From: Pyrococcus furiosus DSM 3638
Lineage (GTDB): Archaea > Methanobacteriota_B > Thermococci > Thermococcales > Thermococcaceae
DNA length: 64,000 nucleotides
Reading direction: 5' to 3'
Assembly: GCF_000007305.1 (NCBI RefSeq)
Contig: NC_003413.1
Coordinates: 1,483,318-1,547,317, forward strand
Shown here: piece after piece, positions 1-64,000 of the stretch
Position numbering within the stretch: the first letter of the stretch is position 1
Layout of the letters: every line of letters starts with the position of its first letter
Position numbers and translations under genes: made by a program
Notes under the pieces: model-generated
Databases searched by the model: none
Seen by the model: only the letters and a program-made list of their open reading frames with translations
Told to the model about the DNA's origin: nothing

Positions 1-328
1 TAGATGTTATGAATTCCTTAGTTTTTCCTGTAAATTCAAAATCCCCCAGTATTCCTCCAACTACAATCAAGGAGTCTTCTTCAATATCTTCAGGCTTTAG
101 TTCCTCTTCTGCAAATGGATCAAGAATGATTAGCTTGGACTTGTCAAAAGGTAACTTTGTCACGCTTTCAGCAACAACACTACCAATCTCGGCCAGAATC
201 TTTCGTTCTTCTGGCTCTTTAACATTGGTAAATATTAGCTTATCCCCCCACCACTGAGCAGTGTGTCTATACTCAAGCAGTAACCACTCACTTATCTTTT
301 CTAAATGCTCAATTATCAGGTAAGGCAT
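1..328 (-). CDS. Sfm1-like SPOUT methyltransferase (DUF431), 3' end outside window
   Basis: An open frame starts at ATG 328 and runs off the left edge (109 codons visible). The start MPYLIIEHLEKISEWLLLEY matches the N-terminus I remember for yeast Sfm1 (IIEH...SEW.ILEY). LDPFAEEELKPED followed by a GGILGD motif matches the family's LDP..L.PED and GGILGD signatures. Yeast Sfm1 is a SPOUT-fold SAM-dependent methyltransferase that methylates ribosomal protein S3; the archaeal substrate is unknown. The gene is divergent from the kinase at 385 and shares its 56-bp spacer. The C-terminal half, which holds the SPOUT knot, is not visible. Confidence 0.8.
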   Translation of the reverse strand, partial: MPYLIIEHLEKISEWLLLEYRHTAQWWGDKLIFTNVKEPEERKILAEIGSVVAESVTKLPFDKSKLIILDPFAEEELKPEDIEEDSLIVVGGILGDFEFTGKTKEFITS

Positions 329-384
329 GATGTGGTGTTAAAAAGAATCCTTTTAAATTTACCTAATGCCAAATAAGAGTAGAC

Positions 385-1140
385 ATGAGGATTGGAGTAA
401 TAGGAAACTTGACAATCGATATAGTTAATGGGAATAGAAAGCCTGGGGGAGGGGCATATTATTCTGGACTAGTATTATCGAAATTTGCGAAGGTAACGAT
501 ATATACAAAAATAGGGCCAGAATACCCTAAAGAGTGGATTGAAAATATAGAAAGCTTCACCAAAGTTGTGCCATTTGAAGGAAGCTCAACCACAACTTTT
601 GAGCTCCTATATTCTGGGGACAGAAGGGAGATTAAAGTAGTCTCTAAGGGAGATAAATTCACTTACGAGGAGCTTGAGACAGTCAGTGAGAAAGAGGTAA
701 TCATAAATCCGGTCGCGAACGAAATAAAACCTAAAAATGTTTATATGTTTGAAAGACCATTCTTAGATATTCAAGGATTCGTTAGACAGCTTGATAGAGT
801 TGTAACATTGAAAAGAATTGAAGGGAAATTTTTGGAAAACGCGTTTGTTGTTCATGCTTCAAAGGAAGAATACTCAATGATAAAAAACCCAGGAACTCCA
901 GAAATTTTAGCTATTACGGATGGGTCAAAAGAAGGAGTAGTAATAACAAAAGGTGAGAAAATTAAATTTATACCAAAACAAATCGATGTTAAAGACCCAA
1001 CTGGTGCTGGCGACTGCTTCTTAGCTCTTCTCGCTTATAGTGCTAGAAGATATAACTTACAAAAGGCCATTGAATTTACACTGGATGAAACTGCAAAGTT
1101 TTTGAAGTTAGGACTAGAGAAGTATTTAGAGGAGCAATGA
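385..1140 (+). CDS. PfkB/ribokinase-family sugar or nucleoside kinase
   Basis: 251 residues, short for the family. The N-terminal Gly-rich substrate motif (PGGGAYYSGL, about residues 20-29) and the C-terminal DPTGAGDCF signature (about residues 207-215) with its catalytic Asp are both present, so an ATP-dependent kinase is likely. The substrate cannot be read from the sequence. ATG 385 lies about 30 bp after a TATA-like TTTTAAATTTA (349-359), consistent with a very short leader. The TGA stop is embedded in the C box of a guide RNA that follows directly. Confidence 0.85.
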   Translation: MRIGVIGNLTIDIVNGNRKPGGGAYYSGLVLSKFAKVTIYTKIGPEYPKEWIENIESFTKVVPFEGSSTTTFELLYSGDRREIKVVSKGDKFTYEELETVSEKEVIINPVANEIKPKNVYMFERPFLDIQGFVRQLDRVVTLKRIEGKFLENAFVVHASKEEYSMIKNPGTPEILAITDGSKEGVVITKGEKIKFIPKQIDVKDPTGAGDCFLALLAYSARRYNLQKAIEFTLDETAKFLKLGLEKYLEEQ

Positions 1141-1190
1141 TGAAGCCTCGATTGGCTGATTTGATGATTGGGAGGGACTTGGCTGAGCGG
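1135..1190 (+). ncRNA. C/D-box guide sRNA overlapping the kinase stop codon
   Basis: All four boxes are in order: C box ATGATGA at 1137-1143, D' CTGA at 1156-1159, C' TGATGA at 1162-1167 and D CTGA at 1183-1186. The guides are 12 nt (1144-1155) and 15 nt (1168-1182), typical for archaeal 2'-O-methylation guides bound by L7Ae, Nop5 and fibrillarin. The C box contains the TGA of the kinase gene, and the 3' end abuts the Shine-Dalgarno of the Nudix gene. It is probably processed from the mRNA, since no separate promoter is apparent. The targets were not identified. Confidence 0.85.
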
Positions 1191-1198
1191 TGATTAAA

Positions 1199-1708
1199 AT
1201 GGATAGGTATGTGCTCCTTGTGAAGGCTCCAAAGGAATATGATATTTCAAAATTTAGAGAGGAAGTTGAAAAAATAGCAAAAGATTATGGGCTTAAAGTA
1301 GAGGCACACAAGTGCATTGGAGTTACAGTAGACATAGTGATTATTCACAATGGCAACATTGTCCTCATAGAGAGGAAAAACGACCCATACAAGGGATATT
1401 TGGCACTCCCAGGAGGCTTTGTTGAGTATGGGGAGAAGGTGGAAGAAGCAGCAATAAGAGAAGCAAAAGAAGAAACTGGATTAGATGTTAAGTTGTTGAG
1501 AGTTGTAGGAGTTTATTCAGATCCCAATCGAGATCCCAGGGGTCATACAATAACGGTTGCGTTTTTGGCCATTGGCCTGGGAGAACCAAAGGCTGGAGAT
1601 GATGCAAAGAAAGTTCACCTAATCCCAATTGAAGAAATTGAAAAAATAAAAGCAAAGCTGGCTTTTGACCACGCTAAGATTATAGAAGATGCCTTAACGC
1701 TAAGATAA
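1199..1708 (+). CDS. Nudix hydrolase (ADP-ribose pyrophosphatase-like)
   Basis: 169 residues. The Nudix box is complete: [21 protein letters not shown] followed by TGL (about residues 75-100), matching GX5EX7REUXEEXGU with its metal-binding glutamates. A roughly 45-residue N-terminal extension precedes the fold. The family hydrolyses nucleoside diphosphates linked to another group; ADP-ribose is the usual archaeal substrate, but that is inference. I chose ATG 1199 because GGTGAT lies 4 bp upstream; a GTG at 1190 is part of that Shine-Dalgarno and unlikely to be the start. Confidence 0.85.
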
Positions 1709-1749
1709 ACATAAAAATGGACAGAGATAATTTATTTCGGTGAAATATC

Positions 1750-2586
1750 ATGAAGGCCTTCATATCTATAGATTTAGAGGGGCTTCCCTACATCGTTAGT
1801 AGGGAGCATCTATTTGTAAAGGGAGCCCTATATAATGAGGCCCGAAAAATCGCCACAAAAATTGCAAAAATTGCTGCAGAAAAGTTACACGAGGAAGGAT
1901 TTGAGGAGATAGTAATAGCAGATTCTCACGGCCCTATGGTGAATATAATACCTGAGGAAATGCCAAGTTATGTTTCCATAGTTAGAGGATTTCCCAGGCC
2001 TTTAAGTATGGTGGCATTTGGAAAAGGCTCAGATATTGCAATCTTCTTGGGTTACCATGCCAAAGCCGGGACGAGTTTTGCAACCTTTGACCACACCTAC
2101 AGTGGAGCCACAATTGACAAGATAATCATTAGCGGCATTGAAGTTAGTGAGTTCCTTTTAAATTCCATGGTGCTCGGAGAGTGGGGAGTGCCAATAGGGC
2201 TTGTTGCAGGAGATGAGGCGTTAAAAGAAGATTTAAAATACGTCCCCTGGGCTGAGTTTATCCCCCTCAAAAAGGCTAGTGGGAGGTATTCGGCCCTGAG
2301 CCCCTCTATGGAAGCAATAGAGAAAGAGCTAAAAGCAGGGATTAAGAGAGCTGTTGAAAAGTTAAACAACAAAGAGTTAAGGGCCTTTAAAATAGAAACT
2401 CCAGTTGACGTTGAGATAAGATTCCTCAATAGTGCATATGCAGAAGTTGCAGATCTTCTCCCAGGTGTTGAAAGAATAGATGGAAAAACAATTCGATTCA
2501 CCGCAAACACTGTAGAGGATGCATACAAAATTATGGAGGTTTTGACATTAGCTGCTGCAGGGGTTTCTTACATCGTGTCTAGATAG
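1750..2586 (+). CDS. M55-family D-aminopeptidase (DppA-like)
   Basis: 278 residues. The family's metal-binding SxDxEG is present as SIDLEG (Asp8, Glu10), with His60 in ADSHG, His103 in GYHAKAG and a candidate catalytic His115 in FDHTYSG. These positions track Bacillus DppA (D8, E10, H60, H104, H115) almost residue for residue, which supports a zinc-dependent decameric aminopeptidase acting on D-amino acid or small peptides in the cytosol. It is a single gene between the Nudix gene and trpB2, with a 127-bp gap after it. The true substrate is not shown. Confidence 0.85.
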   Translation: MKAFISIDLEGLPYIVSREHLFVKGALYNEARKIATKIAKIAAEKLHEEGFEEIVIADSHGPMVNIIPEEMPSYVSIVRGFPRPLSMVAFGKGSDIAIFLGYHAKAGTSFATFDHTYSGATIDKIIISGIEVSEFLLNSMVLGEWGVPIGLVAGDEALKEDLKYVPWAEFIPLKKASGRYSALSPSMEAIEKELKAGIKRAVEKLNNKELRAFKIETPVDVEIRFLNSAYAEVADLLPGVERIDGKTIRFTANTVEDAYKIMEVLTLAAAGVSYIVSR

Positions 2587-2602
2587 GTCTACCTATCCAA
2601 AC

Positions 2603-2610
2603 TTTTATTA
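2603..2610 (+). promoter_or_regulatory. TATA-like box upstream of the trpB2 leader
   Basis: TTTTATTA sits 26-33 bp before the mini-ORF at 2636, the distance expected for an archaeal TATA box acting near 2632-2636. It is the best candidate promoter in the 127-bp gap before trpB2. The transcription start is inferred, not shown. Confidence 0.45.
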
Positions 2611-2635
2611 TTTCTCTCCTTTTGGTTATTTCTTG

Positions 2636-2662
2636 ATGTCTATGGGTGGTCGTTTTTGGTAG
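2636..2662 (+). CDS. Possible Trp-containing leader peptide (MSMGGRFW)
   Basis: An eight-codon frame, ATG at 2636 and TAG at 2660-2662, has Trp as its last sense codon and lies 51 bp before trpB2. A TATA-like box places it at the extreme 5' end of the transcript. Its position and final Trp codon suggest a regulatory leader for a tryptophan gene. A frame this short with one Trp could arise by chance, so confidence is low. Confidence 0.35.
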   Translation: MSMGGRFW

Positions 2663-2688
2663 AATCGTGAACTTGTTTCAACTGCATG

Positions 2689-2705
2689 CCTCCAATTCTA
2701 GGAGG
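2689..2705 (+). promoter_or_regulatory. Hairpin masking the trpB2 Shine-Dalgarno
   Basis: CCTCC (2689-2693) can pair with GGAGG (2701-2705), the Shine-Dalgarno of trpB2, across a 7-nt loop. This would occlude the ribosome site 8 bp before ATG 2714. Five base pairs alone would be weak at growth temperatures near 100 degrees. Confidence 0.45.
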
Positions 2706-2713
2706 GAGTTTAG

Positions 2714-4054
2714 ATGAAGGTAGTTCTTCCAGACGGTAGAATACCTAGGAGATGGTATAATATACTCCCCGATTTACCGGAACCCTTAGCTCCCCCATTG
2801 GATCCAGAGACAAATGAACCCGTAGACCCCAAGAAGTTGGAGAGGATATTTGCGAAAGAACTAGTTAAGCAGGAAATGAGCACAAAGAGATACATAAAAA
2901 TTCCCGAAGAAGTTAGAAAGATGTATTCTAAAATAGGGAGGCCTACACCTCTTTTCAGAGCTACAAACCTCGAAAAATACCTAAATACTCCTGCAAGGAT
3001 TTACTTCAAGTTTGAGGGAGCAACAGTTACAGGAAGCCACAAAATCAATACTGCCTTAGCTCAGGCATATTATGCAAAGAAGGAAGGAATAGAGAGGCTA
3101 GTTACTGAAACTGGAGCTGGTCAATGGGGAACTGCATTGAGCTTGGCTGGAGCCTTGATGGGCATTAAGGTTAGAGTATATATGGCAAGAGCAAGTTACG
3201 AGCAGAAGCCATATAGAAAAGTTTTAATGAGGATTTATGGAGCAGAGGTATTCCCAAGTCCCAGCGAGAATACTGAAATAGGAAAAAGATTCCTAAGTGA
3301 AAATCCAAACCACCCAGGAAGCTTAGGTATTGCAATTAGTGAGGCAATAGAAGATGTACTAAAAGATGAAAAGGCAAGATACTCCCTAGGAAGTGTTCTA
3401 AACCACGTACTAATGCATCAAACGGTAATTGGACTTGAAGCAAAGCAGCAAATGGAAGAGTTTGAGGAGCCCGATGTTATAATAGGATGTGTTGGTGGAG
3501 GAAGCAACTTTGCCGGTCTTGCTTATCCCTTTGTAAAAGAAGTCCTTGACGGAGACAATGAATACGAATTTATAGCAGTAGAGCCAAAAGCTGCTCCTTC
3601 AATGACTAGAGGAGTCTACACTTACGATTTTGGGGATTCTGGAGAGCTAACCCCTAAGTTAAAGATGCATACTCTTGGGCATAGATACCATGTTCCCCCC
3701 ATACATGCTGGAGGATTAAGATATCACGGAGTTGCACCTACTTTAAGTGTACTCGTTAACAATGGAATCGTTAAGCCAATAGCTTACCATCAAACAGAAG
3801 TTTTTGAAGCTGCAGCGTTATTTGCTAAGCTTGAAGGTATTGTTCCAGCTCCAGAAAGTGCCCATGCAATAAAGGCCACAATAGACAAAGCCATCGAGGC
3901 TAAGAGAGAAGGAAAAGAAATTGTCATCTTGTTCAACTTAAGCGGCCACGGCCTACTAGATCTCCATGGATACGAAGAATACTTGGAGGGAAGGCTCCAA
4001 GACTACGAGCCTAAAGATCTTCCCATATCAAACCCCTTGAATCCTAAACCTTAG
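2714..4054 (+). CDS. trpB2: Tryptophan synthase beta-like protein TrpB2
   Basis: 446 residues, the longer TrpB2 type rather than the roughly 390-residue TrpB1. The PLP lysine is Lys110 in [11 protein letters not shown], and the phosphate-binding [11 protein letters not shown] motif is near residues 256-266. TrpB2 makes tryptophan from indole and serine, and in archaea is thought to salvage indole or replace TrpB1 without stable TrpA binding. The gene stands alone, not in a trp operon. ATG 2714 has GGAGGG 7 bp upstream. The last 27 bp overlap the convergent aRF1 gene. Confidence 0.95.
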
Positions 4055-5281
4055 GATTGCCCCAAGACCTCCAAAGGCCCTATAAAACTGTTGGCCTTCC
4101 TCAGTGTCGAGAGATATAATTTCAACATTTGACCCTGCTTCCTCTGCTATTTTTATTAACTCTTCTGCTACCTCCCATTTTTCGAAGGTAAGATTCTGGC
4201 TTCCACACTTTGGACATGTTTGTATTCTCTTTTTGTATGCCTCGTACTCCTCCTCACTCATTGTCTTCAGCTCTTCCCATCCACAATTATTACACTTGAC
4301 GTGAACCCTAACCTTGTCATAGCCTTCACTGATAAGGAGCGTATCCACAGCTCCAAGCTCAAGGGCCTTTCTTACTTCTCTCTCACCGTAGGTAGCTAGG
4401 CCAGTATCCTTTACTATGTGCTTTAGGAATTCATTGACAAGATTTCTCTCTCTTATGACTTCATGATCCCTTAAAATATCTGCAGCTTTTGCTACCAACT
4501 CTCTTAATCCATATTCTCCGTGATAACTTATATCTACAATGCCTATTATTTTCTTCTTGAGCTCGTGATGGAGATAATCCCCCTCTACAAACTCTTCTTT
4601 AGTTGGTCCTGGTCCTCCTACAATTATTCCCTTTAGCTCTCCACTTTCTAACAGAGGAAGGAATATCCTATTTGCATGCTCTCCAATTCTCTTCATGAAC
4701 TCGTGGGTTTCCTGCTCTCTAATTCGCTCATATCTTCGAGCTGACTGACCTCCAGCTCTTGTCTTTCCTGGAACATTCGAAGTTAATTCATCTAGAACTT
4801 CTATTCTCTTTCCCCTTAAAATTCCTATTGTAGCTTCATTTTTTTCCACTGTTATTAATCCGTAGGCCTCCTTTACTCTCAGCATCTCTTCAAGAGGTTC
4901 CGTAACAAACGTTTGATCACATCGATAAAGTCTTACGTTTAACGGCTCAGGAGGAATTATTGCCCAAAGCCTTATGTCAGTAACTCCTTCCATTTCGCTC
5001 ACGTTTCCAACAAACAGAGCTAATCCGTTCTCTGGTGTTTGCTTGTAAAGCTTGAGATGTTGCATTGCCCTTTCAAGAGCTCCTAGCACATTTTTCCTTG
5101 TTGTTTTTGATTTTATGTTCTGAGCCGTGCTGTATTCCTCTCTAAGCTGTTGCATAACTTTACTTAAGTCATATCCCGCTGGAATGTAGAGAGAGATAAG
5201 CTCTGTACCCCTCCCTCTTATTTTTTTCAGCTCATCAATCTTTTTCTTTAATTCATAAAGTTGAGCGTCACGAGAAGTCAT
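4028..5281 (-). CDS. prf1: Peptide chain release factor aRF1
   Basis: 417 residues. The stop-codon-recognition motif NIKS (near residue 57) and the peptidyl-hydrolysis GGQ (near residue 180) are both present, and a CxxC...CxxC zinc cluster lies in the C-terminal domain (CNNCG and CPKCG). aRF1 recognises all three stop codons with aEF1A and acts in termination and ribosome recycling. ATG 5281 is preceded by GGGGTGAG; an upstream in-frame GTG at 5290 is part of that site. The 3' end overlaps trpB2 tail to tail. Confidence 0.96.
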
Positions 5282-5365
5282 AACTCTCACCCCATTAAAC
5301 CTCTTTATCGCGTCTAAAACTTTAAAAATTGGCTGATTTATAAAGGTTTGGCATTGGTGGGAGGC

Positions 5366-6229
5366 ATGATTCTGAGAGAAATCAAATTACTTTCAGACAA
5401 CCCAGAGATAATAAACCTTTTGAGGCGATTAGGAATTAAAATCGGAAAAGACGAAGGCCTTCCAAAAATAGGAGAATATTTCATCGAATTCCAAGGAATT
5501 AGATATGAGGGGAACTCTCTTATAGAGCTTGAAAACATTCTCTCCAACCTCCTGGGCACTTACGTAGTTGTCCCCGCATACAATGAAGAAAAAACTATAG
5601 GAAAGGTCTTAGACGAACTTTTGGCGATTTTTCCCAGGGAAAGGATAATCGTGGTCAATGATGGAAGTGAAGATAGAACGGAAGAGATCGCAAAGAGTAA
5701 GGGAGTACGTGTTTTAACCCATCTAATTAACAGGGGACTTGGAGGAGCTCTTGGAACTGGAATAGAGTATGCTATAAAGAAAGGAGCAAAAATAATAGTA
5801 ACTTTTGATGCAGATGGTCAACATCTTGTCGAAGATGCTTTAAAAGTCATGAAACCCGTGGTAGAAGGAAAAGCCGAGCTGGCAATAGGGAGTAGGTTGA
5901 AGGGGGATACCTCTCAAATGCCATTTGTAAAGAAGATTGGGAACATTGGTCTTGATGTAATCACTGCAATATTTTCTGGAAAGTATGTCTCTGACACGCA
6001 GAGCGGCCTTAGAGCATTTTCTAGAAGTTGTGCAGAAAGGATAAAAATTACATGTGACAGATACGCAGTCTCTAGTGAAATAATAGTGAAGGCTGCAAAA
6101 AACAAATGTAGAATTGTGGAAGTTCCTATAAAGGCAATATACACAGAATATTCAAAGAAAAAGGGAACAAACGTGCTTGAAGGGATAAAGATAGCCTTTA
6201 ACTTATTTGTTGAAATATTTAGGAAATAG
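5366..6229 (+). CDS. Family 2 glycosyltransferase (dolichol-phosphate sugar synthase-like)
   Basis: 287 residues. A 75-residue N-terminal region of unknown role precedes a GT-A fold beginning [18 protein letters not shown], with VVNDGSED and the metal-binding DADGQH. No C-terminal membrane anchor is visible, unlike many DPM1 relatives. Members transfer a sugar from a nucleotide donor to a polyprenyl phosphate at the inner membrane face. ATG 5366 has GGGAGG just upstream; an upstream TTG at 5348 is less likely. The DUF2304 membrane gene begins 13 bp later, a recurrent partnership. Confidence 0.85.
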
Positions 6230-6242
6230 GGAGGTGAGTAAA

Positions 6243-6602
6243 ATGTATGCTATCCAGCTAATTGCCATACTATTTTTGATTTGGATGGCGGGAGTGGTTG
6301 TTTATCAATACTACAAGAAACATTTCGAAATTTTTGACTTGGTTACTTGGTTGTTTTTTATTGGGATATTATTCATAATAGCTCTTGAACCCGTCAAGAT
6401 ATCCATGGAAATAAAAGACTTACTTGGCCTTGGTAGAGGACTTGATGCCCTCTTTGTCCTGGGAATTGGAGGAAGTTATCTGTTACTCTTCAAGCTCTAT
6501 CTCGATATTGACAGGTTAGAAAGAGAAATAACAAAGTTGACAAGAAAAATTGCATTTAAGCTTGAGGAAATTGAAGAAGTGCTAGAGAAAGATAGAAAAT
6601 AA
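6243..6602 (+). CDS. DUF2304 small membrane protein
   Basis: 119 residues with three predicted membrane segments in the first 75 residues, followed by a charged coiled-coil tail (LDIDRLEREITKLTRKIAFK). This matches the DUF2304 layout; these proteins commonly sit beside GT2 glycosyltransferases and are presumed to help anchor or regulate them. GAGGTGAG lies 4 bp before ATG 6243. It is probably co-transcribed with the glycosyltransferase at 5366. Confidence 0.8.
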   Translation: MYAIQLIAILFLIWMAGVVVYQYYKKHFEIFDLVTWLFFIGILFIIALEPVKISMEIKDLLGLGRGLDALFVLGIGGSYLLLFKLYLDIDRLEREITKLTRKIAFKLEEIEEVLEKDRK

Positions 6603-6647
6603 TAAAAGATTGTACAACTAATGATAACTGCAGGTGAGGGATGAAAA

Positions 6648-7016
6648 ATGGAACCTGTGGAATTTAAGCTAAATCAAAAAGGCATAAAATCGATTCTCCC
6701 TACAATGGAAGCAGAGATTATGGAGTACATGTGGGAAATTAAAGAAGCAACGGCAGGAGAGGTTTATGAGTACATGAAAACAAAGTATCCAGAAATTAGA
6801 CGCTCCACTGTGAGTATATTAATGAATAGATTGTGTGAAAGAGGCCTCCTAAAGAGGAGAATGGAAAAGGGAAAGGGTGGAATTAGATACGTATACTCAA
6901 TAACTACAACAAGAGAAGAATTCGAAAGAAAAGTTGTTGAAAAGATTATTGAGTCCCTTATGATGAACTTTAGAGAAGCAACATTTGCCTATCTCTCAAA
7001 AATCAACAAGAAGTGA
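6648..7016 (+). CDS. BlaI/MecI-family winged-helix repressor
   Basis: 122 residues. The pattern LPTMEAEIMEYMWEIKEATAGEVYEYM followed by STVSILMNRLCERGLLKR is the BlaI/MecI DNA-binding winged helix. In Staphylococcus and Bacillus such repressors are cleaved by a membrane metalloprotease (BlaR1/MecR1). Here the next gene is also a membrane metalloprotease, although of family M48. GTGAGG lies 9 bp before ATG 6648. The stop overlaps the start region of the next gene. Confidence 0.85.
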   Translation: MEPVEFKLNQKGIKSILPTMEAEIMEYMWEIKEATAGEVYEYMKTKYPEIRRSTVSILMNRLCERGLLKRRMEKGKGGIRYVYSITTTREEFERKVVEKIIESLMMNFREATFAYLSKINKK

Positions 7017-7021
7017 ATAAT

Positions 7022-7813
7022 ATGTTATTATTATGGGCAATATTCTTGCTCCATATTGTCATAAATCTTGTGACATTTGGAGTTCTCAGGGGATTATTTA
7101 TTACCATGCTGTCACTCCTGTTAGCATTTCTCATGTATAAGATCTCCCTAAAAATTAATTTACCTGTAAAAAGGTATTCAAAAATTCAATGGGAGGATAT
7201 TCCTTGGTTATATGATGGAATAGCTAGAATGGCAAATCGTGCAAAAATACCAATGCCAAACATTTATATTGAAGATAATCCTCTTCCAGCAGCGTATTCC
7301 TTTGAAAACTCCATAGTAATCTCAGCAGGTTTGCTAGATATTCTTAACGAGGACGAGGTATTAGCAGTCGCTGCCCATGAAATTGGACACTTGAAGAATG
7401 GGGATACAGTGATATTTCCTCTAGCAAAATACTACAAATACATTATGGGTGGAACAACAATACTAACGATGGCTCTTATAGAGAGTAAACATATAAAATT
7501 CTTGGCTGGTTTGGTTTATCTTGCCTATGTGCTGCTTCTAAATAAGTTCTTTAGGAGTAGAGAATTTAAAGCTGATCATGTCGCTCTAAGAATAGCTGAA
7601 GTTCCGTACGCCCTCAAAACTGCTTTAGAGGAGCTAAAGTACTATGAAGAAACTATTAGCGGAAGGTTGCCACTACCAACAATTAGACCTTCCGTCGAAA
7701 GAAAAGAAGAACAGAGACAATATTGGGCTTTTGTAAGTACTCACCCCAGCTATGACGAAAGAATAGCAAAAATAATGGCAATAGTTGAGATGTACAGAAG
7801 CTTAGAGATTTAG
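7022..7813 (+). CDS. M48-family membrane zinc metalloprotease (HtpX-like)
   Basis: 263 residues. Two membrane segments lie in the first 45 residues, then the zinc motif HEIGH in AAHEIGHLKNGD, a further hydrophobic hairpin, and a downstream Glu ligand in SREFKAD. This is the HtpX/Ste24 arrangement: membrane-embedded with a cytosolic catalytic site. I chose ATG 7022 with a weak AAGTGA site; a GTG at 7013 would overlap the previous stop as GTGA. Coupling with the BlaI-type gene implies a protease-repressor pair. Confidence 0.85.
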   Translation: MLLLWAIFLLHIVINLVTFGVLRGLFITMLSLLLAFLMYKISLKINLPVKRYSKIQWEDIPWLYDGIARMANRAKIPMPNIYIEDNPLPAAYSFENSIVISAGLLDILNEDEVLAVAAHEIGHLKNGDTVIFPLAKYYKYIMGGTTILTMALIESKHIKFLAGLVYLAYVLLLNKFFRSREFKADHVALRIAEVPYALKTALEELKYYEETISGRLPLPTIRPSVERKEEQRQYWAFVSTHPSYDERIAKIMAIVEMYRSLEI

Positions 7814-7849
7814 GAAAATATTTTTAATTTGCTTTAATTATGCTTAAAC

Positions 7850-8407
7850 ATGAGCATTGAAATATTTCTCGACAAGGAGAAAGCCGAGAAAATCAAAAAA
7901 ATTCGACCTACAAAGGATGAATACTTTATGCTCATAGCAAAACTTGTCTCACTTAGAGCTACTTGTCCCAGGTTAAGAGTGGGAGCAGTTGCAGTAAAAG
8001 ATGGATATATCCTGGCCACTGGATACAATGGAGCTCCAAGAAGCATGGATCACTGTATAGATAAGGGATGTATACTGGTCAATGGGCATTGTCATAGAGC
8101 AGTTCATGCAGAGCAAAATGTTATAGCTATGGCTGCCAGAAAGGGGATAAGCCTAGAAGGAGCTACCCTATACGTGACTCATTTCCCTTGCGATACTTGT
8201 TTTAAACTACTTATAAATGCAGGAATAAAGGAGATAGTTTACGAAGAGATGTACCCAAATGAAGTAACAGAGATGCTTCTCAAAGAAGCCCAGGAAAAGG
8301 GGTTAATTAAAATAAGACAGTTTAAGCTGCCAAAAGAGAGAGTCTTGCAGTTTTTAGAGGAATTATTCCCAGAATTCTGTGGTTGTAAGAATGAAGAAAA
8401 AGACTAA
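7850..8407 (+). CDS. Deoxycytidylate deaminase-family protein
   Basis: 185 residues. The zinc and catalytic motifs are HAEQ and PCDTC (PCxxC), with a GAVAVKDG...GYNGAPR N-terminal core typical of dCMP deaminase/ComEB. It would convert dCMP to dUMP for dTMP synthesis. A TATA-like TATTTTTAA about 30 bp before ATG 7850 suggests a leaderless transcript. The last 4 bp overlap the convergent cis-prenyltransferase. Confidence 0.9.
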   Translation: MSIEIFLDKEKAEKIKKIRPTKDEYFMLIAKLVSLRATCPRLRVGAVAVKDGYILATGYNGAPRSMDHCIDKGCILVNGHCHRAVHAEQNVIAMAARKGISLEGATLYVTHFPCDTCFKLLINAGIKEIVYEEMYPNEVTEMLLKEAQEKGLIKIRQFKLPKERVLQFLEELFPEFCGCKNEEKD

Positions 8408-9198
8408 CGTCCAAATCTCCTTTCTCTCTTTTGAAATTCTCTAATTATTCTTAAAAAGTCAATTTTTCTAAATTCTGGGAAGTACACATCGACAAAAAAC
8501 AGTTCACTATATGCGATTTGATATAGCAAGAAATTGCTTATTCTAACTTCCCCTCCCGTTCTTATAACAATGTCTGGGTCTGGCATATTAGGTACATATA
8601 AATACTTCCTCACAATTTCTTCATTTATATCTTCAAGCTTTAATCTCCCTTCTAATACATCGTTAACAATATCTTTTATTGCATCCACAATTTCACTTCT
8701 TCCCCCATAGGCCAAAGCAATGTTTAAGAAGTAATTGTTGTATTTCCTTGTAACCCTCTCCGCTTCTTCTGCAGCCTCTCTCACATTCTTTGGGAGAAGC
8801 TCCTTTCTCCCCATAACATTTACCCTAATCCCATATTCATGGACTCTTCTATCCGTAACTAATTCTCTAAATTTCTCTTCGAAGAGTTTCATTAGCCTAT
8901 CGACTTCCTCCTTTGATCTCTTGAAGTTTTCCGTTGAAAATGCATAGACCGTTAATATCCTTATCCCCAGCTCATGACACCACTCAACTATTTCCTCAAG
9001 CTTCTTTGAACCAAAAAAGTGCCCATACCAAGGGGGTTTCTCTCTTTTTCGAGCCCATCTTCTATTTCCGTCCATAATTATGGCTACGTGTTTTGGGATA
9101 ACCCCAGCCTTAACTTTCTCTAGGAGGTATCTCTCGTACAAGTCATATGCAGGTTTGAAAAATATTGAAGGGATATGAGAAATTATTCTGTAAATCAT
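8404..9198 (-). CDS. uppS: Cis-prenyltransferase (undecaprenyl/polyprenyl diphosphate synthase)
   Basis: 264 residues. The family motif IIMDGNRRWARK (near residue 41) carries the catalytic Asp, followed by YAFSTENFKRSKEEV and the C-terminal DIVIRTGGEVRISNFLL. It condenses isopentenyl diphosphate units into the long Z-prenyl chain that becomes archaeal dolichyl phosphate for glycan assembly. The start ATG 9198 overlaps the stop of the carbonic-anhydrase-like gene by 4 bp, indicating an operon. Confidence 0.95.
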   Translation of the reverse strand: MIYRIISHIPSIFFKPAYDLYERYLLEKVKAGVIPKHVAIIMDGNRRWARKREKPPWYGHFFGSKKLEEIVEWCHELGIRILTVYAFSTENFKRSKEEVDRLMKLFEEKFRELVTDRRVHEYGIRVNVMGRKELLPKNVREAAEEAERVTRKYNNYFLNIALAYGGRSEIVDAIKDIVNDVLEGRLKLEDINEEIVRKYLYVPNMPDPDIVIRTGGEVRISNFLLYQIAYSELFFVDVYFPEFRKIDFLRIIREFQKRERRFGR

Positions 9199-9716
9199 AT
9201 CTTCTTTCTCCCCTTCATATGCTTTTCAGCGAGCTCCACATATACCTCTGCATTCTTCTTTGTCCACTCTATTTCTTCTTCGCTGAGTTGCCTTACTACT
9301 TTACCCGGCACTCCTATTACCAAGCTGTAGTCGGGGATTTCCTTGTTTGGTGGCACTAGAGCTCCAGCGCCAATAATTACATGGTTTCCAATTTTTGCAC
9401 CATCAAGTATTATTGCCCCCATTCCAATTATAACGTAATTTCCGATTTTTGCTCCATGAACAACTGCATTATGTCCTATTGTAACATACTCCCCTATCTC
9501 GGTGGGATATCCGTGAGAGGTGTGAATGCTCACGTTATCTTGAATGTTTGAGTACTTCCCGACGTATATCCTCTCAATGTCCCCTCTTAACACAGCCGAG
9601 GGCCATACACTCGTCTTTTCTTCAAGCACAACATCCCCAATAATTACTGCATTCTCATCAACGTAGGCTGTAGGATGAATTTTTGGCTTTATACCATTTA
9701 TTTCATACACGGGCAT
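9195..9716 (-). CDS. Gamma-class carbonic anhydrase-like hexapeptide protein
   Basis: 173 residues of left-handed beta-helix hexapeptide repeats. The three zinc ligands of gamma carbonic anhydrases are present: His65, His82 and His87 (in NVSIHTSHGY and GHNAVVHG). It would be a trimer hydrating CO2, though related YrdA/PaaY-type proteins can have other roles. It is the first gene of a two-gene operon with the cis-prenyltransferase. Confidence 0.85.
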   Translation of the reverse strand: MPVYEINGIKPKIHPTAYVDENAVIIGDVVLEEKTSVWPSAVLRGDIERIYVGKYSNIQDNVSIHTSHGYPTEIGEYVTIGHNAVVHGAKIGNYVIIGMGAIILDGAKIGNHVIIGAGALVPPNKEIPDYSLVIGVPGKVVRQLSEEEIEWTKKNAEVYVELAEKHMKGRKKI

Positions 9717-9776
9717 TTTAACTCCCCACCATACATAAGAAAGAATGCATTTTTAAACCTTTTAACTCTACTTCAA

Positions 9777-9843
9777 AATGGGCGATGAAGATAATTTCGC
9801 TAGCCGAAAAATAAGATGAGGAGTACCCTCGCAACTGAGCCTT
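9777..9843 (+). ncRNA. C/D-box guide sRNA convergent with lrpA
   Basis: C box CGATGAA at 9783-9789, D' CCGA at 9804-9807 (one mismatch to CTGA), C' AGATGAG at 9814-9820 and D CTGA at 9835-9838. The guides are 14 nt each (9790-9803 and 9821-9834). GGGC and GCC flanking the C and D boxes give a short terminal stem. A TATA-like TTTTTAAA at 9750-9757 lies about 27 bp upstream, so it may have its own promoter. It ends at the lrpA stop codon. Targets were not identified. Confidence 0.75.
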
Positions 9844-10267
9844 ACTTAAGTTTTTCAAGGATTATAGCTGGACAAACTTTAGTAACTCCCTCGATTTTTC
9901 CGATTTTATTTGAGATTATCTCCGCTAAATCCTCCCCGTCCTTGGCCCATATGACGGCCATAATCATATGATCTCCGCTGGAAAGATAAAGCTCCTTGAC
10001 AAAATCGTATTCCTTTAGTTTTTCCGCAACTTCAAAGAGTTTTTCAGGTTTTGTGTCAACTCCAGTAATTGTTACTAGGGAGTAACCCAACTTTTTGGGA
10101 TTAATTTTTATTGTATAACCTTCAATTATCCCTTTTTCTTCAAGAGCCTTGACTCTCTTCCTCACGGCAGTCTCACTAATGCCTAATTTCTTCGCAATCT
10201 CAGTGAAGGGCGTTCTCGCATCTTTTTCCAATATTTCAAGTATAATTTTGTCTCTCTCATCAATCAT
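9842..10267 (-). CDS. lrpA: Leucine-responsive-type transcription regulator LrpA
   Basis: 141 residues, recognised as P. furiosus LrpA. An N-terminal helix-turn-helix ([20 protein letters not shown] then [20 protein letters not shown]) is followed by the RAM ligand/oligomerisation domain. LrpA is known to repress its own promoter, and its ligand is unresolved. ATG 10267 follows GGTGG; an upstream in-frame GTG at 10279 is part of that region. Its position directly downstream of gdhA, with the same orientation but its own TATA box, hints at nitrogen-related regulation. Confidence 0.95.
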
Positions 10268-10302
10268 TTTTCGAACCACCTAGGTATAACATCAGCACTA
10301 GA

Positions 10303-10312
10303 ATATATAAAG
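10303..10312 (-). promoter_or_regulatory. lrpA TATA box
   Basis: Read on the minus strand, GCTTTATATATTC contains the TATA box (10303-10312 on the plus strand), about 36-45 bp before ATG 10267. The expected start near 10280 leaves a short leader where LrpA autorepression is known to act. Confidence 0.75.
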
Positions 10313-10324
10313 CTATGCCCCAAA

Positions 10325-10352
10325 AATTCAGAAGAGAAATAGAAAAATGTAG
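10325..10352 (-). terminator. T-rich tract after gdhA
   Basis: On the minus strand, runs of T (CATTTTTC, TATTTCTCTT, ATTTTTGG) begin about 20 bp after the gdhA stop. Poly-T without a hairpin is the usual intrinsic terminator in Thermococcales. This would separate gdhA from lrpA. Confidence 0.45.
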
Positions 10353-10357
10353 AGGAA

Positions 10358-11620
10358 TCAGTGCTTGACCCATCCACGGTCAAGCATTGCTTGATAAACT
10401 CTCTGGACTGCAACTACGTAAGCTGCATCTCTCATGTGTATGTTCTTCTCCTTTGCTATGTTGTAGACGTCGTAGAATGCTTTTGTCATCTTCTTGTCGA
10501 GTCTCTCTCTAACCTCCTCAATTGTCCAGTAGTATCCAGTTATGTTCTGTACCCACTCGAAGTAGCTGACTGTAACTCCACCAGCATTACATAGGAAGTC
10601 TGGGATCTGAAGGATTCCTTTCTCGAATAGTATCTCATCAGCTTCTGGAGTAACTGGACCGTTTGCTACTTCTGCAACGATCTTAGCCTTAATGTTGTCT
10701 GCGTTCTTCTTAGTTATCACTTCTTCTATAGCTGCCGGAGCGAGAACATCAACCTCAAGCTCAAGTAGCTCCTCATTCGTTATGTTGGTTGCTCCTGGGA
10801 AGTCTTTAACGCTTCCATGCTCATTCTTCCACTTGAGAACCTCGTCAGCATTAAGACCATCGGGGTTGTATATTCCACCCTTGCTGTCGCTCACAGCTAC
10901 AACCTTCATTCCAAAGTCTTCACTCATGATCTTTGCAAGATAATAACCCGCGTTACCGTAACCCTGGATTGCTATTGTCTTGCCCTTGAGGGTGTCCCAT
11001 CCAAGAACCTTTGCAGCCTCTCTAATTGTGTAACTTGCACCTCTTGCAGTTGCCTCAATTCTTCCAAGTGATCCACCAATGCTAAGAGGCTTTCCAGTGA
11101 TAATTCCAAAGGCCGGTGTCTTTCTCCTGCTTATTGTCTCGTACTCATCCATCATCCATGCCATTATTTGTGGGTTTGTATAAACATCGGGTGCTGGAAT
11201 GTCTTCATATGGGCTAATAACATCATAAATTGCTCTAATGTAACCTCTTGCAAGCCTCTCCTTCTCTCTGTCGGAGAGCTTCTTTGGATCTACAATTATT
11301 CCACCCTTACCTCCACCATATGGGAGATCCATTACAGCAGTCTTCCATGTCATCCAAGCTGCAAGAGCTTTAACAGTGCTAAGGGTTTCTTCTGGATGCC
11401 ATCTAATTCCACCCTTAGTTGGACCTCTAGCCCAGTTGTGTTGTACTCTAAATCCAGTGAAAACTTTTACAGAACCGTCATCCATTTCTACTGGAATTGT
11501 GACCTCAACAATTCTTTGAGGTCTCTTTAAGAACTCAAGAGCTTCTTCACTTATCTCCATATATTGGGCAGCTCTTTCAAGTTGCTTAATAACAATTTCA
11601 TAGGGGTCTTGCTCAACCAT
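10358..11620 (-). CDS. gdhA: Glutamate dehydrogenase
   Basis: 420 residues, recognised as the hexameric P. furiosus enzyme that interconverts glutamate and 2-oxoglutarate plus ammonia with NAD(P). The catalytic lysine lies in PYGGGKGGI and the nucleotide-binding GYGNAG in [13 protein letters not shown]. The enzyme is very abundant. The start ATG 11620 gives mature VEQDPYEIV; the ATG at 11626 directly abuts GGAGGG and is too close to be used. A strong, well-studied promoter lies upstream. Confidence 0.98.
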
Positions 11621-11669
11621 GTTCATCCCTCCAAATTAGGTGATTGGCGATACATTTTTGGGCAATAGC

Positions 11670-11685
11670 CTATATAAAGCTTTCG
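11670..11685 (-). promoter_or_regulatory. gdhA promoter: BRE and TATA box
   Basis: On the minus strand, CGAAAGC (BRE) runs directly into TTTATATAG (plus-strand 11670-11678), about 50 bp before ATG 11620. I recognise it as the P. furiosus gdh promoter widely used for archaeal in vitro transcription, with the start about 24 bp downstream of the TATA box. Confidence 0.9.
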
Positions 11686-11847
11686 GTAAACAAGAGTGGA
11701 AATCCTTTTGTTTATTTGATTAGGCTCAAAGAATCTAAAATTCAAAAATATAAAGGTGTTCCTCAAACATTTTCAAGAAAAAAGGAAAAATACGAACAAT
11801 TTTACATACATCAATGCACATAATAGAGCCATAGTGTTGAACATTCT

Positions 11848-11912
11848 AGAGGCCCTCAGTGGGAAGTCGGTCATCATTAACTCAGCTCACTCCATTTTCA
11901 ATCATCGGGTTC
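11848..11912 (-). ncRNA. C/D-box guide sRNA overlapping the antiporter stop codon
   Basis: On the minus strand: a C-like box CGATGAT (11901-11907), D' CTGA (11882-11885), a perfect C' ATGATGA (11871-11877) and D CTGA (11856-11859). The D guide is 11 nt (11860-11870) and the D' guide about 15 nt. The antiporter TGA lies inside the C box, as in the sRNA at 1135. The first box deviates from consensus at its last bases. Targets were not identified. Confidence 0.7.
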
Positions 11913-13185
11913 CTCTCTTTTTACTCTCTATTTTCTCCTTTCTATTTTCAAGTAATAACTTTTTCTGTGCTAAAATTTCTTCTCGGAATGCCCACTTTAA
12001 TAATGGAGGAGTTATGAGGACTGAAATTGTTATGAAGATCAAAGTTGCTGCTATAAACTTTGGAGCATCATCAGGGGAAATTGCACCACCATGAATGGCT
12101 ACCATTAGAGCGACTAACGCAACTTCAGTTCTTGGAATAGATCCAATTCCCATTTGAAAAGACATTCTGAAGTTTTCCCTAGTGAAGAGAAAATCCTTAC
12201 CTCTTCCCCAGGCAGTTATCCAGGCTCCAAACCCCCTTCCAGCCACCTTCCCTACTATTGCAATTACACTAAGAACCACAGCCAGCTTAATTGCTTCGAG
12301 ATTCTCAAAAACCTTAAAGTTCAGCATTGCTCCAGTATGGACGAAGAATATTGGAATAAGGAATCCGTAACCAATGCTTCTCACTTCCTCTAGAAGCCTC
12401 TTACCTTCAGCAGTCTTAGAGAGTATTAACCCCATCATAAATGCTCCTTCAATTGCAGCTGCAAACCATCCCTCAGCCAAAGCTGAGAATATTAACATCA
12501 TTCCCAAAACAAATCCTAAAACGCCCTTTTCAACTCCTAGTCTTTCCGCAAATTTTAGATAGTGGTCAATAAAATACCACCCAACAACTCCCGTAATTAA
12601 GAAGAAAATGATGATTTTTATCCCAAGTCCCAGGAGTGAACCTGAGCCCACGGCAAATATTATTAGAGCAATACCTAGAAAATCATCAATAACACTCGCA
12701 CTTAATGATGCAGCCCCAACTTCACTTCTTAAAACTCCTAGATCCATCATGACCCTAACCGTTAACCCTATACTAGTGGCGGTAAGAAGGACTCCCCCAG
12801 CAAATGCTTCTTTATTATCATATCCCAACCACCTAAGTCCTAGGTATCCAAGAATTAGTGGAACGAAAACTCCCAGAATAGTAGATACAACAGCCGTTAT
12901 TCCAGTTCTTTTTATTAAGTTAAGATCCGTGTCAAGAGCCCCCAAAAATAACAGAAACACTACTCCAAGTTTTGCCATGAAATCTATAACTTCACTTGAA
13001 CCAGCTGTTATTGGTAAATATTCACTACTAATAACCCCAAAATACACCAAATTTCCGAGAATAATTCCTACCAATAACTCTCCCAGTACTCCTGGGAGTT
13101 CAAATCTTTCAACTAGGGAGTCTCCTATTTTAGCTAGAATAAGAGATACACCCAATGTAAATAATATCCATGTTGCTGCTTCCAT
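11902..13185 (-). CDS. CPA2-family cation/proton antiporter
   Basis: 427 residues with about 12 membrane helices, beginning FTLGVSLILAKIGDSLVERF and containing the PGVLGELLVGIILG signature of KefB/NapA-type transporters. These exchange Na+ or K+ for H+ at the cytoplasmic membrane. A charged Lys/Arg-rich C-terminus is cytosolic. ATG 13185 overlaps the CBS gene stop (TAATG), so the CBS protein may gate it. Ion specificity cannot be told from sequence alone. Confidence 0.9.
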   Translation of the reverse strand: MEAATWILFTLGVSLILAKIGDSLVERFELPGVLGELLVGIILGNLVYFGVISSEYLPITAGSSEVIDFMAKLGVVFLLFLGALDTDLNLIKRTGITAVVSTILGVFVPLILGYLGLRWLGYDNKEAFAGGVLLTATSIGLTVRVMMDLGVLRSEVGAASLSASVIDDFLGIALIIFAVGSGSLLGLGIKIIIFFLITGVVGWYFIDHYLKFAERLGVEKGVLGFVLGMMLIFSALAEGWFAAAIEGAFMMGLILSKTAEGKRLLEEVRSIGYGFLIPIFFVHTGAMLNFKVFENLEAIKLAVVLSVIAIVGKVAGRGFGAWITAWGRGKDFLFTRENFRMSFQMGIGSIPRTEVALVALMVAIHGGAISPDDAPKFIAATLIFITISVLITPPLLKWAFREEILAQKKLLLENRKEKIESKKRGTR

Positions 13186-13664
13186 TATCCACCACCTACC
13201 CTTATTAGCCTGAGAAATTCATTTATTAGAATCCTTAAGCTAATTTCTCCCTTAAGTTTCCCCTCTTCATCAATTAAGGCTAAAATTTGGATTTTGTATC
13301 TTTTCATTTTTTCAAGAGCTTCAAGAACCGTTGCATCTTCATTTATCGTCAGGAAATTTCTCTCCATTATGTCTCCTGCTTTTTCGGCCCCACTTAAGAT
13401 TGACTTAAAAACTGAACTTACTGCACCCAATCTTGCCCCTTTTGGAGGAAGGAAAATGTCTATTATATCAAGATATCGAATTATCCCAACCAGCTTCATA
13501 TCTTTCCTATTGTTAACTACCCAAACATGGTGTCTTGTCCTCAGTAACTTTAAAACATCAATAATTGGAGAATCCTCCTCAACTATAGGCATTTGAGAGC
13601 AAGGTGGAGTTAATTGGTTAACTTTCATTGAATGGAAAGCATTAAGTGCCCTTTCTAAATCCAT
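13185..13664 (-). CDS. Two-CBS-domain protein
   Basis: 159 residues with two CBS motifs: IIDVLKLLRTRHHVWVVNN...LVGIIRYLDII, and DATVLEALEKMKRYKIQILALI...GEISLRIL. CBS pairs bind adenosine nucleotides and regulate partners. Its location between the MoaD-like gene and the antiporter, overlapping both, suggests it senses energy status for the transporter; that is inference. Confidence 0.85.
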   Translation of the reverse strand: MDLERALNAFHSMKVNQLTPPCSQMPIVEEDSPIIDVLKLLRTRHHVWVVNNRKDMKLVGIIRYLDIIDIFLPPKGARLGAVSSVFKSILSGAEKAGDIMERNFLTINEDATVLEALEKMKRYKIQILALIDEEGKLKGEISLRILINEFLRLIRVGGG

Positions 13665-13894
13665 ACTAACCCCCCACTTGGAACAGGCATTATCTTTACA
13701 ACATCATTATCTGAAACCTCAGCATCTTCTCTGGCAATTTTTCCATTGATTATTATTATCTTTTCCTTAATTTCATCAAATCTGGGAATCACTTCCCTCA
13801 AAACTTCCCCAACCTGCCTTTTTCCAGCAATGCGAACTTCAACTTCTTCAGCGCCTGCAAGGTGAGCAAAAACCCCCATTAATTTTATCTTCAT
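13655..13894 (-). CDS. MoaD/ThiS/SAMP-like ubiquitin-fold protein with extended C-terminus
   Basis: 79 residues with a beta-grasp fold (MKIKLMGVFAHLAGAEEVEV...). The end reads MPVPSGG followed by LVWI. Family members need a terminal Gly-Gly for adenylation by an E1-like enzyme and for sulfur carriage or protein tagging. Here a run of six G (six C at 13671-13676 on the plus strand) encodes the Gly-Gly; with five, the frame would stop right after GG (AGT GGG GGT TAG). This is a sequence error, a natural slip, or a real precursor needing trimming. Confidence 0.8.
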   Translation of the reverse strand: MKIKLMGVFAHLAGAEEVEVRIAGKRQVGEVLREVIPRFDEIKEKIIIINGKIAREDAEVSDNDVVKIMPVPSGGLVWI

Positions 13895-13942
13895 TAACCC
13901 TCACCACTAAACCTTTATACTACATCAATTAAATTCTTTTCC

Positions 13943-14590
13943 ATGTTTGGAAAATACAAGGTGTCCGTAATAATTCCAGCATACAACGAAGAAAAACGAA
14001 TAGGAAATGTTCTGGCTAGAATACCAGATTTTGTTGATGAAGTCATTGTGATTGACGATGGTAGTTCTGATGCCACCTATGAAGTAGCCAAAAGATATAC
14101 AGACAAAGCAATAAGATTAAATAAAAATATGGGGAAAGGAGCTGCTCTTAGAGAGGGACTTAGGCATGCAAGTGGGGATATTATTGTTTTTATGGACGCA
14201 GACGGCCAGCATAATCCTAAAGAAATACCAAAACTTCTAGAACCCATAATCAAGGGTAAGGCCGATTTTGTAATAGGAAAAAGGATCATAAAAACCGGAA
14301 AAAGACCCCTACCTAGGAAGTTAAGCAACTTTATAACAACAACTTTAATTAGACTAAAGACCAAGCAGAGAATTGAGGACAGCCAAAGTGGATTTAGAGC
14401 AATAAGAAGAGAATTTGTCCCCGAAATCACCAGTGATAGATATGAGGTAGAAACAGAAGTGTTAATTAAAGCCGTGAAAAAAGGTGCAAGAATTACAGAA
14501 GTTCCAGTCTCAACTAGATATGACCTGAAAACAGGGAAATTTAGAGTTGAAGACATCATAAGATTTCTAATTGCCTTGATAAAGTCATAA
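13943..14590 (+). CDS. Family 2 glycosyltransferase (dolichol-phosphate mannosyltransferase-like)
   Basis: 215 residues, essentially only the GT-A domain: VSVIIPAYNEEKRIGNVLARI, VIDDGSSD and DADGQHNPKEI with its metal-binding Asp residues. The substrate lipid is probably dolichyl phosphate. It resembles the C-terminal domain of the protein at 5366 but lacks that protein's N-terminal region. The start at ATG 13943 follows a TATA-like TTTATACTA by about 25 bp, suggesting a leaderless message. AMP phosphorylase follows in the same direction 17 bp later. Confidence 0.88.
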   Translation: MFGKYKVSVIIPAYNEEKRIGNVLARIPDFVDEVIVIDDGSSDATYEVAKRYTDKAIRLNKNMGKGAALREGLRHASGDIIVFMDADGQHNPKEIPKLLEPIIKGKADFVIGKRIIKTGKRPLPRKLSNFITTTLIRLKTKQRIEDSQSGFRAIRREFVPEITSDRYEVETEVLIKAVKKGARITEVPVSTRYDLKTGKFRVEDIIRFLIALIKS

Positions 14591-14607
14591 TTTGAGAGGT
14601 GAATTAC

Positions 14608-16119
14608 ATGAGGGGAAAAATTAAAATTTTAGATATAGAAACAGGAAATCTTGCCATTTTTATAAATCCAGAAGACGCAGAACAATGGCGAATCCATCCA
14701 AACGACCTTGTAAAAATTGAAAGCGGGAAGAGATACATTTATGGAAGTGCTTTTATAGGAAACATTGTTGAAAAGGGAGAAATTGGAATATCAAAGGATG
14801 TTCTCTCAATTCATCAGTTTTCAAATGGAGAAATTGTTTCTTTAAGCCCTGCAGGAACTCCTGAAAGTGTTAAGTATATAAAGAAAAAGATGAGAGGAGA
14901 GAAACTGAAAAAGGTAGAAATTGAGACAATTGTAAGAGATATCGTCGATAGAAAGCTTAGAAATACCGAAATCAGCGCGTTTGTTAGTGCAATAGAAATA
15001 AATGGTCTTGACATGGAGGAAATTGCCGCTTTAACAATTGCAATGGCAGAAACTGGAGATATGTTGGACATAGAAAGGAAGCCAATAATGGATATCCACA
15101 GCATTGGCGGCGTACCTGGAAATAAGACCAATGTTATAGTTGTCCCCATAGTGGCGGCTGCAGGCCTAACAATTCCCAAGACGAGTTCAAGAGCAATTAC
15201 AAGTGCAGCAGGAACAGCCGATGTGGTGGAAGTTTTAACAAACGTTACACTGACTCTTGAAGAAATAAAGAGAATAGTGGAAAAAATTGGAGCCTGCCTA
15301 GTTTGGGGAGGTGCCCTAAATTTAGCCCCAGCAGATGACTTGATGATACACGTAGAAAGGAGGCTAAGTTTGGATCCAAGGGGACTTATGCTTGCAAGTA
15401 TAATGGCTAAGAAATATGCTATCGGAAGTCAATACATACTCATTGACATCCCCACAGGAAAAGGAGCCAAAGTTGAGAGCATGGAGGAGGCTAGATCACT
15501 TGCAAGAGATTTCATAGAGTTAGGGAAGAGATTAGGACAATACGTTGAAGTAGCAATTACTTACGGAGGCCAGCCCATAGGTTATACAGTTGGTCCGGCT
15601 CTAGAAGCTAAAGAAGCCCTCGAAACACTAATGACAGGTAGAGGGCCTGGAAGCTTAGTAGAAAAGGCCATAGGACTCGCTGGGCTACTTTTGGAAATGG
15701 GTGGAGCTGCTCCAAAAGGAAAGGGAAAAATCATTGCGAGGGAAATTCTAGAGAAAGGAAAAGCATATCAAAAGATGAGAGAGATTATAGAAGAACAAGG
15801 TGGAGATCCTGACATAAAGCCAGAAGACATTCCAATAGGAGATAAAACATATACAATTCACGCCCAGACGAATGGTTATGTCACCGCAATCGACAACAGA
15901 GGGATTACTGCAATAGCGAGAGAAGCTGGGGCCCCAGAAGATAAAGGGGCTGGAATTAGACTTCACGTAAAAGTGGGAGACAAGGTAAAAGAAGGCGATC
16001 CACTATTCACAATACATGCAGAAAGTGAAAGTAGGCTAGACAAAGCTATCGTGCTTGCAAGAAGGCTTGAACCCATAAAGATAGAGGGAATGGTTTTGCA
16101 GGTTATTGAAAACCTCTAA
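14608..16119 (+). CDS. deoA: AMP phosphorylase (archaeal thymidine phosphorylase family)
   Basis: 503 residues, the length of Thermococcus AMP phosphorylase. An N-terminal domain of about 85 residues precedes the pyrimidine-nucleoside phosphorylase core ([18 protein letters not shown], then the [17 protein letters not shown] signature). The enzyme phosphorolyses AMP to adenine and ribose-1,5-bisphosphate, feeding archaeal type III Rubisco via R15P isomerase. GAGGTGA precedes ATG 14608. Neither partner enzyme is in this window. Confidence 0.92.
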
Positions 16120-16121
16120 CA

Positions 16122-16520
16122 CTAGTGTTTCCCATGTCTCTCATACCATCCCCACTCTTTTTTTGGTCCAAAAGCCCTAACCCCTTTATGAACTAAAGTT
16201 ACCCTTAATTCTTTGGCCATTTCTGGAGTTATTTCTCCATGCTCTTCCATCCAGTTAATTATCTCAAGAGCCTGCTCGTCAGTATCACATCTCCTCAAAA
16301 AGTCAATTATTGTGGGGTTGTATCCTGAAAAGTCTATTTTTCCTTCCTCTTCTTCTTCCTCCAAGACTTGATACTCATCTAACCTAATTCCACTAATCTC
16401 TATCCCTCTATCCTCTTCTAACTCACGAGCAAGAGCAGGAAAGCGTTGCCTAAATTCTTCTATATCATATTCCTGCCAAGGTAACTGGTCAATTGGCTTT
16501 TTCTTTTTCTCACCCTCCAT
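16122..16520 (-). CDS. Conserved hypothetical protein (DUF2095-like), acidic
   Basis: 132 residues, highly acidic, with an EEEEEE-type run near the middle and an aromatic C-terminus (EWGWYERHGKH). The family resemblance to DUF2095 is from memory and tentative; no function is known. ATG 16520 is preferred over a GTG two codons upstream. It is convergent with AMP phosphorylase, with 2 bp between stops. Confidence 0.7.
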   Translation of the reverse strand: MEGEKKKKPIDQLPWQEYDIEEFRQRFPALARELEEDRGIEISGIRLDEYQVLEEEEEEGKIDFSGYNPTIIDFLRRCDTDEQALEIINWMEEHGEITPEMAKELRVTLVHKGVRAFGPKKEWGWYERHGKH

Positions 16521-16656
16521 ATTCACTACCCTAAAGATAACCCATCAAACAATGCCTTATATGCTTTTGGTTTACATAACCTAACTCTTAAAATTCAAGA
16601 TCAGCACTTCATTCTCCTTTATTCCCACTACATTATCTTAAAGGAGTCCCACCATT

Positions 16657-16835
16657 TTAACCGTTCTGGTTGGCCGTGATTTGTGTAATGTCGTTACGGC
16701 CAACCTTCCAGCCTCCCATTTTCATTGGCTGGCTTTCGGGGGGAACGGAGACTCCCCACATCTTCGGGATCCCGTGCCCATTCGGGCTTATCAAACCCCA
16801 CATATCGGGCACAAGGTAGAAAGACTCCATTAATA
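16657..16835. other. GC-rich hairpin-dense stretch, possible structured RNA or element remnant
   Basis: In AT-rich surroundings this stretch holds successive inverted repeats: GGTTGGCCGT (16668-16677) with ACGGCCAACC (16696-16705), a perfect 10 bp; CCAGCC (16708-16713) with GGCTGG (16727-16732); then a GGGG/CCCC pair, the palindrome CGGGATCCCG, and GCCC/GGGC. A 63-codon frame (16657-16848 minus) covers it, but its content looks like a by-product of the repeats. The rest of 16527-17022 is AT-rich except for the IS left-end hairpin. Confidence 0.5.
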
Positions 16836-16940
16836 AAGTATGACTCATAAACCTTACGATCTCAACTATTTACGAAACAGCCCTTCCACTTCAATACTCA
16901 TATTTCTCCTCAGAAAAATAAGATGTGCTTTATCTATTCG

Positions 16941-18310
16941 GGCGGGAAGACCCCTTCCGATAGGGAGGGGATAAAAGCCTGCAACCCTTAAAAACTTCAC
17001 CTATTAAAATAGGTGGTCGCCCACGTATCTCACCCAGAAAAACCACCTTCGAGTGGACAAGAAAACCTACAAACTCCTCAGGACGCTGACACACCTATCC
17101 AAAGACCTCTACAATCTCACCCTCTATACGGTTAAACAACACTACGAGCTTAATGGGACTTTTCTACCCTTCGTTAAGGCATACCATATGGTTAAAGATA
17201 GCGAACCCTACAAACTCCTGCCAAGCCAAGTTGCACAACAAACAATGAAAATCGTGGAGAGAAACTTCCGCTCATTCTTTCACGTGCTTAAAGAGAGAAA
17301 GAAGGGCAACTACAACAGACCCGTTAGGCCACCGAAATACCTTCCGAAAAACGGGCACTTCATCCTAATCTTCCCATACCAATCCTTCAGGGTAAAAGAG
17401 GACAGGATTATCCTCACCCTTGGAAAGAACTTCGCCGAGAAGTATGGCGTTAAACACCTTGAAATCCCGCTGCCAAAGAACGTTAAAGGCCACAGGATTA
17501 AGGAAATTCGCATTCTTCCAAGATACAATGCCCTATGGTTTGAGGTTGAATACGTTTATGAAGTCCTGCCTGAGGAGAGGGATTTAGACCGCTCGAAATA
17601 CCTTGCCATTGATTTGGGTCTGGACAACTTCGCCACCTGCGTTTCCACCACTGGGACGGCCTTCATAATCGAAGGCCGGGGTTTGAAGAGCTTCAACCGG
17701 TGGTGGAATAAGGAGAAGGCGAAACTCCAGAGTCAGTATGATAAGCAGGGGGTTAAGTTTGGAAAGAGGATGGTGTGGCTTCTCAAGAAGCGGAAGAACG
17801 TGGTGAACGACTTTATGAACAAGGCGGTAAGCTACATTGTGAACTACTGCCTTGAGAACGGTATTGGGAACGTCGTCATCGGGGAGCTGAAGGGAGTAAA
17901 GCAGAATACTGACCTTGGAAGGAGGAACAACCAGAACTTCCATTATATTCCTTACGGCCTCTTCAAGCAAAAGCTCAAGGCAAAGTGCGAGCGGTATGGT
18001 ATTAACTACATTGAGGTTGATGAGGCATACACTAGTAAGGTTGATGCCCTCACCCTCGAACCGATTGAAAAGAGGGAGAAGTATCTTGGAAAGAGGGGTG
18101 AAACGTGGACTGTTCCAGTCTTCCGCTGGTGTTTTAATAAATGCTGATGTGAACGGTGCTTTGAACATTTTGAGAAAGGTAGCCGGCGATTCTCCCGTTG
18201 GGGAGATAGCCGGTAGTGGCCGTGTGAACCGGCCTGTAAGAGTTAGGCTACCTTGGGGTGGCTTAACTCCTCACGAAACCCCATCCATAAGGGCAGGGTA
18301 GTTCACCACC
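16941..18310 (+). mobile_element. IS200/IS605-type element carrying only tnpB (degenerate)
   Basis: The left end has a perfect 8-bp hairpin (16951-16958 with 16963-16970, loop GATA). The right end has a CCCCATCC...AAGGGCAGGG stretch ending GGGTAGTTCACC. Subterminal hairpins of this kind are recognised by the family's single-strand transposase. No tnpA is present, so movement would require TnpA in trans. No terminal inverted or target-site repeats are expected. Exact ends are uncertain by tens of bases. Confidence 0.6.
17023..18301 (+). pseudogene. tnpB: tnpB (RuvC-type RNA-guided nuclease of IS605 family), frameshifted
   Basis: The RuvC-I Asp (AIDLGLDNFA) and RuvC-II Glu (VVIGELKGV) are intact, but the frame shifts at a GGGG run (18095-18098). 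Removing one G rejoins KREKYLGKR to a second frame with the RuvC-III NADVNGALNI, ending at 18301. No ATG opens the gene: the natural start seems to be ACG at 17023, and GTG 17053 would lose ten residues. No CxxC zinc ribbon is evident. As written the product ends at 18147 without RuvC-III and should be inactive. Confidence 0.8.
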
Positions 18311-18426
18311 CATACTGAACGAGAATAAAGGTATTTTTCCTAGGAATATGCTTTGTCATGCCCTCTTCAATTCTGCAGAGCAGTTAAGAGAAAACATGAT
18401 TGATGTAGAGAGGTAGAAGATACCAA

Positions 18427-18648
18427 TCAATATTCATAATTTTGGCGTATAACCAGCTCTAAAGGTAGAGTTTTTGGCATTAGTAGTTTTTTTCTAATCT
18501 TGTAAAAATATAGGCTATTTTTCTCTTCAATCACAGCTATTAAGGCCAAACATTCATCAAAAACTTCTACTCCCGTCACTACTGTTAGATTTGCAGGAGG
18601 TTCTTTGATAATACTTAAGCAGTACCCCTGAGATTCTATCTTAGCCAC
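18427..18648 (-). CDS. Small hypothetical protein
   Basis: 73 residues, GTG start, no family recognised. The beta-strand-rich, hydrophobic and charged mixture (ANLTVVTGVEVFDECLALIAVIEE) looks like a real small soluble protein. A TATA-like TTATTAAAATAA lies about 15-25 bp before the GTG. The gap 18302-18426 between it and the IS element holds nothing I recognise. Confidence 0.5.
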   Translation of the reverse strand: MAKIESQGYCLSIIKEPPANLTVVTGVEVFDECLALIAVIEEKNSLYFYKIRKKLLMPKTLPLELVIRQNYEY

Positions 18649-18859
18649 ATATTATTTTAATAACTTTGAAGTTTATTAAACTTTTTACACAATCTTACTA
18701 AGTATCTTGACAATTGTCTAAAGGAATTACATCATAAAATATACAAATTGCTACCGCGGAGGTTTGAGTAGCTCTCCATGAACATAGGCAAAGCAAAAAG
18801 GAGAAAAGTATTTAACATGCTATTATAATACCAAAGTAGGCAAGTTATGTACATCCGTG

Positions 18860-19654
18860 ATGGGGGGACTAGCATTGGAAGGTAGATCAATCGTCTTTGC
18901 TTCTGGAAAAGGAGGAACCGGTAAAACAACAACAGTAGCTAATATAGGAGTAGCCCTAGCTCAATTCGGAAAAGAGGTCATCTTAATAGATGCAGACATA
19001 ACCATGGCAAATCTAAGCCTTATTCTGGGAATGGAAGACATACCAATAACTCTACACGACGTGTTAGCAGGAGAGGCAGAGCTAAAAGATGCCATCTACG
19101 AGGGGCCTGCGGGAGTTAAAGTTATCCCAGGTGGTCTAAGTTTAGAAAAAGTAAAGAAAGCAAGACCAGAAAGACTTCGTGAATTGATTAAAGAGATAAG
19201 CCAAATGGGAGACTTCATACTTATCGATGCTCCTGCGGGATTAGAGCTAACCTCAGTTACGGCCCTCCTAATAGGTAAAGAACTTATAATCGTAACAAAC
19301 CCGGAGATATCAGCAATAACTGATTCTTTGAAGACAAAGCTAGTAGCAGAGAAGCTTGGAACACTTCCCCTTGGAGCTATCTTAAATAGAGTCACTAGCG
19401 AAAAAACTGAGCTATCAAAAGAAGAGATAGAAGCAATTTTAGAAGTTCCAGTGATAGGTATTGTGCCAGAAGATCCCGAAGTAAAAAGAGCATCAGCTTA
19501 TGGAGTTCCACTTGTAATAAAGAACCCAACCAGTCCTGCCGCAATAGCATATAAGCAGATAGCCGCAAAGCTTGCAGGAATTAAGTGGACACCTCCCGAA
19601 CCAGAGAGCCCAGTTAAGAGGATCTTCAAAGCACTGTTTGGAGGGAAGAGATGA
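18860..19654 (+). CDS. MinD/ParA-family ATPase
   Basis: 264 residues. A deviant Walker A with signature lysine (GKGGTGKTT) lies near residues 17-25, then DADITMANLSLILG and FILIDAPAGLE (Walker B). Archaeal MinD homologues are multiple and generally not proven to act in division; a role in positioning or an unrelated chaperone role is possible. ATG 18860 follows a GTG. The stop overlaps the start of a small membrane protein (ATGATG), suggesting the pair act together. Confidence 0.88.
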   Translation: MGGLALEGRSIVFASGKGGTGKTTTVANIGVALAQFGKEVILIDADITMANLSLILGMEDIPITLHDVLAGEAELKDAIYEGPAGVKVIPGGLSLEKVKKARPERLRELIKEISQMGDFILIDAPAGLELTSVTALLIGKELIIVTNPEISAITDSLKTKLVAEKLGTLPLGAILNRVTSEKTELSKEEIEAILEVPVIGIVPEDPEVKRASAYGVPLVIKNPTSPAAIAYKQIAAKLAGIKWTPPEPESPVKRIFKALFGGKR

Positions 19655-19899
19655 TGAACCCACTATGGATTATAGTTTTAGTCTCATTGGTTTTGAATAT
19701 AGTGTTCATAATGCTGTATGTTTCAGCGAGGAGAAACCCGTACTATATAGTGTACGACGAAGAAACAAAGAGCCAACTTAAGAGGCGTGTTCTCCATCTC
19801 AAAGAAGACTTAGAATCAGAACTCGAAGAATTTGATGTCACTGAATGGGAGAGACAACTAGAGAAGTCTCTAGAAGAGGAAATAAAAGGACTTCAATAA
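19651..19899 (+). CDS. Small membrane protein with coiled-coil tail
   Basis: 82 residues. One N-terminal membrane helix (LWIIVLVSLVLNIVFIMLYV) is followed by a charged segment predicted as coiled coil with many Glu/Lys. No family is recognised. Translational overlap with the MinD-like gene suggests it recruits or anchors that ATPase to the membrane; this is inference from gene order only. Its last 7 bp overlap the convergent gene at 19893. Confidence 0.65.
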   Translation: MMNPLWIIVLVSLVLNIVFIMLYVSARRNPYYIVYDEETKSQLKRRVLHLKEDLESELEEFDVTEWERQLEKSLEEEIKGLQ

Positions 19900-20138
19900 G
19901 CCTGAACTCCTACTCTCGCTTTATATCCTTCTTTTCTAATAGAAGCTTGTATTGAGTAGAGTGCATCCCTAATATCTTTGGCAAATTTCTTCAAGGGCTC
20001 AGGTATAACGCCCTCTCCATATTCAGCATACCTCAGGACTTCTTCTAATGAAGCCTCTAATAACCTACCATCGAAGACGTACACTTTCTCTCCATCTATA
20101 ACAACAACAGCATCTTGGTATCCCAATCTCACCACCAT
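19893..20138 (-). CDS. Hypothetical protein
   Basis: 81 residues with no recognised domain. A beta-hairpin-like beginning (DAVVVIDGEKVYVFDG) is followed by helical content. ATG 20138 sits after GGTGAG; the GTG at 20150 is part of that site. It is separated by 42 bp from the Rpp21 gene upstream in the same orientation, so it could be the last gene of that unit. Confidence 0.6.
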   Translation of the reverse strand: MVVRLGYQDAVVVIDGEKVYVFDGRLLEASLEEVLRYAEYGEGVIPEPLKKFAKDIRDALYSIQASIRKEGYKARVGVQAY

Positions 20139-20192
20139 TTTTCTCACCACTATTTACTATAATTTATAGCTCCTATTTAAGGATTTCGACCA

Positions 20193-20546
20193 CTAATATT
20201 CCATTTTTTCTTTTCTTCTCTTTTTTATTTCTTTTATATAGGGATATCTCATAATATGACCACATTCTAAGCATTTAACGACAATATGAGGCATTCTTTT
20301 TTGTCTAAGCCTAACTCTAGCATTAATTCCTGGAACGAGGAATGCATGGCACTTTTTACAGTACCTTCTTTTCCACTTCCTGGGAATTTTAACCTTAGCC
20401 TTTTGTTGAACTAGTAGGGCTAACTCAACATATCTCTTCGCTAATTCAGGAGAATAAGGGAAAACTCTCTCAGCTAAGCTAAACAAGATATCGATTCTCT
20501 CTTTTGCAATTCTCTTTTTTTCTTTTTTCTCATTGTATTTAGCCAC
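20193..20546 (-). CDS. rnp4: Ribonuclease P protein component 4 (Rpp21)
   Basis: 117 residues. Four zinc-binding cysteines occur as CKKC (middle) and CLEC (C-terminal half), after basic helices RAERVFPYSP-type and LAKRYVELALLV. It binds RNase P RNA together with Rpp29 and stimulates tRNA 5' processing. The start overlaps the stop of the 487-residue gene by 8 bp, linking this RNA-processing protein to that gene and to rtcB. Confidence 0.9.
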   Translation of the reverse strand: MAKYNEKKEKKRIAKERIDILFSLAERVFPYSPELAKRYVELALLVQQKAKVKIPRKWKRRYCKKCHAFLVPGINARVRLRQKRMPHIVVKCLECGHIMRYPYIKEIKKRRKEKMEY

Positions 20547-22002
20547 TCTTCACCACCTTGTAAAACCCAGAAACAGGCTCATATATATAGCCATTAGCAA
20601 CTAGCTTTTCTATACTTTCCTCAGCTTTGGCTTTCGTGAAACCCAATCTTAAGAGAGTCTCCATTATCTCCTCCTTACTAATTAGCCCATCAACGGAAGT
20701 GGAAGACAAGTCAAGTATAACTTGGAGAGCTTTTGGTAGTACTCTATCATCTCCCAAATAGTTTTTCTTGTATTCAGCCAGAAAAGCGTCTATTTCAGCT
20801 TTTGGAACTTCATTAATCCAAGTATCTAAGATTTCCTGCTCTATGTTAAGAACTAGGTTCATATAGCTCTTTTCTATCTTCCCAATTAACCTTGCTATAG
20901 AACCTAACACATTTAAAGATAACAAGTACCTCCTATTCAGGTTGAAGAGACTGTCCTTAACAAGGAGAGCATCTATAATTTCCCCATATTCATACCTATT
21001 TTTCCAGAGCCAGTGTTCAAAAAGCTCCCTAAATACCCTAATTTCTTCCGAGAGTGGGTTCAATGCTGGGAGTGTTGTCCTTCTCCAAAACACCGTTGCA
21101 AGAATGTTTGGAAGGTACTCTCTTAGTTCAGAGAACTCAAATTCTATTGGTTCATATAAGATAAAGGGAGTTTCCGAGTACTTTGCATAGTAATCTCTTA
21201 TATCTGGTTTCGATTTCCTGGGAATAAAGTAGATAAATTCTTTCCTTTCAAACTTACCTTTGAGCCACTTAGGAAGGACATTTCTGATATTTTTGGGAGC
21301 ATAGTATCTTATATCAGTGTTATTTGGGTTAAAAACTTTGAAATCGAGATCTAAAAACTCGTCTGCAAACATCCACTTGTCATCTCTTTCAACCCGCAAT
21401 TCTCTTGGAAGTAACTCAGTAAACCCCTTAAAAAACTCAAAGAGGGACTTAACAATCCTCTCATTATTTTTCATGACAAATAAGTTGTATCCTTCCCTCC
21501 AATTTAGCGGATTCTTCATTATATATGGAGCACCAAAGAGAGAATACAAAAACGAGTCTTGAAGCTCAGCACTTGCATAAAGAGCTGAGCCAATGATTTT
21601 CCTAATTTCTTTAGGGGAGAGAGAATACTCCTTCAAGGCCCAATATTTTGAGAAATCTTCAGTGACTATTGAATCAGCTGTTATAACTCTCATATTGCCA
21701 CAAGGATATGGCTCGACACGTCCTTCAACCTTTACATAACCACCACTATGTAGCCTTCCTTTTATCTCAGTCTTTTCCGTAATTCTAACAACGGCGTAGG
21801 CTTTAATCTTAGACTTGCTAATCTCACTTGGGGCTAAAGGGGACAAGAGATACTCAATGTATTTAAATGGAACATCACAGGGAGGTTTTCTTAAAATAAT
21901 AAAGCCTCTTAGGGATACATAGTCCTCCCTAATCTCTGACAAAAATATTTTTACCCTTTTTTCAGGTGTCAAAGAAGGAATATATAGAAGAGGAAAAGTC
22001 AT
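20539..22002 (-). CDS. Large OB-fold plus winged-helix protein, possibly an inactive MCM relative
   Basis: 487 residues. No Walker motifs are present. An OB-like segment (GRLHSGGYVKVEGRVEPYP...ITADSI) is near residues 80-110, and the C-terminal 55 residues (SKEEIMETLLRLGFTKAKAE...YIYEPVSGFYKVV) read like the MCM winged helix. I do not recognise a named family. The likeness to MCM with a lost ATPase core is my inference. It lies between rtcB and Rpp21 with tight spacing, so an RNA-related role is also possible. Confidence 0.5.
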   Translation of the reverse strand: MTFPLLYIPSLTPEKRVKIFLSEIREDYVSLRGFIILRKPPCDVPFKYIEYLLSPLAPSEISKSKIKAYAVVRITEKTEIKGRLHSGGYVKVEGRVEPYPCGNMRVITADSIVTEDFSKYWALKEYSLSPKEIRKIIGSALYASAELQDSFLYSLFGAPYIMKNPLNWREGYNLFVMKNNERIVKSLFEFFKGFTELLPRELRVERDDKWMFADEFLDLDFKVFNPNNTDIRYYAPKNIRNVLPKWLKGKFERKEFIYFIPRKSKPDIRDYYAKYSETPFILYEPIEFEFSELREYLPNILATVFWRRTTLPALNPLSEEIRVFRELFEHWLWKNRYEYGEIIDALLVKDSLFNLNRRYLLSLNVLGSIARLIGKIEKSYMNLVLNIEQEILDTWINEVPKAEIDAFLAEYKKNYLGDDRVLPKALQVILDLSSTSVDGLISKEEIMETLLRLGFTKAKAEESIEKLVANGYIYEPVSGFYKVVKSG

Positions 22003-22008
22003 AGAACA

Positions 22009-24897
22009 TCATCCTTTTGCCACTCCTATTGGCCTCATTCTTGCCACTAGCTTCGCTATTCCTGCCTCACTTACAACCTTAACTACATTGTCTACATTCT
22101 TGTACGCACCTGGAGCCTCTTCTGCAACCACCCTCATACTTGCCGCCCTCACGTAAATTCCTCTCCTTAGTAGTTCATCTCTTATTCTATCTCCCCTATA
22201 TTGCCTTGTTGCCGCAGCCCTACTAAGAACTCTTCCAGCTCCGTGACATGTGCTTCCAAAAGTCTCAGCCATAGCTCCCTCAGTTCCAGCCAGAACATAG
22301 CTTGCAGTTCCCATTGAACCTGGAATTAGAACTGGTTGTCCTACATCTCTATAAATCTTCGGAATGGCCTCATGCCCAGGTGGGAAAGCCCTTGTAGCAC
22401 CTTTTCTGTGGACTATAACCTTAACTTTCTTTCCATCTACTTCATGCTCCTCTACTTTACCTATGTTGTGAGCTACATCGTATACAATTTCCATTCCCAA
22501 GTCTCCCTCTGGATCCTGTCTGAACACCTCCTGAAAGCTCTCCCTAACCCAGTGAGTAATCATCTGCCTGTTTGCCCAGGCAAAGTTTGCAGCAGCTTTC
22601 ATAGCTGAGAAGTACCTCTGTCCTTCTTCACTTTGGAATGGAACGCTAACCAACTCTCTGTCCGGCCAAGGTATGCCGTACTTTCTTATGGCTCTCTCCA
22701 TTATTCTCAGGTAATCACTTGCAACTTGATGGCCTAATCCTCTTGATCCAGTATGAACCATCACAACAACTTGTCCTTCAAACAATCCATAGGCTTTCGC
22801 TATCTCCTCATCGAATATCTTATCCACAACTTGAACCTCAAGGAAGTGGTTTCCAGAACCTAATGAGCCAAGCTGAGGAGCTCCTCTTTGCTTAGCCCTC
22901 TGGCTAACTGCATCTGGGTCAGCTCCTTCCATTCTCCCTCCTTCTTCCAATCTCTCAAGATCCCTCTCCCATCCATATCCTTGATCAACCGCCCACTTTG
23001 CTCCATCAACTAAGACGTCATCAATCTGAGTCCAGTGAAGCCTGACCTTACCCTGACTACCAACGCCGGAGGGAACATTCTTAAATAAAGTGTCAACTAA
23101 CTGTTTTATCTTTGGCCTTACGTCTTTCTCTGTAAGATTTGTTCTAATTAACCTCACCCCACAGTTGTGGACAACTATCCCATTTGCTATGAAATTATGA
23201 GCCTCATGGTAAACTCCGATATCATAGAACCGATCGTATTCTGGCTTTATGCGTTCAACTTTAACGACCTTTTCTGCAACAAAGCCTCCTTCATATCCTC
23301 TCTCTTTTGCAAACTCCTCAAAAGTTAGAAAGTTCTTTGGAACTCTTGGATTTCTTTCCCCTTCATAAATTGTCCTCTCAACAAAGCGTCTATTAACTAT
23401 GTCCTTGACGGCCTTATATGCTCTATCTATGTTTCCAGTTTCTTCATATATCTTCTTGGATATCTCCATTGCTTTTCTTCTCTCTTTTTTCACACTCTCC
23501 TTGAACTTAAGGTAAGCATAGGCAATAAGACCCTTTGCTTTCTTCTTGGGATCATACTCATAGTTAATTTTACCCAGGAAGTTTCTGATGTTCTCCTCTC
23601 CTACAATAGACAGGCGATAAGTGACACTTTTCTTTGAATTAACTTTGTAAATCGTAGTCTTTACTCCAAACTCCTCAAGGATTCTTGAAATATCATATAA
23701 GAACTCTTTTAGATTTTCTTCAAGTGCTACGTCTTTAGCCTGGGTTAAGTGTATTGGAAGTGGTGTAGTGCCTTTAAATTCAACAATGCTACCATCTGCA
23801 CCAAAGAATCCAGCCAAGAAGTTTCTTTTTACCCAGAGAGGAGCTTCCATTATCCAAACTGGAATGCGATAAGCCTTCTTAGTTTTCTCACCACGAGGCA
23901 TTCCTAGTTTTTCAAGTAAGAGAGCAAAACTTCTTGAGGAAACTCTTAACTCAGCTAAAACAGTTTTGCCACTATATTCACCACTTTCAGTCTTTATCCT
24001 GTAGTTCTTTTCTCGGACATAGAGATTTGCTTTAATACCTAGTGATTCAAGATCTTTCTTAAGTTCTCTAAGTGTTTCCTCTCTTCCATAGAATGCTAAG
24101 ACTAACCTACCCCCCATCTCTCCTAGATGACCATCTCCCAGGGCAAAACCAAGAATCCTTGCAAGAGTTCCGATCTTTGGATCTTCCCAGCGAAGTGGTA
24201 GGAGGTTTCTTTCTTTAAGGAACTTTATCACCTGTGGATCTTCACCTTCAAAAGCGCTTTCGTCTATTATGATTCCCTTCTTTTCTTCGTATGGGACTCC
24301 CTCAAAGGGATACACTATAACATAGTCTCCTTCTTTAATGTTCTTGAGATAGACATAACCCTGAGGAGTAAGAACGGGGTGATCTTCACTTCCCTCTATT
24401 AATGTCCCAGTCTCAGTAACTATCCTTATTGCCGTTTCATCCTTTTCAATGTTCCTTTCAGCAACAAAGGCTACTCTAGAGAAGTCGTTGTGCCCTTCCT
24501 CGATATTATAAAGCCTCAGCCTCTGAAGCTTGAACTTTTCAGGCATCTCCTCGATTTTTAGCCAATAACCATGCTCTGTTAGGACTTTAGTCCCTGGAGC
24601 AAGACAGTTAATGTCGTAGCCGATTCCTCCAGGGCTTATGACTCCTTCTTTAATATCGAAGGCCGCTACACCACCAATTGGGAACCCATAACCCTGATGA
24701 CCGTCTGGCATTACGATAGAGTACTTATATATCCCAGGAAGCATTGCAACATTTGCAGCTTGCTCTAATGTCCTGTCCTGCCTCATCTTTTCAATCAATA
24801 CATCATCTGCATAGACTCTACCGGGCACTTTCATTCGCTTATCGAACTTTGGAATTTCCCATCTGATTTTGTCAATCCTCTTTAGGGGTACTGCCAC
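22009..24897 (-). CDS. rtcB: tRNA-splicing RNA ligase RtcB with intein
   Basis: 962 codons: a 481-residue ligase split by a 481-residue intein. The intein sits directly before Cys98, the Mn-binding active-site cysteine (GGIGYDIN / CGVRLIR). RtcB joins tRNA halves using GTP, forming a 2',3'-cyclic phosphate/5'-OH link via a His-GMP intermediate. The C-terminal half is intact, including [11 protein letters not shown] chose GTG 24897 because it gives the same start as P. horikoshii RtcB ([10 protein letters not shown]); upstream GTG codons lie in the Shine-Dalgarno. Confidence 0.96.
23164..24606 (-). other. Intein in RtcB with LAGLIDADG homing endonuclease
   Basis: The intein begins [17 protein letters not shown] (block A) and ends with [12 protein letters not shown] (blocks F and G) before the C-extein Cys. 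Two LAGLIDADG-type motifs, [12 protein letters not shown] and [10 protein letters not shown], mark an endonuclease with acidic residues in place, so it could home. The excised length is 481 residues. An intein at the same site occurs in the P. horikoshii homologue. The splice residues look intact. Confidence 0.95.
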
Positions 24898-24994
24898 ATT
24901 CACCACCCTTAGAATAATCACAAAAATTACTTAAAAGGTCAGCGGTTTGATGCATAATTCTTAATTAATGTTACTTTTTCGATAATATTAAAAA

Positions 24995-25112
24995 GGGTAT
25001 ATAAAGCCTAAATTAAGGCAAAAAACAAATATTGTCGGCGAAATTTTTATAAACCAAAGTTACTTAAAAGTAGATTGGCCTTTGTAGGTCATTCTGACTT
25101 TTGTCTATAAAA
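24995..25112 (+). promoter_or_regulatory. Multiple TATA-like boxes before inositol-phosphate synthase
   Basis: The 267-bp gap 24898-25164 has three TATA-like elements on the plus strand: GGGTATATAAAG near 24995-25006, TTTTTATAAA at 25044-25053 and CTATAAAAG at 25104-25112. The last two would start transcription about 90 and 30 bp before ATG 25165. GCCT/AGGC (25004-25019) forms a short inverted repeat. Multiple promoters fit the heat-inducible di-inositol phosphate solute pathway known in Pyrococcus, but which are used is not shown. Confidence 0.45.
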
Positions 25113-25164
25113 GTTAATAAAAAGAAATTCACACCAATTTTAGCAAAACAGGAGGTGAGGACTG

Positions 25165-26316
25165 ATGGTTAGGGTAGCAATTATAGGCCAGGGATACGTT
25201 GCAAGCATTTTTGCAGTTGGGTTGGAAAGAATAAAGGAAGGCGAGCTTGGATACTACGGCATTCCGCTTGCAAACGAGCTGCCAATAAAGGTTGAAGACA
25301 TAAAGATAGTGGCTTCCTATGATGTGGACAAGACAAAGATTGGCCTACCATTGTCAGAGATTGTCCAAAGATACTGGAAAGGAAACGTTCCAGAAAGCCT
25401 ACAAGAAGTATTTGTAAGGAAAGGAATTCATCTCGGAAGCCTAAGGAACCTTCCAATAGAGGCCACTGGGCTCGAAGATGAGATGACATTGAAGGAGGCA
25501 ATAGAGAGACTCGTTGAGGAGTGGAAAGAAAAGAAGGTGGATGTAATTATAAACGTTCCAACTACGGAAGCCTTCACACCTTTTGGAAAGTTAGAGGAAC
25601 TCGAGAAGGCAATAAAAGATAACAACAAAGAAAGGCTAACCGCTACACAAGCCTATGCATATGCAGCTGCCCAATATGCAAAGGAAGTTGGAGGAGCAGC
25701 GTTTGTAAACGCAATACCAACCTTAATAGCTAATGACCCAGCATTCGTTGAGCTAGCAAAGGAAAGCAACCTAGTAATATTTGGTGACGATGGAGCTACT
25801 GGAGCCACACCATTAACTGCTGATATCCTAGGACACTTAGCCCAGAGAAACAGGCACGTACTCGACATAGTTCAGTTTAACATTGGAGGTAACACAGACT
25901 TCTTGGCCTTAACTGACAAAGAGAGAAACAAGAGTAAGGAGTACACCAAGTCAAGTGTAGTTGAAGACATTCTAGGTTATGATGCACCACACTTCATAAA
26001 GCCAACGGGTTATCTTGAGCCTCTAGGAGACAAGAAGTTCATCGCAATGCACATTGAATACATAAGCTTCAACGGAGCTAGAGACGAGCTGATTATTGCA
26101 GGAAGAATAAACGACAGCCCAGCATTGGCAGGATTACTCGTCGATTTGGCAAGATTAGGAAAGATTGCAGTTGACAAAAAAGAGTTTGGAACAGTATATC
26201 CAGTTAACGCATTCTACATGAAGAACCCAGGACCAAAAGAGGCAAAGAACATCCCAAGGATAATAGCCTACGAGAAGCTTAGGCAGTGGGCTGGGCTACC
26301 CCCAAGATACCTCTGA
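25165..26316 (+). CDS. ino1: Myo-inositol-1-phosphate synthase
   Basis: 383 residues. The N-terminal Rossmann motif GQGYVASIFAVG binds NAD, and GDDGATGATPLTADIL and FNIGGNTDFLAL match the archaeal synthase signature. It converts glucose-6-phosphate to L-myo-inositol-1-phosphate, used for phosphatidylinositol-type lipids and the thermoprotectant di-myo-inositol phosphate. AGGAGGTGAGG immediately upstream gives a very strong Shine-Dalgarno. Monocistronic layout. Confidence 0.95.
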   Translation: MVRVAIIGQGYVASIFAVGLERIKEGELGYYGIPLANELPIKVEDIKIVASYDVDKTKIGLPLSEIVQRYWKGNVPESLQEVFVRKGIHLGSLRNLPIEATGLEDEMTLKEAIERLVEEWKEKKVDVIINVPTTEAFTPFGKLEELEKAIKDNNKERLTATQAYAYAAAQYAKEVGGAAFVNAIPTLIANDPAFVELAKESNLVIFGDDGATGATPLTADILGHLAQRNRHVLDIVQFNIGGNTDFLALTDKERNKSKEYTKSSVVEDILGYDAPHFIKPTGYLEPLGDKKFIAMHIEYISFNGARDELIIAGRINDSPALAGLLVDLARLGKIAVDKKEFGTVYPVNAFYMKNPGPKEAKNIPRIIAYEKLRQWAGLPPRYL

Positions 26317-26359
26317 TCTTTCCATTATATTTTTAAATAAGAGCTGCTATTACTAATAC

Positions 26360-27700
26360 GTGAAGAAAGTTAAGATATTTAGTATAGTTCTTCCATTGAT
26401 ATACACTTCCTTCATGTTATACGTGACCTATAAAGTTTATAACGGATTAAGGTATAGAAGTTTAGATCTCGGAATATTTACACAGTCTCTTTACTCACTA
26501 AGCGAGGGTAAACTGTTTTACAACACTGTTGAATTTCAGCTTTATGAAGTACACACTCATTTTGGTGTTCATTTTCAGCCGATTCTTTTCCTTCTTACCC
26601 CATTATTTTTGATAAAAAGAGATGCATACACACTAATAATAATCCAAACGCTCGCCCTAGGTACTTCAGTGTACCTTGCATATAAATTAGCTGTCAAAGA
26701 ACTCGGGGAAAAGAAAGGGTTTGCTTTGGCAATTCTCTATTCCTGCAACTCTTCTTTAATAAGCATTAACGTCTTTGAGTTTCATCCCGTATCCTTAGCT
26801 GTTCCTCTCTTTCTCCTGGCATATAAGTTCCTTAGAGAGGAAAGTCCTTTGTTTTATGTTATTTCGACGCTAATTTTATTAACGAAGGAAGACGCTTTTC
26901 TTGGAGTGTTAAGTATTACAGCGTGGAAAATACTCAAAGAAGGACTTTCAGTTGAAACGCTCAAGAAAAACAAAAAGATTATCCTTTTCACAATCCTTAC
27001 ACTACTCTATGGGATATTTACGATTAAAGTTGTTATACCTAAGTTCGGAGGAGAATACATATACAGCAACTTATACATGGAACCAAGACTAGATCGGAGA
27101 AAGCTCACATACTTTCTCCTTTTCAACTTGACGTTTGCCCTACTCCCACTGTTAAACTTTTTTGCCATCCTTTCCCTACTTCCACCCTGGCTTGAATGTT
27201 TGCTGGCCTCCAGAGAGAGTCAAACAATGTTTGGCTTTCACTATCCATACATGCTTGTCCCATTGTCATTTGTTATATCCCTTGATGTAGCCAAAAAATT
27301 GGACTGGAAAATCCTCAGAAACTTGGCAATCCTCGGAGTAATATCTTCACTCATAACTTTGCCAATAACAAATCATCTACCAAAAGAGCAAAATCCTTTA
27401 GTATATCCGACCGTTATAACCCCAATCCCAGGAAAAGAAGCATCCTGGGAAGCTATAAAAATCACCAGAGAATTAGAAGGGCCAATTTACACCCAACCAG
27501 AATTCTATCCAGCCTTAGCAACTAGGTTAGATGTGTATGTCTACCCCAAAAATGTAAAGCCCAAAATTATACTGGTTAACCTTAACACGTACTACGGAAG
27601 AAGAGCCTTAGAAAGAATTAAGGCCTTCAGAGTTAATTTGAGTGAATACAAAAAGGTATTTGAAAAAGACGGAGTACTCATAATGGTTAGAAAGGATTAA
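26360..27700 (+). CDS. DUF2079 polytopic membrane protein
   Basis: 446 residues with roughly nine membrane helices. The pattern LDLGIFTQSLYSLSEGKLFYNT and HFGVHFQPILFLL followed by FEFHP identifies DUF2079, which is related in layout to lipid-linked glycosyltransferases of the GT-C type. The start codon is GTG 26360. It is followed 25 bp later by a metallo-beta-lactamase gene in the same direction. Confidence 0.8.
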   Translation: MKKVKIFSIVLPLIYTSFMLYVTYKVYNGLRYRSLDLGIFTQSLYSLSEGKLFYNTVEFQLYEVHTHFGVHFQPILFLLTPLFLIKRDAYTLIIIQTLALGTSVYLAYKLAVKELGEKKGFALAILYSCNSSLISINVFEFHPVSLAVPLFLLAYKFLREESPLFYVISTLILLTKEDAFLGVLSITAWKILKEGLSVETLKKNKKIILFTILTLLYGIFTIKVVIPKFGGEYIYSNLYMEPRLDRRKLTYFLLFNLTFALLPLLNFFAILSLLPPWLECLLASRESQTMFGFHYPYMLVPLSFVISLDVAKKLDWKILRNLAILGVISSLITLPITNHLPKEQNPLVYPTVITPIPGKEASWEAIKITRELEGPIYTQPEFYPALATRLDVYVYPKNVKPKIILVNLNTYYGRRALERIKAFRVNLSEYKKVFEKDGVLIMVRKD

Positions 27701-27725
27701 AAGGAGAATATACTTGTGGGTATCC

Positions 27726-28475
27726 ATGATCTTATACTTTATCGGAACTGGGGGAAGTGAAGGAATACCCACTCACCTATGCGAATGTGAAACATGTAGT
27801 GAAGCAAGAAGATTAAAATTCGCTCAGAGAAGGCCCTCAACCCTAGCAGTGATTGGTGAAGAGGGCGAGGTTATTCTTTTTGACGTTGGGACAGACATTA
27901 GAGAATTCCTAAACGTCCCCCTTGATGCAATATTCCTTACTCATTGGCATCACGACCACATCTATGGCCTTTACAAACTTAGGTGGATAGCCAGGGAAAC
28001 AAAGCTTTACGCTCCAGAAGGACATGCAGACGCACTAATATTGCAAGATCCAAAGAATCTAAGGCCAATAACTATCAAGGCGAATGAGAAAATAAAGATC
28101 GGAAAGATAACAGTAACTAGTGTAAGACTAAACCACCAGGTCGAAACCTTAGGATATGTAATTGAAGAAAACGGGAAAAGTGTTGCTATATTATACGATA
28201 CAAAGGGATTACCCTCTGAAACGAGAGAATATCTTCTGAAAATATCCCCAGTAAGGACAGCAATTGTTGATGCAACTTATCCCCCTGGGTTCATGGATCC
28301 ATATCATAATAATGTTGACGAAGCGGTTGAAATGTCGATTGACATAGCTGAAAGAGTTGTCCTAAGTCACATCTCTCATAAGAATTTGCCCTTCCTAAAA
28401 CTTGTAAAGTATACGAGGAAAAAATGGGGAGGAAAAGTTCTCGTAGCTTATGATAATATGGTATTTTATGTATAA
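27726..28475 (+). CDS. Metallo-beta-lactamase-fold hydrolase (PhnP-like)
   Basis: 249 residues. GTGGSEGIPTHLCECETCSEAR is the PhnP-type zinc-binding N-terminal loop (CxCxxC), and HWHHDH is the catalytic metal motif, with SHISHKN near the end supplying a further His. PhnP is a cyclic-phosphate phosphodiesterase; related members process other phosphoesters. I chose ATG 27726; a TTG at 27714 lies upstream. Confidence 0.85.
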   Translation: MILYFIGTGGSEGIPTHLCECETCSEARRLKFAQRRPSTLAVIGEEGEVILFDVGTDIREFLNVPLDAIFLTHWHHDHIYGLYKLRWIARETKLYAPEGHADALILQDPKNLRPITIKANEKIKIGKITVTSVRLNHQVETLGYVIEENGKSVAILYDTKGLPSETREYLLKISPVRTAIVDATYPPGFMDPYHNNVDEAVEMSIDIAERVVLSHISHKNLPFLKLVKYTRKKWGGKVLVAYDNMVFYV

Positions 28476-28523
28476 CTCGACATAAAATCCCTAAAAATCT
28501 CAAAGCTCCCAATGGCCATTTAC

Positions 28524-28586
28524 TTAAAGTCTCAGTTTATAGCTTTTAAAGTAAAAATGCTTCCCCTCAAGCACTAACTCCTCCAT
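28524..28586 (-). pseudogene. Duplicated 5' fragment of the immunity-like gene
   Basis: Directly after the stop at 28591 is a second GGTGATGTT...ATGGAGGAGTTAGTG start with Shine-Dalgarno. It gives MEELVLEGKHFYFKSYKLRL and stops after 20 codons. The first 12 codons match the start of the 28591-29253 gene (MEELVFGGKHFTV). It looks like the remnant of a tandem second copy. As a peptide it may still be translated. Confidence 0.7.
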
Positions 28587-28590
28587 AACA

Positions 28591-29253
28591 TCACCTCGAA
28601 GATTTACTATCCCCAGAAAAGATTTCCCGATATAGCTTCTTGACATTTTTGTGCCTCTTCCATAACGCATCATAAAGCTCCTCATCGGTTGGGCTAAGTC
28701 CCTCCTTTATAAAGAGTTCATCGAGTATTGGCCCGTATTTTGTCAGGTACTCATAGCTCAGCTTCAAAGCATCCTCCACAAACTCCTTCAAAGGAACCGA
28801 AATCGTCCCCCTATACCTCCCCTCAAACTCAGGACACTCGTTGTATCTAAAGATGTCATCATTGTAGTAATGTAAGTTCACGGTATTGTTCACGAGTTCG
28901 AAGGTGTAATCCCCCATGTATACGCCCAAGCTTGACCAGAATAACCTCGTCTTTTCCCCCACGGGAAAACCACGCTCCCTAGCATGCCTCCTAATGTCCC
29001 CAACCATATAACCACCCTGCTCCTCCGTATCAAACAAGAAAAACTCACAACAATCAAGCAAATCCTGAACAGTGACATATGGGTCTAAATCAATTGGTGA
29101 AAGAACTTTTCTTCCTTCCTCAATTTTGCACGTGCCAGCAATTAACTCCCCATCAACGAGGATAATACCAAAAAAAGGAAAAGCATAATCAACAGGCCGA
29201 TTAGTAAAAACCCTCACAGTAAAATGCTTCCCCCCAAACACCAACTCCTCCAT
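28591..29253 (-). CDS. Hypothetical protein, candidate immunity protein
   Basis: 220 residues, no recognised family. It is rich in aromatic residues and acidic (for example DLLDCCEFFLFDTEEQGG, HYYNDDIFRYNE), soluble with no signal peptide. It lies 18 bp after the ORF at 29272 and uses a strong GGAGGTGA before ATG 29253. A degenerate copy of its start follows its stop. Position downstream of a secreted-protein gene, and the tandem copy, resemble immunity genes of polymorphic-toxin loci. Function is inferred from context only. Confidence 0.6.
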   Translation of the reverse strand: MEELVFGGKHFTVRVFTNRPVDYAFPFFGIILVDGELIAGTCKIEEGRKVLSPIDLDPYVTVQDLLDCCEFFLFDTEEQGGYMVGDIRRHARERGFPVGEKTRLFWSSLGVYMGDYTFELVNNTVNLHYYNDDIFRYNECPEFEGRYRGTISVPLKEFVEDALKLSYEYLTKYGPILDELFIKEGLSPTDEELYDALWKRHKNVKKLYREIFSGDSKSSR

Positions 29254-29271
29254 TAACATCACCTCCTCAAA

Positions 29272-29562
29272 TCACCTATAGACAACAACTTTCGGACCAT
29301 TTGGATACATTGTTATTAAGCCACATGTCTTACCCTTACAGGCAAAGATATACGTTACAGAGTCTATTCCAGATTTAGAGATACCTACATCGGAAAGCTT
29401 AACATCTAGAACAACTCTGCCATTCCTGAATTGTCTCCTGTATTTATCGAGTTTTAAAGCTTTCTGAAGGACGTCACTTGCAAACTCCGCAACTTCTTCC
29501 TCGTCCTTAAAGACCTTGGGCATTTCCAGGGTTTTGCCGTTAATGGTAATCCTCTGACCCAT
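29272..29562 (-). CDS. Small ORF in frame with the broken secreted-protein gene; candidate toxin-domain remnant
   Basis: 96 residues ending FACKGKTCGLITMYPNGPKVVVYR. It starts at ATG 29562, only three bases after a TGA that closes the preceding frame, and it is in that same frame with no Shine-Dalgarno. It may therefore be the true C-terminus of the secreted protein, cut by a nonsense change, or a separate gene. The end (GLITMYP) recalls the last strand of small RNase-type toxins, but that is a weak likeness. Confidence 0.5.
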   Translation of the reverse strand: MGQRITINGKTLEMPKVFKDEEEVAEFASDVLQKALKLDKYRRQFRNGRVVLDVKLSDVGISKSGIDSVTYIFACKGKTCGLITMYPNGPKVVVYR

Positions 29563-29565
29563 TGG

Positions 29566-30589
29566 TCAGAAGGATGTCTTATGTTTGACCTCTGCATCAT
29601 AACCCCAGATGTGTCTGAGGAGCGAATGTATTAATCCCACCCTCTCGTTGCCCTTTGGAACAACTACTGTAAATCCGTTGGCCTCTCCTATTTTATATGC
29701 CGGGCCCCAAGGACTACTTACAATCTTAAACCTCCGTGCAAAGTACTTCTCGGCTTTTTCAATGCCCTCGTTTAAAGCTTTTAAACTTACACCATGCTTT
29801 ACAGTGTTCTCTATTGCTTCCTTACAAGATTATCAAGGGCTTCTGCAGCCTCGTCTCCAAACTTGACTATGTCATCAAAGATGCTCGAGAATCTCTCCAG
29901 AACTTCGTCTGCATAATTTATGATTTTAGTTTTCTTGAGAATGTCATATATCTTCTTGGTTACTCCAAACTTGCGACCAGCTTTCTCAACAATCTTTATA
30001 GTTTCATCTCCAGGGAGAGCTAGACCTACTACAAAGAACGTTCCCGAGCCTAGGCATTGAATTGAATCAAATCCATAATTCCTACAAGTTTTATATGTAT
30101 CATAAGCATCCCAAATTGTCCAACAACTACGATCACTCCAATTATTCCTGGAATTGCCTGGGGTCTTATTTCTCCTTGTCCTTCTCTTGTTAAGGAGAGT
30201 GTTGAGGTAGGAGTTAGCTTAATCCAAGAGCTCATGAAAACTCCATTTCCAGACGTGATGCGGAGTTTTACATATATGGGCTCCTTTATATTAAGGACAA
30301 CAGCAACTCTTTTTCCCCAAGGCTTCAAATAACCCAAGTTAACGGTTTCTACTGTTGTCTTTCCATCCTTACTAATAAGAACTGTTCCCACTCCAGAGAG
30401 ACAGTTTGGTGGAACATCCCATGTGACTATGGCAATATTATCCTTTTGCTCGACTCCTACAAGATAAATTGGATATACCCTGGAGTTCAAGCCAAAAATT
30501 GGGATTTCTGACCAGGGGAGCTCTGTTGCTTCTGCTAGAGGTAATACTAAAAGGATTAATAATACACTAATTACTTTGTATATCTTCAT
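29566..30589 (-). pseudogene. Secreted protein gene broken by two frameshifts
   Basis: ATG 30589 encodes a signal peptide (MKIYKVISVLLILLVLPLAEATELPW) and then an extracellular domain. The frame must slip near 30165, in the GGAGAAATAAG region, where one extra A restores GQGENKTPGNSRNNWSDRS, and again near 29820, where one extra A in GTAAGGAA restores DNLVKEAIENTVKHG. The reading then continues to HKTSF and the TGA at 29566. Both sites are A-runs, so sequencing error is a possibility. A hydrophobic GTFFVVGLALPGD segment follows the first shift. No family is recognised. Confidence 0.7.
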
Positions 30590-30714
30590 TTATCATCATC
30601 AGAAGATAGTAAAAAAAGTTATGAAAATATAAGTTTTTCTGAACATAATTGTTAGTAACTAAAAGTTTGAATACTATAATTATAAATATAACCCATTAGT
30701 AAAGCGAAAATGAG

Positions 30715-30815
30715 ATAAAAATAGGGGTCAAGATAATAATGCCCGACGAGTACTTGGGTTGCGATGACGTCGGGACCCCCAGGGGGCCGACAGCTTAAAT
30801 GGCCCCCGAAAAATC
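30715..30815 (+). ncRNA. GC-rich structured small RNA
   Basis: GC-rich DNA in an AT-rich gap. The stems are CCCGACG (30742-30748) with CGTCGGG (30768-30774), an outer GGGGT (30724-30728) with ACCCC (30775-30779), and GGGGGCC (30782-30788) with GGCCCCC (30801-30807). A TATA-like TTATAAATA at 30680-30688 is spaced for a start near 30712. A GATGA in the apical loop could be an L7Ae-binding motif. GC-rich islands of this kind have previously revealed noncoding RNAs in Pyrococcus (the hgc genes); identity with one of those is not established. Confidence 0.65.
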
Positions 30816-30846
30816 TTTAATTACATATCTCAACTAAGCAAAAATC

Positions 30847-31632
30847 ATGATGGAACAGGTAATAAAAGACGTGAGGGAATTCGGCGAAAAAACTGGAATT
30901 ATAAACAAGAGAGTACTTGTACTGTATTCTGGCGGAATAGACTCAAGTGTCACTCTCTACGTCTTAAAGAAGGCTGGGTTTAAAGTTTCTGCCCTAACTT
31001 TTTTCCATAAGTGGAGCTGGCCAGAGGTTTTGAGGTGGGGGATGAAATTTACAAAATCCCTTAATGTAGAACATTATCTCATTGACATTACCGATGCTCT
31101 ATTAAGAAGGGCCGTTGGAAGAAAAGGACCAATCTGCATACACTGCAAAAAGGTAATGCTAGAAAACGCCAAATGGTTTGCACTCAACAACAACTTTTCC
31201 TATCTAGCAAAGGGTGATAATGCAAATGATAAAATAATTGGAACCCTTCTGGACCAATGCCCAGGAGACATAAGACTCTGCGAAATTCCAAAGATTGGAA
31301 TTCCTATATTTAGACCACTAGTAAAATACAAGGCTGATTTTATTCAGAAACTTGCAGACGAAGCTAAGATAAAGCCCTACAGAATGTATGAGCATGGAAG
31401 GAGAAGACAGTGGCGAGAAGGATGTCCTCTCCAATACATTGACGAAGAGGAAAGAATAACTCCAGAGCTCATGGATTTAGCATTTAGGGTAAATTATGAA
31501 GTGAGCAAAATAGCAAGAAAGAGAAAAGTGAGGATTAGTGTAAGAGTTCCCAGCTTTGAGGTTATGTGTTGGGATTGCAATGATGAGGTAATAGAAGAGG
31601 TAAGAAAAGCTCTTGCTAGTATGGGAACATAA
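30847..31632 (+). CDS. PP-loop superfamily ATPase with paired cysteines
   Basis: 261 residues. The PP-loop SGGIDSS lies near residue 30. CIHCKKVM and CWDCND give two CxxC pairs, with further Cys in QCPGDIRLCE and EGCPL, so zinc or an iron-sulfur cluster is likely. PP-loop enzymes adenylate substrates, for example in tRNA thiolation or lysidine formation. The subfamily is not recognised. A TATA-like CTTTAATTA about 25-33 bp before the start implies a leaderless mRNA. It overlaps the next gene's 3' end by 17 bp. Confidence 0.8.
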   Translation: MMEQVIKDVREFGEKTGIINKRVLVLYSGGIDSSVTLYVLKKAGFKVSALTFFHKWSWPEVLRWGMKFTKSLNVEHYLIDITDALLRRAVGRKGPICIHCKKVMLENAKWFALNNNFSYLAKGDNANDKIIGTLLDQCPGDIRLCEIPKIGIPIFRPLVKYKADFIQKLADEAKIKPYRMYEHGRRRQWREGCPLQYIDEEERITPELMDLAFRVNYEVSKIARKRKVRISVRVPSFEVMCWDCNDEVIEEVRKALASMGT

Positions 31633-32092
31633 CTACTGCAGCAACTGCAGCCGCTGGCTTGTCCTTAACCGTTATTTCAGCGGAGACTATCTTTATTTCC
31701 TTGAGTTTCCATCCTCTAACCCTAAAACCTTCCTCAACCATCTTCTTAACCATTTCCTCAGCCTCTTCCTTCTTGCAGTATCCTGAATATTCATAGATTA
31801 GCCCACCTTCATTGCCTTCGCTAAGCCCAATACCTAAAGCTGCGCTTATCGTTGAACCTGGCTCATCGCTCTCTATGTGGGTGTAGACTGTTGGTAACAA
31901 CATCCCTATAGGAATGTTCTTTGGCAACTCATCCAGCCACTCTATATGAGCCGGTATAACACTGCTGAGCTTTACTAGGTTCACATTTCCAATTCCCATC
32001 TTTAATAGAGCATTATCGAAAGCATTAAGCTTTGTCCCGCCTTCAGCTGCCGCTGCAAGCATTATGGCCTTTTTAGGAGTTATCCAGCTCAT
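31616..32092 (-). CDS. pdaD: Pyruvoyl-dependent arginine decarboxylase proenzyme
   Basis: 158 residues. Self-cleavage is expected between Ser43 and Ser44 in VKLSSVIPAH, giving beta and alpha chains with a pyruvoyl group on the latter, as in the Methanocaldococcus jannaschii enzyme (...VSSILPA). It makes agmatine from arginine for polyamine synthesis and for agmatidine in tRNA-Ile2. Convergent with the PP-loop gene. Confidence 0.95.
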   Translation of the reverse strand: MSWITPKKAIMLAAAAEGGTKLNAFDNALLKMGIGNVNLVKLSSVIPAHIEWLDELPKNIPIGMLLPTVYTHIESDEPGSTISAALGIGLSEGNEGGLIYEYSGYCKKEEAEEMVKKMVEEGFRVRGWKLKEIKIVSAEITVKDKPAAAVAAVVMFPY

Positions 32093-32231
32093 TCTTCTCC
32101 CTCCTATATTCTCTCGCTAAACGGATACCAAATTTATTATCTTTTAAAGTTTTCGTAAGTAGGAGAAGTTTAATCTGCGGTGTTTTGTAGGAGAGATAAA
32201 GATTTAACCAAAGTTTAACAAAGTAAAGATC

Positions 32232-32759
32232 ATGAAGCACCTTAAATGGTTAGGATTCATTGGTGGTATTGTCTATTGGCTTTTTGTATCTTGGAGTATT
32301 CACTATAATCCATGGTTCTCATTCTTTGAAAATGTCCTTAGTGACCTAGGAGATCCTGCAAAAGCTACCCCTCCAAGGATATATAATTACGGATTGATAG
32401 TAACATCTCCATTTGTTTTAGCATTTTCAATATACCTCATATCAACTGCAGAAAATAAAATTCAGACCGTTGGAGGAGCATACCTAAGTATATCCTCGCT
32501 GTTTCTAGCTCTCATAGGAATCTTTCACGGAGGAACAAGACCTCATGTTTTTGTCTCGACATATTTCTTTGTACAGTTCTTTCTTGGAATGTTAATCTAT
32601 GGGTTAGGGAGCAAGACAGATATACGCTTAACTTCCATTATAATATTTATCCTTGCCCTCCTGGGAATTTTCATCCCCTGGCCCTCTGTAGCATTAGAAG
32701 AGACTTACGAAATAGTCTTAATAATGTTGTTTACACTCTTCGTAGCAGTAAGAGGATGA
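32232..32759 (+). CDS. DUF998-family membrane protein
   Basis: 175 residues with about five membrane helices. The LSDLGDP and NYGLIVTSPFVLAFSIYL pattern and FHGGTRPHVFVS match DUF998, a family of unknown function. ATG 32232 follows a 140-bp gap with no other gene. Its last 29 bp overlap a convergent small membrane ORF at 32731. Confidence 0.75.
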   Translation: MKHLKWLGFIGGIVYWLFVSWSIHYNPWFSFFENVLSDLGDPAKATPPRIYNYGLIVTSPFVLAFSIYLISTAENKIQTVGGAYLSISSLFLALIGIFHGGTRPHVFVSTYFFVQFFLGMLIYGLGSKTDIRLTSIIIFILALLGIFIPWPSVALEETYEIVLIMLFTLFVAVRG

Positions 32760-32844
32760 TTATTCCACCAATCATCCCAAGGATAAGAGGAATTATGTGG
32801 GGATTGCTTTCGGAGCATTCTGTACATCTTTGAATACTCCACAT
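32731..32844 (-). CDS. 37-residue membrane microprotein with CxxC
   Basis: MWSIQRCTECSESNPHI is followed by one membrane helix (IIPLILGMIGGIIILLLLRR). GGGGGA lies 5 bp before ATG 32844, a strong Shine-Dalgarno, and the start overlaps the stop of an upstream frame as TAATG. The CxxC may bind metal. No family is recognised. It is short, so support comes from the Shine-Dalgarno, the overlap and the clean hydrophobic helix. Confidence 0.5.
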   Translation of the reverse strand: MWSIQRCTECSESNPHIIPLILGMIGGIIILLLLRRV

Positions 32845-33031
32845 TAATTCCCCCAGGTAAACTCTGGATTGTAGGTAATTAAAGCTCTGAGAAGCCATCC
32901 ATCATAGGAAAGTACTAGAATTTCAGAGAACTCTTTAATCTGAGTCTTTTTAAACTTGAATCCCCCAACTTCAATATTATCAAAAAGAGACTTTTTAAAG
33001 ATATAAGAGGACGTAACTTTAAGAGGGAATC
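32844..33031 (-). pseudogene. Startless 61-codon frame ending IT..NPEFTWGN
   Basis: An uninterrupted frame runs from a TGA near 33033 to the TAA at 32844, with no ATG, GTG or TTG. The translation (KVTSSYIFKKSLFDNIEVGG... to LSYDGWLLRALITYNPEFTWGN) looks like the end of a protein, not random. It may be a gene that lost its 5' end, or the two frames may once have been one transcript. It is divergent from the gene at 33035, so its promoter would be within that gene. Confidence 0.35.
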
Positions 33032-33034
33032 AAA

Positions 33035-33433
33035 ATGCTGAACACGATAGTGCTAATTAGAACGGACAATTTTGACAAGGCATTAACAGCATTAGCTGAC
33101 CTTGTTAGGTATGGAGGAATGAAAATAAGAGGAACTCCAAGGATAATACCCCCAGCTTTATCCGATTGGGCATTTGAGCAGATAGTAGGTGAAAAGCCCA
33201 AGAAAAAGGTCAAAGCTCACGTTGTTGCTCAAATTGATTTGCCTGCATCAAAGGCAATAGGAAGAATAAGGGATATTCATCCCCCAGCCCACATAATTGT
33301 GATTCCAGTCGGAAGTCCCGTCCACAAGGAGCTCCTTAGACTGTGGGGAACATTTAAAGAGCTAAAGGGATTTCACCCACCAAAGGAGATCAAGAGACTA
33401 GAAAACATTGAAAATGAGGAAGATTTAGAGTGA
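33035..33433 (+). CDS. DUF356-family conserved protein
   Basis: 132 residues. The pattern NFDKALTALADLVRYGGMKIRGTPRII...HPPAHIIVIP resembles the archaeal DUF356 family (remembered from methanogens). Function unknown, cytosolic. GAGGGAATC before the ATG and a TATA-like TTTTTAAAGATATA near 32990 support this start. The end overlaps the DUF402 gene by 9 bp, tail to tail. Confidence 0.7.
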   Translation: MLNTIVLIRTDNFDKALTALADLVRYGGMKIRGTPRIIPPALSDWAFEQIVGEKPKKKVKAHVVAQIDLPASKAIGRIRDIHPPAHIIVIPVGSPVHKELLRLWGTFKELKGFHPPKEIKRLENIENEEDLE

Positions 33434-33922
33434 ATACTCCCAAACAATTTTAGGGGGGAATTTTCCTCTTTTTATTTGACCTATAATTCTTTCTGCAGTA
33501 TCATAAGCCTTGAGTAACTTTTCTCTAGAGATTATCCCATAATTAAAAGCCATCTCTAGTTCATCTTCGTCAAGCAAATAATATTCTCCCTCTGGGAATA
33601 TAAAAATATCCAAGAATAAATCCAGAATCTCAACTGTGTTTCCTTCTCTCCTTGTATAGTCTAAAACATCCACATATAAACCTTTAAAATTGCCACTGGG
33701 ATCATAAATTTTCAAAACGTCAAAATCTCGCCCAATAAAGGCAAAATATACCATCTTGTATCCGTTATTAATAACTTCAACTCCATTAACCCTTAGAGGA
33801 GCCAACATGCCAGTGAATTCTGATTTTGCCACTATAACGTCACCGAAGTCTTCAATTACTTCATCTTCTCTCATAATAACTCTGTTTGGGAACCTCCTAT
33901 ATACCAGACGAATTTTTCTCAT
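33425..33922 (-). CDS. DUF402-family protein
   Basis: 165 residues. The DUF402 core is visible as GLYVDVLDYTRREG...EILDLFLDIFIFPEGEYYLLDEDELE. The family includes the C-terminal domain of FAU-1-type AU-rich-RNA-binding proteins and bacterial nucleoside phosphatases. It lacks the RNase E-like N-terminal part. It lies upstream-to-downstream of glyS in the same orientation with 23 bp between. Confidence 0.8.
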   Translation of the reverse strand: MRKIRLVYRRFPNRVIMREDEVIEDFGDVIVAKSEFTGMLAPLRVNGVEVINNGYKMVYFAFIGRDFDVLKIYDPSGNFKGLYVDVLDYTRREGNTVEILDLFLDIFIFPEGEYYLLDEDELEMAFNYGIISREKLLKAYDTAERIIGQIKRGKFPPKIVWEYSL

Positions 33923-33945
33923 TTTCCCACCAAAAAATATTGGAT

Positions 33946-35652
33946 TTAGCCAAAAATCAACTCCTTTAATTTTCTTGGCACTTCCTCGATCTTAACCCTT
34001 ATCTGCTCCCTGGTGTCCCTATCCCTTATTGTGACTGTGCCATCTTCTGGCGTTTGATTATCCACAGTCACACAGTAGGGCGTTCCGATTTCATCATAGC
34101 GCATATATCTCTTTCCTATACTGTCCTTTTCGTCGTAAACTACGATAAATCCTTCCTTCTGCAAGTTCCTATAAATTTCATAAGCTATTGTTGTCAAAGG
34201 CTCCTTTGCAACTAAAGGCAGAACTGCTACTTCAATTGGGGCCATGTCCTTCTTTATCTTTAAGTAAACTCTCCCATCCTCGTCAACAGTTAGTGAGTTC
34301 TCAAGGAGGAGATAGAATGGCCTGTCAATTCCAAAACTTGGCTCAAGAACATGGGGAACAATTTTTTCTCCTTGGATTTTCTCCTCTACTTCTTTTATTA
34401 TAAGGTCTTCCTTCTCAAGCTCATGCCCCTCAATGATAACCTTTCCATTTGCATTAAGCTCTTCAACTAACTTACGTAGCTCTTCCTGGGACATTGATTT
34501 AAGCTTCTCATTTATCTCCTTCACTTTCTCCTTTAACTTTGGCCCAACCTTCTTCATGTTCAATGTTACGTTTAACTTTTTCACTATCTTCGGCTTGTCA
34601 TAGTGAATCATTACGGTCAAATCTGCTCCACTCATTTTCATGTGCCTACTTAAGTCATAATCAGTTCTGTAAGCTAAACCAACGCACTCTACCCATCCAA
34701 ATCTCTCACTGTATATCTCAGCATCCCAGGTGTCGGCAGAGTAGTGGGCCCTCTCTTCTGGGAGTTGTTGCCTAAACCTTATTTTGTCCTCAGGAATTCC
34801 TATGTCGAGCAGGATTCTCTTTATCATAACCATGTAATATGCAAAGAAGGTGTTCATGACGTAGCCTTTTTTCACTGCCTCCTCAGCTGTTAATTCAATC
34901 ATTCCCAGGTCTTTCAGTTGGTGTTCTATTGGATATAACCTCAGAACTTCATCCTTAACCTCATCAAAGTGAGGATGCTCAGTTTCGTTAGGATTGAAAA
35001 ATATCTCCACCTCAGCCTGGGTGAATTCTCTAAGCCTAATCATTCCCTGTCTTGGCGATATTTCATTCCTATATGCCTTCCCTATCTGGAAAACTCCAAA
35101 GGGTAGCTTGTTTCTAGCAAATGCATTTAACCTCTTAAAGTTCACAAATATCCCCTGGGCCGTTTCTGGCCTTAAATATGCTTTCTTATCCTTATAAGGC
35201 CCTATGTATGTTTCGAACATCAAATTGAAATACCAAACGTCACTCAGCTCTCCTCCACACTCAGGACATCTTATGTTGTGCTCTCTAATTATCTTCGTCA
35301 TCTCCTCAGCACTCTTTCCTTCAACGTCAATTCCTAGAGTTTCCTCTATAAGGTGATCAGCCCTAAACCTTGCCCCACACTTCTTACACTCTACCAACGG
35401 ATCCACAAACTTCTCAACGTGGCCACTGGCTATGAACACCTGCTCTGGGGTTATATCTGGAGTCTCAATCTCAAAGAACCCTTCCCTAATAAAGGCCTCT
35501 CTAATCTTTTTCTCTATTTTCCTTTTTATTGTCGCTCCTAGTGGCCCATAATCGTAAAATCCTCTCGCCCCTCCATATATCTCAAAGCTTCCCCAGGCAA
35601 ACCCTCTCCTTCTCATTAAATCCTGAAGGTACTCATATTTATCGAACTTCAT
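33946..35652 (-). CDS. glyS: Glycyl-tRNA synthetase
   Basis: 568 residues, class II synthetase of the dimeric archaeal/eukaryotic type. Visible features are GARGFYDYGPLGATIKRKIE, a zinc-like CKKCGARF...CPECGG region, and the class II motif 2 (FRNEIS-type AYRNEISPRQGMIRLREFTQ) and motif 3 (EPSFGIDRPFY). The C-terminal anticodon-binding domain begins IEVAVLPL. ATG 35652 is chosen as the start; a longer in-frame start at 35706 has no homologue-like sequence. Confidence 0.96.
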   Translation of the reverse strand: MKFDKYEYLQDLMRRRGFAWGSFEIYGGARGFYDYGPLGATIKRKIEKKIREAFIREGFFEIETPDITPEQVFIASGHVEKFVDPLVECKKCGARFRADHLIEETLGIDVEGKSAEEMTKIIREHNIRCPECGGELSDVWYFNLMFETYIGPYKDKKAYLRPETAQGIFVNFKRLNAFARNKLPFGVFQIGKAYRNEISPRQGMIRLREFTQAEVEIFFNPNETEHPHFDEVKDEVLRLYPIEHQLKDLGMIELTAEEAVKKGYVMNTFFAYYMVMIKRILLDIGIPEDKIRFRQQLPEERAHYSADTWDAEIYSERFGWVECVGLAYRTDYDLSRHMKMSGADLTVMIHYDKPKIVKKLNVTLNMKKVGPKLKEKVKEINEKLKSMSQEELRKLVEELNANGKVIIEGHELEKEDLIIKEVEEKIQGEKIVPHVLEPSFGIDRPFYLLLENSLTVDEDGRVYLKIKKDMAPIEVAVLPLVAKEPLTTIAYEIYRNLQKEGFIVVYDEKDSIGKRYMRYDEIGTPYCVTVDNQTPEDGTVTIRDRDTREQIRVKIEEVPRKLKELIFG

Positions 35653-35715
35653 AACTCTACCCCTATCTGAAAAAATGCTAACACCTAAAAAGCTTTGTCT
35701 ATACATGTTGACAAG

Positions 35716-36975
35716 ATGATAAGACTCAAACTCCCAAACTCATACTTTGAAGAGCATGATGACATAATAAGGCTAGTTTGGAGAAGGACTTTAATAGCGG
35801 ACTATGAAAAGAAAGAACTTGAAAGGGCAATAAAGAGAAAATTCAGGATTTCTCCAGAAATAAAAGTCGAAGAGGGCTACCTAATCATAAACACTGACAA
35901 TGAAGAAGTTGAGAAATTTGTAGCATTCTTTATTCAAAACTACCTTGGAGATAGATTAAGGAATAGATTTACCAGAAGGAAAATCGTATACATACACGAA
36001 GGAATGAATGTTCCCTTGCTAGGCTACAACGCATTTGGATTAATAGACAGGGGAACTAATTTAATTCAGGTTAGAGGCTCCACTGGATGCAACTTAAGTT
36101 GTATATTTTGTTCTGTAGACGAGGGGCCTTATTCGAGAACGAGAAACTTAGACTTTGTTGTTGACGTTGATTATTTAATGAAATGGTTTGATTGGGTTGC
36201 AAAGGAGAAAGGAAAGGGACTGGAGGCTCATCTAGACGCTCAAGGTGAACCACTCCTTTATCCCTATATAGTGGAGCTCGTCCAAGAGCTAAGATCTCAT
36301 CCTCACGTCTCTGTAATATCAATGCAGAGCAATGGTGTTCTCTTGGATGAGAAGCTTGTAGAGGAGCTCGCAGAAGCTGGTTTAGATAGAGTAAACTTAT
36401 CAATTCACTCTTTAGATCCAGAAAAGGCAAAGATGCTAATGGGGATGAAAAATTACGACTTAAATCATGTTCTAGAAATGGCCGAAGCTTTGGTTAATGC
36501 TGGAATAGATGTCCTAATAGCTCCAGTAATAATATTTGGAATTAATGATAACGAAGCTGAAGCTTTTATTGAGTTTGCTAGAAGGATAGGGGCTGGAAAA
36601 AGATGGCCCGCCCTGGGCTTTCAAAACTACGTCCCTTATAAGTTCGGAAGAAATCCTGTTATAGCAAAACCAGTCCCCTTCAAAGAATTCTATGAGTGGC
36701 TAAGAATGCTTGAGGAGAAAACGGGAATGAGACCTTTAGTTCTAAAGCCTCATCATTTCGGCATGCATCCTAGGCCTTTCATTCCCTTAGCCTTTAAGAG
36801 GGGAGAAGTAGTTAAAGCTGAAGTCGTCCTTCCTGGGAGGATGGAGGGAGAAATGCTCGCCAAAGCTAGGAATAGGTTAATTCAAGTAATTAACACTCAG
36901 GCAAAGGTTGGAGACAAGATAAAGGTCAGAATTGTGAGGACAAGGCATGGAATTTATGTCGGAACGCAGGTTTAG
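35716..36975 (+). CDS. Radical SAM protein with C-terminal TRAM domain
   Basis: 419 residues. The [4Fe-4S] motif is CNLSCIFC (CxxxCxxC) near residue 123, preceded by about 110 residues of unknown domain. The final 50 residues read as a TRAM RNA-binding domain (GEMLAKARNRLIQVI...GDKIKVRIVRTRHGIYVG). The combination suggests RNA modification but the reaction is not identifiable. I chose ATG 35716; TTG 35695 is an alternative. It is divergent from glyS. Confidence 0.85.
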   Translation: MIRLKLPNSYFEEHDDIIRLVWRRTLIADYEKKELERAIKRKFRISPEIKVEEGYLIINTDNEEVEKFVAFFIQNYLGDRLRNRFTRRKIVYIHEGMNVPLLGYNAFGLIDRGTNLIQVRGSTGCNLSCIFCSVDEGPYSRTRNLDFVVDVDYLMKWFDWVAKEKGKGLEAHLDAQGEPLLYPYIVELVQELRSHPHVSVISMQSNGVLLDEKLVEELAEAGLDRVNLSIHSLDPEKAKMLMGMKNYDLNHVLEMAEALVNAGIDVLIAPVIIFGINDNEAEAFIEFARRIGAGKRWPALGFQNYVPYKFGRNPVIAKPVPFKEFYEWLRMLEEKTGMRPLVLKPHHFGMHPRPFIPLAFKRGEVVKAEVVLPGRMEGEMLAKARNRLIQVINTQAKVGDKIKVRIVRTRHGIYVGTQV

Positions 36976-37009
36976 ATTTATAAGCCGGAATTCTAATTAT
37001 ATAATGGCG

Positions 37010-37078
37010 GGCTTATGATGAACTTTCCCTACGGCCTGAGCGTCACGCGATGAGGAATACAGCCAGGGCTGATGAAGG
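37010..37078 (+). ncRNA. C/D-box guide sRNA upstream of a phosphoesterase
   Basis: C box ATGATGA at 37015-37021, D' CTGA at 37036-37039, C' CGATGAG at 37048-37054 and D CTGA at 37069-37072. Guides of 14 nt (37022-37035) and 14 nt (37055-37068). A TATA-like TTTATAAG at 36976-36983 lies about 30 bp upstream, so it likely has its own promoter. It ends 10 bp before the phosphoesterase start codon. Targets were not identified. Confidence 0.85.
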
Positions 37079-37087
37079 TGATTTAAA

Positions 37088-37780
37088 ATGCCTATTGCCC
37101 TCATTTCTGATATTCACTCGAACTTGGAAGCCCTAAAAGCCGTTTGGAAAGAAATTAAAGACGTTGATTTTGTGGTTTGTCTTGGTGATTTAGTAGGCTA
37201 TGGAGCAAGTCCAAACGAGGTTGTTGAGTTCATTAGAGAAAAATCCAAGAAAAAGAACATCCTATGCATTAGGGGCAACCACGATAATGCCATTGCATTT
37301 GGAATTGATTGGGGTTTTAATCCCTATGCCAGGGAAGCGGTGAGATGGCATCAGAGGGTTATGACTATAGAAAACCTAGAATTTTTAAGAAAATTACCCG
37401 TAAAGTTGTTTTTTGAATACGAAGGAAGAAGTTACCACATGGTTCACGGCTCTCCAAGGGCGCCTCTCGACGAATACTTATTCCCATGGCTCCCAGATTC
37501 CGAATTTTCCGATTGTTTAAAGTATATAAAAGAAGATGACCTGCTTGTAGGACATACTCATATTCCAATGCTTAAAATAATTGGAAGGAGGAGAGTTATA
37601 AACCCAGGTGGAGTGGGGCAGCCGAGAGATGGAGATTGGAGGGCTAGCTATGCAATAATCTATGAAAATGGAGAAGTGGAGTTCTTTAGAGTTGAATACG
37701 ACGTTGAAACTGCAGCAAGAAAAATTATAAAAGCAGGGTTACCACCATTTTTAGCCGAAAGATTATTCGAGGGAGTTTAG
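37088..37780 (+). CDS. Calcineurin-like metallophosphoesterase (YfcE/MJ0936-like)
   Basis: 230 residues. The metal motifs are in order: SDIHSN, GDLVGYG, RGNHDN, VHGSP and GHTHIP. Small archaeal members hydrolyse bis-pNPP and possibly cyclic nucleotides. AAGGTGATT before ATG 37088. Its last 18 bp overlap the convergent wecB gene. Confidence 0.9.
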   Translation: MPIALISDIHSNLEALKAVWKEIKDVDFVVCLGDLVGYGASPNEVVEFIREKSKKKNILCIRGNHDNAIAFGIDWGFNPYAREAVRWHQRVMTIENLEFLRKLPVKLFFEYEGRSYHMVHGSPRAPLDEYLFPWLPDSEFSDCLKYIKEDDLLVGHTHIPMLKIIGRRRVINPGGVGQPRDGDWRASYAIIYENGEVEFFRVEYDVETAARKIIKAGLPPFLAERLFEGV

Positions 37781-38905
37781 AAAGTTGGAGGATCTAACTT
37801 TTAACTTTCCTTTAGCCTTTAATTCCAACAAAATCTCCACTATTCTCTTTCCAGCATTTCCGTCTCCAAAAGGATTCTTTGCTGAGGCCATCTTTTCATA
37901 GAATTCCTCATCTTCAAGAAGCTTTGTTACATAGTAAAGGACCCTCTCTTTTTCTAATCCAACTAAAATATTTCCTCCAGCTTTAACTGTCTCAGGCCTC
38001 TCTGTGTTGTATCTTAGTGTCAGGCAGGGGACACCTAGTATTATGGCCTCCTCCTGAATTCCTCCCGAGTCCGTCATTATTATCTTTGCATTTTTCTCGA
38101 GCTTCAAAAAATCTAGATATCCCAGGGGTTTAGTTATTATTATGTTCTCCTTGTTGAGCTTGTTGATCAACCCAAATTCTTCAAGCCTCTTTTTAGTCCT
38201 GGGATGCATTGGATAAACAACTGTAAGCGGAAGAGAAGTTAAAATATCAACTAATTTTTCAAGCTTTTCCCTGTAATCAACGTTCTCTTTTCTATGTGCA
38301 GTCACCAATATGTATTCTTTCTCTTTAAGCCCCAATTCTTTGAGAATTTTGCTTTTTCTTTCTGCAATTTCAGAATTCTGAAGAACGGCATCGACTATTG
38401 TATTTCCCACAACGTACACATTCTCAACTATTCCCTCTTTCTCAAGATTTTTCTTGGCTTCCTCTGTTGGAGCAAATAGAACTTCACTTGCATGATCAGC
38501 CAATATCCTGTTAATTTCCTCTGGCATAGTCCTATCAAAACTCCTCAATCCAGCTTCTACGTGAGCAACAGGAATTAACAGCTTCACGCTCGCCAAAGCT
38601 CCTGCCAGCACAGTGTTTGTATCACCCTGGACTATTGAGACATCAGGCTTCTCTTCCATCAAAACTTTTTCTATTTTAATCATTGCAATTCCTGTTTGCT
38701 CGGCCTGAGTACCAGAACCCACTTCTAGGTGATAATCTATCTCTGGCAATTCTAGCTCTTCAAGAAATATTTTGCTCATCTCGTAATCATAATGTTGACC
38801 TGTGTGAATTAGCAGTGGCTCAACGTTCTTCTCTAAAAAACCCCTTATTACGGGAGAGAGTTTTATTATCTCAGGTCTCGTACCAAAAATTATAGCTGGC
38901 CTCAT
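37763..38905 (-). CDS. wecB: UDP-N-acetylglucosamine 2-epimerase
   Basis: 380 residues. GTRPEIIKLSPVI at the start, GDTNTVLAG, HVEAGLRS and DSGGIQEE in the nucleotide-binding half identify WecB. It converts UDP-GlcNAc to UDP-ManNAc. ATG 38905 overlaps the end of wecC by 4 bp, so the two act sequentially to make UDP-ManNAcA for surface glycans. Confidence 0.95.
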   Translation of the reverse strand: MRPAIIFGTRPEIIKLSPVIRGFLEKNVEPLLIHTGQHYDYEMSKIFLEELELPEIDYHLEVGSGTQAEQTGIAMIKIEKVLMEEKPDVSIVQGDTNTVLAGALASVKLLIPVAHVEAGLRSFDRTMPEEINRILADHASEVLFAPTEEAKKNLEKEGIVENVYVVGNTIVDAVLQNSEIAERKSKILKELGLKEKEYILVTAHRKENVDYREKLEKLVDILTSLPLTVVYPMHPRTKKRLEEFGLINKLNKENIIITKPLGYLDFLKLEKNAKIIMTDSGGIQEEAIILGVPCLTLRYNTERPETVKAGGNILVGLEKERVLYYVTKLLEDEEFYEKMASAKNPFGDGNAGKRIVEILLELKAKGKLKVRSSNFLNSLE

Positions 38906-40158
38906 ACGTCCCCTCTCCCCACTCCCTTAAATATGAAGCCTTTTGGAGGATTGCTAACTATTCCCCTTCCATCGATCAATATTTTGTGTCTCATTAACCT
39001 CCCTATTTCTTCCCAATTTAACTCCTTGAATTCTGGGTGGTCTGTAGCTATAACTACTGCATCGGCCTCCACAATTGCATCTTCTAAGCTCTTATGCGTT
39101 CCTCCCACGTATGGATCATATGTTCTAACTTCAAGGACTCTATCCCTTATAAGCTTCACAAAGGTCAATGCGGGAGAGTTCCTTATGTCATCTGTTCCTC
39201 CTTTATAAGCTAGACCTAGGACTGTCACAACTGCCTCCCTCTCCTCAACTCCCCCTTCTTCTAGGGCTTCAAAAAGCAGAGTTGCTACAAACTTTGGCAT
39301 GCTTTCATTTATTTTCCTAGCCAACCTTATTAGCCCAAATTCTTTTTTAGCGTTGGACAACAATAGGTAGGGATCCTTCGGCAAGCAGTGACCTCCAACC
39401 CCTATCCCTGGGAAGTGAATATTTACTCTTGGATGAGTATTTGCAATTCTTATTGCCTCAAAGATGTTTACACCATATTGATGAGCAAGAAGTGCAAACT
39501 CGTTTGCAAGGGCGATATTTACATCTCTGTAAGTGTTCTCCATGAGCTTTATCATTTCGGCTGTAGTTGCATCTGTAGCATATATCTCCCCTTTCACAAA
39601 GGATTTATACAACTTCACGGCTAGTTCAGTAGCTTTTTCACTAACTCCTCCTATCACCCTAGAATTGTAAACCAGCTCATAGAATATTCTACCTGGCATT
39701 ACCCTCTCTGGGGCATGGGCCATGTAAAAGTCCACACCTTCTCTAAACCCAGTCAAACTTTCAAGAAGCTTAGCCATTTTTATTGTAGTCCCAGGGGGCA
39801 CAGTGCTTTCTATAATTACTAGAGCCCCCCTATCAATTACTTCCGCAACAGATCTTATTGCGTTCTCCAAGTAAATTAAATTTGGCTTATTTCCCTCTAA
39901 TGGGGTTTGGACACATATAATGAATGCATTTGCTCCTCTAAGTTTTTCAACCTTTGTAGTTGCCTTGAGCCTTTCTTCCTTAACGACTTTATTCAGCTTT
40001 TCTTCAATACCAGGCTCAACTATGTGAGCTTTACCCGAATTTATTCTATCAACAACATCCTTCTTTACATCAAACCCAATCACTTCATATCCCGCTTCAG
40101 CAAACATTATTGCAGTGGGAAGCCCTATGTAACCTAATCCTATAACCGCGATTTTCAT
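38902..40158 (-). CDS. wecC: UDP-N-acetyl-D-mannosamine dehydrogenase
   Basis: 418 residues. GLGYIGLPTAIMFAEAG is the NAD-binding start, GVGGHCLPKDPYLL carries the catalytic Cys, and LGLAYKGGTDDIRNSPAL the C-terminal domain. It oxidises UDP-ManNAc to UDP-ManNAcA. The start ATG 40158 with GGGGGTT upstream is preferred to a longer in-frame start at 40206. First gene of the wecC-wecB operon. Confidence 0.95.
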   Translation of the reverse strand: MKIAVIGLGYIGLPTAIMFAEAGYEVIGFDVKKDVVDRINSGKAHIVEPGIEEKLNKVVKEERLKATTKVEKLRGANAFIICVQTPLEGNKPNLIYLENAIRSVAEVIDRGALVIIESTVPPGTTIKMAKLLESLTGFREGVDFYMAHAPERVMPGRIFYELVYNSRVIGGVSEKATELAVKLYKSFVKGEIYATDATTAEMIKLMENTYRDVNIALANEFALLAHQYGVNIFEAIRIANTHPRVNIHFPGIGVGGHCLPKDPYLLLSNAKKEFGLIRLARKINESMPKFVATLLFEALEEGGVEEREAVVTVLGLAYKGGTDDIRNSPALTFVKLIRDRVLEVRTYDPYVGGTHKSLEDAIVEADAVVIATDHPEFKELNWEEIGRLMRHKILIDGRGIVSNPPKGFIFKGVGRGDV

Positions 40159-40402
40159 TCTAACCCCCAGCTTATCAAATAGAACACAAAATTTAAGGAT
40201 TCTCATGAAACAACAAAATTCTGATAATATCTCTGCTTTTACAAAGTTCAGGACTTAAGTCGGAATTTTTGAAAAAATAAGAGATTAAAAGCACAAAGAA
40301 ACAAAAAGAAATTATGTGAAAGCTTAAAAAATCAAGAAGGAAACATTATCATCTAAAAACCCTTTTAACGCTCTACAGCCCCATAAATTATGGTTGAGTA
40401 AA

Positions 40403-41497
40403 ATGAAGGTGTGGATAGATATAATGAATGCCCCTCATGCTCATTTTTTCAAAGGTGTAATTAGGGAATTGGAAAAGAGAGGATTTGACGTGCTAGTCAC
40501 AACTAGGGAATTTGATGGTCTAACTCAAATACTTGACATGCTTGGGATAGAATACATAGTAATTGGAAAGCATGGAGGAGCCACACTCGAGGGAAAACTG
40601 CTAGCTAGCGCTGAAAGAGTATACAAGCTCTCAAAGCTAATTATAGAGGAAAAACCAGATATTGCAATTTATAAGAACAATCCTGAGGCTCCTAGAATTG
40701 CATTTGGTCTTAGGATTCCCTCCATAGGATTCGTTGATAATGAAACTGCAGTTCCTCAAAACAAGCTCATGTTCCCATTCACAACTAGACTCCTTTATCC
40801 TTCCCCAATTAGTGTCTATGATCTGCTAAAATGCGGAGCTGATTTAGATTCCCTAAGACCCGTAAATGGAATAGCCGAGATAGCTAACGTTTACGGTTTT
40901 ATTCCAAGTGAAGATCCTCTAAAGGAGCTTGGCCTTAAGAAATACTCATATATAGTTATGAGACCAGAGCCAATTAAGGCTAATTACTTTAATGGGGATA
41001 AAGAGAGAAGCATTTTGGAAGATATAATACCTCTTCTTCCAGATATCCCAATCGTTCTCTTCCCAAGGACAGAAGAACAAGGGAGAATATTTGAAAAATT
41101 TGATAATGTGATAATTCCCTCAAAAGTTCTAGATACGCACAGCCTCCTTTACTATGCAAAGTTGATGATTGGAGCTGGAGGAACTATGAATAGAGAAGCA
41201 TTGGTTTTAGGAACTCCAGCAATTTCAACTTATCCTGGGAAGCTATTGGCAGTGACCAAGTGGCTAATTAAGAAAGGAGTACTTTTCCACTCAACAAACC
41301 CCATAGAAGTTGCAACAAAGACCTGGGAAATAATTAGGAAAAACACAACCTACAGGAGGTTCATAAGAGAAACAATGGCATCAATGGAAAACCCTGTCGA
41401 TGCAATACTAGATGAGGTAGAAAAAGTTCTAGAGTCCAGCGAGCTTGGGAGTTATGAAGGCCTCTATAAAAGCAGCTATAAGGAGAAGAACTATTGA
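40403..41497 (+). CDS. DUF354-family glycosyltransferase-like protein
   Basis: 364 residues. DIMNAPHAHFFKGVIRELEKRG and the C-terminal GAGGTMNREALVLGTPAI match DUF354, which has a GT-B-like fold related to UDP-GlcNAc 2-epimerase. It stands beside wecC/wecB, so a role in surface-sugar synthesis is plausible. ATG 40403 follows a weak site; a TTG at 40394 is an alternative. The gap 40159-40402 (about 245 bp) holds nothing recognised apart from AT-rich promoter sequence. Its 3' 69 bp overlap the SpoIIM gene. Confidence 0.75.
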   Translation: MKVWIDIMNAPHAHFFKGVIRELEKRGFDVLVTTREFDGLTQILDMLGIEYIVIGKHGGATLEGKLLASAERVYKLSKLIIEEKPDIAIYKNNPEAPRIAFGLRIPSIGFVDNETAVPQNKLMFPFTTRLLYPSPISVYDLLKCGADLDSLRPVNGIAEIANVYGFIPSEDPLKELGLKKYSYIVMRPEPIKANYFNGDKERSILEDIIPLLPDIPIVLFPRTEEQGRIFEKFDNVIIPSKVLDTHSLLYYAKLMIGAGGTMNREALVLGTPAISTYPGKLLAVTKWLIKKGVLFHSTNPIEVATKTWEIIRKNTTYRRFIRETMASMENPVDAILDEVEKVLESSELGSYEGLYKSSYKEKNY

Positions 41498-41986
41498 GAT
41501 TCCCAGGATCCGTAGCATTTTTTTAAATCCTATTTGAACTCTTGCCCCGAAGCTACCCTTTCCGTGTAGAATTTCTGAAAACCAGAGAATACCCGCTGTT
41601 CCAGCCAAAGCTAGGGCAGGAATTTCTATTATCCCGTGAGGAACTATCGAAAGCAAAACCTTTGTTATTGGGAGTGAACGAGATACATGGACAACTACAA
41701 CCCCAACTACTAAACCATTAAAGAACATTATCAGAAGTGGCACTATACCAAATGCTATTCCCAGAAGTGCAGAAAGAATAGCCACTCTGGTGTTGTTTAG
41801 GAATATAAACACAAACATCTTGAATGGAGAGTTTAATAGGAAGTTATTTCCCCCACCCAAAATCTCTTTAATTCCTCTAACAGCTTCCTCACTTACCTTT
41901 GGATTGTAGTAGCCAATGAGTGCCCCAACAAAGGTTCCAAATAGAAATACAGAAATTAGAATTACAAAGACTTTTTTAACATTCAT
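41429..41986 (-). CDS. SpoIIM/DUF95-family membrane protein
   Basis: 185 residues with about five membrane helices and the family pattern NNTRVAILSALLGIAFGIVPLLIMFFNG...VPHGIIEIPALALAG. In Bacillus SpoIIM acts in septal peptidoglycan remodelling; archaea lack that wall, so the function here is open. Overlaps the previous gene's start by 4 bp. Its 3' end overlaps the DUF354 gene by 69 bp, tail to tail. Confidence 0.85.
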   Translation of the reverse strand: MNVKKVFVILISVFLFGTFVGALIGYYNPKVSEEAVRGIKEILGGGNNFLLNSPFKMFVFIFLNNTRVAILSALLGIAFGIVPLLIMFFNGLVVGVVVVHVSRSLPITKVLLSIVPHGIIEIPALALAGTAGILWFSEILHGKGSFGARVQIGFKKMLRILGISIVLLLIAAFIEAFITPKLAGL

Positions 41987-42264
41987 TTTTTGCCCTCCAA
42001 TGCCTTTTTAAGGGCCAGCTTAAAATCCTCTACATTTACATAGGGAGTTTCAACATCATGCCTTCTAGAGAAGAAGTCCTCAATAATTCCTTCAAGCTCA
42101 GACACAGGCCTGCCTTCCATCTCCTTTTCCAACTGAAAAATAGCTTCTTCAGGATATACGAAGAAGTCACCAGTTATTAGAACTTTCCTCGCAATTCCAT
42201 CCTCTTCCTCTATCTCTATTCTTATCAATCCTTTCTTTGCCTTATGCTCCCCAATGAGTTTCAT
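41983..42264 (-). CDS. Lipoate-protein ligase C-terminal domain-like protein
   Basis: 93 residues. HKAKKGLIRIEIEEEDG...VLITGDFFVYPEEAIFQLEKEMEG fits the small stand-alone C-terminal domain (LplB) that archaeal bipartite lipoate ligases need together with LplA. No LplA is in this window. ATG 42264 after GGGAGG is chosen over an upstream start. It overlaps the SpoIIM gene by 4 bp. Confidence 0.7.
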   Translation of the reverse strand: MKLIGEHKAKKGLIRIEIEEEDGIARKVLITGDFFVYPEEAIFQLEKEMEGRPVSELEGIIEDFFSRRHDVETPYVNVEDFKLALKKALEGKK

Positions 42265-42344
42265 ATATCCTCCCCTCCCAATTCTATGCACTCACGCTTA
42301 TTAAACTTTTTTGCTACTAGGAGAGGTACTATGAATGAACTTAA

Positions 42345-44868
<2,524 letters not shown>

Positions 44869-44872
<4 letters not shown>

Positions 44873-45873
44873 TTAATTACCTCCTCAATTTTTAACCCTT
44901 CTCTGCTGATTTCAGTTATCATAGGAGTTCCCCCTGCAATTCTTATAGCTGTAGCAACTTCTCTCTGCTTGTTCGGTGCCAAGGCATACATACAACCTCC
45001 TCCCCCAGCCCCAGTTATCTTAGCTCCTAGGGCTCCCGCAACCCTAGCCGCGTACACTAGTTCACTCAACTTTTTAGTTGAAACACCCAAAGCATCTAAA
45101 AGACCGTGATTAATGTTCATCAAAACCCCAAGCCTTTCAAATTTTTCCTCCTTATCAACATTTGAAAGTATTACATCCTTGGCTTTCTCGACAACTTTTC
45201 CCATAGCCTCTAATATGGGAACAATCAACTCGGGCATCTCCTCATATCTTTTCCTAACCATTGCAACTAACTCCTTAGTTGGACCTGAGGAGCCCGTGTA
45301 TCCAACAACTATTGGAAGCTCCATGAAGGGAAGGTGTTCAAATTTACCCTTTTCATAGAATATAAACCCCCCTATTGCAGAGACCGTTGGGTCTATACCA
45401 CTTGACGCACCTTGAACAAGTAATTCAGTCTTGTGACCCATCTTAGCTATTTCCTCCTTACTTAGCTCAAGTCCTAGTAACTTTGATACAGCCCCAATTG
45501 TGGCTACTGCCACGGCAGCAGAAGAGCCCAATCCAGCACCAACTGGAATTTGAGAAGTTATGCTAACCTTAATACCAACATTTTTCTTATCTGCCTCCTC
45601 TAAAACTAAATTTATTGCCTCTCTAACATAGCTCAAAACTTCAGCTGCTTTTCCATAATCTGTCTCGAAATATATCTCATTTTCAGAAAATGAAACCGTA
45701 AGTCCAGGAACTTTAATGTCATGAGCTTCAATTCTTATTTTTTTCTCCCGAATTAGCTCAGCCTCCACAAAAGTTCGTAAATCAATGGCAGCAGCTATCG
45801 CTGGCTTTCCGTAAACTACGCTATGCTCTCCAAAAAGAATAACTTTTGCGGGAGCTGAGGCTATAACTTTCAT
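44869..45873 (-). CDS. mvk: Mevalonate kinase
   Basis: 334 residues, GHMP kinase family. The ATP loop [19 protein letters not shown] lies near residue 105, GEHSVVYG is the substrate motif at the start, and [14 protein letters not shown] is the C-terminal GHMP motif. It phosphorylates mevalonate. First committed kinase of the pathway, followed by IPK in the same operon. Confidence 0.96.
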
Positions 45874-45883
45874 CTTAACCCCC

Positions 45884-46762
45884 TCAAGCCTTCCTCATTA
45901 CTATGCTAGCGTATCCCACTATTGCATCTGTGCTCCGACTAACTTCAAAGCTCGTAGTGTAGTGAAGAAGCTCTGCTTCAATTGCCCCAGCAAGCTTAGA
46001 GTAGACTATTCCAACTCCTACTCCACCTGGGCCGCACATGGTATGATTCATAGCATTTATTTCCTCAAACATTCCCTCTACATCAAAGTCAAGTATCCTT
46101 CTAATTACTCTCATATCCCACTCCTTTACTAGGTTGGGTAATTCATCAGCTCTAGCCCTGAACGGAACGTAGCCATAAAATTCTCCATAGTGCATAAAGT
46201 CAGTGCTTGCTATAACCACAATATCTCTTCCAAGCTCCTGGGAAGCCTCGTAAATTGCTTTTCCTAGTGCATAAGATACTTCTTCATCTTGTATTCCTAG
46301 GGTTATTGGAACTATCTTAACATCTTTTCCGGAAAGTTCTGCCAAATACTGTATAAATGGAAGTTGGACTTCTATGGAGTGCTCGTATTTGTGAGCTAAG
46401 TCATCTAAATCTGCTATCTCGGAAAGTTCAGTGATTCTCCTTGCCAGCTTTTCATCAACCTTTATTCTCCCTAGCGGAGTTTCCCACTCACCTTTTGGAT
46501 AGACAGCGATGGGCGAACCAAGTCCAGTATGATTTGGGCCAAGTATCACAAAGACCTCTGGAAGACCATCCTCATATATGGCCTTGTATGTTCTAGAAGC
46601 GGTGTAGCCTGAGAATATGTAGCCCGCATGAGGAGCAACACCTGCGGTGATTCTCCTTGAGTTTCCTTCCTCCCCTAAATCAGTGAAGAACCTTTTGAGC
46701 ATTTCCACAAGCTCTGCATCATCTGGATAAAACTGCCCTGCAACAACAGCACGCCTTATCAT
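45884..46762 (-). CDS. MEMO1-family protein
   Basis: 292 residues. [31 protein letters not shown] and [13 protein letters not shown] match the MEMO family, related in fold to non-heme iron dioxygenases, with His-rich metal site residues. In eukaryotes Memo acts in cell signalling; the archaeal role is unknown. GGTGAG fixes ATG 46762. It lies 11 bp before mvk in the same operon, as is common in archaea. Confidence 0.9.
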
Positions 46763-46809
46763 CTTTCTCACCAAAAAATATTGTTATGCGAGATATTTTA
46801 ACGATTTCT

Positions 46810-47847
46810 TCAGAAGGAACTGTGAAGTTTAAGACCACTTCCGGTAAGTGGGACTACGAAGGATTTTCCCTCATCTTCAAAAAATTTAAGGGCCGCGTAT
46901 GCTACCGCTGACGTAGGTTCAACGATAAATCCCATTCTATAGAGCTCAGTAAGAGCTTGCCTAGTCACCCTTTCCCCAATACTTATGCACGACCCATTTG
47001 ACTCTTTAATAATCCGAAACATCTCCTCTTTCCTGGGTGGATTAGGTATAGCTATTCCATCAGCCAAGACGTTTGCCTCACTATTACTCCTTTTACACAA
47101 ACTTTCAAATCCTTTAGCTTGAACAGCTATCATTTTGGGGAGCCTAGATATCTCCCCCATTTCAAACAACTCCTTAAATCCCTTCCATATTCCTATGAAG
47201 AGCGTTCCACTTCCTGTTGGAACTACAACATATTCAGGCACTCCCACCTGCTCATAGATTTCATATGCCACTGTTTTTGTCCCCTCGAGAAAATATGGAT
47301 TCAACCAGTGGGAGAGATAAGGAATGTTGTTTTCCCTTGAGTACTTAACGGCTTCTTCATGAACTTTCATTCTATCTCCTTCAACTATATGAAGCTCTGC
47401 TCCAAATGAAGATAACAAAGAGAGTTTTTCCTTTCTAGTATTAGATGAGACAAAAATGTGAGTTCTAATGTTGGAGAACGCTGAGTATACTGCCATGCTA
47501 ATAGCAGCATTCCCAGAACTATCTATCACAATCTCCTTAATTTTTAACTCTTTAAGTTTTGCAACAGTTACATAAGTTCCTCTGTCCTTAAAAGACCCCG
47601 TGGGATGAAGATACTCCAACTTAAATATGACATTTTTAACTTTACTAACAGGTGTTACAGGAGGATGGAGATAGGGGAGAAATCTCTCATTGACAGGCAG
47701 ATAGGGCAAATATCTTCTCATGTCAAAATATCTTCTCTGTGGAGCAAAGGATGAATACTTTCTTTCAACCAACAGAGTTCCTTCACACTCGCACTGAATT
47801 CTCAAATCTTCTTCATAAACTCTATTGCATTTTGTACATCTCAACAA
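46810..47847 (-). CDS. thrC: Threonine synthase-like PLP enzyme
   Basis: 345 residues. An N-terminal zinc ribbon (CTKCNRVYEEDLRIQCECEG, C-x2-C...C-x-C) precedes the PLP lysine in PTGSFKDRG and the glycine loop PTGSGTLFIG. It converts O-phosphohomoserine to threonine; archaeal paralogues may have other substrates, so the exact reaction is moderately certain. It lies 48 bp upstream of the MEMO gene and 42 bp downstream of rps2. Confidence 0.8.
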   Translation of the reverse strand: MLRCTKCNRVYEEDLRIQCECEGTLLVERKYSSFAPQRRYFDMRRYLPYLPVNERFLPYLHPPVTPVSKVKNVIFKLEYLHPTGSFKDRGTYVTVAKLKELKIKEIVIDSSGNAAISMAVYSAFSNIRTHIFVSSNTRKEKLSLLSSFGAELHIVEGDRMKVHEEAVKYSRENNIPYLSHWLNPYFLEGTKTVAYEIYEQVGVPEYVVVPTGSGTLFIGIWKGFKELFEMGEISRLPKMIAVQAKGFESLCKRSNSEANVLADGIAIPNPPRKEEMFRIIKESNGSCISIGERVTRQALTELYRMGFIVEPTSAVAYAALKFFEDEGKSFVVPLTGSGLKLHSSF

Positions 47848-47888
47848 TTAAATCCACCAAGAAACAAAAGTAAAGAAAAAATAAAAAT

Positions 47889-48497
47889 TTACCTTCTCAC
47901 GATCTTCATCTCGAATTCTTCAACGGGTATCTTGAAGTCTTCCCTGCTCTGTATCTCTCCTCTGTTGTAGAGAATTTCTCTTGCGAGTATCCAATAAATT
48001 AAGGCCAAAGCTTTTCTTCCCTTGTTATTTGTAGGAATTGCAAGGTCAACATAGCTTAATAGATTTTCAGTATCTACTAGAGCCACTATTGGGATACCAA
48101 TTTCAACGGCTTCTCTCATAGCTTGGTGATCAGCTCTTGGGTCTGTAACAATTAGAACATCTGGCTCAAAGAAGTTTTTAACTGCTGGGTTGGTCATCGT
48201 TCCTGGAAGAAATCTTCCTGGAATCGCTCTAGCTCCGGTAACTTCACCAAACTTCTTGACTGGTTTTTGGCCATAGAGTCTAACACTCACTGCAAGTATG
48301 CTCTGAGGCTCAAATTTTGCTAGGAACTTTCCAGCAACCTTTAGCCTTTCATCAGTCTTCCTGACGTCTAAAACGTATAGTCCATCTTGCCTTACCCTGT
48401 AGATAAACTTCTTCATGTCTTTGGTTTTTTGCTGTGTTCCTATGTGCACTCCAGCAGCCAAATACTGGTCGAGTGGAACTAGATACTCATCAGCCAT
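47889..48497 (-). CDS. rps2: Ribosomal protein S2 (uS2)
   Basis: 202 residues of the shorter archaeal type. [21 protein letters not shown] and [27 protein letters not shown] are the family signatures. Position immediately after the enolase-like gene, as in other archaeal RNA polymerase/ribosome operons. Small subunit; binds at the 30S head-body junction. Confidence 0.96.
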
Positions 48498-48510
48498 TTC
48501 TCAACACCCC

Positions 48511-49530
48511 CTATTCTTCAAACGTTATTATCCTACCTCTTTCACCCAACTCTTCAGCAATTCTATTCAATTCATTTATTTTTTCAACAGAGTTCATGTG
48601 GATCAGCATGGCAGGACATCTCAAACCCAGGGCAAGGTGTGGTAGAGTTTCATCTGCAGGCTCATATTTACTTTCGGACAAAATTGGGGTTATTTTTTCT
48701 GCTTTCACATCATTCACGAAGTTGTATAGATCAGTGAGCGTTCCCAGGTTTATAGGTTTTATTGATAATGCGTTATAGTACTTCCTGTCGAGTATGTTAT
48801 ACTTCCTGTACAGGTACTCCCCGTCTATAAATACCCCATGGGTGCCAGCTATCAGCTCTAGAAATAGCTCTGGAGTTCCAATGGGCTTTATGTAAGCAAT
48901 ATTGTAGTCCTCAACAATTTCTAGAACCTTTTCGGTTTCCAGCTCTTTTCTCATTGTAATACCAAGGCTAACCTCCAAACCTAATTCCAAACCAACTTGC
49001 TCGGAAGCCTTTGATAGCTCTTCTAAGGAGAGGGAAAAATCTAGTAGGCGAACAACGGCATCTATGATATCAGTGACTTCCAGGAGGTCTCTCACTATCA
49101 CGTGATATTCAAAATTTTCATCAGCTCCAAATGTAACTACTGGCACTGGGAGTTCGGTTGTGAATGTACCTCCTATATAAGAGTACAAGGAGATATTCCT
49201 AGAATTCGCGGCAGCCTTTGCCACAGCTACGGAAACTGCCAGTGCTGTATTTGCTCCTATATGGCTAAAGTTATCAGTACCATCAATTTCCCAAAGGTAG
49301 CTATCAATAAGCTCTTGATCAATTGCATCAAACCCTATCAACTCTGGGCCAATTATTTCATCAACTTCACTGACAGCTCTCCTTGCCTCAGCTATATAGA
49401 GGGCAGGATTTTCATCAATGGGAGCAGCGAACCTACCAAAACTTTCATCAGTAACAACGTCAACTTCTACAGAGTATTGTCCTCCCCTTAAAACGACAAT
49501 TCTCCCAATTATATCTTGAATAATGCTCAT
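48511..49530 (-). CDS. Degenerate enolase-like protein
   Basis: 339 residues, about 90 shorter than enolase. The enolase scaffold is visible (IGRIVVLRGGQYSVEVDV, ELIDSYLWEIDGTDNFSHIGANTALAVSVAVAKAAA), but the GASTG loop reads FGRFAAPIDENP and the metal ligand and lysine regions do not match (for example FIDGEY, LSESKYEPADE). Catalysis is unlikely. It sits in the usual enolase slot between rpoK and rps2. A ribosome-linked or structural role is possible. Confidence 0.85.
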   Translation of the reverse strand: MSIIQDIIGRIVVLRGGQYSVEVDVVTDESFGRFAAPIDENPALYIAEARRAVSEVDEIIGPELIGFDAIDQELIDSYLWEIDGTDNFSHIGANTALAVSVAVAKAAANSRNISLYSYIGGTFTTELPVPVVTFGADENFEYHVIVRDLLEVTDIIDAVVRLLDFSLSLEELSKASEQVGLELGLEVSLGITMRKELETEKVLEIVEDYNIAYIKPIGTPELFLELIAGTHGVFIDGEYLYRKYNILDRKYYNALSIKPINLGTLTDLYNFVNDVKAEKITPILSESKYEPADETLPHLALGLRCPAMLIHMNSVEKINELNRIAEELGERGRIITFEE

Positions 49531-49536
49531 CTTCCA

Positions 49537-49710
49537 TCAGCTCGGTCTGATTACTGTTATTGGGATTACACCCTTTTCAAACTCCAAGATAGCTGCTTCA
49601 AGCGGTGTTATTCCCGGAGGCACGTCTATGAGGACGGGTGCTCCCATGGAAATTTGAAGGGCTCTTGCTCCTATAATCCTAGCTTTCTCAAACCTCGTAT
49701 ACTTGAACAT
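49537..49710 (-). CDS. rpoK: RNA polymerase subunit K (Rpo6)
   Basis: 57 residues. [20 protein letters not shown], followed by [13 protein letters not shown], is the RpoK/RPB6/omega signature. It lies between tRNA-Pro and the enolase-like gene. ATG 49710 follows GGTGATGAGTAC; an earlier ATG is out of frame. It stabilises the polymerase around the large subunit. Confidence 0.95.
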
Positions 49711-49734
49711 GTACTCATCACCTTTGCGATATTT

Positions 49735-49811
49735 TGGTGGGGCCGCCGGGATTTGAACCCGGGTCTCCGGCGCCCCAGGCCGGGAGGATAGCCAAGCTAC
49801 CCCACGGCCCC
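49735..49811 (-). tRNA. tRNA-Pro (GGG)
   Basis: The minus strand has acceptor GGGGCCG/CGGCCCC, T arm GGGTTCAAATCCC and anticodon stem CCGGC/GCCGG with loop CTGGGGC, giving anticodon GGG. CCA is encoded after discriminator A. 77 bases. Embedded between rpoN and rpoK. Confidence 0.95.
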
Positions 49812-49837
49812 ACTTAAATAAAGAAAGGGTGGTTTTT

Positions 49838-50035
49838 TCAATACACTCTGTAATGCATTATGTCATCAATTAGCTCTACATGACTTAGGAGCATTCTCCT
49901 ACAGCAGTACCTTTCTAAACCCAAATCGTCAAGGACCTTTTCGGGATCTTCCCCAGCTTCTACCCTTCTTTTAAACTCATAGTATTTATCTCCAATCACC
50001 TTACCACATGTGAAACATCTAACAGGTACAATCAC
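49838..50035 (-). CDS. rpoN: RNA polymerase subunit N (Rpo10)
   Basis: 65 residues. The atypical zinc motif CFTCGK...CCRR is present. It anchors the small-subunit platform with RpoL, RpoD and RpoP. The GTG start at 50035 matches the usual [11 protein letters not shown]; a longer frame at 50050 adds five residues and includes the Shine-Dalgarno. It follows rps9. Confidence 0.95.
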
Positions 50036-50094
50036 GGGACTTGCCCCCATCCGTTTTCGATAATAAAAGAGTTTTTAAAATTAACGGAAAGAGT

Positions 50095-50502
50095 TCAACG
50101 ATAACTCTTCTGTCTCTTAGCTCTTGGACCCTTTGTAGATCTGTTTGGCTTGTGAGGTTCAGTTCTTCTTGGATCTCCTACAAGCATCGTTCTATCGTAC
50201 TTCATGAATTTCTCCTTAAGGCTCATGTCCCCAGTCCACTCTACAAGAGCTCTCGCAATTGCCATTCTTGCTGCTTCGGCTTGTCCCATGAATCCTCCGC
50301 CTTCTACCTTAACATCTATGTCAACGCTGTTCCAAATCTCTTCTCCTGCAAGGATTAAAGGTTCTAAGATTGTAAATCTTGCAATCTCTGGCTCGATAAT
50401 CTCAACAGGCTTACCGTTAATCCTAACTCTTCCCTTCCCCTCTCTAATAACAGCTCTAGCAATAGCAGTCTTTCTCTTTCCAGTAGTTTGAATGATCCTC
50501 AT
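50095..50502 (-). CDS. rps9: Ribosomal protein S9 (uS9)
   Basis: 135 residues, the archaeal S9 pattern [24 protein letters not shown] with a basic C-terminal tail ending KRQKSYR. The tail contacts the P-site tRNA. It follows rpl13 with 11 bp between them and precedes rpoN. Confidence 0.96.
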
Positions 50503-50513
50503 TATTCACCACC

Positions 50514-50942
50514 TCAGAACTTTCCTCCCAGGAATTTTGCAACCTCACCAACGGTAACATACTTTGGTCTTGAAAGCCTTGACACATGAGCCTCAATAAT
50601 AGTCTCAAGCTCCTTACCTTGGAACTCCTTGGGAATTCCCACATAAACCTTAAGCCTCTTAAAGGCCTTCCTTCCCCTGTCGGTCTTCCATGGGAGCATG
50701 CCTCTTATTGTTCTTCTCACAATTTCGTCGCTCCTCTTGGGATAGAATGGTCCTCTCCTGGGGTTTGTTAATGTCCTTAATTCTGTCCTTTGCTTGTACT
50801 TCTTAAAGATTACATCTCTGTTTCCAGTGATTACAGCCTTTTCAGCATTAACTATGACAACTTCTTCACCCTCAAGGAGCATCTTTGCAACCTTTGATGC
50901 CAATCTTCCAAGTATTAAACCTTCAGCGTTAATAATCCTCAT
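50514..50942 (-). CDS. rpl13: Ribosomal protein L13 (uL13)
   Basis: 142 residues. [25 protein letters not shown] and [25 protein letters not shown] are family signatures. It binds 23S rRNA near the subunit core. It lies 6 bp after rpl18e. Confidence 0.96.
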
Positions 50943-50948
50943 GGCCCA

Positions 50949-51311
50949 TCACTCCATTATTCTTACTCCACTTCCAGTCGGATTTCTTTCAATGAGCTCT
51001 TCAATTGTTATAGCCTCCCCACCAGCCTCAATGATCTTTCTTCTAGCTGTTTCGCTGAACTTCCAAGCTGCAACGATAACTTTCTTTTCTAGCTTTCCAG
51101 CTCCAAGAACGCTTCCTGGAACAACGATCATTTCTCCGTCGTTGGCATATCTGTTGATCTTACTTACATTAACTTCTGCCCTCTGCCTTCTAGGTCTTTC
51201 TAACCTCCAAGCTACGTCTTTCCATATCTTGACTCCATATTCATTTGACTTTTTCCTAAGGTATCTAATGAGCCTCCTAAGATTTGGATCAGTTGGACCT
51301 GTTCTCTTCAT
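50949..51311 (-). CDS. rpl18e: Ribosomal protein L18e (eL18)
   Basis: 120 residues. [22 protein letters not shown] and [23 protein letters not shown] match the archaeal/eukaryotic L18e family, absent from bacteria. It directly follows tRNA-Leu in transcription and precedes rpl13. Confidence 0.96.
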
Positions 51312-51379
51312 AAATGCATTCCCCCTATCTTTTTATCTCGCCGCAGGGAAACCGACAAGGGCGGGGTGAGCGTAAATAC

Positions 51380-51467
51380 TGGTGCGGGGGCGGGGATTTG
51401 AACCCCGGAACCCCTACGGGACGGGACCCTGAATCCCGCGCCTTTGACCAGGCTCGGCAACCCCCGC
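51380..51467 (-). tRNA. tRNA-Leu (CAG)
   Basis: A class II tRNA with a long variable arm. Acceptor GCGGGGG/CCCCCGC, anticodon stem CGGGA/TCCCG with loop TTCAGGG, anticodon CAG. Discriminator A, then encoded CCA. 88 bases, located between rpoD and rpl18e. Confidence 0.95.
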
Positions 51468-51472
51468 AGGGA

Positions 51473-52258
51473 TCAAGAGGTCAATTTTTGAAGTTCACTT
51501 ATAAACCTATCGGCCTTTCTCATCAAGATTTTAAGAGCTATGGATACTATTTCCTCTACGGGGAGCTCTCCGTTTGTTTCAACTGTAAATATGTAAGTAT
51601 TTGGCACTATCTCCTCCCAGATTTCCTTACCTTCATACTCTTCGAAATCCTTTGGTATGTAGAAAGGTTTTATTGTTGTCACTAGTACTTCTTCCTCAGT
51701 TTCTTCCACAGGAAGACCCCTTTTCTTTGCAAGTTTTTTCAGCTCCTTCCATTCGGGGATTGACTTGCTGATATGAACGATAGTGTAGTACTTGTAATAC
51801 ACAAATCCAGGTTGCCACTTAGCATGATCCTTTCCTCTACCAAGCTTGGCATAGGCATTAAATACAAGTCTTTGTCCCTCAGCGAGCTTTACAATTGGAA
51901 TGTTTGGATTTACAGGTTTTACATCCGGATCATCACTCTTTAAATCACCTGAATATACAATCCCTGGGCCTTCAGCTTCTAGAGAGAGAGTTACCGTGTA
52001 ATCATCAAGTTCTAATGCGTCCAACTCAAACCTATCAACTGGAGTAGTTAGTGGAATCATTGCTAATCTGTGGGCAATGATTTCATCAAAAAGTGCTGAG
52101 TCGTTTTCATAAAATTCTACTTCATCAACTGCAAATGTTGGGACTTCCCCTAAAATTGTCCTTCTTAGTGCATTTGCAAACGAAACATGAACCCCCTTTA
52201 AGACAAACTTAATAGAATCTTCCTTTTTTTCAAGAATCTGAACTTCAATTCCGGCCAT
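51473..52258 (-). CDS. rpoD: RNA polymerase subunit D (Rpo3)
   Basis: 261 residues, the alpha/RPB3-like subunit. [32 protein letters not shown] and the C-terminal [21 protein letters not shown] are diagnostic. It forms the assembly platform with RpoL, RpoN and RpoP. It lies 33 bp after rps11. Confidence 0.96.
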
Positions 52259-52291
52259 TTCCCCTCCTCCACAAAAATAAAGTTGAAAAGA

Positions 52292-52705
52292 TCAGACACG
52301 CCTACCTCTTCTACCACCCTTTGGCCTAGTACCATCGTGTGGTATTGGAGTAACATCCTCAACTCTACCTATTTTCAAGCCTGCTCTAGCCAAAGCTCTA
52401 ATTGCTGCCTGTGCCCCAGGTCCAGGAGTCTTGCTCTTGCTTCCTCCTGGGGCTCTAACTCTAATGTGAACGCCTACAATTCCCTTTTCAAGGGCCTCTT
52501 CTGCTGCTCTCCTTGCCGCAAGCATTGCAGCGTATGGAGAAGGCTCATCTCTGTCAGCTTTAACTACCATACCACCGCTCCATCTGCTTATTGTTTCAGC
52601 ACCTGTTATGTCAGTAATATGAATAATCGTGTTGTTGAAGCTTGAATAGATGTGAGCAATTCCCCACTTCTCCTTCTTCTTAATGTTAACTTGCTCCTCG
52701 CTCAT
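52292..52705 (-). CDS. rps11: Ribosomal protein S11 (uS11)
   Basis: 137 residues. [20 protein letters not shown] and [23 protein letters not shown], ending [11 protein letters not shown]-like ([11 protein letters not shown]). Platform protein of the 30S subunit. Start overlaps the rps4 stop by 4 bp. Confidence 0.96.
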
Positions 52706-53244
52706 GCCTCACCACCTTGCTTAGCCTTTTCTATCATCATTCTCTCCGGGTGCTGTGGGTTAGCAAACGGAGATGTTCTCGCGTATGTTATTGTGTCTTC
52801 CTCTTCCTTAAGGACGAGATAGCTTGGAGACCTTATTATCTGGCCATTAACTTCAATGTGCCCGTGAACGATAAGCTGTCTTGCTTGCCTCATGGTTCTA
52901 GCAAGTCCCTTCTTGTATACGATAGTTTGAAGTCTTCTCTCTAGAATGTCCTCAATTGTTAGTGAGAGGACATCATCAAGAACTGCATCCTCTGGAAGTA
53001 AACCAAGTCTCTTAAGCCTAGCAAGCAATTGCTCTCTCTCAATTTCAGCTTGCTTACCTCTCGCAGCAAGCAACCTTCTTGCCCTTCTTCTGAAGTTCTT
53101 AAGTTGTGTTTCGTGCTTCCAAAGCTCCTTCTTGTTCTTGAGCTCGTACTTATCCATAAGGACTCTTTCTCTATCAAGCCTCTCCTTAATCCACGGATGT
53201 GGTGGAGTTTCATACTTCTTCCTTTGCCTCTTAGGATCACCCAT
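52702..53244 (-). CDS. rps4: Ribosomal protein S4 (uS4)
   Basis: 180 residues. [17 protein letters not shown] and a S4 RNA-binding domain ([31 protein letters not shown]) are visible. A primary 16S-binding protein needed for 30S assembly. It lies 18 bp after rps13. Confidence 0.96.
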
Positions 53245-53262
53245 ATCTTACACCTCCCATCC

Positions 53263-53709
53263 TCACTTCTTCTTCCTGCTAACACCGACAGTTTGACCTC
53301 TTCTGAAGTTAGACCTAGTTCTCTGTCCTCTAACTGGGAGACCAAGCTCGTGTCTAATTCCACGGTATGCCCTAATTCTCCTGAGTCTCATGATATCCTC
53401 TCTGATTGCCATGTCAAGTTTTGCAGTGATGAGATGTAGATCCCTACCAGTCTCATAGTCCTTAGGCCTGTTAACTGCCCACCTAGGAATTCCATGAGCT
53501 ACGGGGTCAGCTAGTATTTCTTCAATTTTCTTTACTTGCTCATCAGTCAAGTATCCTGCCTTCATAAATGGGTCTAACCCTGCAACTCTGCAGACCATTG
53601 TAGCGAAGTTTATTCCTATTCCTTTAATAGCAGTGAGCGCCCATCTTAACTGCTTATTTCCGTCTAAATCAACTCCCGCCACACGAACTATATGCCTAAA
53701 GTTAGCCAT
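53263..53709 (-). CDS. rps13: Ribosomal protein S13 (uS13)
   Basis: 148 residues. [32 protein letters not shown] and the basic end [21 protein letters not shown] are diagnostic. It contacts tRNA and the subunit interface. ATG 53709 follows a GGGGTGATAAA site; an upstream frame extends into the tRNA gene and is not used. First protein gene after tRNA-Ser. Confidence 0.96.
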
Positions 53710-53746
53710 TTTATCACCCCTACACTTGTGTCGGAAAGATTTATTC

Positions 53747-53833
53747 TGGCGCCGGGACGGGGATTTGAACCCCGGCGGGCAAACGCCCACGGGCTCTCAA
53801 GGCCCGCGCCCTACCAGGCTAGGCTATCCCGGC
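53747..53833 (-). tRNA. tRNA-Ser (TGA)
   Basis: Class II tRNA. Acceptor GCCGGGA/TCCCGGC, anticodon stem CGGGC/GCCCG with loop CTTGAGA, anticodon TGA. Discriminator G (as in archaeal tRNA-Ser), then encoded CCA. The 5' 15 bases overlap the end of the upstream methyltransferase gene. Confidence 0.93.
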
Positions 53834-54406
53834 ATACACCCTATATCCCGAACCTTTGGCTAACTCAACTACTTCGGTGAAGGTGTCCTCCATGAGGGAT
53901 TTAATAAATTTTGCCCCCAATTTAGTCTTAACTACTATCTGAAGCATGCCGCCATCGTGAAGGTATTTAGGAGCATTTATAACTATTTCCCTCAAAATTT
54001 CCTTTCCTGCATGAATTGGGGGATTGGTAATTATAGAGTGGAATTTTTCTCCCTTAACGGGCTCGTAAAGATTTCCCCATCTAACCTCGGCATTAGTGAC
54101 ATTGTTAATTTTTAAATTTTTTCTTGCGATTGATACAGCCCTCCTGTTTATATCAGACATGACAACGTACTCAACAAATCGAGAGGCCACAATACCTATA
54201 GGCCCATAACCACATCCTAGATCAAAAACTCTCCAGTTAGGCCTTAGAACCATACTCTCTATTAAGAGTTCAGTCCCCCTATCAAGCTTTCCAAAGGAAA
54301 AAACACCGCTGGCAGTTATAAACTTAAAACAATACCCTCTAATGCAGACTTCAATTGTTTTTGTCTTTAACGGCCCACCAGGAGTTTCTGAATAGTAGTG
54401 GCTCAC
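53819..54406 (-). CDS. RsmC/RlmG-type methyltransferase
   Basis: 195 residues. HYYSETPGGPLKTKTIEV is the start seen in archaeal RsmC-like proteins, followed by the SAM-binding DLGCGYGPIGIV and the target motif TNPPIHAG. It probably methylates guanine N2 in rRNA. A GTG start at 54406 lies about 25 bp after TTTATAAG (plus strand 54430-54437), suggesting a leaderless transcript. The stop codon TAG lies inside the tRNA-Ser gene. Confidence 0.85.
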   Translation of the reverse strand: MSHYYSETPGGPLKTKTIEVCIRGYCFKFITASGVFSFGKLDRGTELLIESMVLRPNWRVFDLGCGYGPIGIVASRFVEYVVMSDINRRAVSIARKNLKINNVTNAEVRWGNLYEPVKGEKFHSIITNPPIHAGKEILREIVINAPKYLHDGGMLQIVVKTKLGAKFIKSLMEDTFTEVVELAKGSGYRVYAGIA

Positions 54407-54515
54407 ATCCAAAAATATTTGTGAGAAGCTTATAAATGTGGGGGCCCACTTCTCCACAACAGTTAAAAATATTAAAATTTATAAAAACTTAGTGAAACAT
54501 ATGAATTCTAGATCT

Positions 54516-55001
54516 ATGAATCTTAAAGCAATGCTCATAATAGGAATAACAATTCTTTTTCTTGGTTGTTTAGCTCAAAAAGAACAGGAAGCGTCCAAAG
54601 AGGGAATACTTCGCATAGGAGTCAAAATAGAAGAGAAAGAAGGCAACAAAGTTCTAACAAAGATTTTCATAAAAAATGTGGGAAATTCCACAGTCAGAGT
54701 AGCTAAGCCAATATACTTTGTTACCTTAAAGTTTGAGCTCTATAAGGGAAATGAGAGTATGAAATTCAGAGGTCCCGTACCAACTTACCTTCCCCTAACT
54801 AAAGAGGAAACAAAAGTTCTTAAACCTAGGGAAACCTTAGAAGCAGAATACATTGTTGACCTCTGCTGGTGGAATGTCACTAAAGGAGAATATACCCTCG
54901 CTGTTATTTATGATACAATAGAAACAAAGAGCCAAGGTGTAGATTTCGTCAGGCAAAGACTAGTCATAAAACAGAACGTCACGGCAAAAGAAACATGTTA
55001 A
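54516..55001 (+). CDS. Putative lipoprotein
   Basis: 161 residues. A hydrophobic leader with a lipobox-like LFLGC near residue 17, then a soluble beta-rich region (VLTKIFIKNVGNSTVRVAKP). No family is recognised; the FIKNVGNSTV pattern resembles an extracellular Ig-like domain. A TATA box TTTATAAAA at 54478-54486 and ATG 54516 (or 54501) fit a short leader. The end overlaps the next gene by 4 bp. Confidence 0.6.
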   Translation: MNLKAMLIIGITILFLGCLAQKEQEASKEGILRIGVKIEEKEGNKVLTKIFIKNVGNSTVRVAKPIYFVTLKFELYKGNESMKFRGPVPTYLPLTKEETKVLKPRETLEAEYIVDLCWWNVTKGEYTLAVIYDTIETKSQGVDFVRQRLVIKQNVTAKETC

Positions 55002-55351
55002 CCTAATTTAAAGCTTTTCATTGCCATAAAGTATTGGTGTTCGCGAATAAGTTCATTTAATAACTCCTCAAGTCTCCAAGTTAGAGAGATAGGGGTAGTT
55101 ACTGCAAATATAACGTTATTAAAAGCTGTCTTAACTGTTTTGATTATCTTCTTTATCTCTTCGGATGAAGCACCATGGATGATTATGAACCTTTGAAAAT
55201 GCCAATCGCATCTACCTTCAAGTGAATCCCTTTGAATAATCTCCTCGACTACTAAATCTTTGCAATATTCGGGGATACATACTACATCTCCAACTAGCTC
55301 TCTTAGTTTTTCAACCTCACTGTCAGAAAACCCAATTGCAAGTATCCTCAT
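54998..55351 (-). CDS. DUF3783-like protein
   Basis: 117 residues. The central VEEIIQRDSLEGRCDWHFQRFIIIHGASSEEIKKIIK resembles the DUF3783 domain, of unknown function. Cytosolic, alpha/beta. The start ATG 55351 is preferred over an upstream TTG. Convergent with the lipoprotein gene. Confidence 0.6.
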   Translation of the reverse strand: MRILAIGFSDSEVEKLRELVGDVVCIPEYCKDLVVEEIIQRDSLEGRCDWHFQRFIIIHGASSEEIKKIIKTVKTAFNNVIFAVTTPISLTWRLEELLNELIREHQYFMAMKSFKLG

Positions 55352-55452
55352 GAAGCTATCTTTGTACAATCACCATTTAACTTTTTTGACTCGGGTAGAT
55401 GGATATCTTAACCAACAAATTTTTATAGTAGCGAGAAAATATATCATGATGT

Positions 55453-57198
55453 ATGTCCAGCTCACTATCCCAGTTAAGGAGACTGCTTGGGTACCTAAGA
55501 AACCACAAACTGGAATTCTTAACTGGCATTATATTAGTTGTATTCATGTCCTATGCAAGCAGTGTAATCCCCATCCTTATAAAAGAGGCAATAGACAAGG
55601 GGATCTCAACTAAAAACTATGAATTTGCCCTAAGATATAGTCTCATAATTTTGGGAGTTGCCGTTTTGCAAGGAGCTTTTAGCTTCACTGCACGTTATTT
55701 ACTTGTAAAATCCGCGCAACACGCTGTTTATGACCTTAGAATGGATGCCTTTAGAGCCATACAGAGGCATAACATTGAGTTCTTTGACAAAACGTATTCT
55801 GGGCAACTAATAAGTAGAATAACTAACGATACAGAGAGAATAACGAGATTCCTATCCTTTAGAATTAGGATGTTCGTTTACTCTATGTTCCTCATAGCAA
55901 TGTCCCTTTACTATATGAGCAGAATGAGTGGAATCTTATCAGCTGTAGCCTTTGTAACAATTATCATTGTTGTCCTAATAAACACAACATATGCAAAAAA
56001 AGTAAGGCCAATTTATGACAAGGTAAGGCATCAAACGGGAGTCATAGCTTCAGTAGCAACGGCCTCAATATCTGGTATAAAGACAATTAAGGCCCTAGCC
56101 GCTGAAAGATTTATTCAGGGGAAATTCTCAAATGAAAATGAGAAATTATACAAGTTCAACATAGATGCCACAAGGATAACGGCAATCTATGGAAATGCGT
56201 CATTTCTTGTTTTAGGGCTTGCAATGGGAACTATGGTTTATTATGGAGGAAAAGGAATAATTGAAGGATTACTAACAGTGGGAGAACTTGCAGCTTTCTT
56301 GACATATATGCTAACATTAATGTGGCCACTGAGAGCTTTAGGATTTACAATAGGGGACATACAAAGGAGTTTAGCTGCAGCCTCCAGGCTCTTTGAGATA
56401 ATTGATAGTGCACCAAAGTCTATCGATCCTCCAGATGCTGTAGAGATAAAGAATCCTAAAGGAAAAATCGAGTTCAAGGATGTCTGGTTTACTTATCACA
56501 CTGGGAAAACAGTGCTAAAAGGAATAAATCTGACAATAAACTCAGGAGAGAAAGTTCTAATAACTGGACCTCCTGGGTCTGGTAAAAGTACAATCCTTAA
56601 ACTTATTGCCAGATTTTACGAGCCCACCAAGGGGCAGATACTAATTGATGACATTGACATAAGGAAAATAAAAACAGAAAACTTGAGAAAAATCGTTGCC
56701 TACGTTCCCCAAGAGCCCTTCATATTTAACAGAACCATTAGAGAAAACATTGCATTGGCAAAGCCTCATGCCGAAATAAATGAAATTATTAAGGCTGCAA
56801 AAATAGCCAAAATCCACGACTTTATATCTACTCTTCCAAACGGTTACGAGACCATAGTTGGAGAAAAAGGAGTTACGCTCTCAGGCGGCCAGAGACAGAG
56901 AATTGCTTTAGCGAGAGCATTACTTTTAGAACCCAAGATTATACTTCTTGATGATCCCGTGTCGAACTTAGATGCCAAAACAGAAAAAGAGCTTGTTGAG
57001 GATCTAAAGGATATTCTTAAGGACAAGACCGCAATAATAGTCTCCCAACGTCTTTCTTTGGCAAAGATAGTTGATAGAGTTGTTGTTATGAAAGATGGAA
57101 ACATCGTTGAGGAAGGCTCCCCCGAAGAATTGGCAAAGAAAGGAGGACTGTTCAGCGAGATGCTAGCAAGTATGAAGGGTGAGAAAAATGGAGAGTAA
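55453..57198 (+). CDS. ABC exporter subunit with degenerate catalytic site
   Basis: 581 residues: six membrane helices then an ATPase domain. Walker A is GPPGSGKST and the signature is canonical LSGGQRQR, but Walker B ends LLDDPVSNLD, with Asp in place of the catalytic Glu. This matches the TM287-type half of a heterodimeric exporter. The substrate is unknown (multidrug or lipid). The TATA-like TTTTTATAG (55419-55427) lies upstream. Its 3' end overlaps the next gene by 11 bp. Confidence 0.9.
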   Translation: MSSSLSQLRRLLGYLRNHKLEFLTGIILVVFMSYASSVIPILIKEAIDKGISTKNYEFALRYSLIILGVAVLQGAFSFTARYLLVKSAQHAVYDLRMDAFRAIQRHNIEFFDKTYSGQLISRITNDTERITRFLSFRIRMFVYSMFLIAMSLYYMSRMSGILSAVAFVTIIIVVLINTTYAKKVRPIYDKVRHQTGVIASVATASISGIKTIKALAAERFIQGKFSNENEKLYKFNIDATRITAIYGNASFLVLGLAMGTMVYYGGKGIIEGLLTVGELAAFLTYMLTLMWPLRALGFTIGDIQRSLAAASRLFEIIDSAPKSIDPPDAVEIKNPKGKIEFKDVWFTYHTGKTVLKGINLTINSGEKVLITGPPGSGKSTILKLIARFYEPTKGQILIDDIDIRKIKTENLRKIVAYVPQEPFIFNRTIRENIALAKPHAEINEIIKAAKIAKIHDFISTLPNGYETIVGEKGVTLSGGQRQRIALARALLLEPKIILLDDPVSNLDAKTEKELVEDLKDILKDKTAIIVSQRLSLAKIVDRVVVMKDGNIVEEGSPEELAKKGGLFSEMLASMKGEKNGE

Positions 57199-58924
57199 CT
57201 CAACACTTTTTCTCATCAAAAGATTCATCGGAGAAGTAACTAGGCAGAAGAAAATACTTGGAATAATACTCCTTTCAATAATAGGATTAACGTTAACAAA
57301 CTTAGCTTCTCCCTACATTTTAAGAATTATAATTGACGAATACCTTGTCCCTAGGAAGCTGGAAGGCCTGGGGTTTATTACAGCACTGTACCTTTTAACG
57401 TTGATAGGCCAGTGGGCGTTTATGACTCTCCAAACCTACTACATTGAGGTATTTGGTCAAAGAGTGCTGAGAGAGTTAAGGAGTAAATTGCATGAAAAAA
57501 TGTTAATCTCCAACCTTGATTTTTTTAAGAACAAATCTACGGGAGATTTAGTTTCTAGAATAATAAATGATACTAATATGGTAAATGATGTCTTGGTTTC
57601 AGGACTTTTGAGCGGGGTTAGTAGCATTCTAAGCCTGTCTGGAATAATCATAGCGATGTTCCTACTAGATGTTAGACTGACACTCGTAACATTGACAAGC
57701 GTCCCATTAATGGTAGCTATAGCCCTTTACTTTGGAGGAAAGATGAGAAGAGCTTATAGGGAGACGAGAGAGAAAATAGCAAGGATATCAACCATAGTAG
57801 AAGAAAGCGTTGCTGGTATTGAAACCATAAAGGCATTTGGAAAAGAAAGGGATGTAGAGAAGGACTTTTCCCTCGCATCAATAGAAACTATAAAGGCTTA
57901 CCTCAGAGTTGCTGTATATATGGGTATCTTCTGGCCTCTAATGAACATAACTAGCCTACTTTCAGTTATAATTGTCATAGCCTACGGAGGATATTTAGCG
58001 TATAAGGGAGCCGTAAGCATAGGTGTTGTAGTTGCCTTCATTCAGTATGCCCAGAGATTTAGAGGACCAATTAATAACGTCGTAAGTATGTATGACAGCT
58101 TACAGTCTGCATTAGCGGCATTAGAGAGAATATATGAAATTTTAGACGATGAAAACGTTGAAGATTACAAAGGAATTAACGTTGAAAGATTAACTGGAGA
58201 AATAAAATTTGAAAACGTGTGGTTTGAATACGAAAAAGGAATACCCGTATTAAAGAACATTAACCTCCATATTTCACCTGGAAGCAAAGTTGCAATAGTT
58301 GGAAAGACTGGAGCAGGAAAAACAACTATGATTAACCTAATTTTAAGATTCTACGATCCTAATCAGGGAAGAATTCTCTACGACGGCATTGAAGGAAGAA
58401 AAATAAGTAGAGAAAGCCTTAGGAAGAGGATTGGATATGTCCCCCAAGAGACGTATCTCTTCCCAGGAACCATTATGGAAAATATTCTAATAGGAAATCC
58501 GGAAGCAAAAGAAGAAGATGTAGTTAGGATATGCAAAGAGCTTGGAATCCATGATTTCATAATGAAACTTCCCAATGGGTATGAAACTACGGCAGGAGAA
58601 GCTGGAAAGTTGTTGTCAGTAGGAGAGAGACAACTAATTTCCATAGCAAGGGCTCTCCTAAAAGATCCAGATATTGTTATTCTAGATGAGGCCCTCTCTA
58701 GTGTAGATCCTAAAACCGAAAGTCTTGTACAACGGGCAATGTTAAAGCTTATGGAGGGAAGAACAAGCATAATAATTGCCCATCGCTTGACAATAACGCA
58801 GTATGCAGACAAAATTGTAGTTCTCGAGGATGGAAAAATCGTGGAAGAGGGTAGCCCTCAAGAGTTACTTGAGAAAAGAGGATACTTCTACACCTTATAC
58901 ACCACCCAGGTTGAGGAAATCTAA
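57188..58924 (+). CDS. ABC exporter partner subunit
   Basis: 578 residues: six membrane helices and an ATPase domain with Walker A GKTGAGKTT and intact Walker B ILDEALSSVD, but a variant signature LSVGERQ in place of LSGGQ. Together with the 55453 subunit it gives one working and one non-working ATP site, as in bacterial heterodimeric exporters. ATG 57188 after GGTGAG. The 3' end overlaps a convergent nitroreductase gene by 4 bp. Confidence 0.9.
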   Translation: MESNSTLFLIKRFIGEVTRQKKILGIILLSIIGLTLTNLASPYILRIIIDEYLVPRKLEGLGFITALYLLTLIGQWAFMTLQTYYIEVFGQRVLRELRSKLHEKMLISNLDFFKNKSTGDLVSRIINDTNMVNDVLVSGLLSGVSSILSLSGIIIAMFLLDVRLTLVTLTSVPLMVAIALYFGGKMRRAYRETREKIARISTIVEESVAGIETIKAFGKERDVEKDFSLASIETIKAYLRVAVYMGIFWPLMNITSLLSVIIVIAYGGYLAYKGAVSIGVVVAFIQYAQRFRGPINNVVSMYDSLQSALAALERIYEILDDENVEDYKGINVERLTGEIKFENVWFEYEKGIPVLKNINLHISPGSKVAIVGKTGAGKTTMINLILRFYDPNQGRILYDGIEGRKISRESLRKRIGYVPQETYLFPGTIMENILIGNPEAKEEDVVRICKELGIHDFIMKLPNGYETTAGEAGKLLSVGERQLISIARALLKDPDIVILDEALSSVDPKTESLVQRAMLKLMEGRTSIIIAHRLTITQYADKIVVLEDGKIVEEGSPQELLEKRGYFYTLYTTQVEEI

Positions 58925-59484
58925 AACTTGTTAAAGGAAACAACTTCTTCAATACTTTTCCTCTTTAGCTTTGGCTTCGGATCATCTGGGTATCCTACTG
59001 GGAGTATTACCTGAAGCCTCCATTCCCTGGGAACTTGAAGAAGTTCTTCTATTGGCCGTGTATTTGGAGGAGTGTAGGTAACTGTTCCAAGTTCTACCTC
59101 TTCTAAGGCTAAAAGGAAGTATCCCACAGCAATCCAAACTGATTGAAGCCAATAAGGAGCTTTCGTATATCCAAATACCAATACTAAATACGGAGCCTCT
59201 GTTAGAAAAGGTTTTTCTGGAGTGAATTCATTCTCCACTAACCATTCTTTCAACTCCCCCTTAATTCTCTCATAGAATTTTTCCTCCTCTACTTCACATA
59301 CTTCTCTTATTCTGGCCTTTAATTCCGGATTGTCAATTACTACAAATTTCCAAGGTTGAGCGTTCATTCCACTAGGAGCTTCTTTGGCTGTCTCAATCGC
59401 CTTGAAAACTAATTCAATTGGAGGTCTATCCTTCGAAAATTTCCTCACTGTTTTTCTTCGCTTTGCAAGCTCTAGTACCCTCAT
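58921..59484 (-). CDS. Nitroreductase-family flavoprotein
   Basis: 187 residues. The FMN-binding start RRKTVRKFSKDRPP and the central SGMNAQPWKFVVIDNP are family signatures; a C-terminal KPKLKRKSIEEVV segment is typical. It is likely an FMN- and NAD(P)H-dependent reductase; substrate unknown. The gene starts at ATG 59484, about 120 bp before the his leader, and divergent from it. Confidence 0.88.
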   Translation of the reverse strand: MRVLELAKRRKTVRKFSKDRPPIELVFKAIETAKEAPSGMNAQPWKFVVIDNPELKARIREVCEVEEEKFYERIKGELKEWLVENEFTPEKPFLTEAPYLVLVFGYTKAPYWLQSVWIAVGYFLLALEEVELGTVTYTPPNTRPIEELLQVPREWRLQVILPVGYPDDPKPKLKRKSIEEVVSFNKF

Positions 59485-59565
59485 GGGAGTAGCTTGAGAT
59501 ATTGTAAAATATAAACCTTACCAAACGTAAAATTTCTTGTCAAAAATTCATAAAAGCAACCATTA

Positions 59566-59576
59566 AATTTATTAAG
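59566..59576 (+). promoter_or_regulatory. TATA-like box for the his operon
   Basis: AATTTATTAAG sits 30-40 bp before the leader ATG at 59606, so transcription would begin near 59598-59603. The mRNA would thus start with the leader peptide. A second TATA-like TCATAAAAG lies near 59549-59557. Confidence 0.45.
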
Positions 59577-59605
59577 GTACTAAAGAAGTCTAAGTGGTTT
59601 TGACC

Positions 59606-59644
59606 ATGCTAGCCTTTGCATACCTACACCTTCATCATCATTGA
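59606..59644 (+). CDS. Histidine-rich leader peptide (MLAFAYLHLHHH)
   Basis: A 12-codon frame with TGA at 59642-59644. Four of the last five codons are His. It is the first frame after the his promoter and 41 bp before hisZ. Such a run of His codons directly upstream of a his operon matches bacterial hisL by function, not by sequence. It lacks a clear Shine-Dalgarno, fitting a leaderless message. Confidence 0.7.
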   Translation: MLAFAYLHLHHH

Positions 59645-59680
59645 TCTCTATTCTCTCTTCACTTGGTTAGTTGGAGGTGT
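59626..59680 (+). promoter_or_regulatory. Leader-to-Shine-Dalgarno pairing (candidate translational attenuator)
   Basis: ACACCTTCA (59626-59634), which includes leader His codons, can pair over 9 bp with TGGAGGTGT (59672-59680), the hisZ Shine-Dalgarno, with one G-U pair and a 37-nt loop. A ribosome stalled at the His codons would prevent the pairing and free the site. A pyrimidine tract (TCTCTATTCTCTCTTC, 59645-59660) lies in the loop. Confidence 0.6.
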
Positions 59681-59685
59681 TTTCT

Positions 59686-60567
59686 ATGTGGGCTAAGAGA
59701 AGCATGGAGGAGTATATTAAAATTGCTGAAATTGCAAACAAGCTTCGCTCGATTTTTCAACTCTGGGGATATAAAGAAGTGGTATTTCCAATTATCGAGG
59801 AATACTCACCTGAAATTAGAAAAGGAACAAAATTTGCCTATAATAACTTGTTCTATCTAATCTCCCCAGACGTCACATCAAGAATAATAAAACAGTTCAA
59901 AGACGGAAATGCAAAGGTATTCTACATAGCAGAGGTCCTAAATGGTGATGTTAAGGGAGAATGGCAGGCTGGAATAGAGTTCATTGGAGGAAAAGGTCTG
60001 GGAATGTATCTTGAAGCTCTTTCGATAGCAATAACATCCCTAGAAAGTCTTGGAATTACAGAATTCTACATCGACATTGGAAGCATTGAGGTTTGGAAAG
60101 AACTAAGCGGAGAATACTGGCCCAAAATAAAAGAAGCCCTAATAAAGCGAAACTTTGAGATAATAGAAAATATTCCAATTCCCAAGGACAAAAAAGACAA
60201 GATGTGGGAGTTATTTAATTTTAGGGGAAGAAGAAGTGGAATAGAAAAATTAGACACTATAGTTGATTCCATAGAGGATCCAAGGGTGTTTATAGACCTA
60301 GGAACTGTTCGTCCACTTCCCTACTATACCGACATAATATTCGAAATATACTCTCCCCAGGTAGGAAAACCAATAGGGGGAGGAGGAGAATATGAGGTTA
60401 GAGGAAAGCAGGCGATTGGCTTCGTTTTCTACTTAAATAGGTTGCTAAGTCTTTACAGACCGAAAGATAGGGCAAGAAAAGTTATTTCTGAAATAGATCC
60501 TAAGAAAGCATATTCCACAGCTAGAGAAATGGTGAGACTAGGAATTCCAGTGGAGGTGAGGTTATGA
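59686..60567 (+). CDS. hisZ: ATP phosphoribosyltransferase regulatory subunit HisZ
   Basis: 293 residues, related to histidyl-tRNA synthetase catalytic core. [23 protein letters not shown] and [22 protein letters not shown] match HisZ, which lacks aminoacylation but activates the short HisG. ATG 59686 has GGAGGTG upstream. First gene of the his operon; its stop overlaps hisG by 4 bp. HisZ is uncommon in archaea. Confidence 0.88.
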
Positions 60568-61178
60568 GGTTTGTTTTACCAAAGGGAAGGCTTTACCAAG
60601 ATTCGATAAAAGTACTAGAACTCGCTGGAATAAAAGTTCCAAAGAGAGACGAAAGAGCTCTAATCTGGGGGGATGGAAATAACGAATTCCTTTTAGCTAG
60701 AGCGTTTGACGTTCCCGTTTATGTTGAACATGGAATTGATATAGGAATAGCGGGGAGTGATGTAGTAGAAGAGAGAGGAAGTGACGTGTTTATCCCCCTG
60801 GAACTACCTTTCGGAAAATGCAGGTTAAGTATAGCTGTCCCCAAGGAGAAAGTTGTAGACCCAGAAAATATGGATGGTTACAAGATTGCAACAAAATATC
60901 CCAACATAACAAAGAGGTACTTTGAAAATCTCAATATTGAAGTTGAAGTGATAAAACTCCACGGAAGTATAGAGCTAGCTCCAAGAATAGGAATAGCTGA
61001 TGCAATAGTTGACATAGTGGAAACAGGAAATACATTAAGATCAAATGGACTCGTTGAAGTTGCAAAGATAATGGATGTTTCAGCGCTCCTCTTAGTAAAT
61101 CGCATTTCTCAAAAGATGTTCTTTGAAGAAATTAATTCTTTCATAACAAAAATTAGGAGGTCTGTTTATGGACATTGA
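60564..61178 (+). CDS. hisG: ATP phosphoribosyltransferase catalytic subunit (short form)
   Basis: 204 residues, the HisZ-dependent form without the C-terminal regulatory domain. [22 protein letters not shown] and the PRPP motif [17 protein letters not shown] are visible. It catalyses the first step of histidine synthesis. Its end overlaps hisD by 11 bp. Confidence 0.96.
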
Positions 61179-62295
61179 AGAATACGTCAGGGAGATTTTG
61201 AAAGATATCCGGGAAAGAGGATTAGAGGCAATAAGAGAGTACTCAAAAAAATTCGACGGATATGAAGGCCCATTTGAAGTCTCAAAGGAGGAGTTTAAGG
61301 AAGCTGAAGAAAGAATTCCAGAAAGGGATAAAGAAATTATAAAGAGAACTCTCAAGAGAATTGAGAAATACCATAGAAAACAACTAAAGCAGGACATTTT
61401 ATACATCGAGAATGGCTCTCTCTATGGGCTAATATACAAGCCACTCAAGAGAATAGGGATATATGTCCCAGGTGGGAAACCGCTGCCTTCAACTCTAATG
61501 ATGGTAGGAGTCCCCGCAAGGGTCGCTGGAGTTAAGGAAATCGTTGTAACAAACCCACCCAAAGATGGGAAAGTAAATCCATACATCCTGTACATAGCAA
61601 AACTCCTCAAGATTGAAGAAGTATACAAGCTCGGAGGAATTCAGGCAATAGCTGCCATGGCTTATGGTATTGGAATGAAAAAGGTCCAAAAGATCTTTGG
61701 GCCTGGGAATAAGTTTGTCAATGAAGCAAAGAGACAAGTTTTTGGAATTGTCGGGATAGACAGTTTGGCTGGCCCTTCTGAAATAGCAGTAATTGCAGAT
61801 GAAAGTGCGGATAAAGATTTCGTTCTTTACGATTTGTTAAGCCAATTAGAACACGGAAAAGATAGCAAGGCATGGTTATTGACGACGTCAAAAGAACTAG
61901 CAGATTACTGTAATAGAGAGGGAATAACAGTTATCGTGTGTAGCTCTCTTGAGGAATGCTGTAAGAAAGCTAATGAAATAGCTCCAGAACACCTTGAGAT
62001 AATAACTAGAGAACCCCTAAAATTGGTAGACTTAATTGAAAATGCAGGTGCGATATACCTAGGGCTATACACACCAGTTCCTGCAGCTGACTACTTCTTA
62101 GGAGTTAATCACGTTCTCCCAACGGGAGGTGCGGCAAAATTCATGGGTGTTCTCACAGTTTGGGACTTCATGAAGCCAATAAGCATTGCAATGGTTAGTA
62201 GAGAGGAGTTTATCTCTGAAAGAGAGCTGGGAATAAGATTAGCTGAAATAGAAGGAATAGAACTCCACAAAAAGAGCTTGGAGGTTAGAAAATGA
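61168..62295 (+). CDS. hisD: Histidinol dehydrogenase
   Basis: 375 residues. [18 protein letters not shown] and [18 protein letters not shown] are the family's signature regions, with His ligands near SQLEHG. It performs the last two steps, histidinol to histidine, with zinc and NAD. AGGAGG precedes ATG 61168. Confidence 0.96.
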
Positions 62296-62361
62296 GAAAG
62301 AAGGCTAATCATTGTGAAATCAACTGTGTAATTAAAGATACCTTTTATTGGGGTGAAGAAA

Positions 62362-62892
62362 GTGAGGAGAACTACAAAAGAAACGGATATAATTGTAGAA
62401 ATCGGGAAAAAAGGAGAAATAAAGACAAATGACTTAATCCTAGATCACATGCTTACTGCCTTTGCATTTTATCTAGGAAAGGACATGAGGATCACGGCAA
62501 CGTATGACTTGAGGCACCACTTATGGGAAGATATTGGAATAACCCTTGGAGAAGCGCTTAGAGAGAATCTTCCAGAAAAGTTCACAAGGTTTGGGAATGC
62601 AATAATGCCAATGGACGATGCTCTTGTCTTAGTTTCAGTGGACATTTCAAATAGACCCTATGCAAATGTGGATGTAAACATAAAAGATGCAGAAGAAGGA
62701 TTCGCAGTTTCTCTCCTAAAAGAATTTGTTTGGGGGCTCGCTCGCGGACTTAGAGCTACGATCCACATAAAACAACTAAGCGGTGAAAATGCCCACCATA
62801 TAGTAGAGGCCGCATTTAAGGGGCTTGGAATGGCTCTGAGAGTAGCAACTAAAGAGAGTGAGAGAGTTGAAAGCACAAAGGGGGTATTGTAA
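62362..62892 (+). CDS. hisB: Imidazoleglycerol-phosphate dehydratase
   Basis: 176 residues. The metal motif reads HHLWED in place of HHTVED, and the second one HHIVEAAFKG is intact. Both are variants known in archaea. Removes water to give imidazole acetol phosphate. GTG 62362 is chosen since GGGGTG precedes it; GTG 62353 is an alternative. A 66-bp gap separates it from hisD. It overlaps hisH as TAATG. Confidence 0.9.
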   Translation: MRRTTKETDIIVEIGKKGEIKTNDLILDHMLTAFAFYLGKDMRITATYDLRHHLWEDIGITLGEALRENLPEKFTRFGNAIMPMDDALVLVSVDISNRPYANVDVNIKDAEEGFAVSLLKEFVWGLARGLRATIHIKQLSGENAHHIVEAAFKGLGMALRVATKESERVESTKGVL

Positions 62893-63476
62893 TGGATAGA
62901 ATTGCAATAGTCGACCTAGGAATTGGTAATCTAGCAAACGTAAAGAAGGCCCTAAAAGGATATATAACTAGCGATCCTTACGAGATAGAGAAAGCAGACA
63001 AAATTGTTCTTCCCGGGGTTGGCAATTTCGGGGCCGTGGTGGACAAACTCGCCCCAATAAAAGATATAATCATTGAGGGAATAAACGAGGGAAAGCCCTT
63101 CCTGGGAATATGTCTTGGAATGCAACTTCTTTTCGAGGAAAGTGAAGAAAGCCCAGGAAAAGAGGGACTTGGAATATTCAAAGGAAAAGTTGTGAAACTA
63201 AAAAATGTAAGAACCCCACATATTGGCTGGAACCAGGTGTGGATAAAGAAGGAATGCAAGCTCTTTGAGGGGCTAAAGAATGGCAGCTATTTTTACTTTG
63301 TTCACTCCTATCATGCCGTCCCACAAGACCCCGATATAATAGCAACAACTACAGACTATGAAAATGCAGAGTTTGTCTCCTCAGTATGCTTTGAAAACAT
63401 ATTTGGCGTCCAGTTCCACCCAGAAAAGAGTAGCAAAAATGGTCTTATACTCCTAAGAAACTTTAGGAGGTTATAA
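62892..63476 (+). CDS. hisH: Imidazole glycerol phosphate synthase glutaminase subunit
   Basis: 194 residues. The class I amidotransferase triad is visible: GICLGMQLLFE (Cys near residue 77), and FHPEKS with the His and Glu near 175-180. It feeds ammonia to HisF. Overlaps hisB by one base. Confidence 0.96.
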   Translation: MDRIAIVDLGIGNLANVKKALKGYITSDPYEIEKADKIVLPGVGNFGAVVDKLAPIKDIIIEGINEGKPFLGICLGMQLLFEESEESPGKEGLGIFKGKVVKLKNVRTPHIGWNQVWIKKECKLFEGLKNGSYFYFVHSYHAVPQDPDIIATTTDYENAEFVSSVCFENIFGVQFHPEKSSKNGLILLRNFRRL

Positions 63477-63477
63477 A

Positions 63478-64000
63478 ATGAAGTTTAGAATTTACCCAGC
63501 CATTGATATAATGGATGGAAAAGTAGTAAGGTTGTATAAAGGAAAGAAGGACGAAGTAAAGGTGTATGGAGATCCACTGAAGTTTGCAGAGAAATTTTCA
63601 GAATACGTGGATAAAATCCACATAGTGGATCTGGATGGGGCATTCTCCGGCAAACCCCAAAATCTTGACATTGTAGAGAAGATAATTAGAGATGTTGGAG
63701 TAAGAGTGCAGATAGGGGGAGGATTTAGAGATTATGAGTCGATCAAGAAGGCGTACGACATAGGAGTTGAGAATGTAATTATAGGAACAAAAGCCCTTGA
63801 TATCTCTTTTTTGGAAAGAATAACCTCAGAATTCGAGGGAATAACAGTCAGCTTGGACTCCAAAGGGGGAAAGATTTTCACCAAAGGTTGGATAGAGGAA
63901 GAGAGCCTTCTTGTAGAGGATGCATACAAAATGCTCCGAAAATTCGTTAATAGGTTTGTATACACAGTCATAGATAGAGACGGTACCCTCCTGGGAATAG
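63478..64000 (+). CDS. hisA: ProFAR isomerase HisA (3' end outside window)
   Basis: 174 residues visible. MKFRIYPAIDIMDGKVVRLYKG, the Asp near residue 9, and VQIGGGFRDYE with DRDGTLLG are the half-barrel motifs of HisA. It isomerises ProFAR. AGGAGGTTATAAA precedes ATG 63478. Operon order is hisZ-G-D-B-H-A, with further his genes expected beyond the edge. Confidence 0.96.
   Translation, partial: MKFRIYPAIDIMDGKVVRLYKGKKDEVKVYGDPLKFAEKFSEYVDKIHIVDLDGAFSGKPQNLDIVEKIIRDVGVRVQIGGGFRDYESIKKAYDIGVENVIIGTKALDISFLERITSEFEGITVSLDSKGGKIFTKGWIEEESLLVEDAYKMLRKFVNRFVYTVIDRDGTLLGI

Follow-up and report, generated by a model that had tools for sequence, protein, structure and literature searches.

The his operon of Pyrococcus furiosus DSM 3638 raises the question of whether an archaeon can couple the expression of its histidine genes to the charging of tRNA-His through a short translated leader. 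Control by amino-acid leader peptides is textbook knowledge for bacteria, as in the hisL attenuator of E. coli and Salmonella, whose leader peptide carries seven His codons. In the stretch of DNA analysed here (64,000 nucleotides, referred to as the window), a first-pass annotation had pointed to a 12-codon frame with four His among its last five codons, placed 41 nt ahead of hisZ, and had proposed that the His-codon region closes the hisZ Shine-Dalgarno (SD) region in a helix that a waiting ribosome would open. The frame is real, as is the 41-nt spacer between its stop and the hisZ ATG (Table 1), and comparison among relatives lends good support to an apparent archaeal histidine leader peptide ahead of the his operon; the helix between His codons and SD, in contrast, does not hold as a general switch.

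Table 1. Features of the leader region and the his operon in the window
Feature	Position	Strand	Remarks
Nitroreductase-family gene	58921..59484	-	Upstream of the leader, on the opposite strand
TATA-like box TTTATTAA	59568..59575	+	Read by eye; centre about 35 nt 5' of the leader ATG
Histidine leader frame MLAFAYLHLHHH, followed by its stop	59606..59644	+	Same position and type of frame in 47 relatives
Anti-SD arm ACACCTTCA of the first-pass annotation	59626..59634	+	Specific to the window
His-codon tail CAC CTT CAT CAT CAT	59627..59641	+	
CTATTCT, conserved in-frame element after the His run	59648..59654	+	Here behind TGA TCT
hisZ Shine-Dalgarno region TGGAGGTGT	59672..59680	+	Core GGAGGTG at 59673-59679
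hisZ	59686..60567	+	First structural gene; hisZ-like by PF13393 match, E 1.8e-26
hisG	60564..61178	+	PF01634
hisD	61168..62295	+	PF00815
hisB (IGP dehydratase)	62353..62892	+	PF00475
hisH-like glutamine amidotransferase	62892..63476	+	PF00117

The codons of the window leader read ATG CTA GCC TTT GCA TAC CTA CAC CTT CAT CAT CAT TGA. Within the window CATCATCATTGA occurs a single time, against 0.02 occurrences expected, and only three frame ends on the two strands carry at least three His among their last five codons, the leader being the sole one of the three that starts with an ATG. Across six other Thermococcaceae loci (L001-L006, 53,258 bases), five of the six such His-rich ends are the hisZ leader. 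A search of a plasmid collection gave no match. The closest PDB chains of the nitroreductase-family gene on the other side of the leader are named iodotyrosine deiodinase (6pz0, E 2e-68).

A search for hisZ in 94 Thermococcaceae genomes returned 46 full-length matches and one fragment (in genome G095), and the DNA upstream of these 47 relatives (L116-L162) was compared together with that of three loci from outside the Thermococcaceae (L163-L165). The conservation check that the first-pass annotation had called for comes out in its favour, with a His run near the stop in all 47 relatives while the other residues drift. Counting the window, all 48 frames before hisZ hold two to four consecutive His codons at most six codons from the stop, a count for which the best candidate run within 200 nt was taken and which thus favours weak cases such as L117. 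The run lies directly at the stop in 35 of the 48, precedes the stop by one to three codons in 12 and by six in one (L127), and consists of two codons in 23 genomes, three in 24 and four in one. Leaders are 23-34 codons long in 44 of the 48 (full range 12-40), and the spacer to hisZ measures 24-80 nt. Typical ends, each closed by the stop, are LVSYCHHH, LVSYYHHH, LVSYRHH, VSPCHHHLF, DYCHHRLF, LRVSLHH and DSLHHPF, while the nearest relatives of the window end in YRLHCHH (L116) and VMIFHHI (L117, the weakest match); the complete leader of L122, from genome G033, reads MVERSIKSRVLSMGASLLFKVTYCHHLF before its stop.

The association with hisZ is also seen when the genomes are searched by pattern. 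The pattern TGANYTAYNNYCATCATY has 34 matches in the 94 genomes, 32 of them before hisZ, and CATCATTGACNNTTCT has 30 matches across 29 genomes, 29 of them before hisZ; neither matched in the 47 of 94 genomes without hisZ, and each pattern captures only part of the 47 leaders (32 for the first, 29 for the second), so that diverged leaders elsewhere could be missed. All three off-target matches fall in genomes that carry hisZ: the one in G014 was rejected as a leader because it lies antisense inside an open reading frame, and those in G040 and G046, likewise rejected, fall within stretches filled with open reading frames. The hisZ loci L163-L165 outside the Thermococcaceae had no His leader, nor was there a His-rich frame end on the strand of hisG at 17 hisG loci (from 17 of 60 genomes of the phylum of G009), where three such ends were found, every one opposite to hisG. 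Rfam returned no match at gathering thresholds for the 12 of the 47 relatives' loci that were submitted. Half of the Thermococcaceae genomes (47 of 94) have no true hisZ match, some of the assemblies possibly being incomplete, and the his genes thus seem patchy in this family. The hisZ proteins themselves are nearly free of His, with 22 His codons over the 51 hisZ bodies counted, at least one of which (L162) is cut off by its contig.

By sequence criteria, namely an ATG, an SD-like match and a TATA-like match, the leader appears translatable. In a scripted scan the best-scoring TATA-like sequence stood 35-49 nt 5' of the leader ATG in 41 of the 48 genomes; for the window a tie-break picked TTCATAAA at 55 nt and so placed it among the other seven. 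The match covers at least six of eight positions in 38 of the 48. The presence of such a box ahead of the leader speaks against a transcription start downstream of 59644, and given its nearness the leader would begin only a short way into the mRNA. A passage of a study of primary transcription start sites in P. furiosus gives a median 5' UTR of 13 nt (PMC6640164). An ATG, picked by eye in each genome 12-40 codons before the stop, was found for all 48 leaders, and 40 of them have an SD-like match of at least 4 nt ahead of it. The window and L116 are without a clear leader SD, and the window leader itself would be nearly leaderless.

The best explanation of this arrangement, which we consider probable, is that the frame encodes a histidine leader peptide through which the charging of tRNA-His is sensed, by ribosome-mediated attenuation with a translational output. 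Its first part taken alone, a codon-level sensor of histidyl-tRNA ahead of the his operon, is highly probable. When charged tRNA-His is scarce, the ribosome on the leader would wait on the His codons, and in most Thermococcus an internal GGTGA, spaced for that position, may prolong the wait. The waiting ribosome would occupy the leader RNA with which the hisZ SD pairs in its absence, allowing hisZ and the rest of the operon to be translated, which is the least certain of the steps. With ample histidine the ribosome would complete the leader and depart, and the hisZ SD could then close.

The internal SD-like element is GGTGA or a variant of 4-6 nt, and in 35 of the 48 genomes it stands at a fixed register, 9 nt 5' of the first His codon. 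From GGTGA to the codon preceding the first His codon the distance is 6 nt, close to the spacing of the hisZ SDs (mostly 5-6 nt) and to that at many leader starts. The internal SD would therefore sit at initiation spacing for a ribosome whose A site is occupied by the first His codon. GGTGA may in this way lengthen the wait of the ribosome on the His codons, though the same bases could instead form a small hairpin with those codons. Thirteen of the 48 leaders lack an internal SD at the usual register. Eight of these (the window, L116, L138, L146, L152, L156, L157 and L159) have no internal match of 4 nt; in the other five the sequence is either GAGG, placed two bases nearer (four leaders), or TGAT (L117).

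The translational step was followed through the pairing of the hisZ SD. In the window the helix proposed at first pass, a 9-bp pairing of ACACCTTCA with TGGAGGTGT that includes one G-U, is present and lies at the heart of the strongest duplex that a scan of the leader region gave for this SD (-14.2 kcal/mol at 37 C). The free-state probability that the window SD is unpaired is 0.00, compared with 0.13 (sd 0.12) when the upstream sequence is shuffled, and masking of a stalled ribosome lifts it only to 0.16. As a general mechanism the same helix fails, since the complementarity to the SD peaks at other positions in the relatives. The 48 genomes were sorted by eye, according to their tails, into groups A-H, the members of a group being related and hence not independent. 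At 37 and 65 C none of these eight groups had its SD on average clearly more deeply buried than with shuffled upstream sequence (mean z from -0.5 to +0.8). A masked ribosome freed the SD by more than 0.2 in two of the 48 genomes at 37 C and in six at 65 C, and folding at 85 C gave 0 to -5.4 kcal/mol, with many values of 0, among the sequences listed.

Complementarity to the SD has two peaks in the relatives, the first (anti-SD1, CYYUUCUGG-like) about 20 nt before the His run and the second (anti-SD2, CUNUUCUG) immediately 3' of it. Anti-SD1 is strong in group E, at -17.8 against -9.6 (sd 2.4) for shuffles, and fair in group C, at -15.1 against -11.4 (sd 3.2); anti-SD2 is very strong in the nine genomes of group C, at -18.4 against -8.9 (sd 2.6). 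Neither element clearly exceeds the shuffles in groups A, D, G and H. A scan of pairing registers placed anti-SD1 with the SD as the top register in all four sets tested, with 81% of weighted cells over the 48 genomes (z 3.8 among 1080 registers) and 91% in groups B and C, and the value observed was reached in 81 of 5000 clade permutations of the SDs. In the comparison of L151 with L152 a C-G to U-A change affects both sides of the pairing. Anti-SD2 was rejected as a family-wide element, being strong in group C only and matched in 3593 of 5000 clade permutations. A shared RNA fold of leader and spacer was likewise discarded, RNAalifold having found no long-range structure in the region from tail to start in group B; the structure that it found in group C is strong and its core invariant. 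No site resembling an intrinsic terminator was seen at 59400-59800 of the window. Control of the SD through anti-SD1 thus has modest support, and an SD-release switch at hisZ is possible but unproven; release of the SD is preferred as the controlled step because the scanned part of the window has no terminator-like site and anti-SD1 has some support. A fuller version, which we put forward only tentatively and regard as clearly less likely to be right than wrong, would have the internal GGTGA park the ribosome so that the first His codon occupies the A site, while copies of the anti-SD (CYNUUCUG) flanking the His codons lock the start of hisZ unless the ribosome waits, with no terminator hairpin involved. 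If true, Archaea would sense tRNA charging by a leader peptide with a stalling point set by base pairing between ribosome and mRNA.

Behind the His run lies a further conserved element. A TTCT in the phase of the His codons is found within 16 nt 3' of the run in all 48 genomes, compared with 31 of 1352 control windows, at a distance of 3-9 nt. The codon ahead of it is Leu in 43 of the 48, even with a TGA in between; where others have this TGA, L127 has TGC and L151 and L152 have CGT. The CTN TTC that follows TGA in frame also brought stop-codon recoding to notice as a candidate. The TTCT may be anti-SD2, a site for a factor, an RNA element, the context of a leaky stop or the remnant of a longer ancestral frame. 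Its presence within reach of a ribosome at the leader end in every genome, and the finding that SD burial is not general, are points in favour of the same leader sensor having a transcriptional output, in which the waiting ribosome would shield CTNTTCT or keep the termination factor aCPSF1/FttA away from the nascent RNA, so that polymerase reads into hisZ; after normal termination on the leader the naked spacer would leave polymerase open to premature termination, in the manner of the E. coli tna operon. Factor-dependent termination through aCPSF1/FttA, which may compete with ribosomes, is discussed in one paper (PMC8116511). Against such an output, the spacer has no structure common to the groups, the part of the window scanned has no terminator-like site, and spacers of only 24-42 nt, as found in nine of the 48 genomes, offer little room. 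This transcriptional version is rather unlikely, and the translational one is kept as the preferred reading.

A different possibility is that the tail is a binding site in RNA (or DNA) whose bases read as His codons by accident, the frame being incidental. The tail is indeed conserved at the nucleotide level too, from GGTGAGCTACYGCCATCAT to TGACTSTTCT, and in many genomes a similar element of CTTCTG type stands 5' of the His codons in a different frame. In all 48 genomes, however, the frame itself extends uninterrupted back to an ATG, with little else conserved in it. Upstream of the His run it continues without a stop through 20 codons or more in 47 of the 48, the sole exception being the short window leader, compared with 0 and 12 of the 48 in the other two frames, one of which is closed by the conserved GGTGA itself, so that the control is biased for that frame. 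Further points against a mere binding site are that the His runs vary by whole codons (two, three or four), that the Pyrococcus-like group keeps the His codons while losing the flanking bases (YLHLHHH in the window and YRLHCHH in L116, both at the stop), and that the range of leader lengths, 12-40 codons, makes the distance of such a site from the promoter-like box vary. We consider this account improbable. The choice of codon in the tails is itself uneven, with 119 CAT to 6 CAC, compared with 4 CAT and 18 CAC in the hisZ bodies; long open reading frames have 34 CAT and 94 CAC in L001-L006, and 128 CAT and 126 CAC in the window, so that the CAT of the tails runs against the usual preference in these Thermococcus but not in the window.

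Whether the peptide itself matters can be judged from its drift. Before the last six codons, 18 pairs of leaders differ at codon positions 1, 2 and 3 by 46, 50 and 49 bases, with 21 synonymous to 56 nonsynonymous single changes; three of these pairs are too diverged for a sure ungapped alignment, and the 15 closest pairs that remain give the same outcome (24, 29 and 32 differences; 18 to 36). The even spread over codon positions and these synonymous and nonsynonymous counts indicate that the residues of the peptide are little constrained. Differences are modestly fewer in the six codons that immediately precede the His run, at 26 over 108 codons compared with 145 over 388 earlier. Sensing of free histidine inside the ribosome by a nascent-chain arrest peptide, in place of a sensor at the codons, would fit the V-S-Y-(C/R/Y) that stands fairly constant ahead of the His run in many genomes, but these residues vary by group (AYLHL in the window, RDSL in L153, VSPC in L118) and the single changes in those last six codons are 5 synonymous to 12 nonsynonymous in the 18 pairs, leaving such a peptide very improbable. 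A chance His-rich frame, which the window taken alone or the weak match of L117 might suggest, is already refuted by conservation, given a His leader in all 47 hisZ relatives and a single ATG-started case in the 64 kb of the window, and its likelihood is negligible.

By analogy, a Trp leader was sought upstream of trpC and rejected, as no Trp-rich frame end directly upstream is held in common (15 of the 94 genomes have a trpC match over the cut-off). Two of these loci, L169 and L174, share a frame end RGGWW before a stop (GGTGGGTGGTGGTGA) about 950 nt upstream of trpC, at about 490-552 on the plus strand of L174 and on the other strand in L169, with an in-frame ATG, 16 codons earlier, in L174 only. 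The core GGTGGTGGTGA is absent from the other 13 trpC loci, and the shared end is possibly due to chance or to a small frame ending in Trp.

Among the matches listed in a search of open-licence papers, no description of an archaeal amino-acid leader peptide was found. Two statements point the other way in a general fashion: a tool paper says that attenuation by upstream frames occurs in archaea too (PMC10219788), and a paper on Methanothermobacter mentions ilvBCD attenuation while citing work on bacterial producers (PMC13158618). Another paper names the histidine genes Tk0244-Tk0250 of T. kodakarensis as one co-regulated operon (PMC12827226). The Thermococcaceae provide a family-wide, codon-level case with which the question becomes directly testable and, if the leader acts as proposed, hyperthermophiles would use ribosome-based sensing of an amino acid.

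Several known systems resemble this leader in part. Attenuation of the E. coli his type, a variant that sequesters the ribosome-binding site and His leader peptides of Firmicutes are described in passages of one paper (PMC9413887). The Firmicutes attenuators, as those passages give them, resemble the leaders described here in having a short frame with 3-5 His codons before his operons, and differ in their predicted terminator and antiterminator hairpins, of which none were seen here. With hisL the leader shares a short frame that lies directly ahead of the his operon and has a run of His codons close to its end and, as proposed here, the use of a stalled ribosome to sense charged tRNA-His; it differs in being archaeal, in having two to four His codons, mostly CAT, in its 24-80 nt spacer to hisZ, in lacking a fold common to the groups and, in the part of the window scanned, a terminator-like site, and in carrying an internal SD and CTNTTCT. 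The tnaC/Rho attenuator of E. coli offers a parallel in the possible shielding of RNA just 3' of the leader stop, although no constraint of the arrest-peptide kind was seen here; to our knowledge Rho is absent in archaea, where aCPSF1/FttA may be an analogue. The ermC and cat leaders are translational attenuators with a sequestered ribosome-binding site. Sequestration of the SD is modestly supported and clade-dependent in the present case, and the signal would be an amino acid where theirs is a drug, yet the step proposed for the his operon of the Thermococcaceae is like theirs: a waiting ribosome would free the SD of the next gene.
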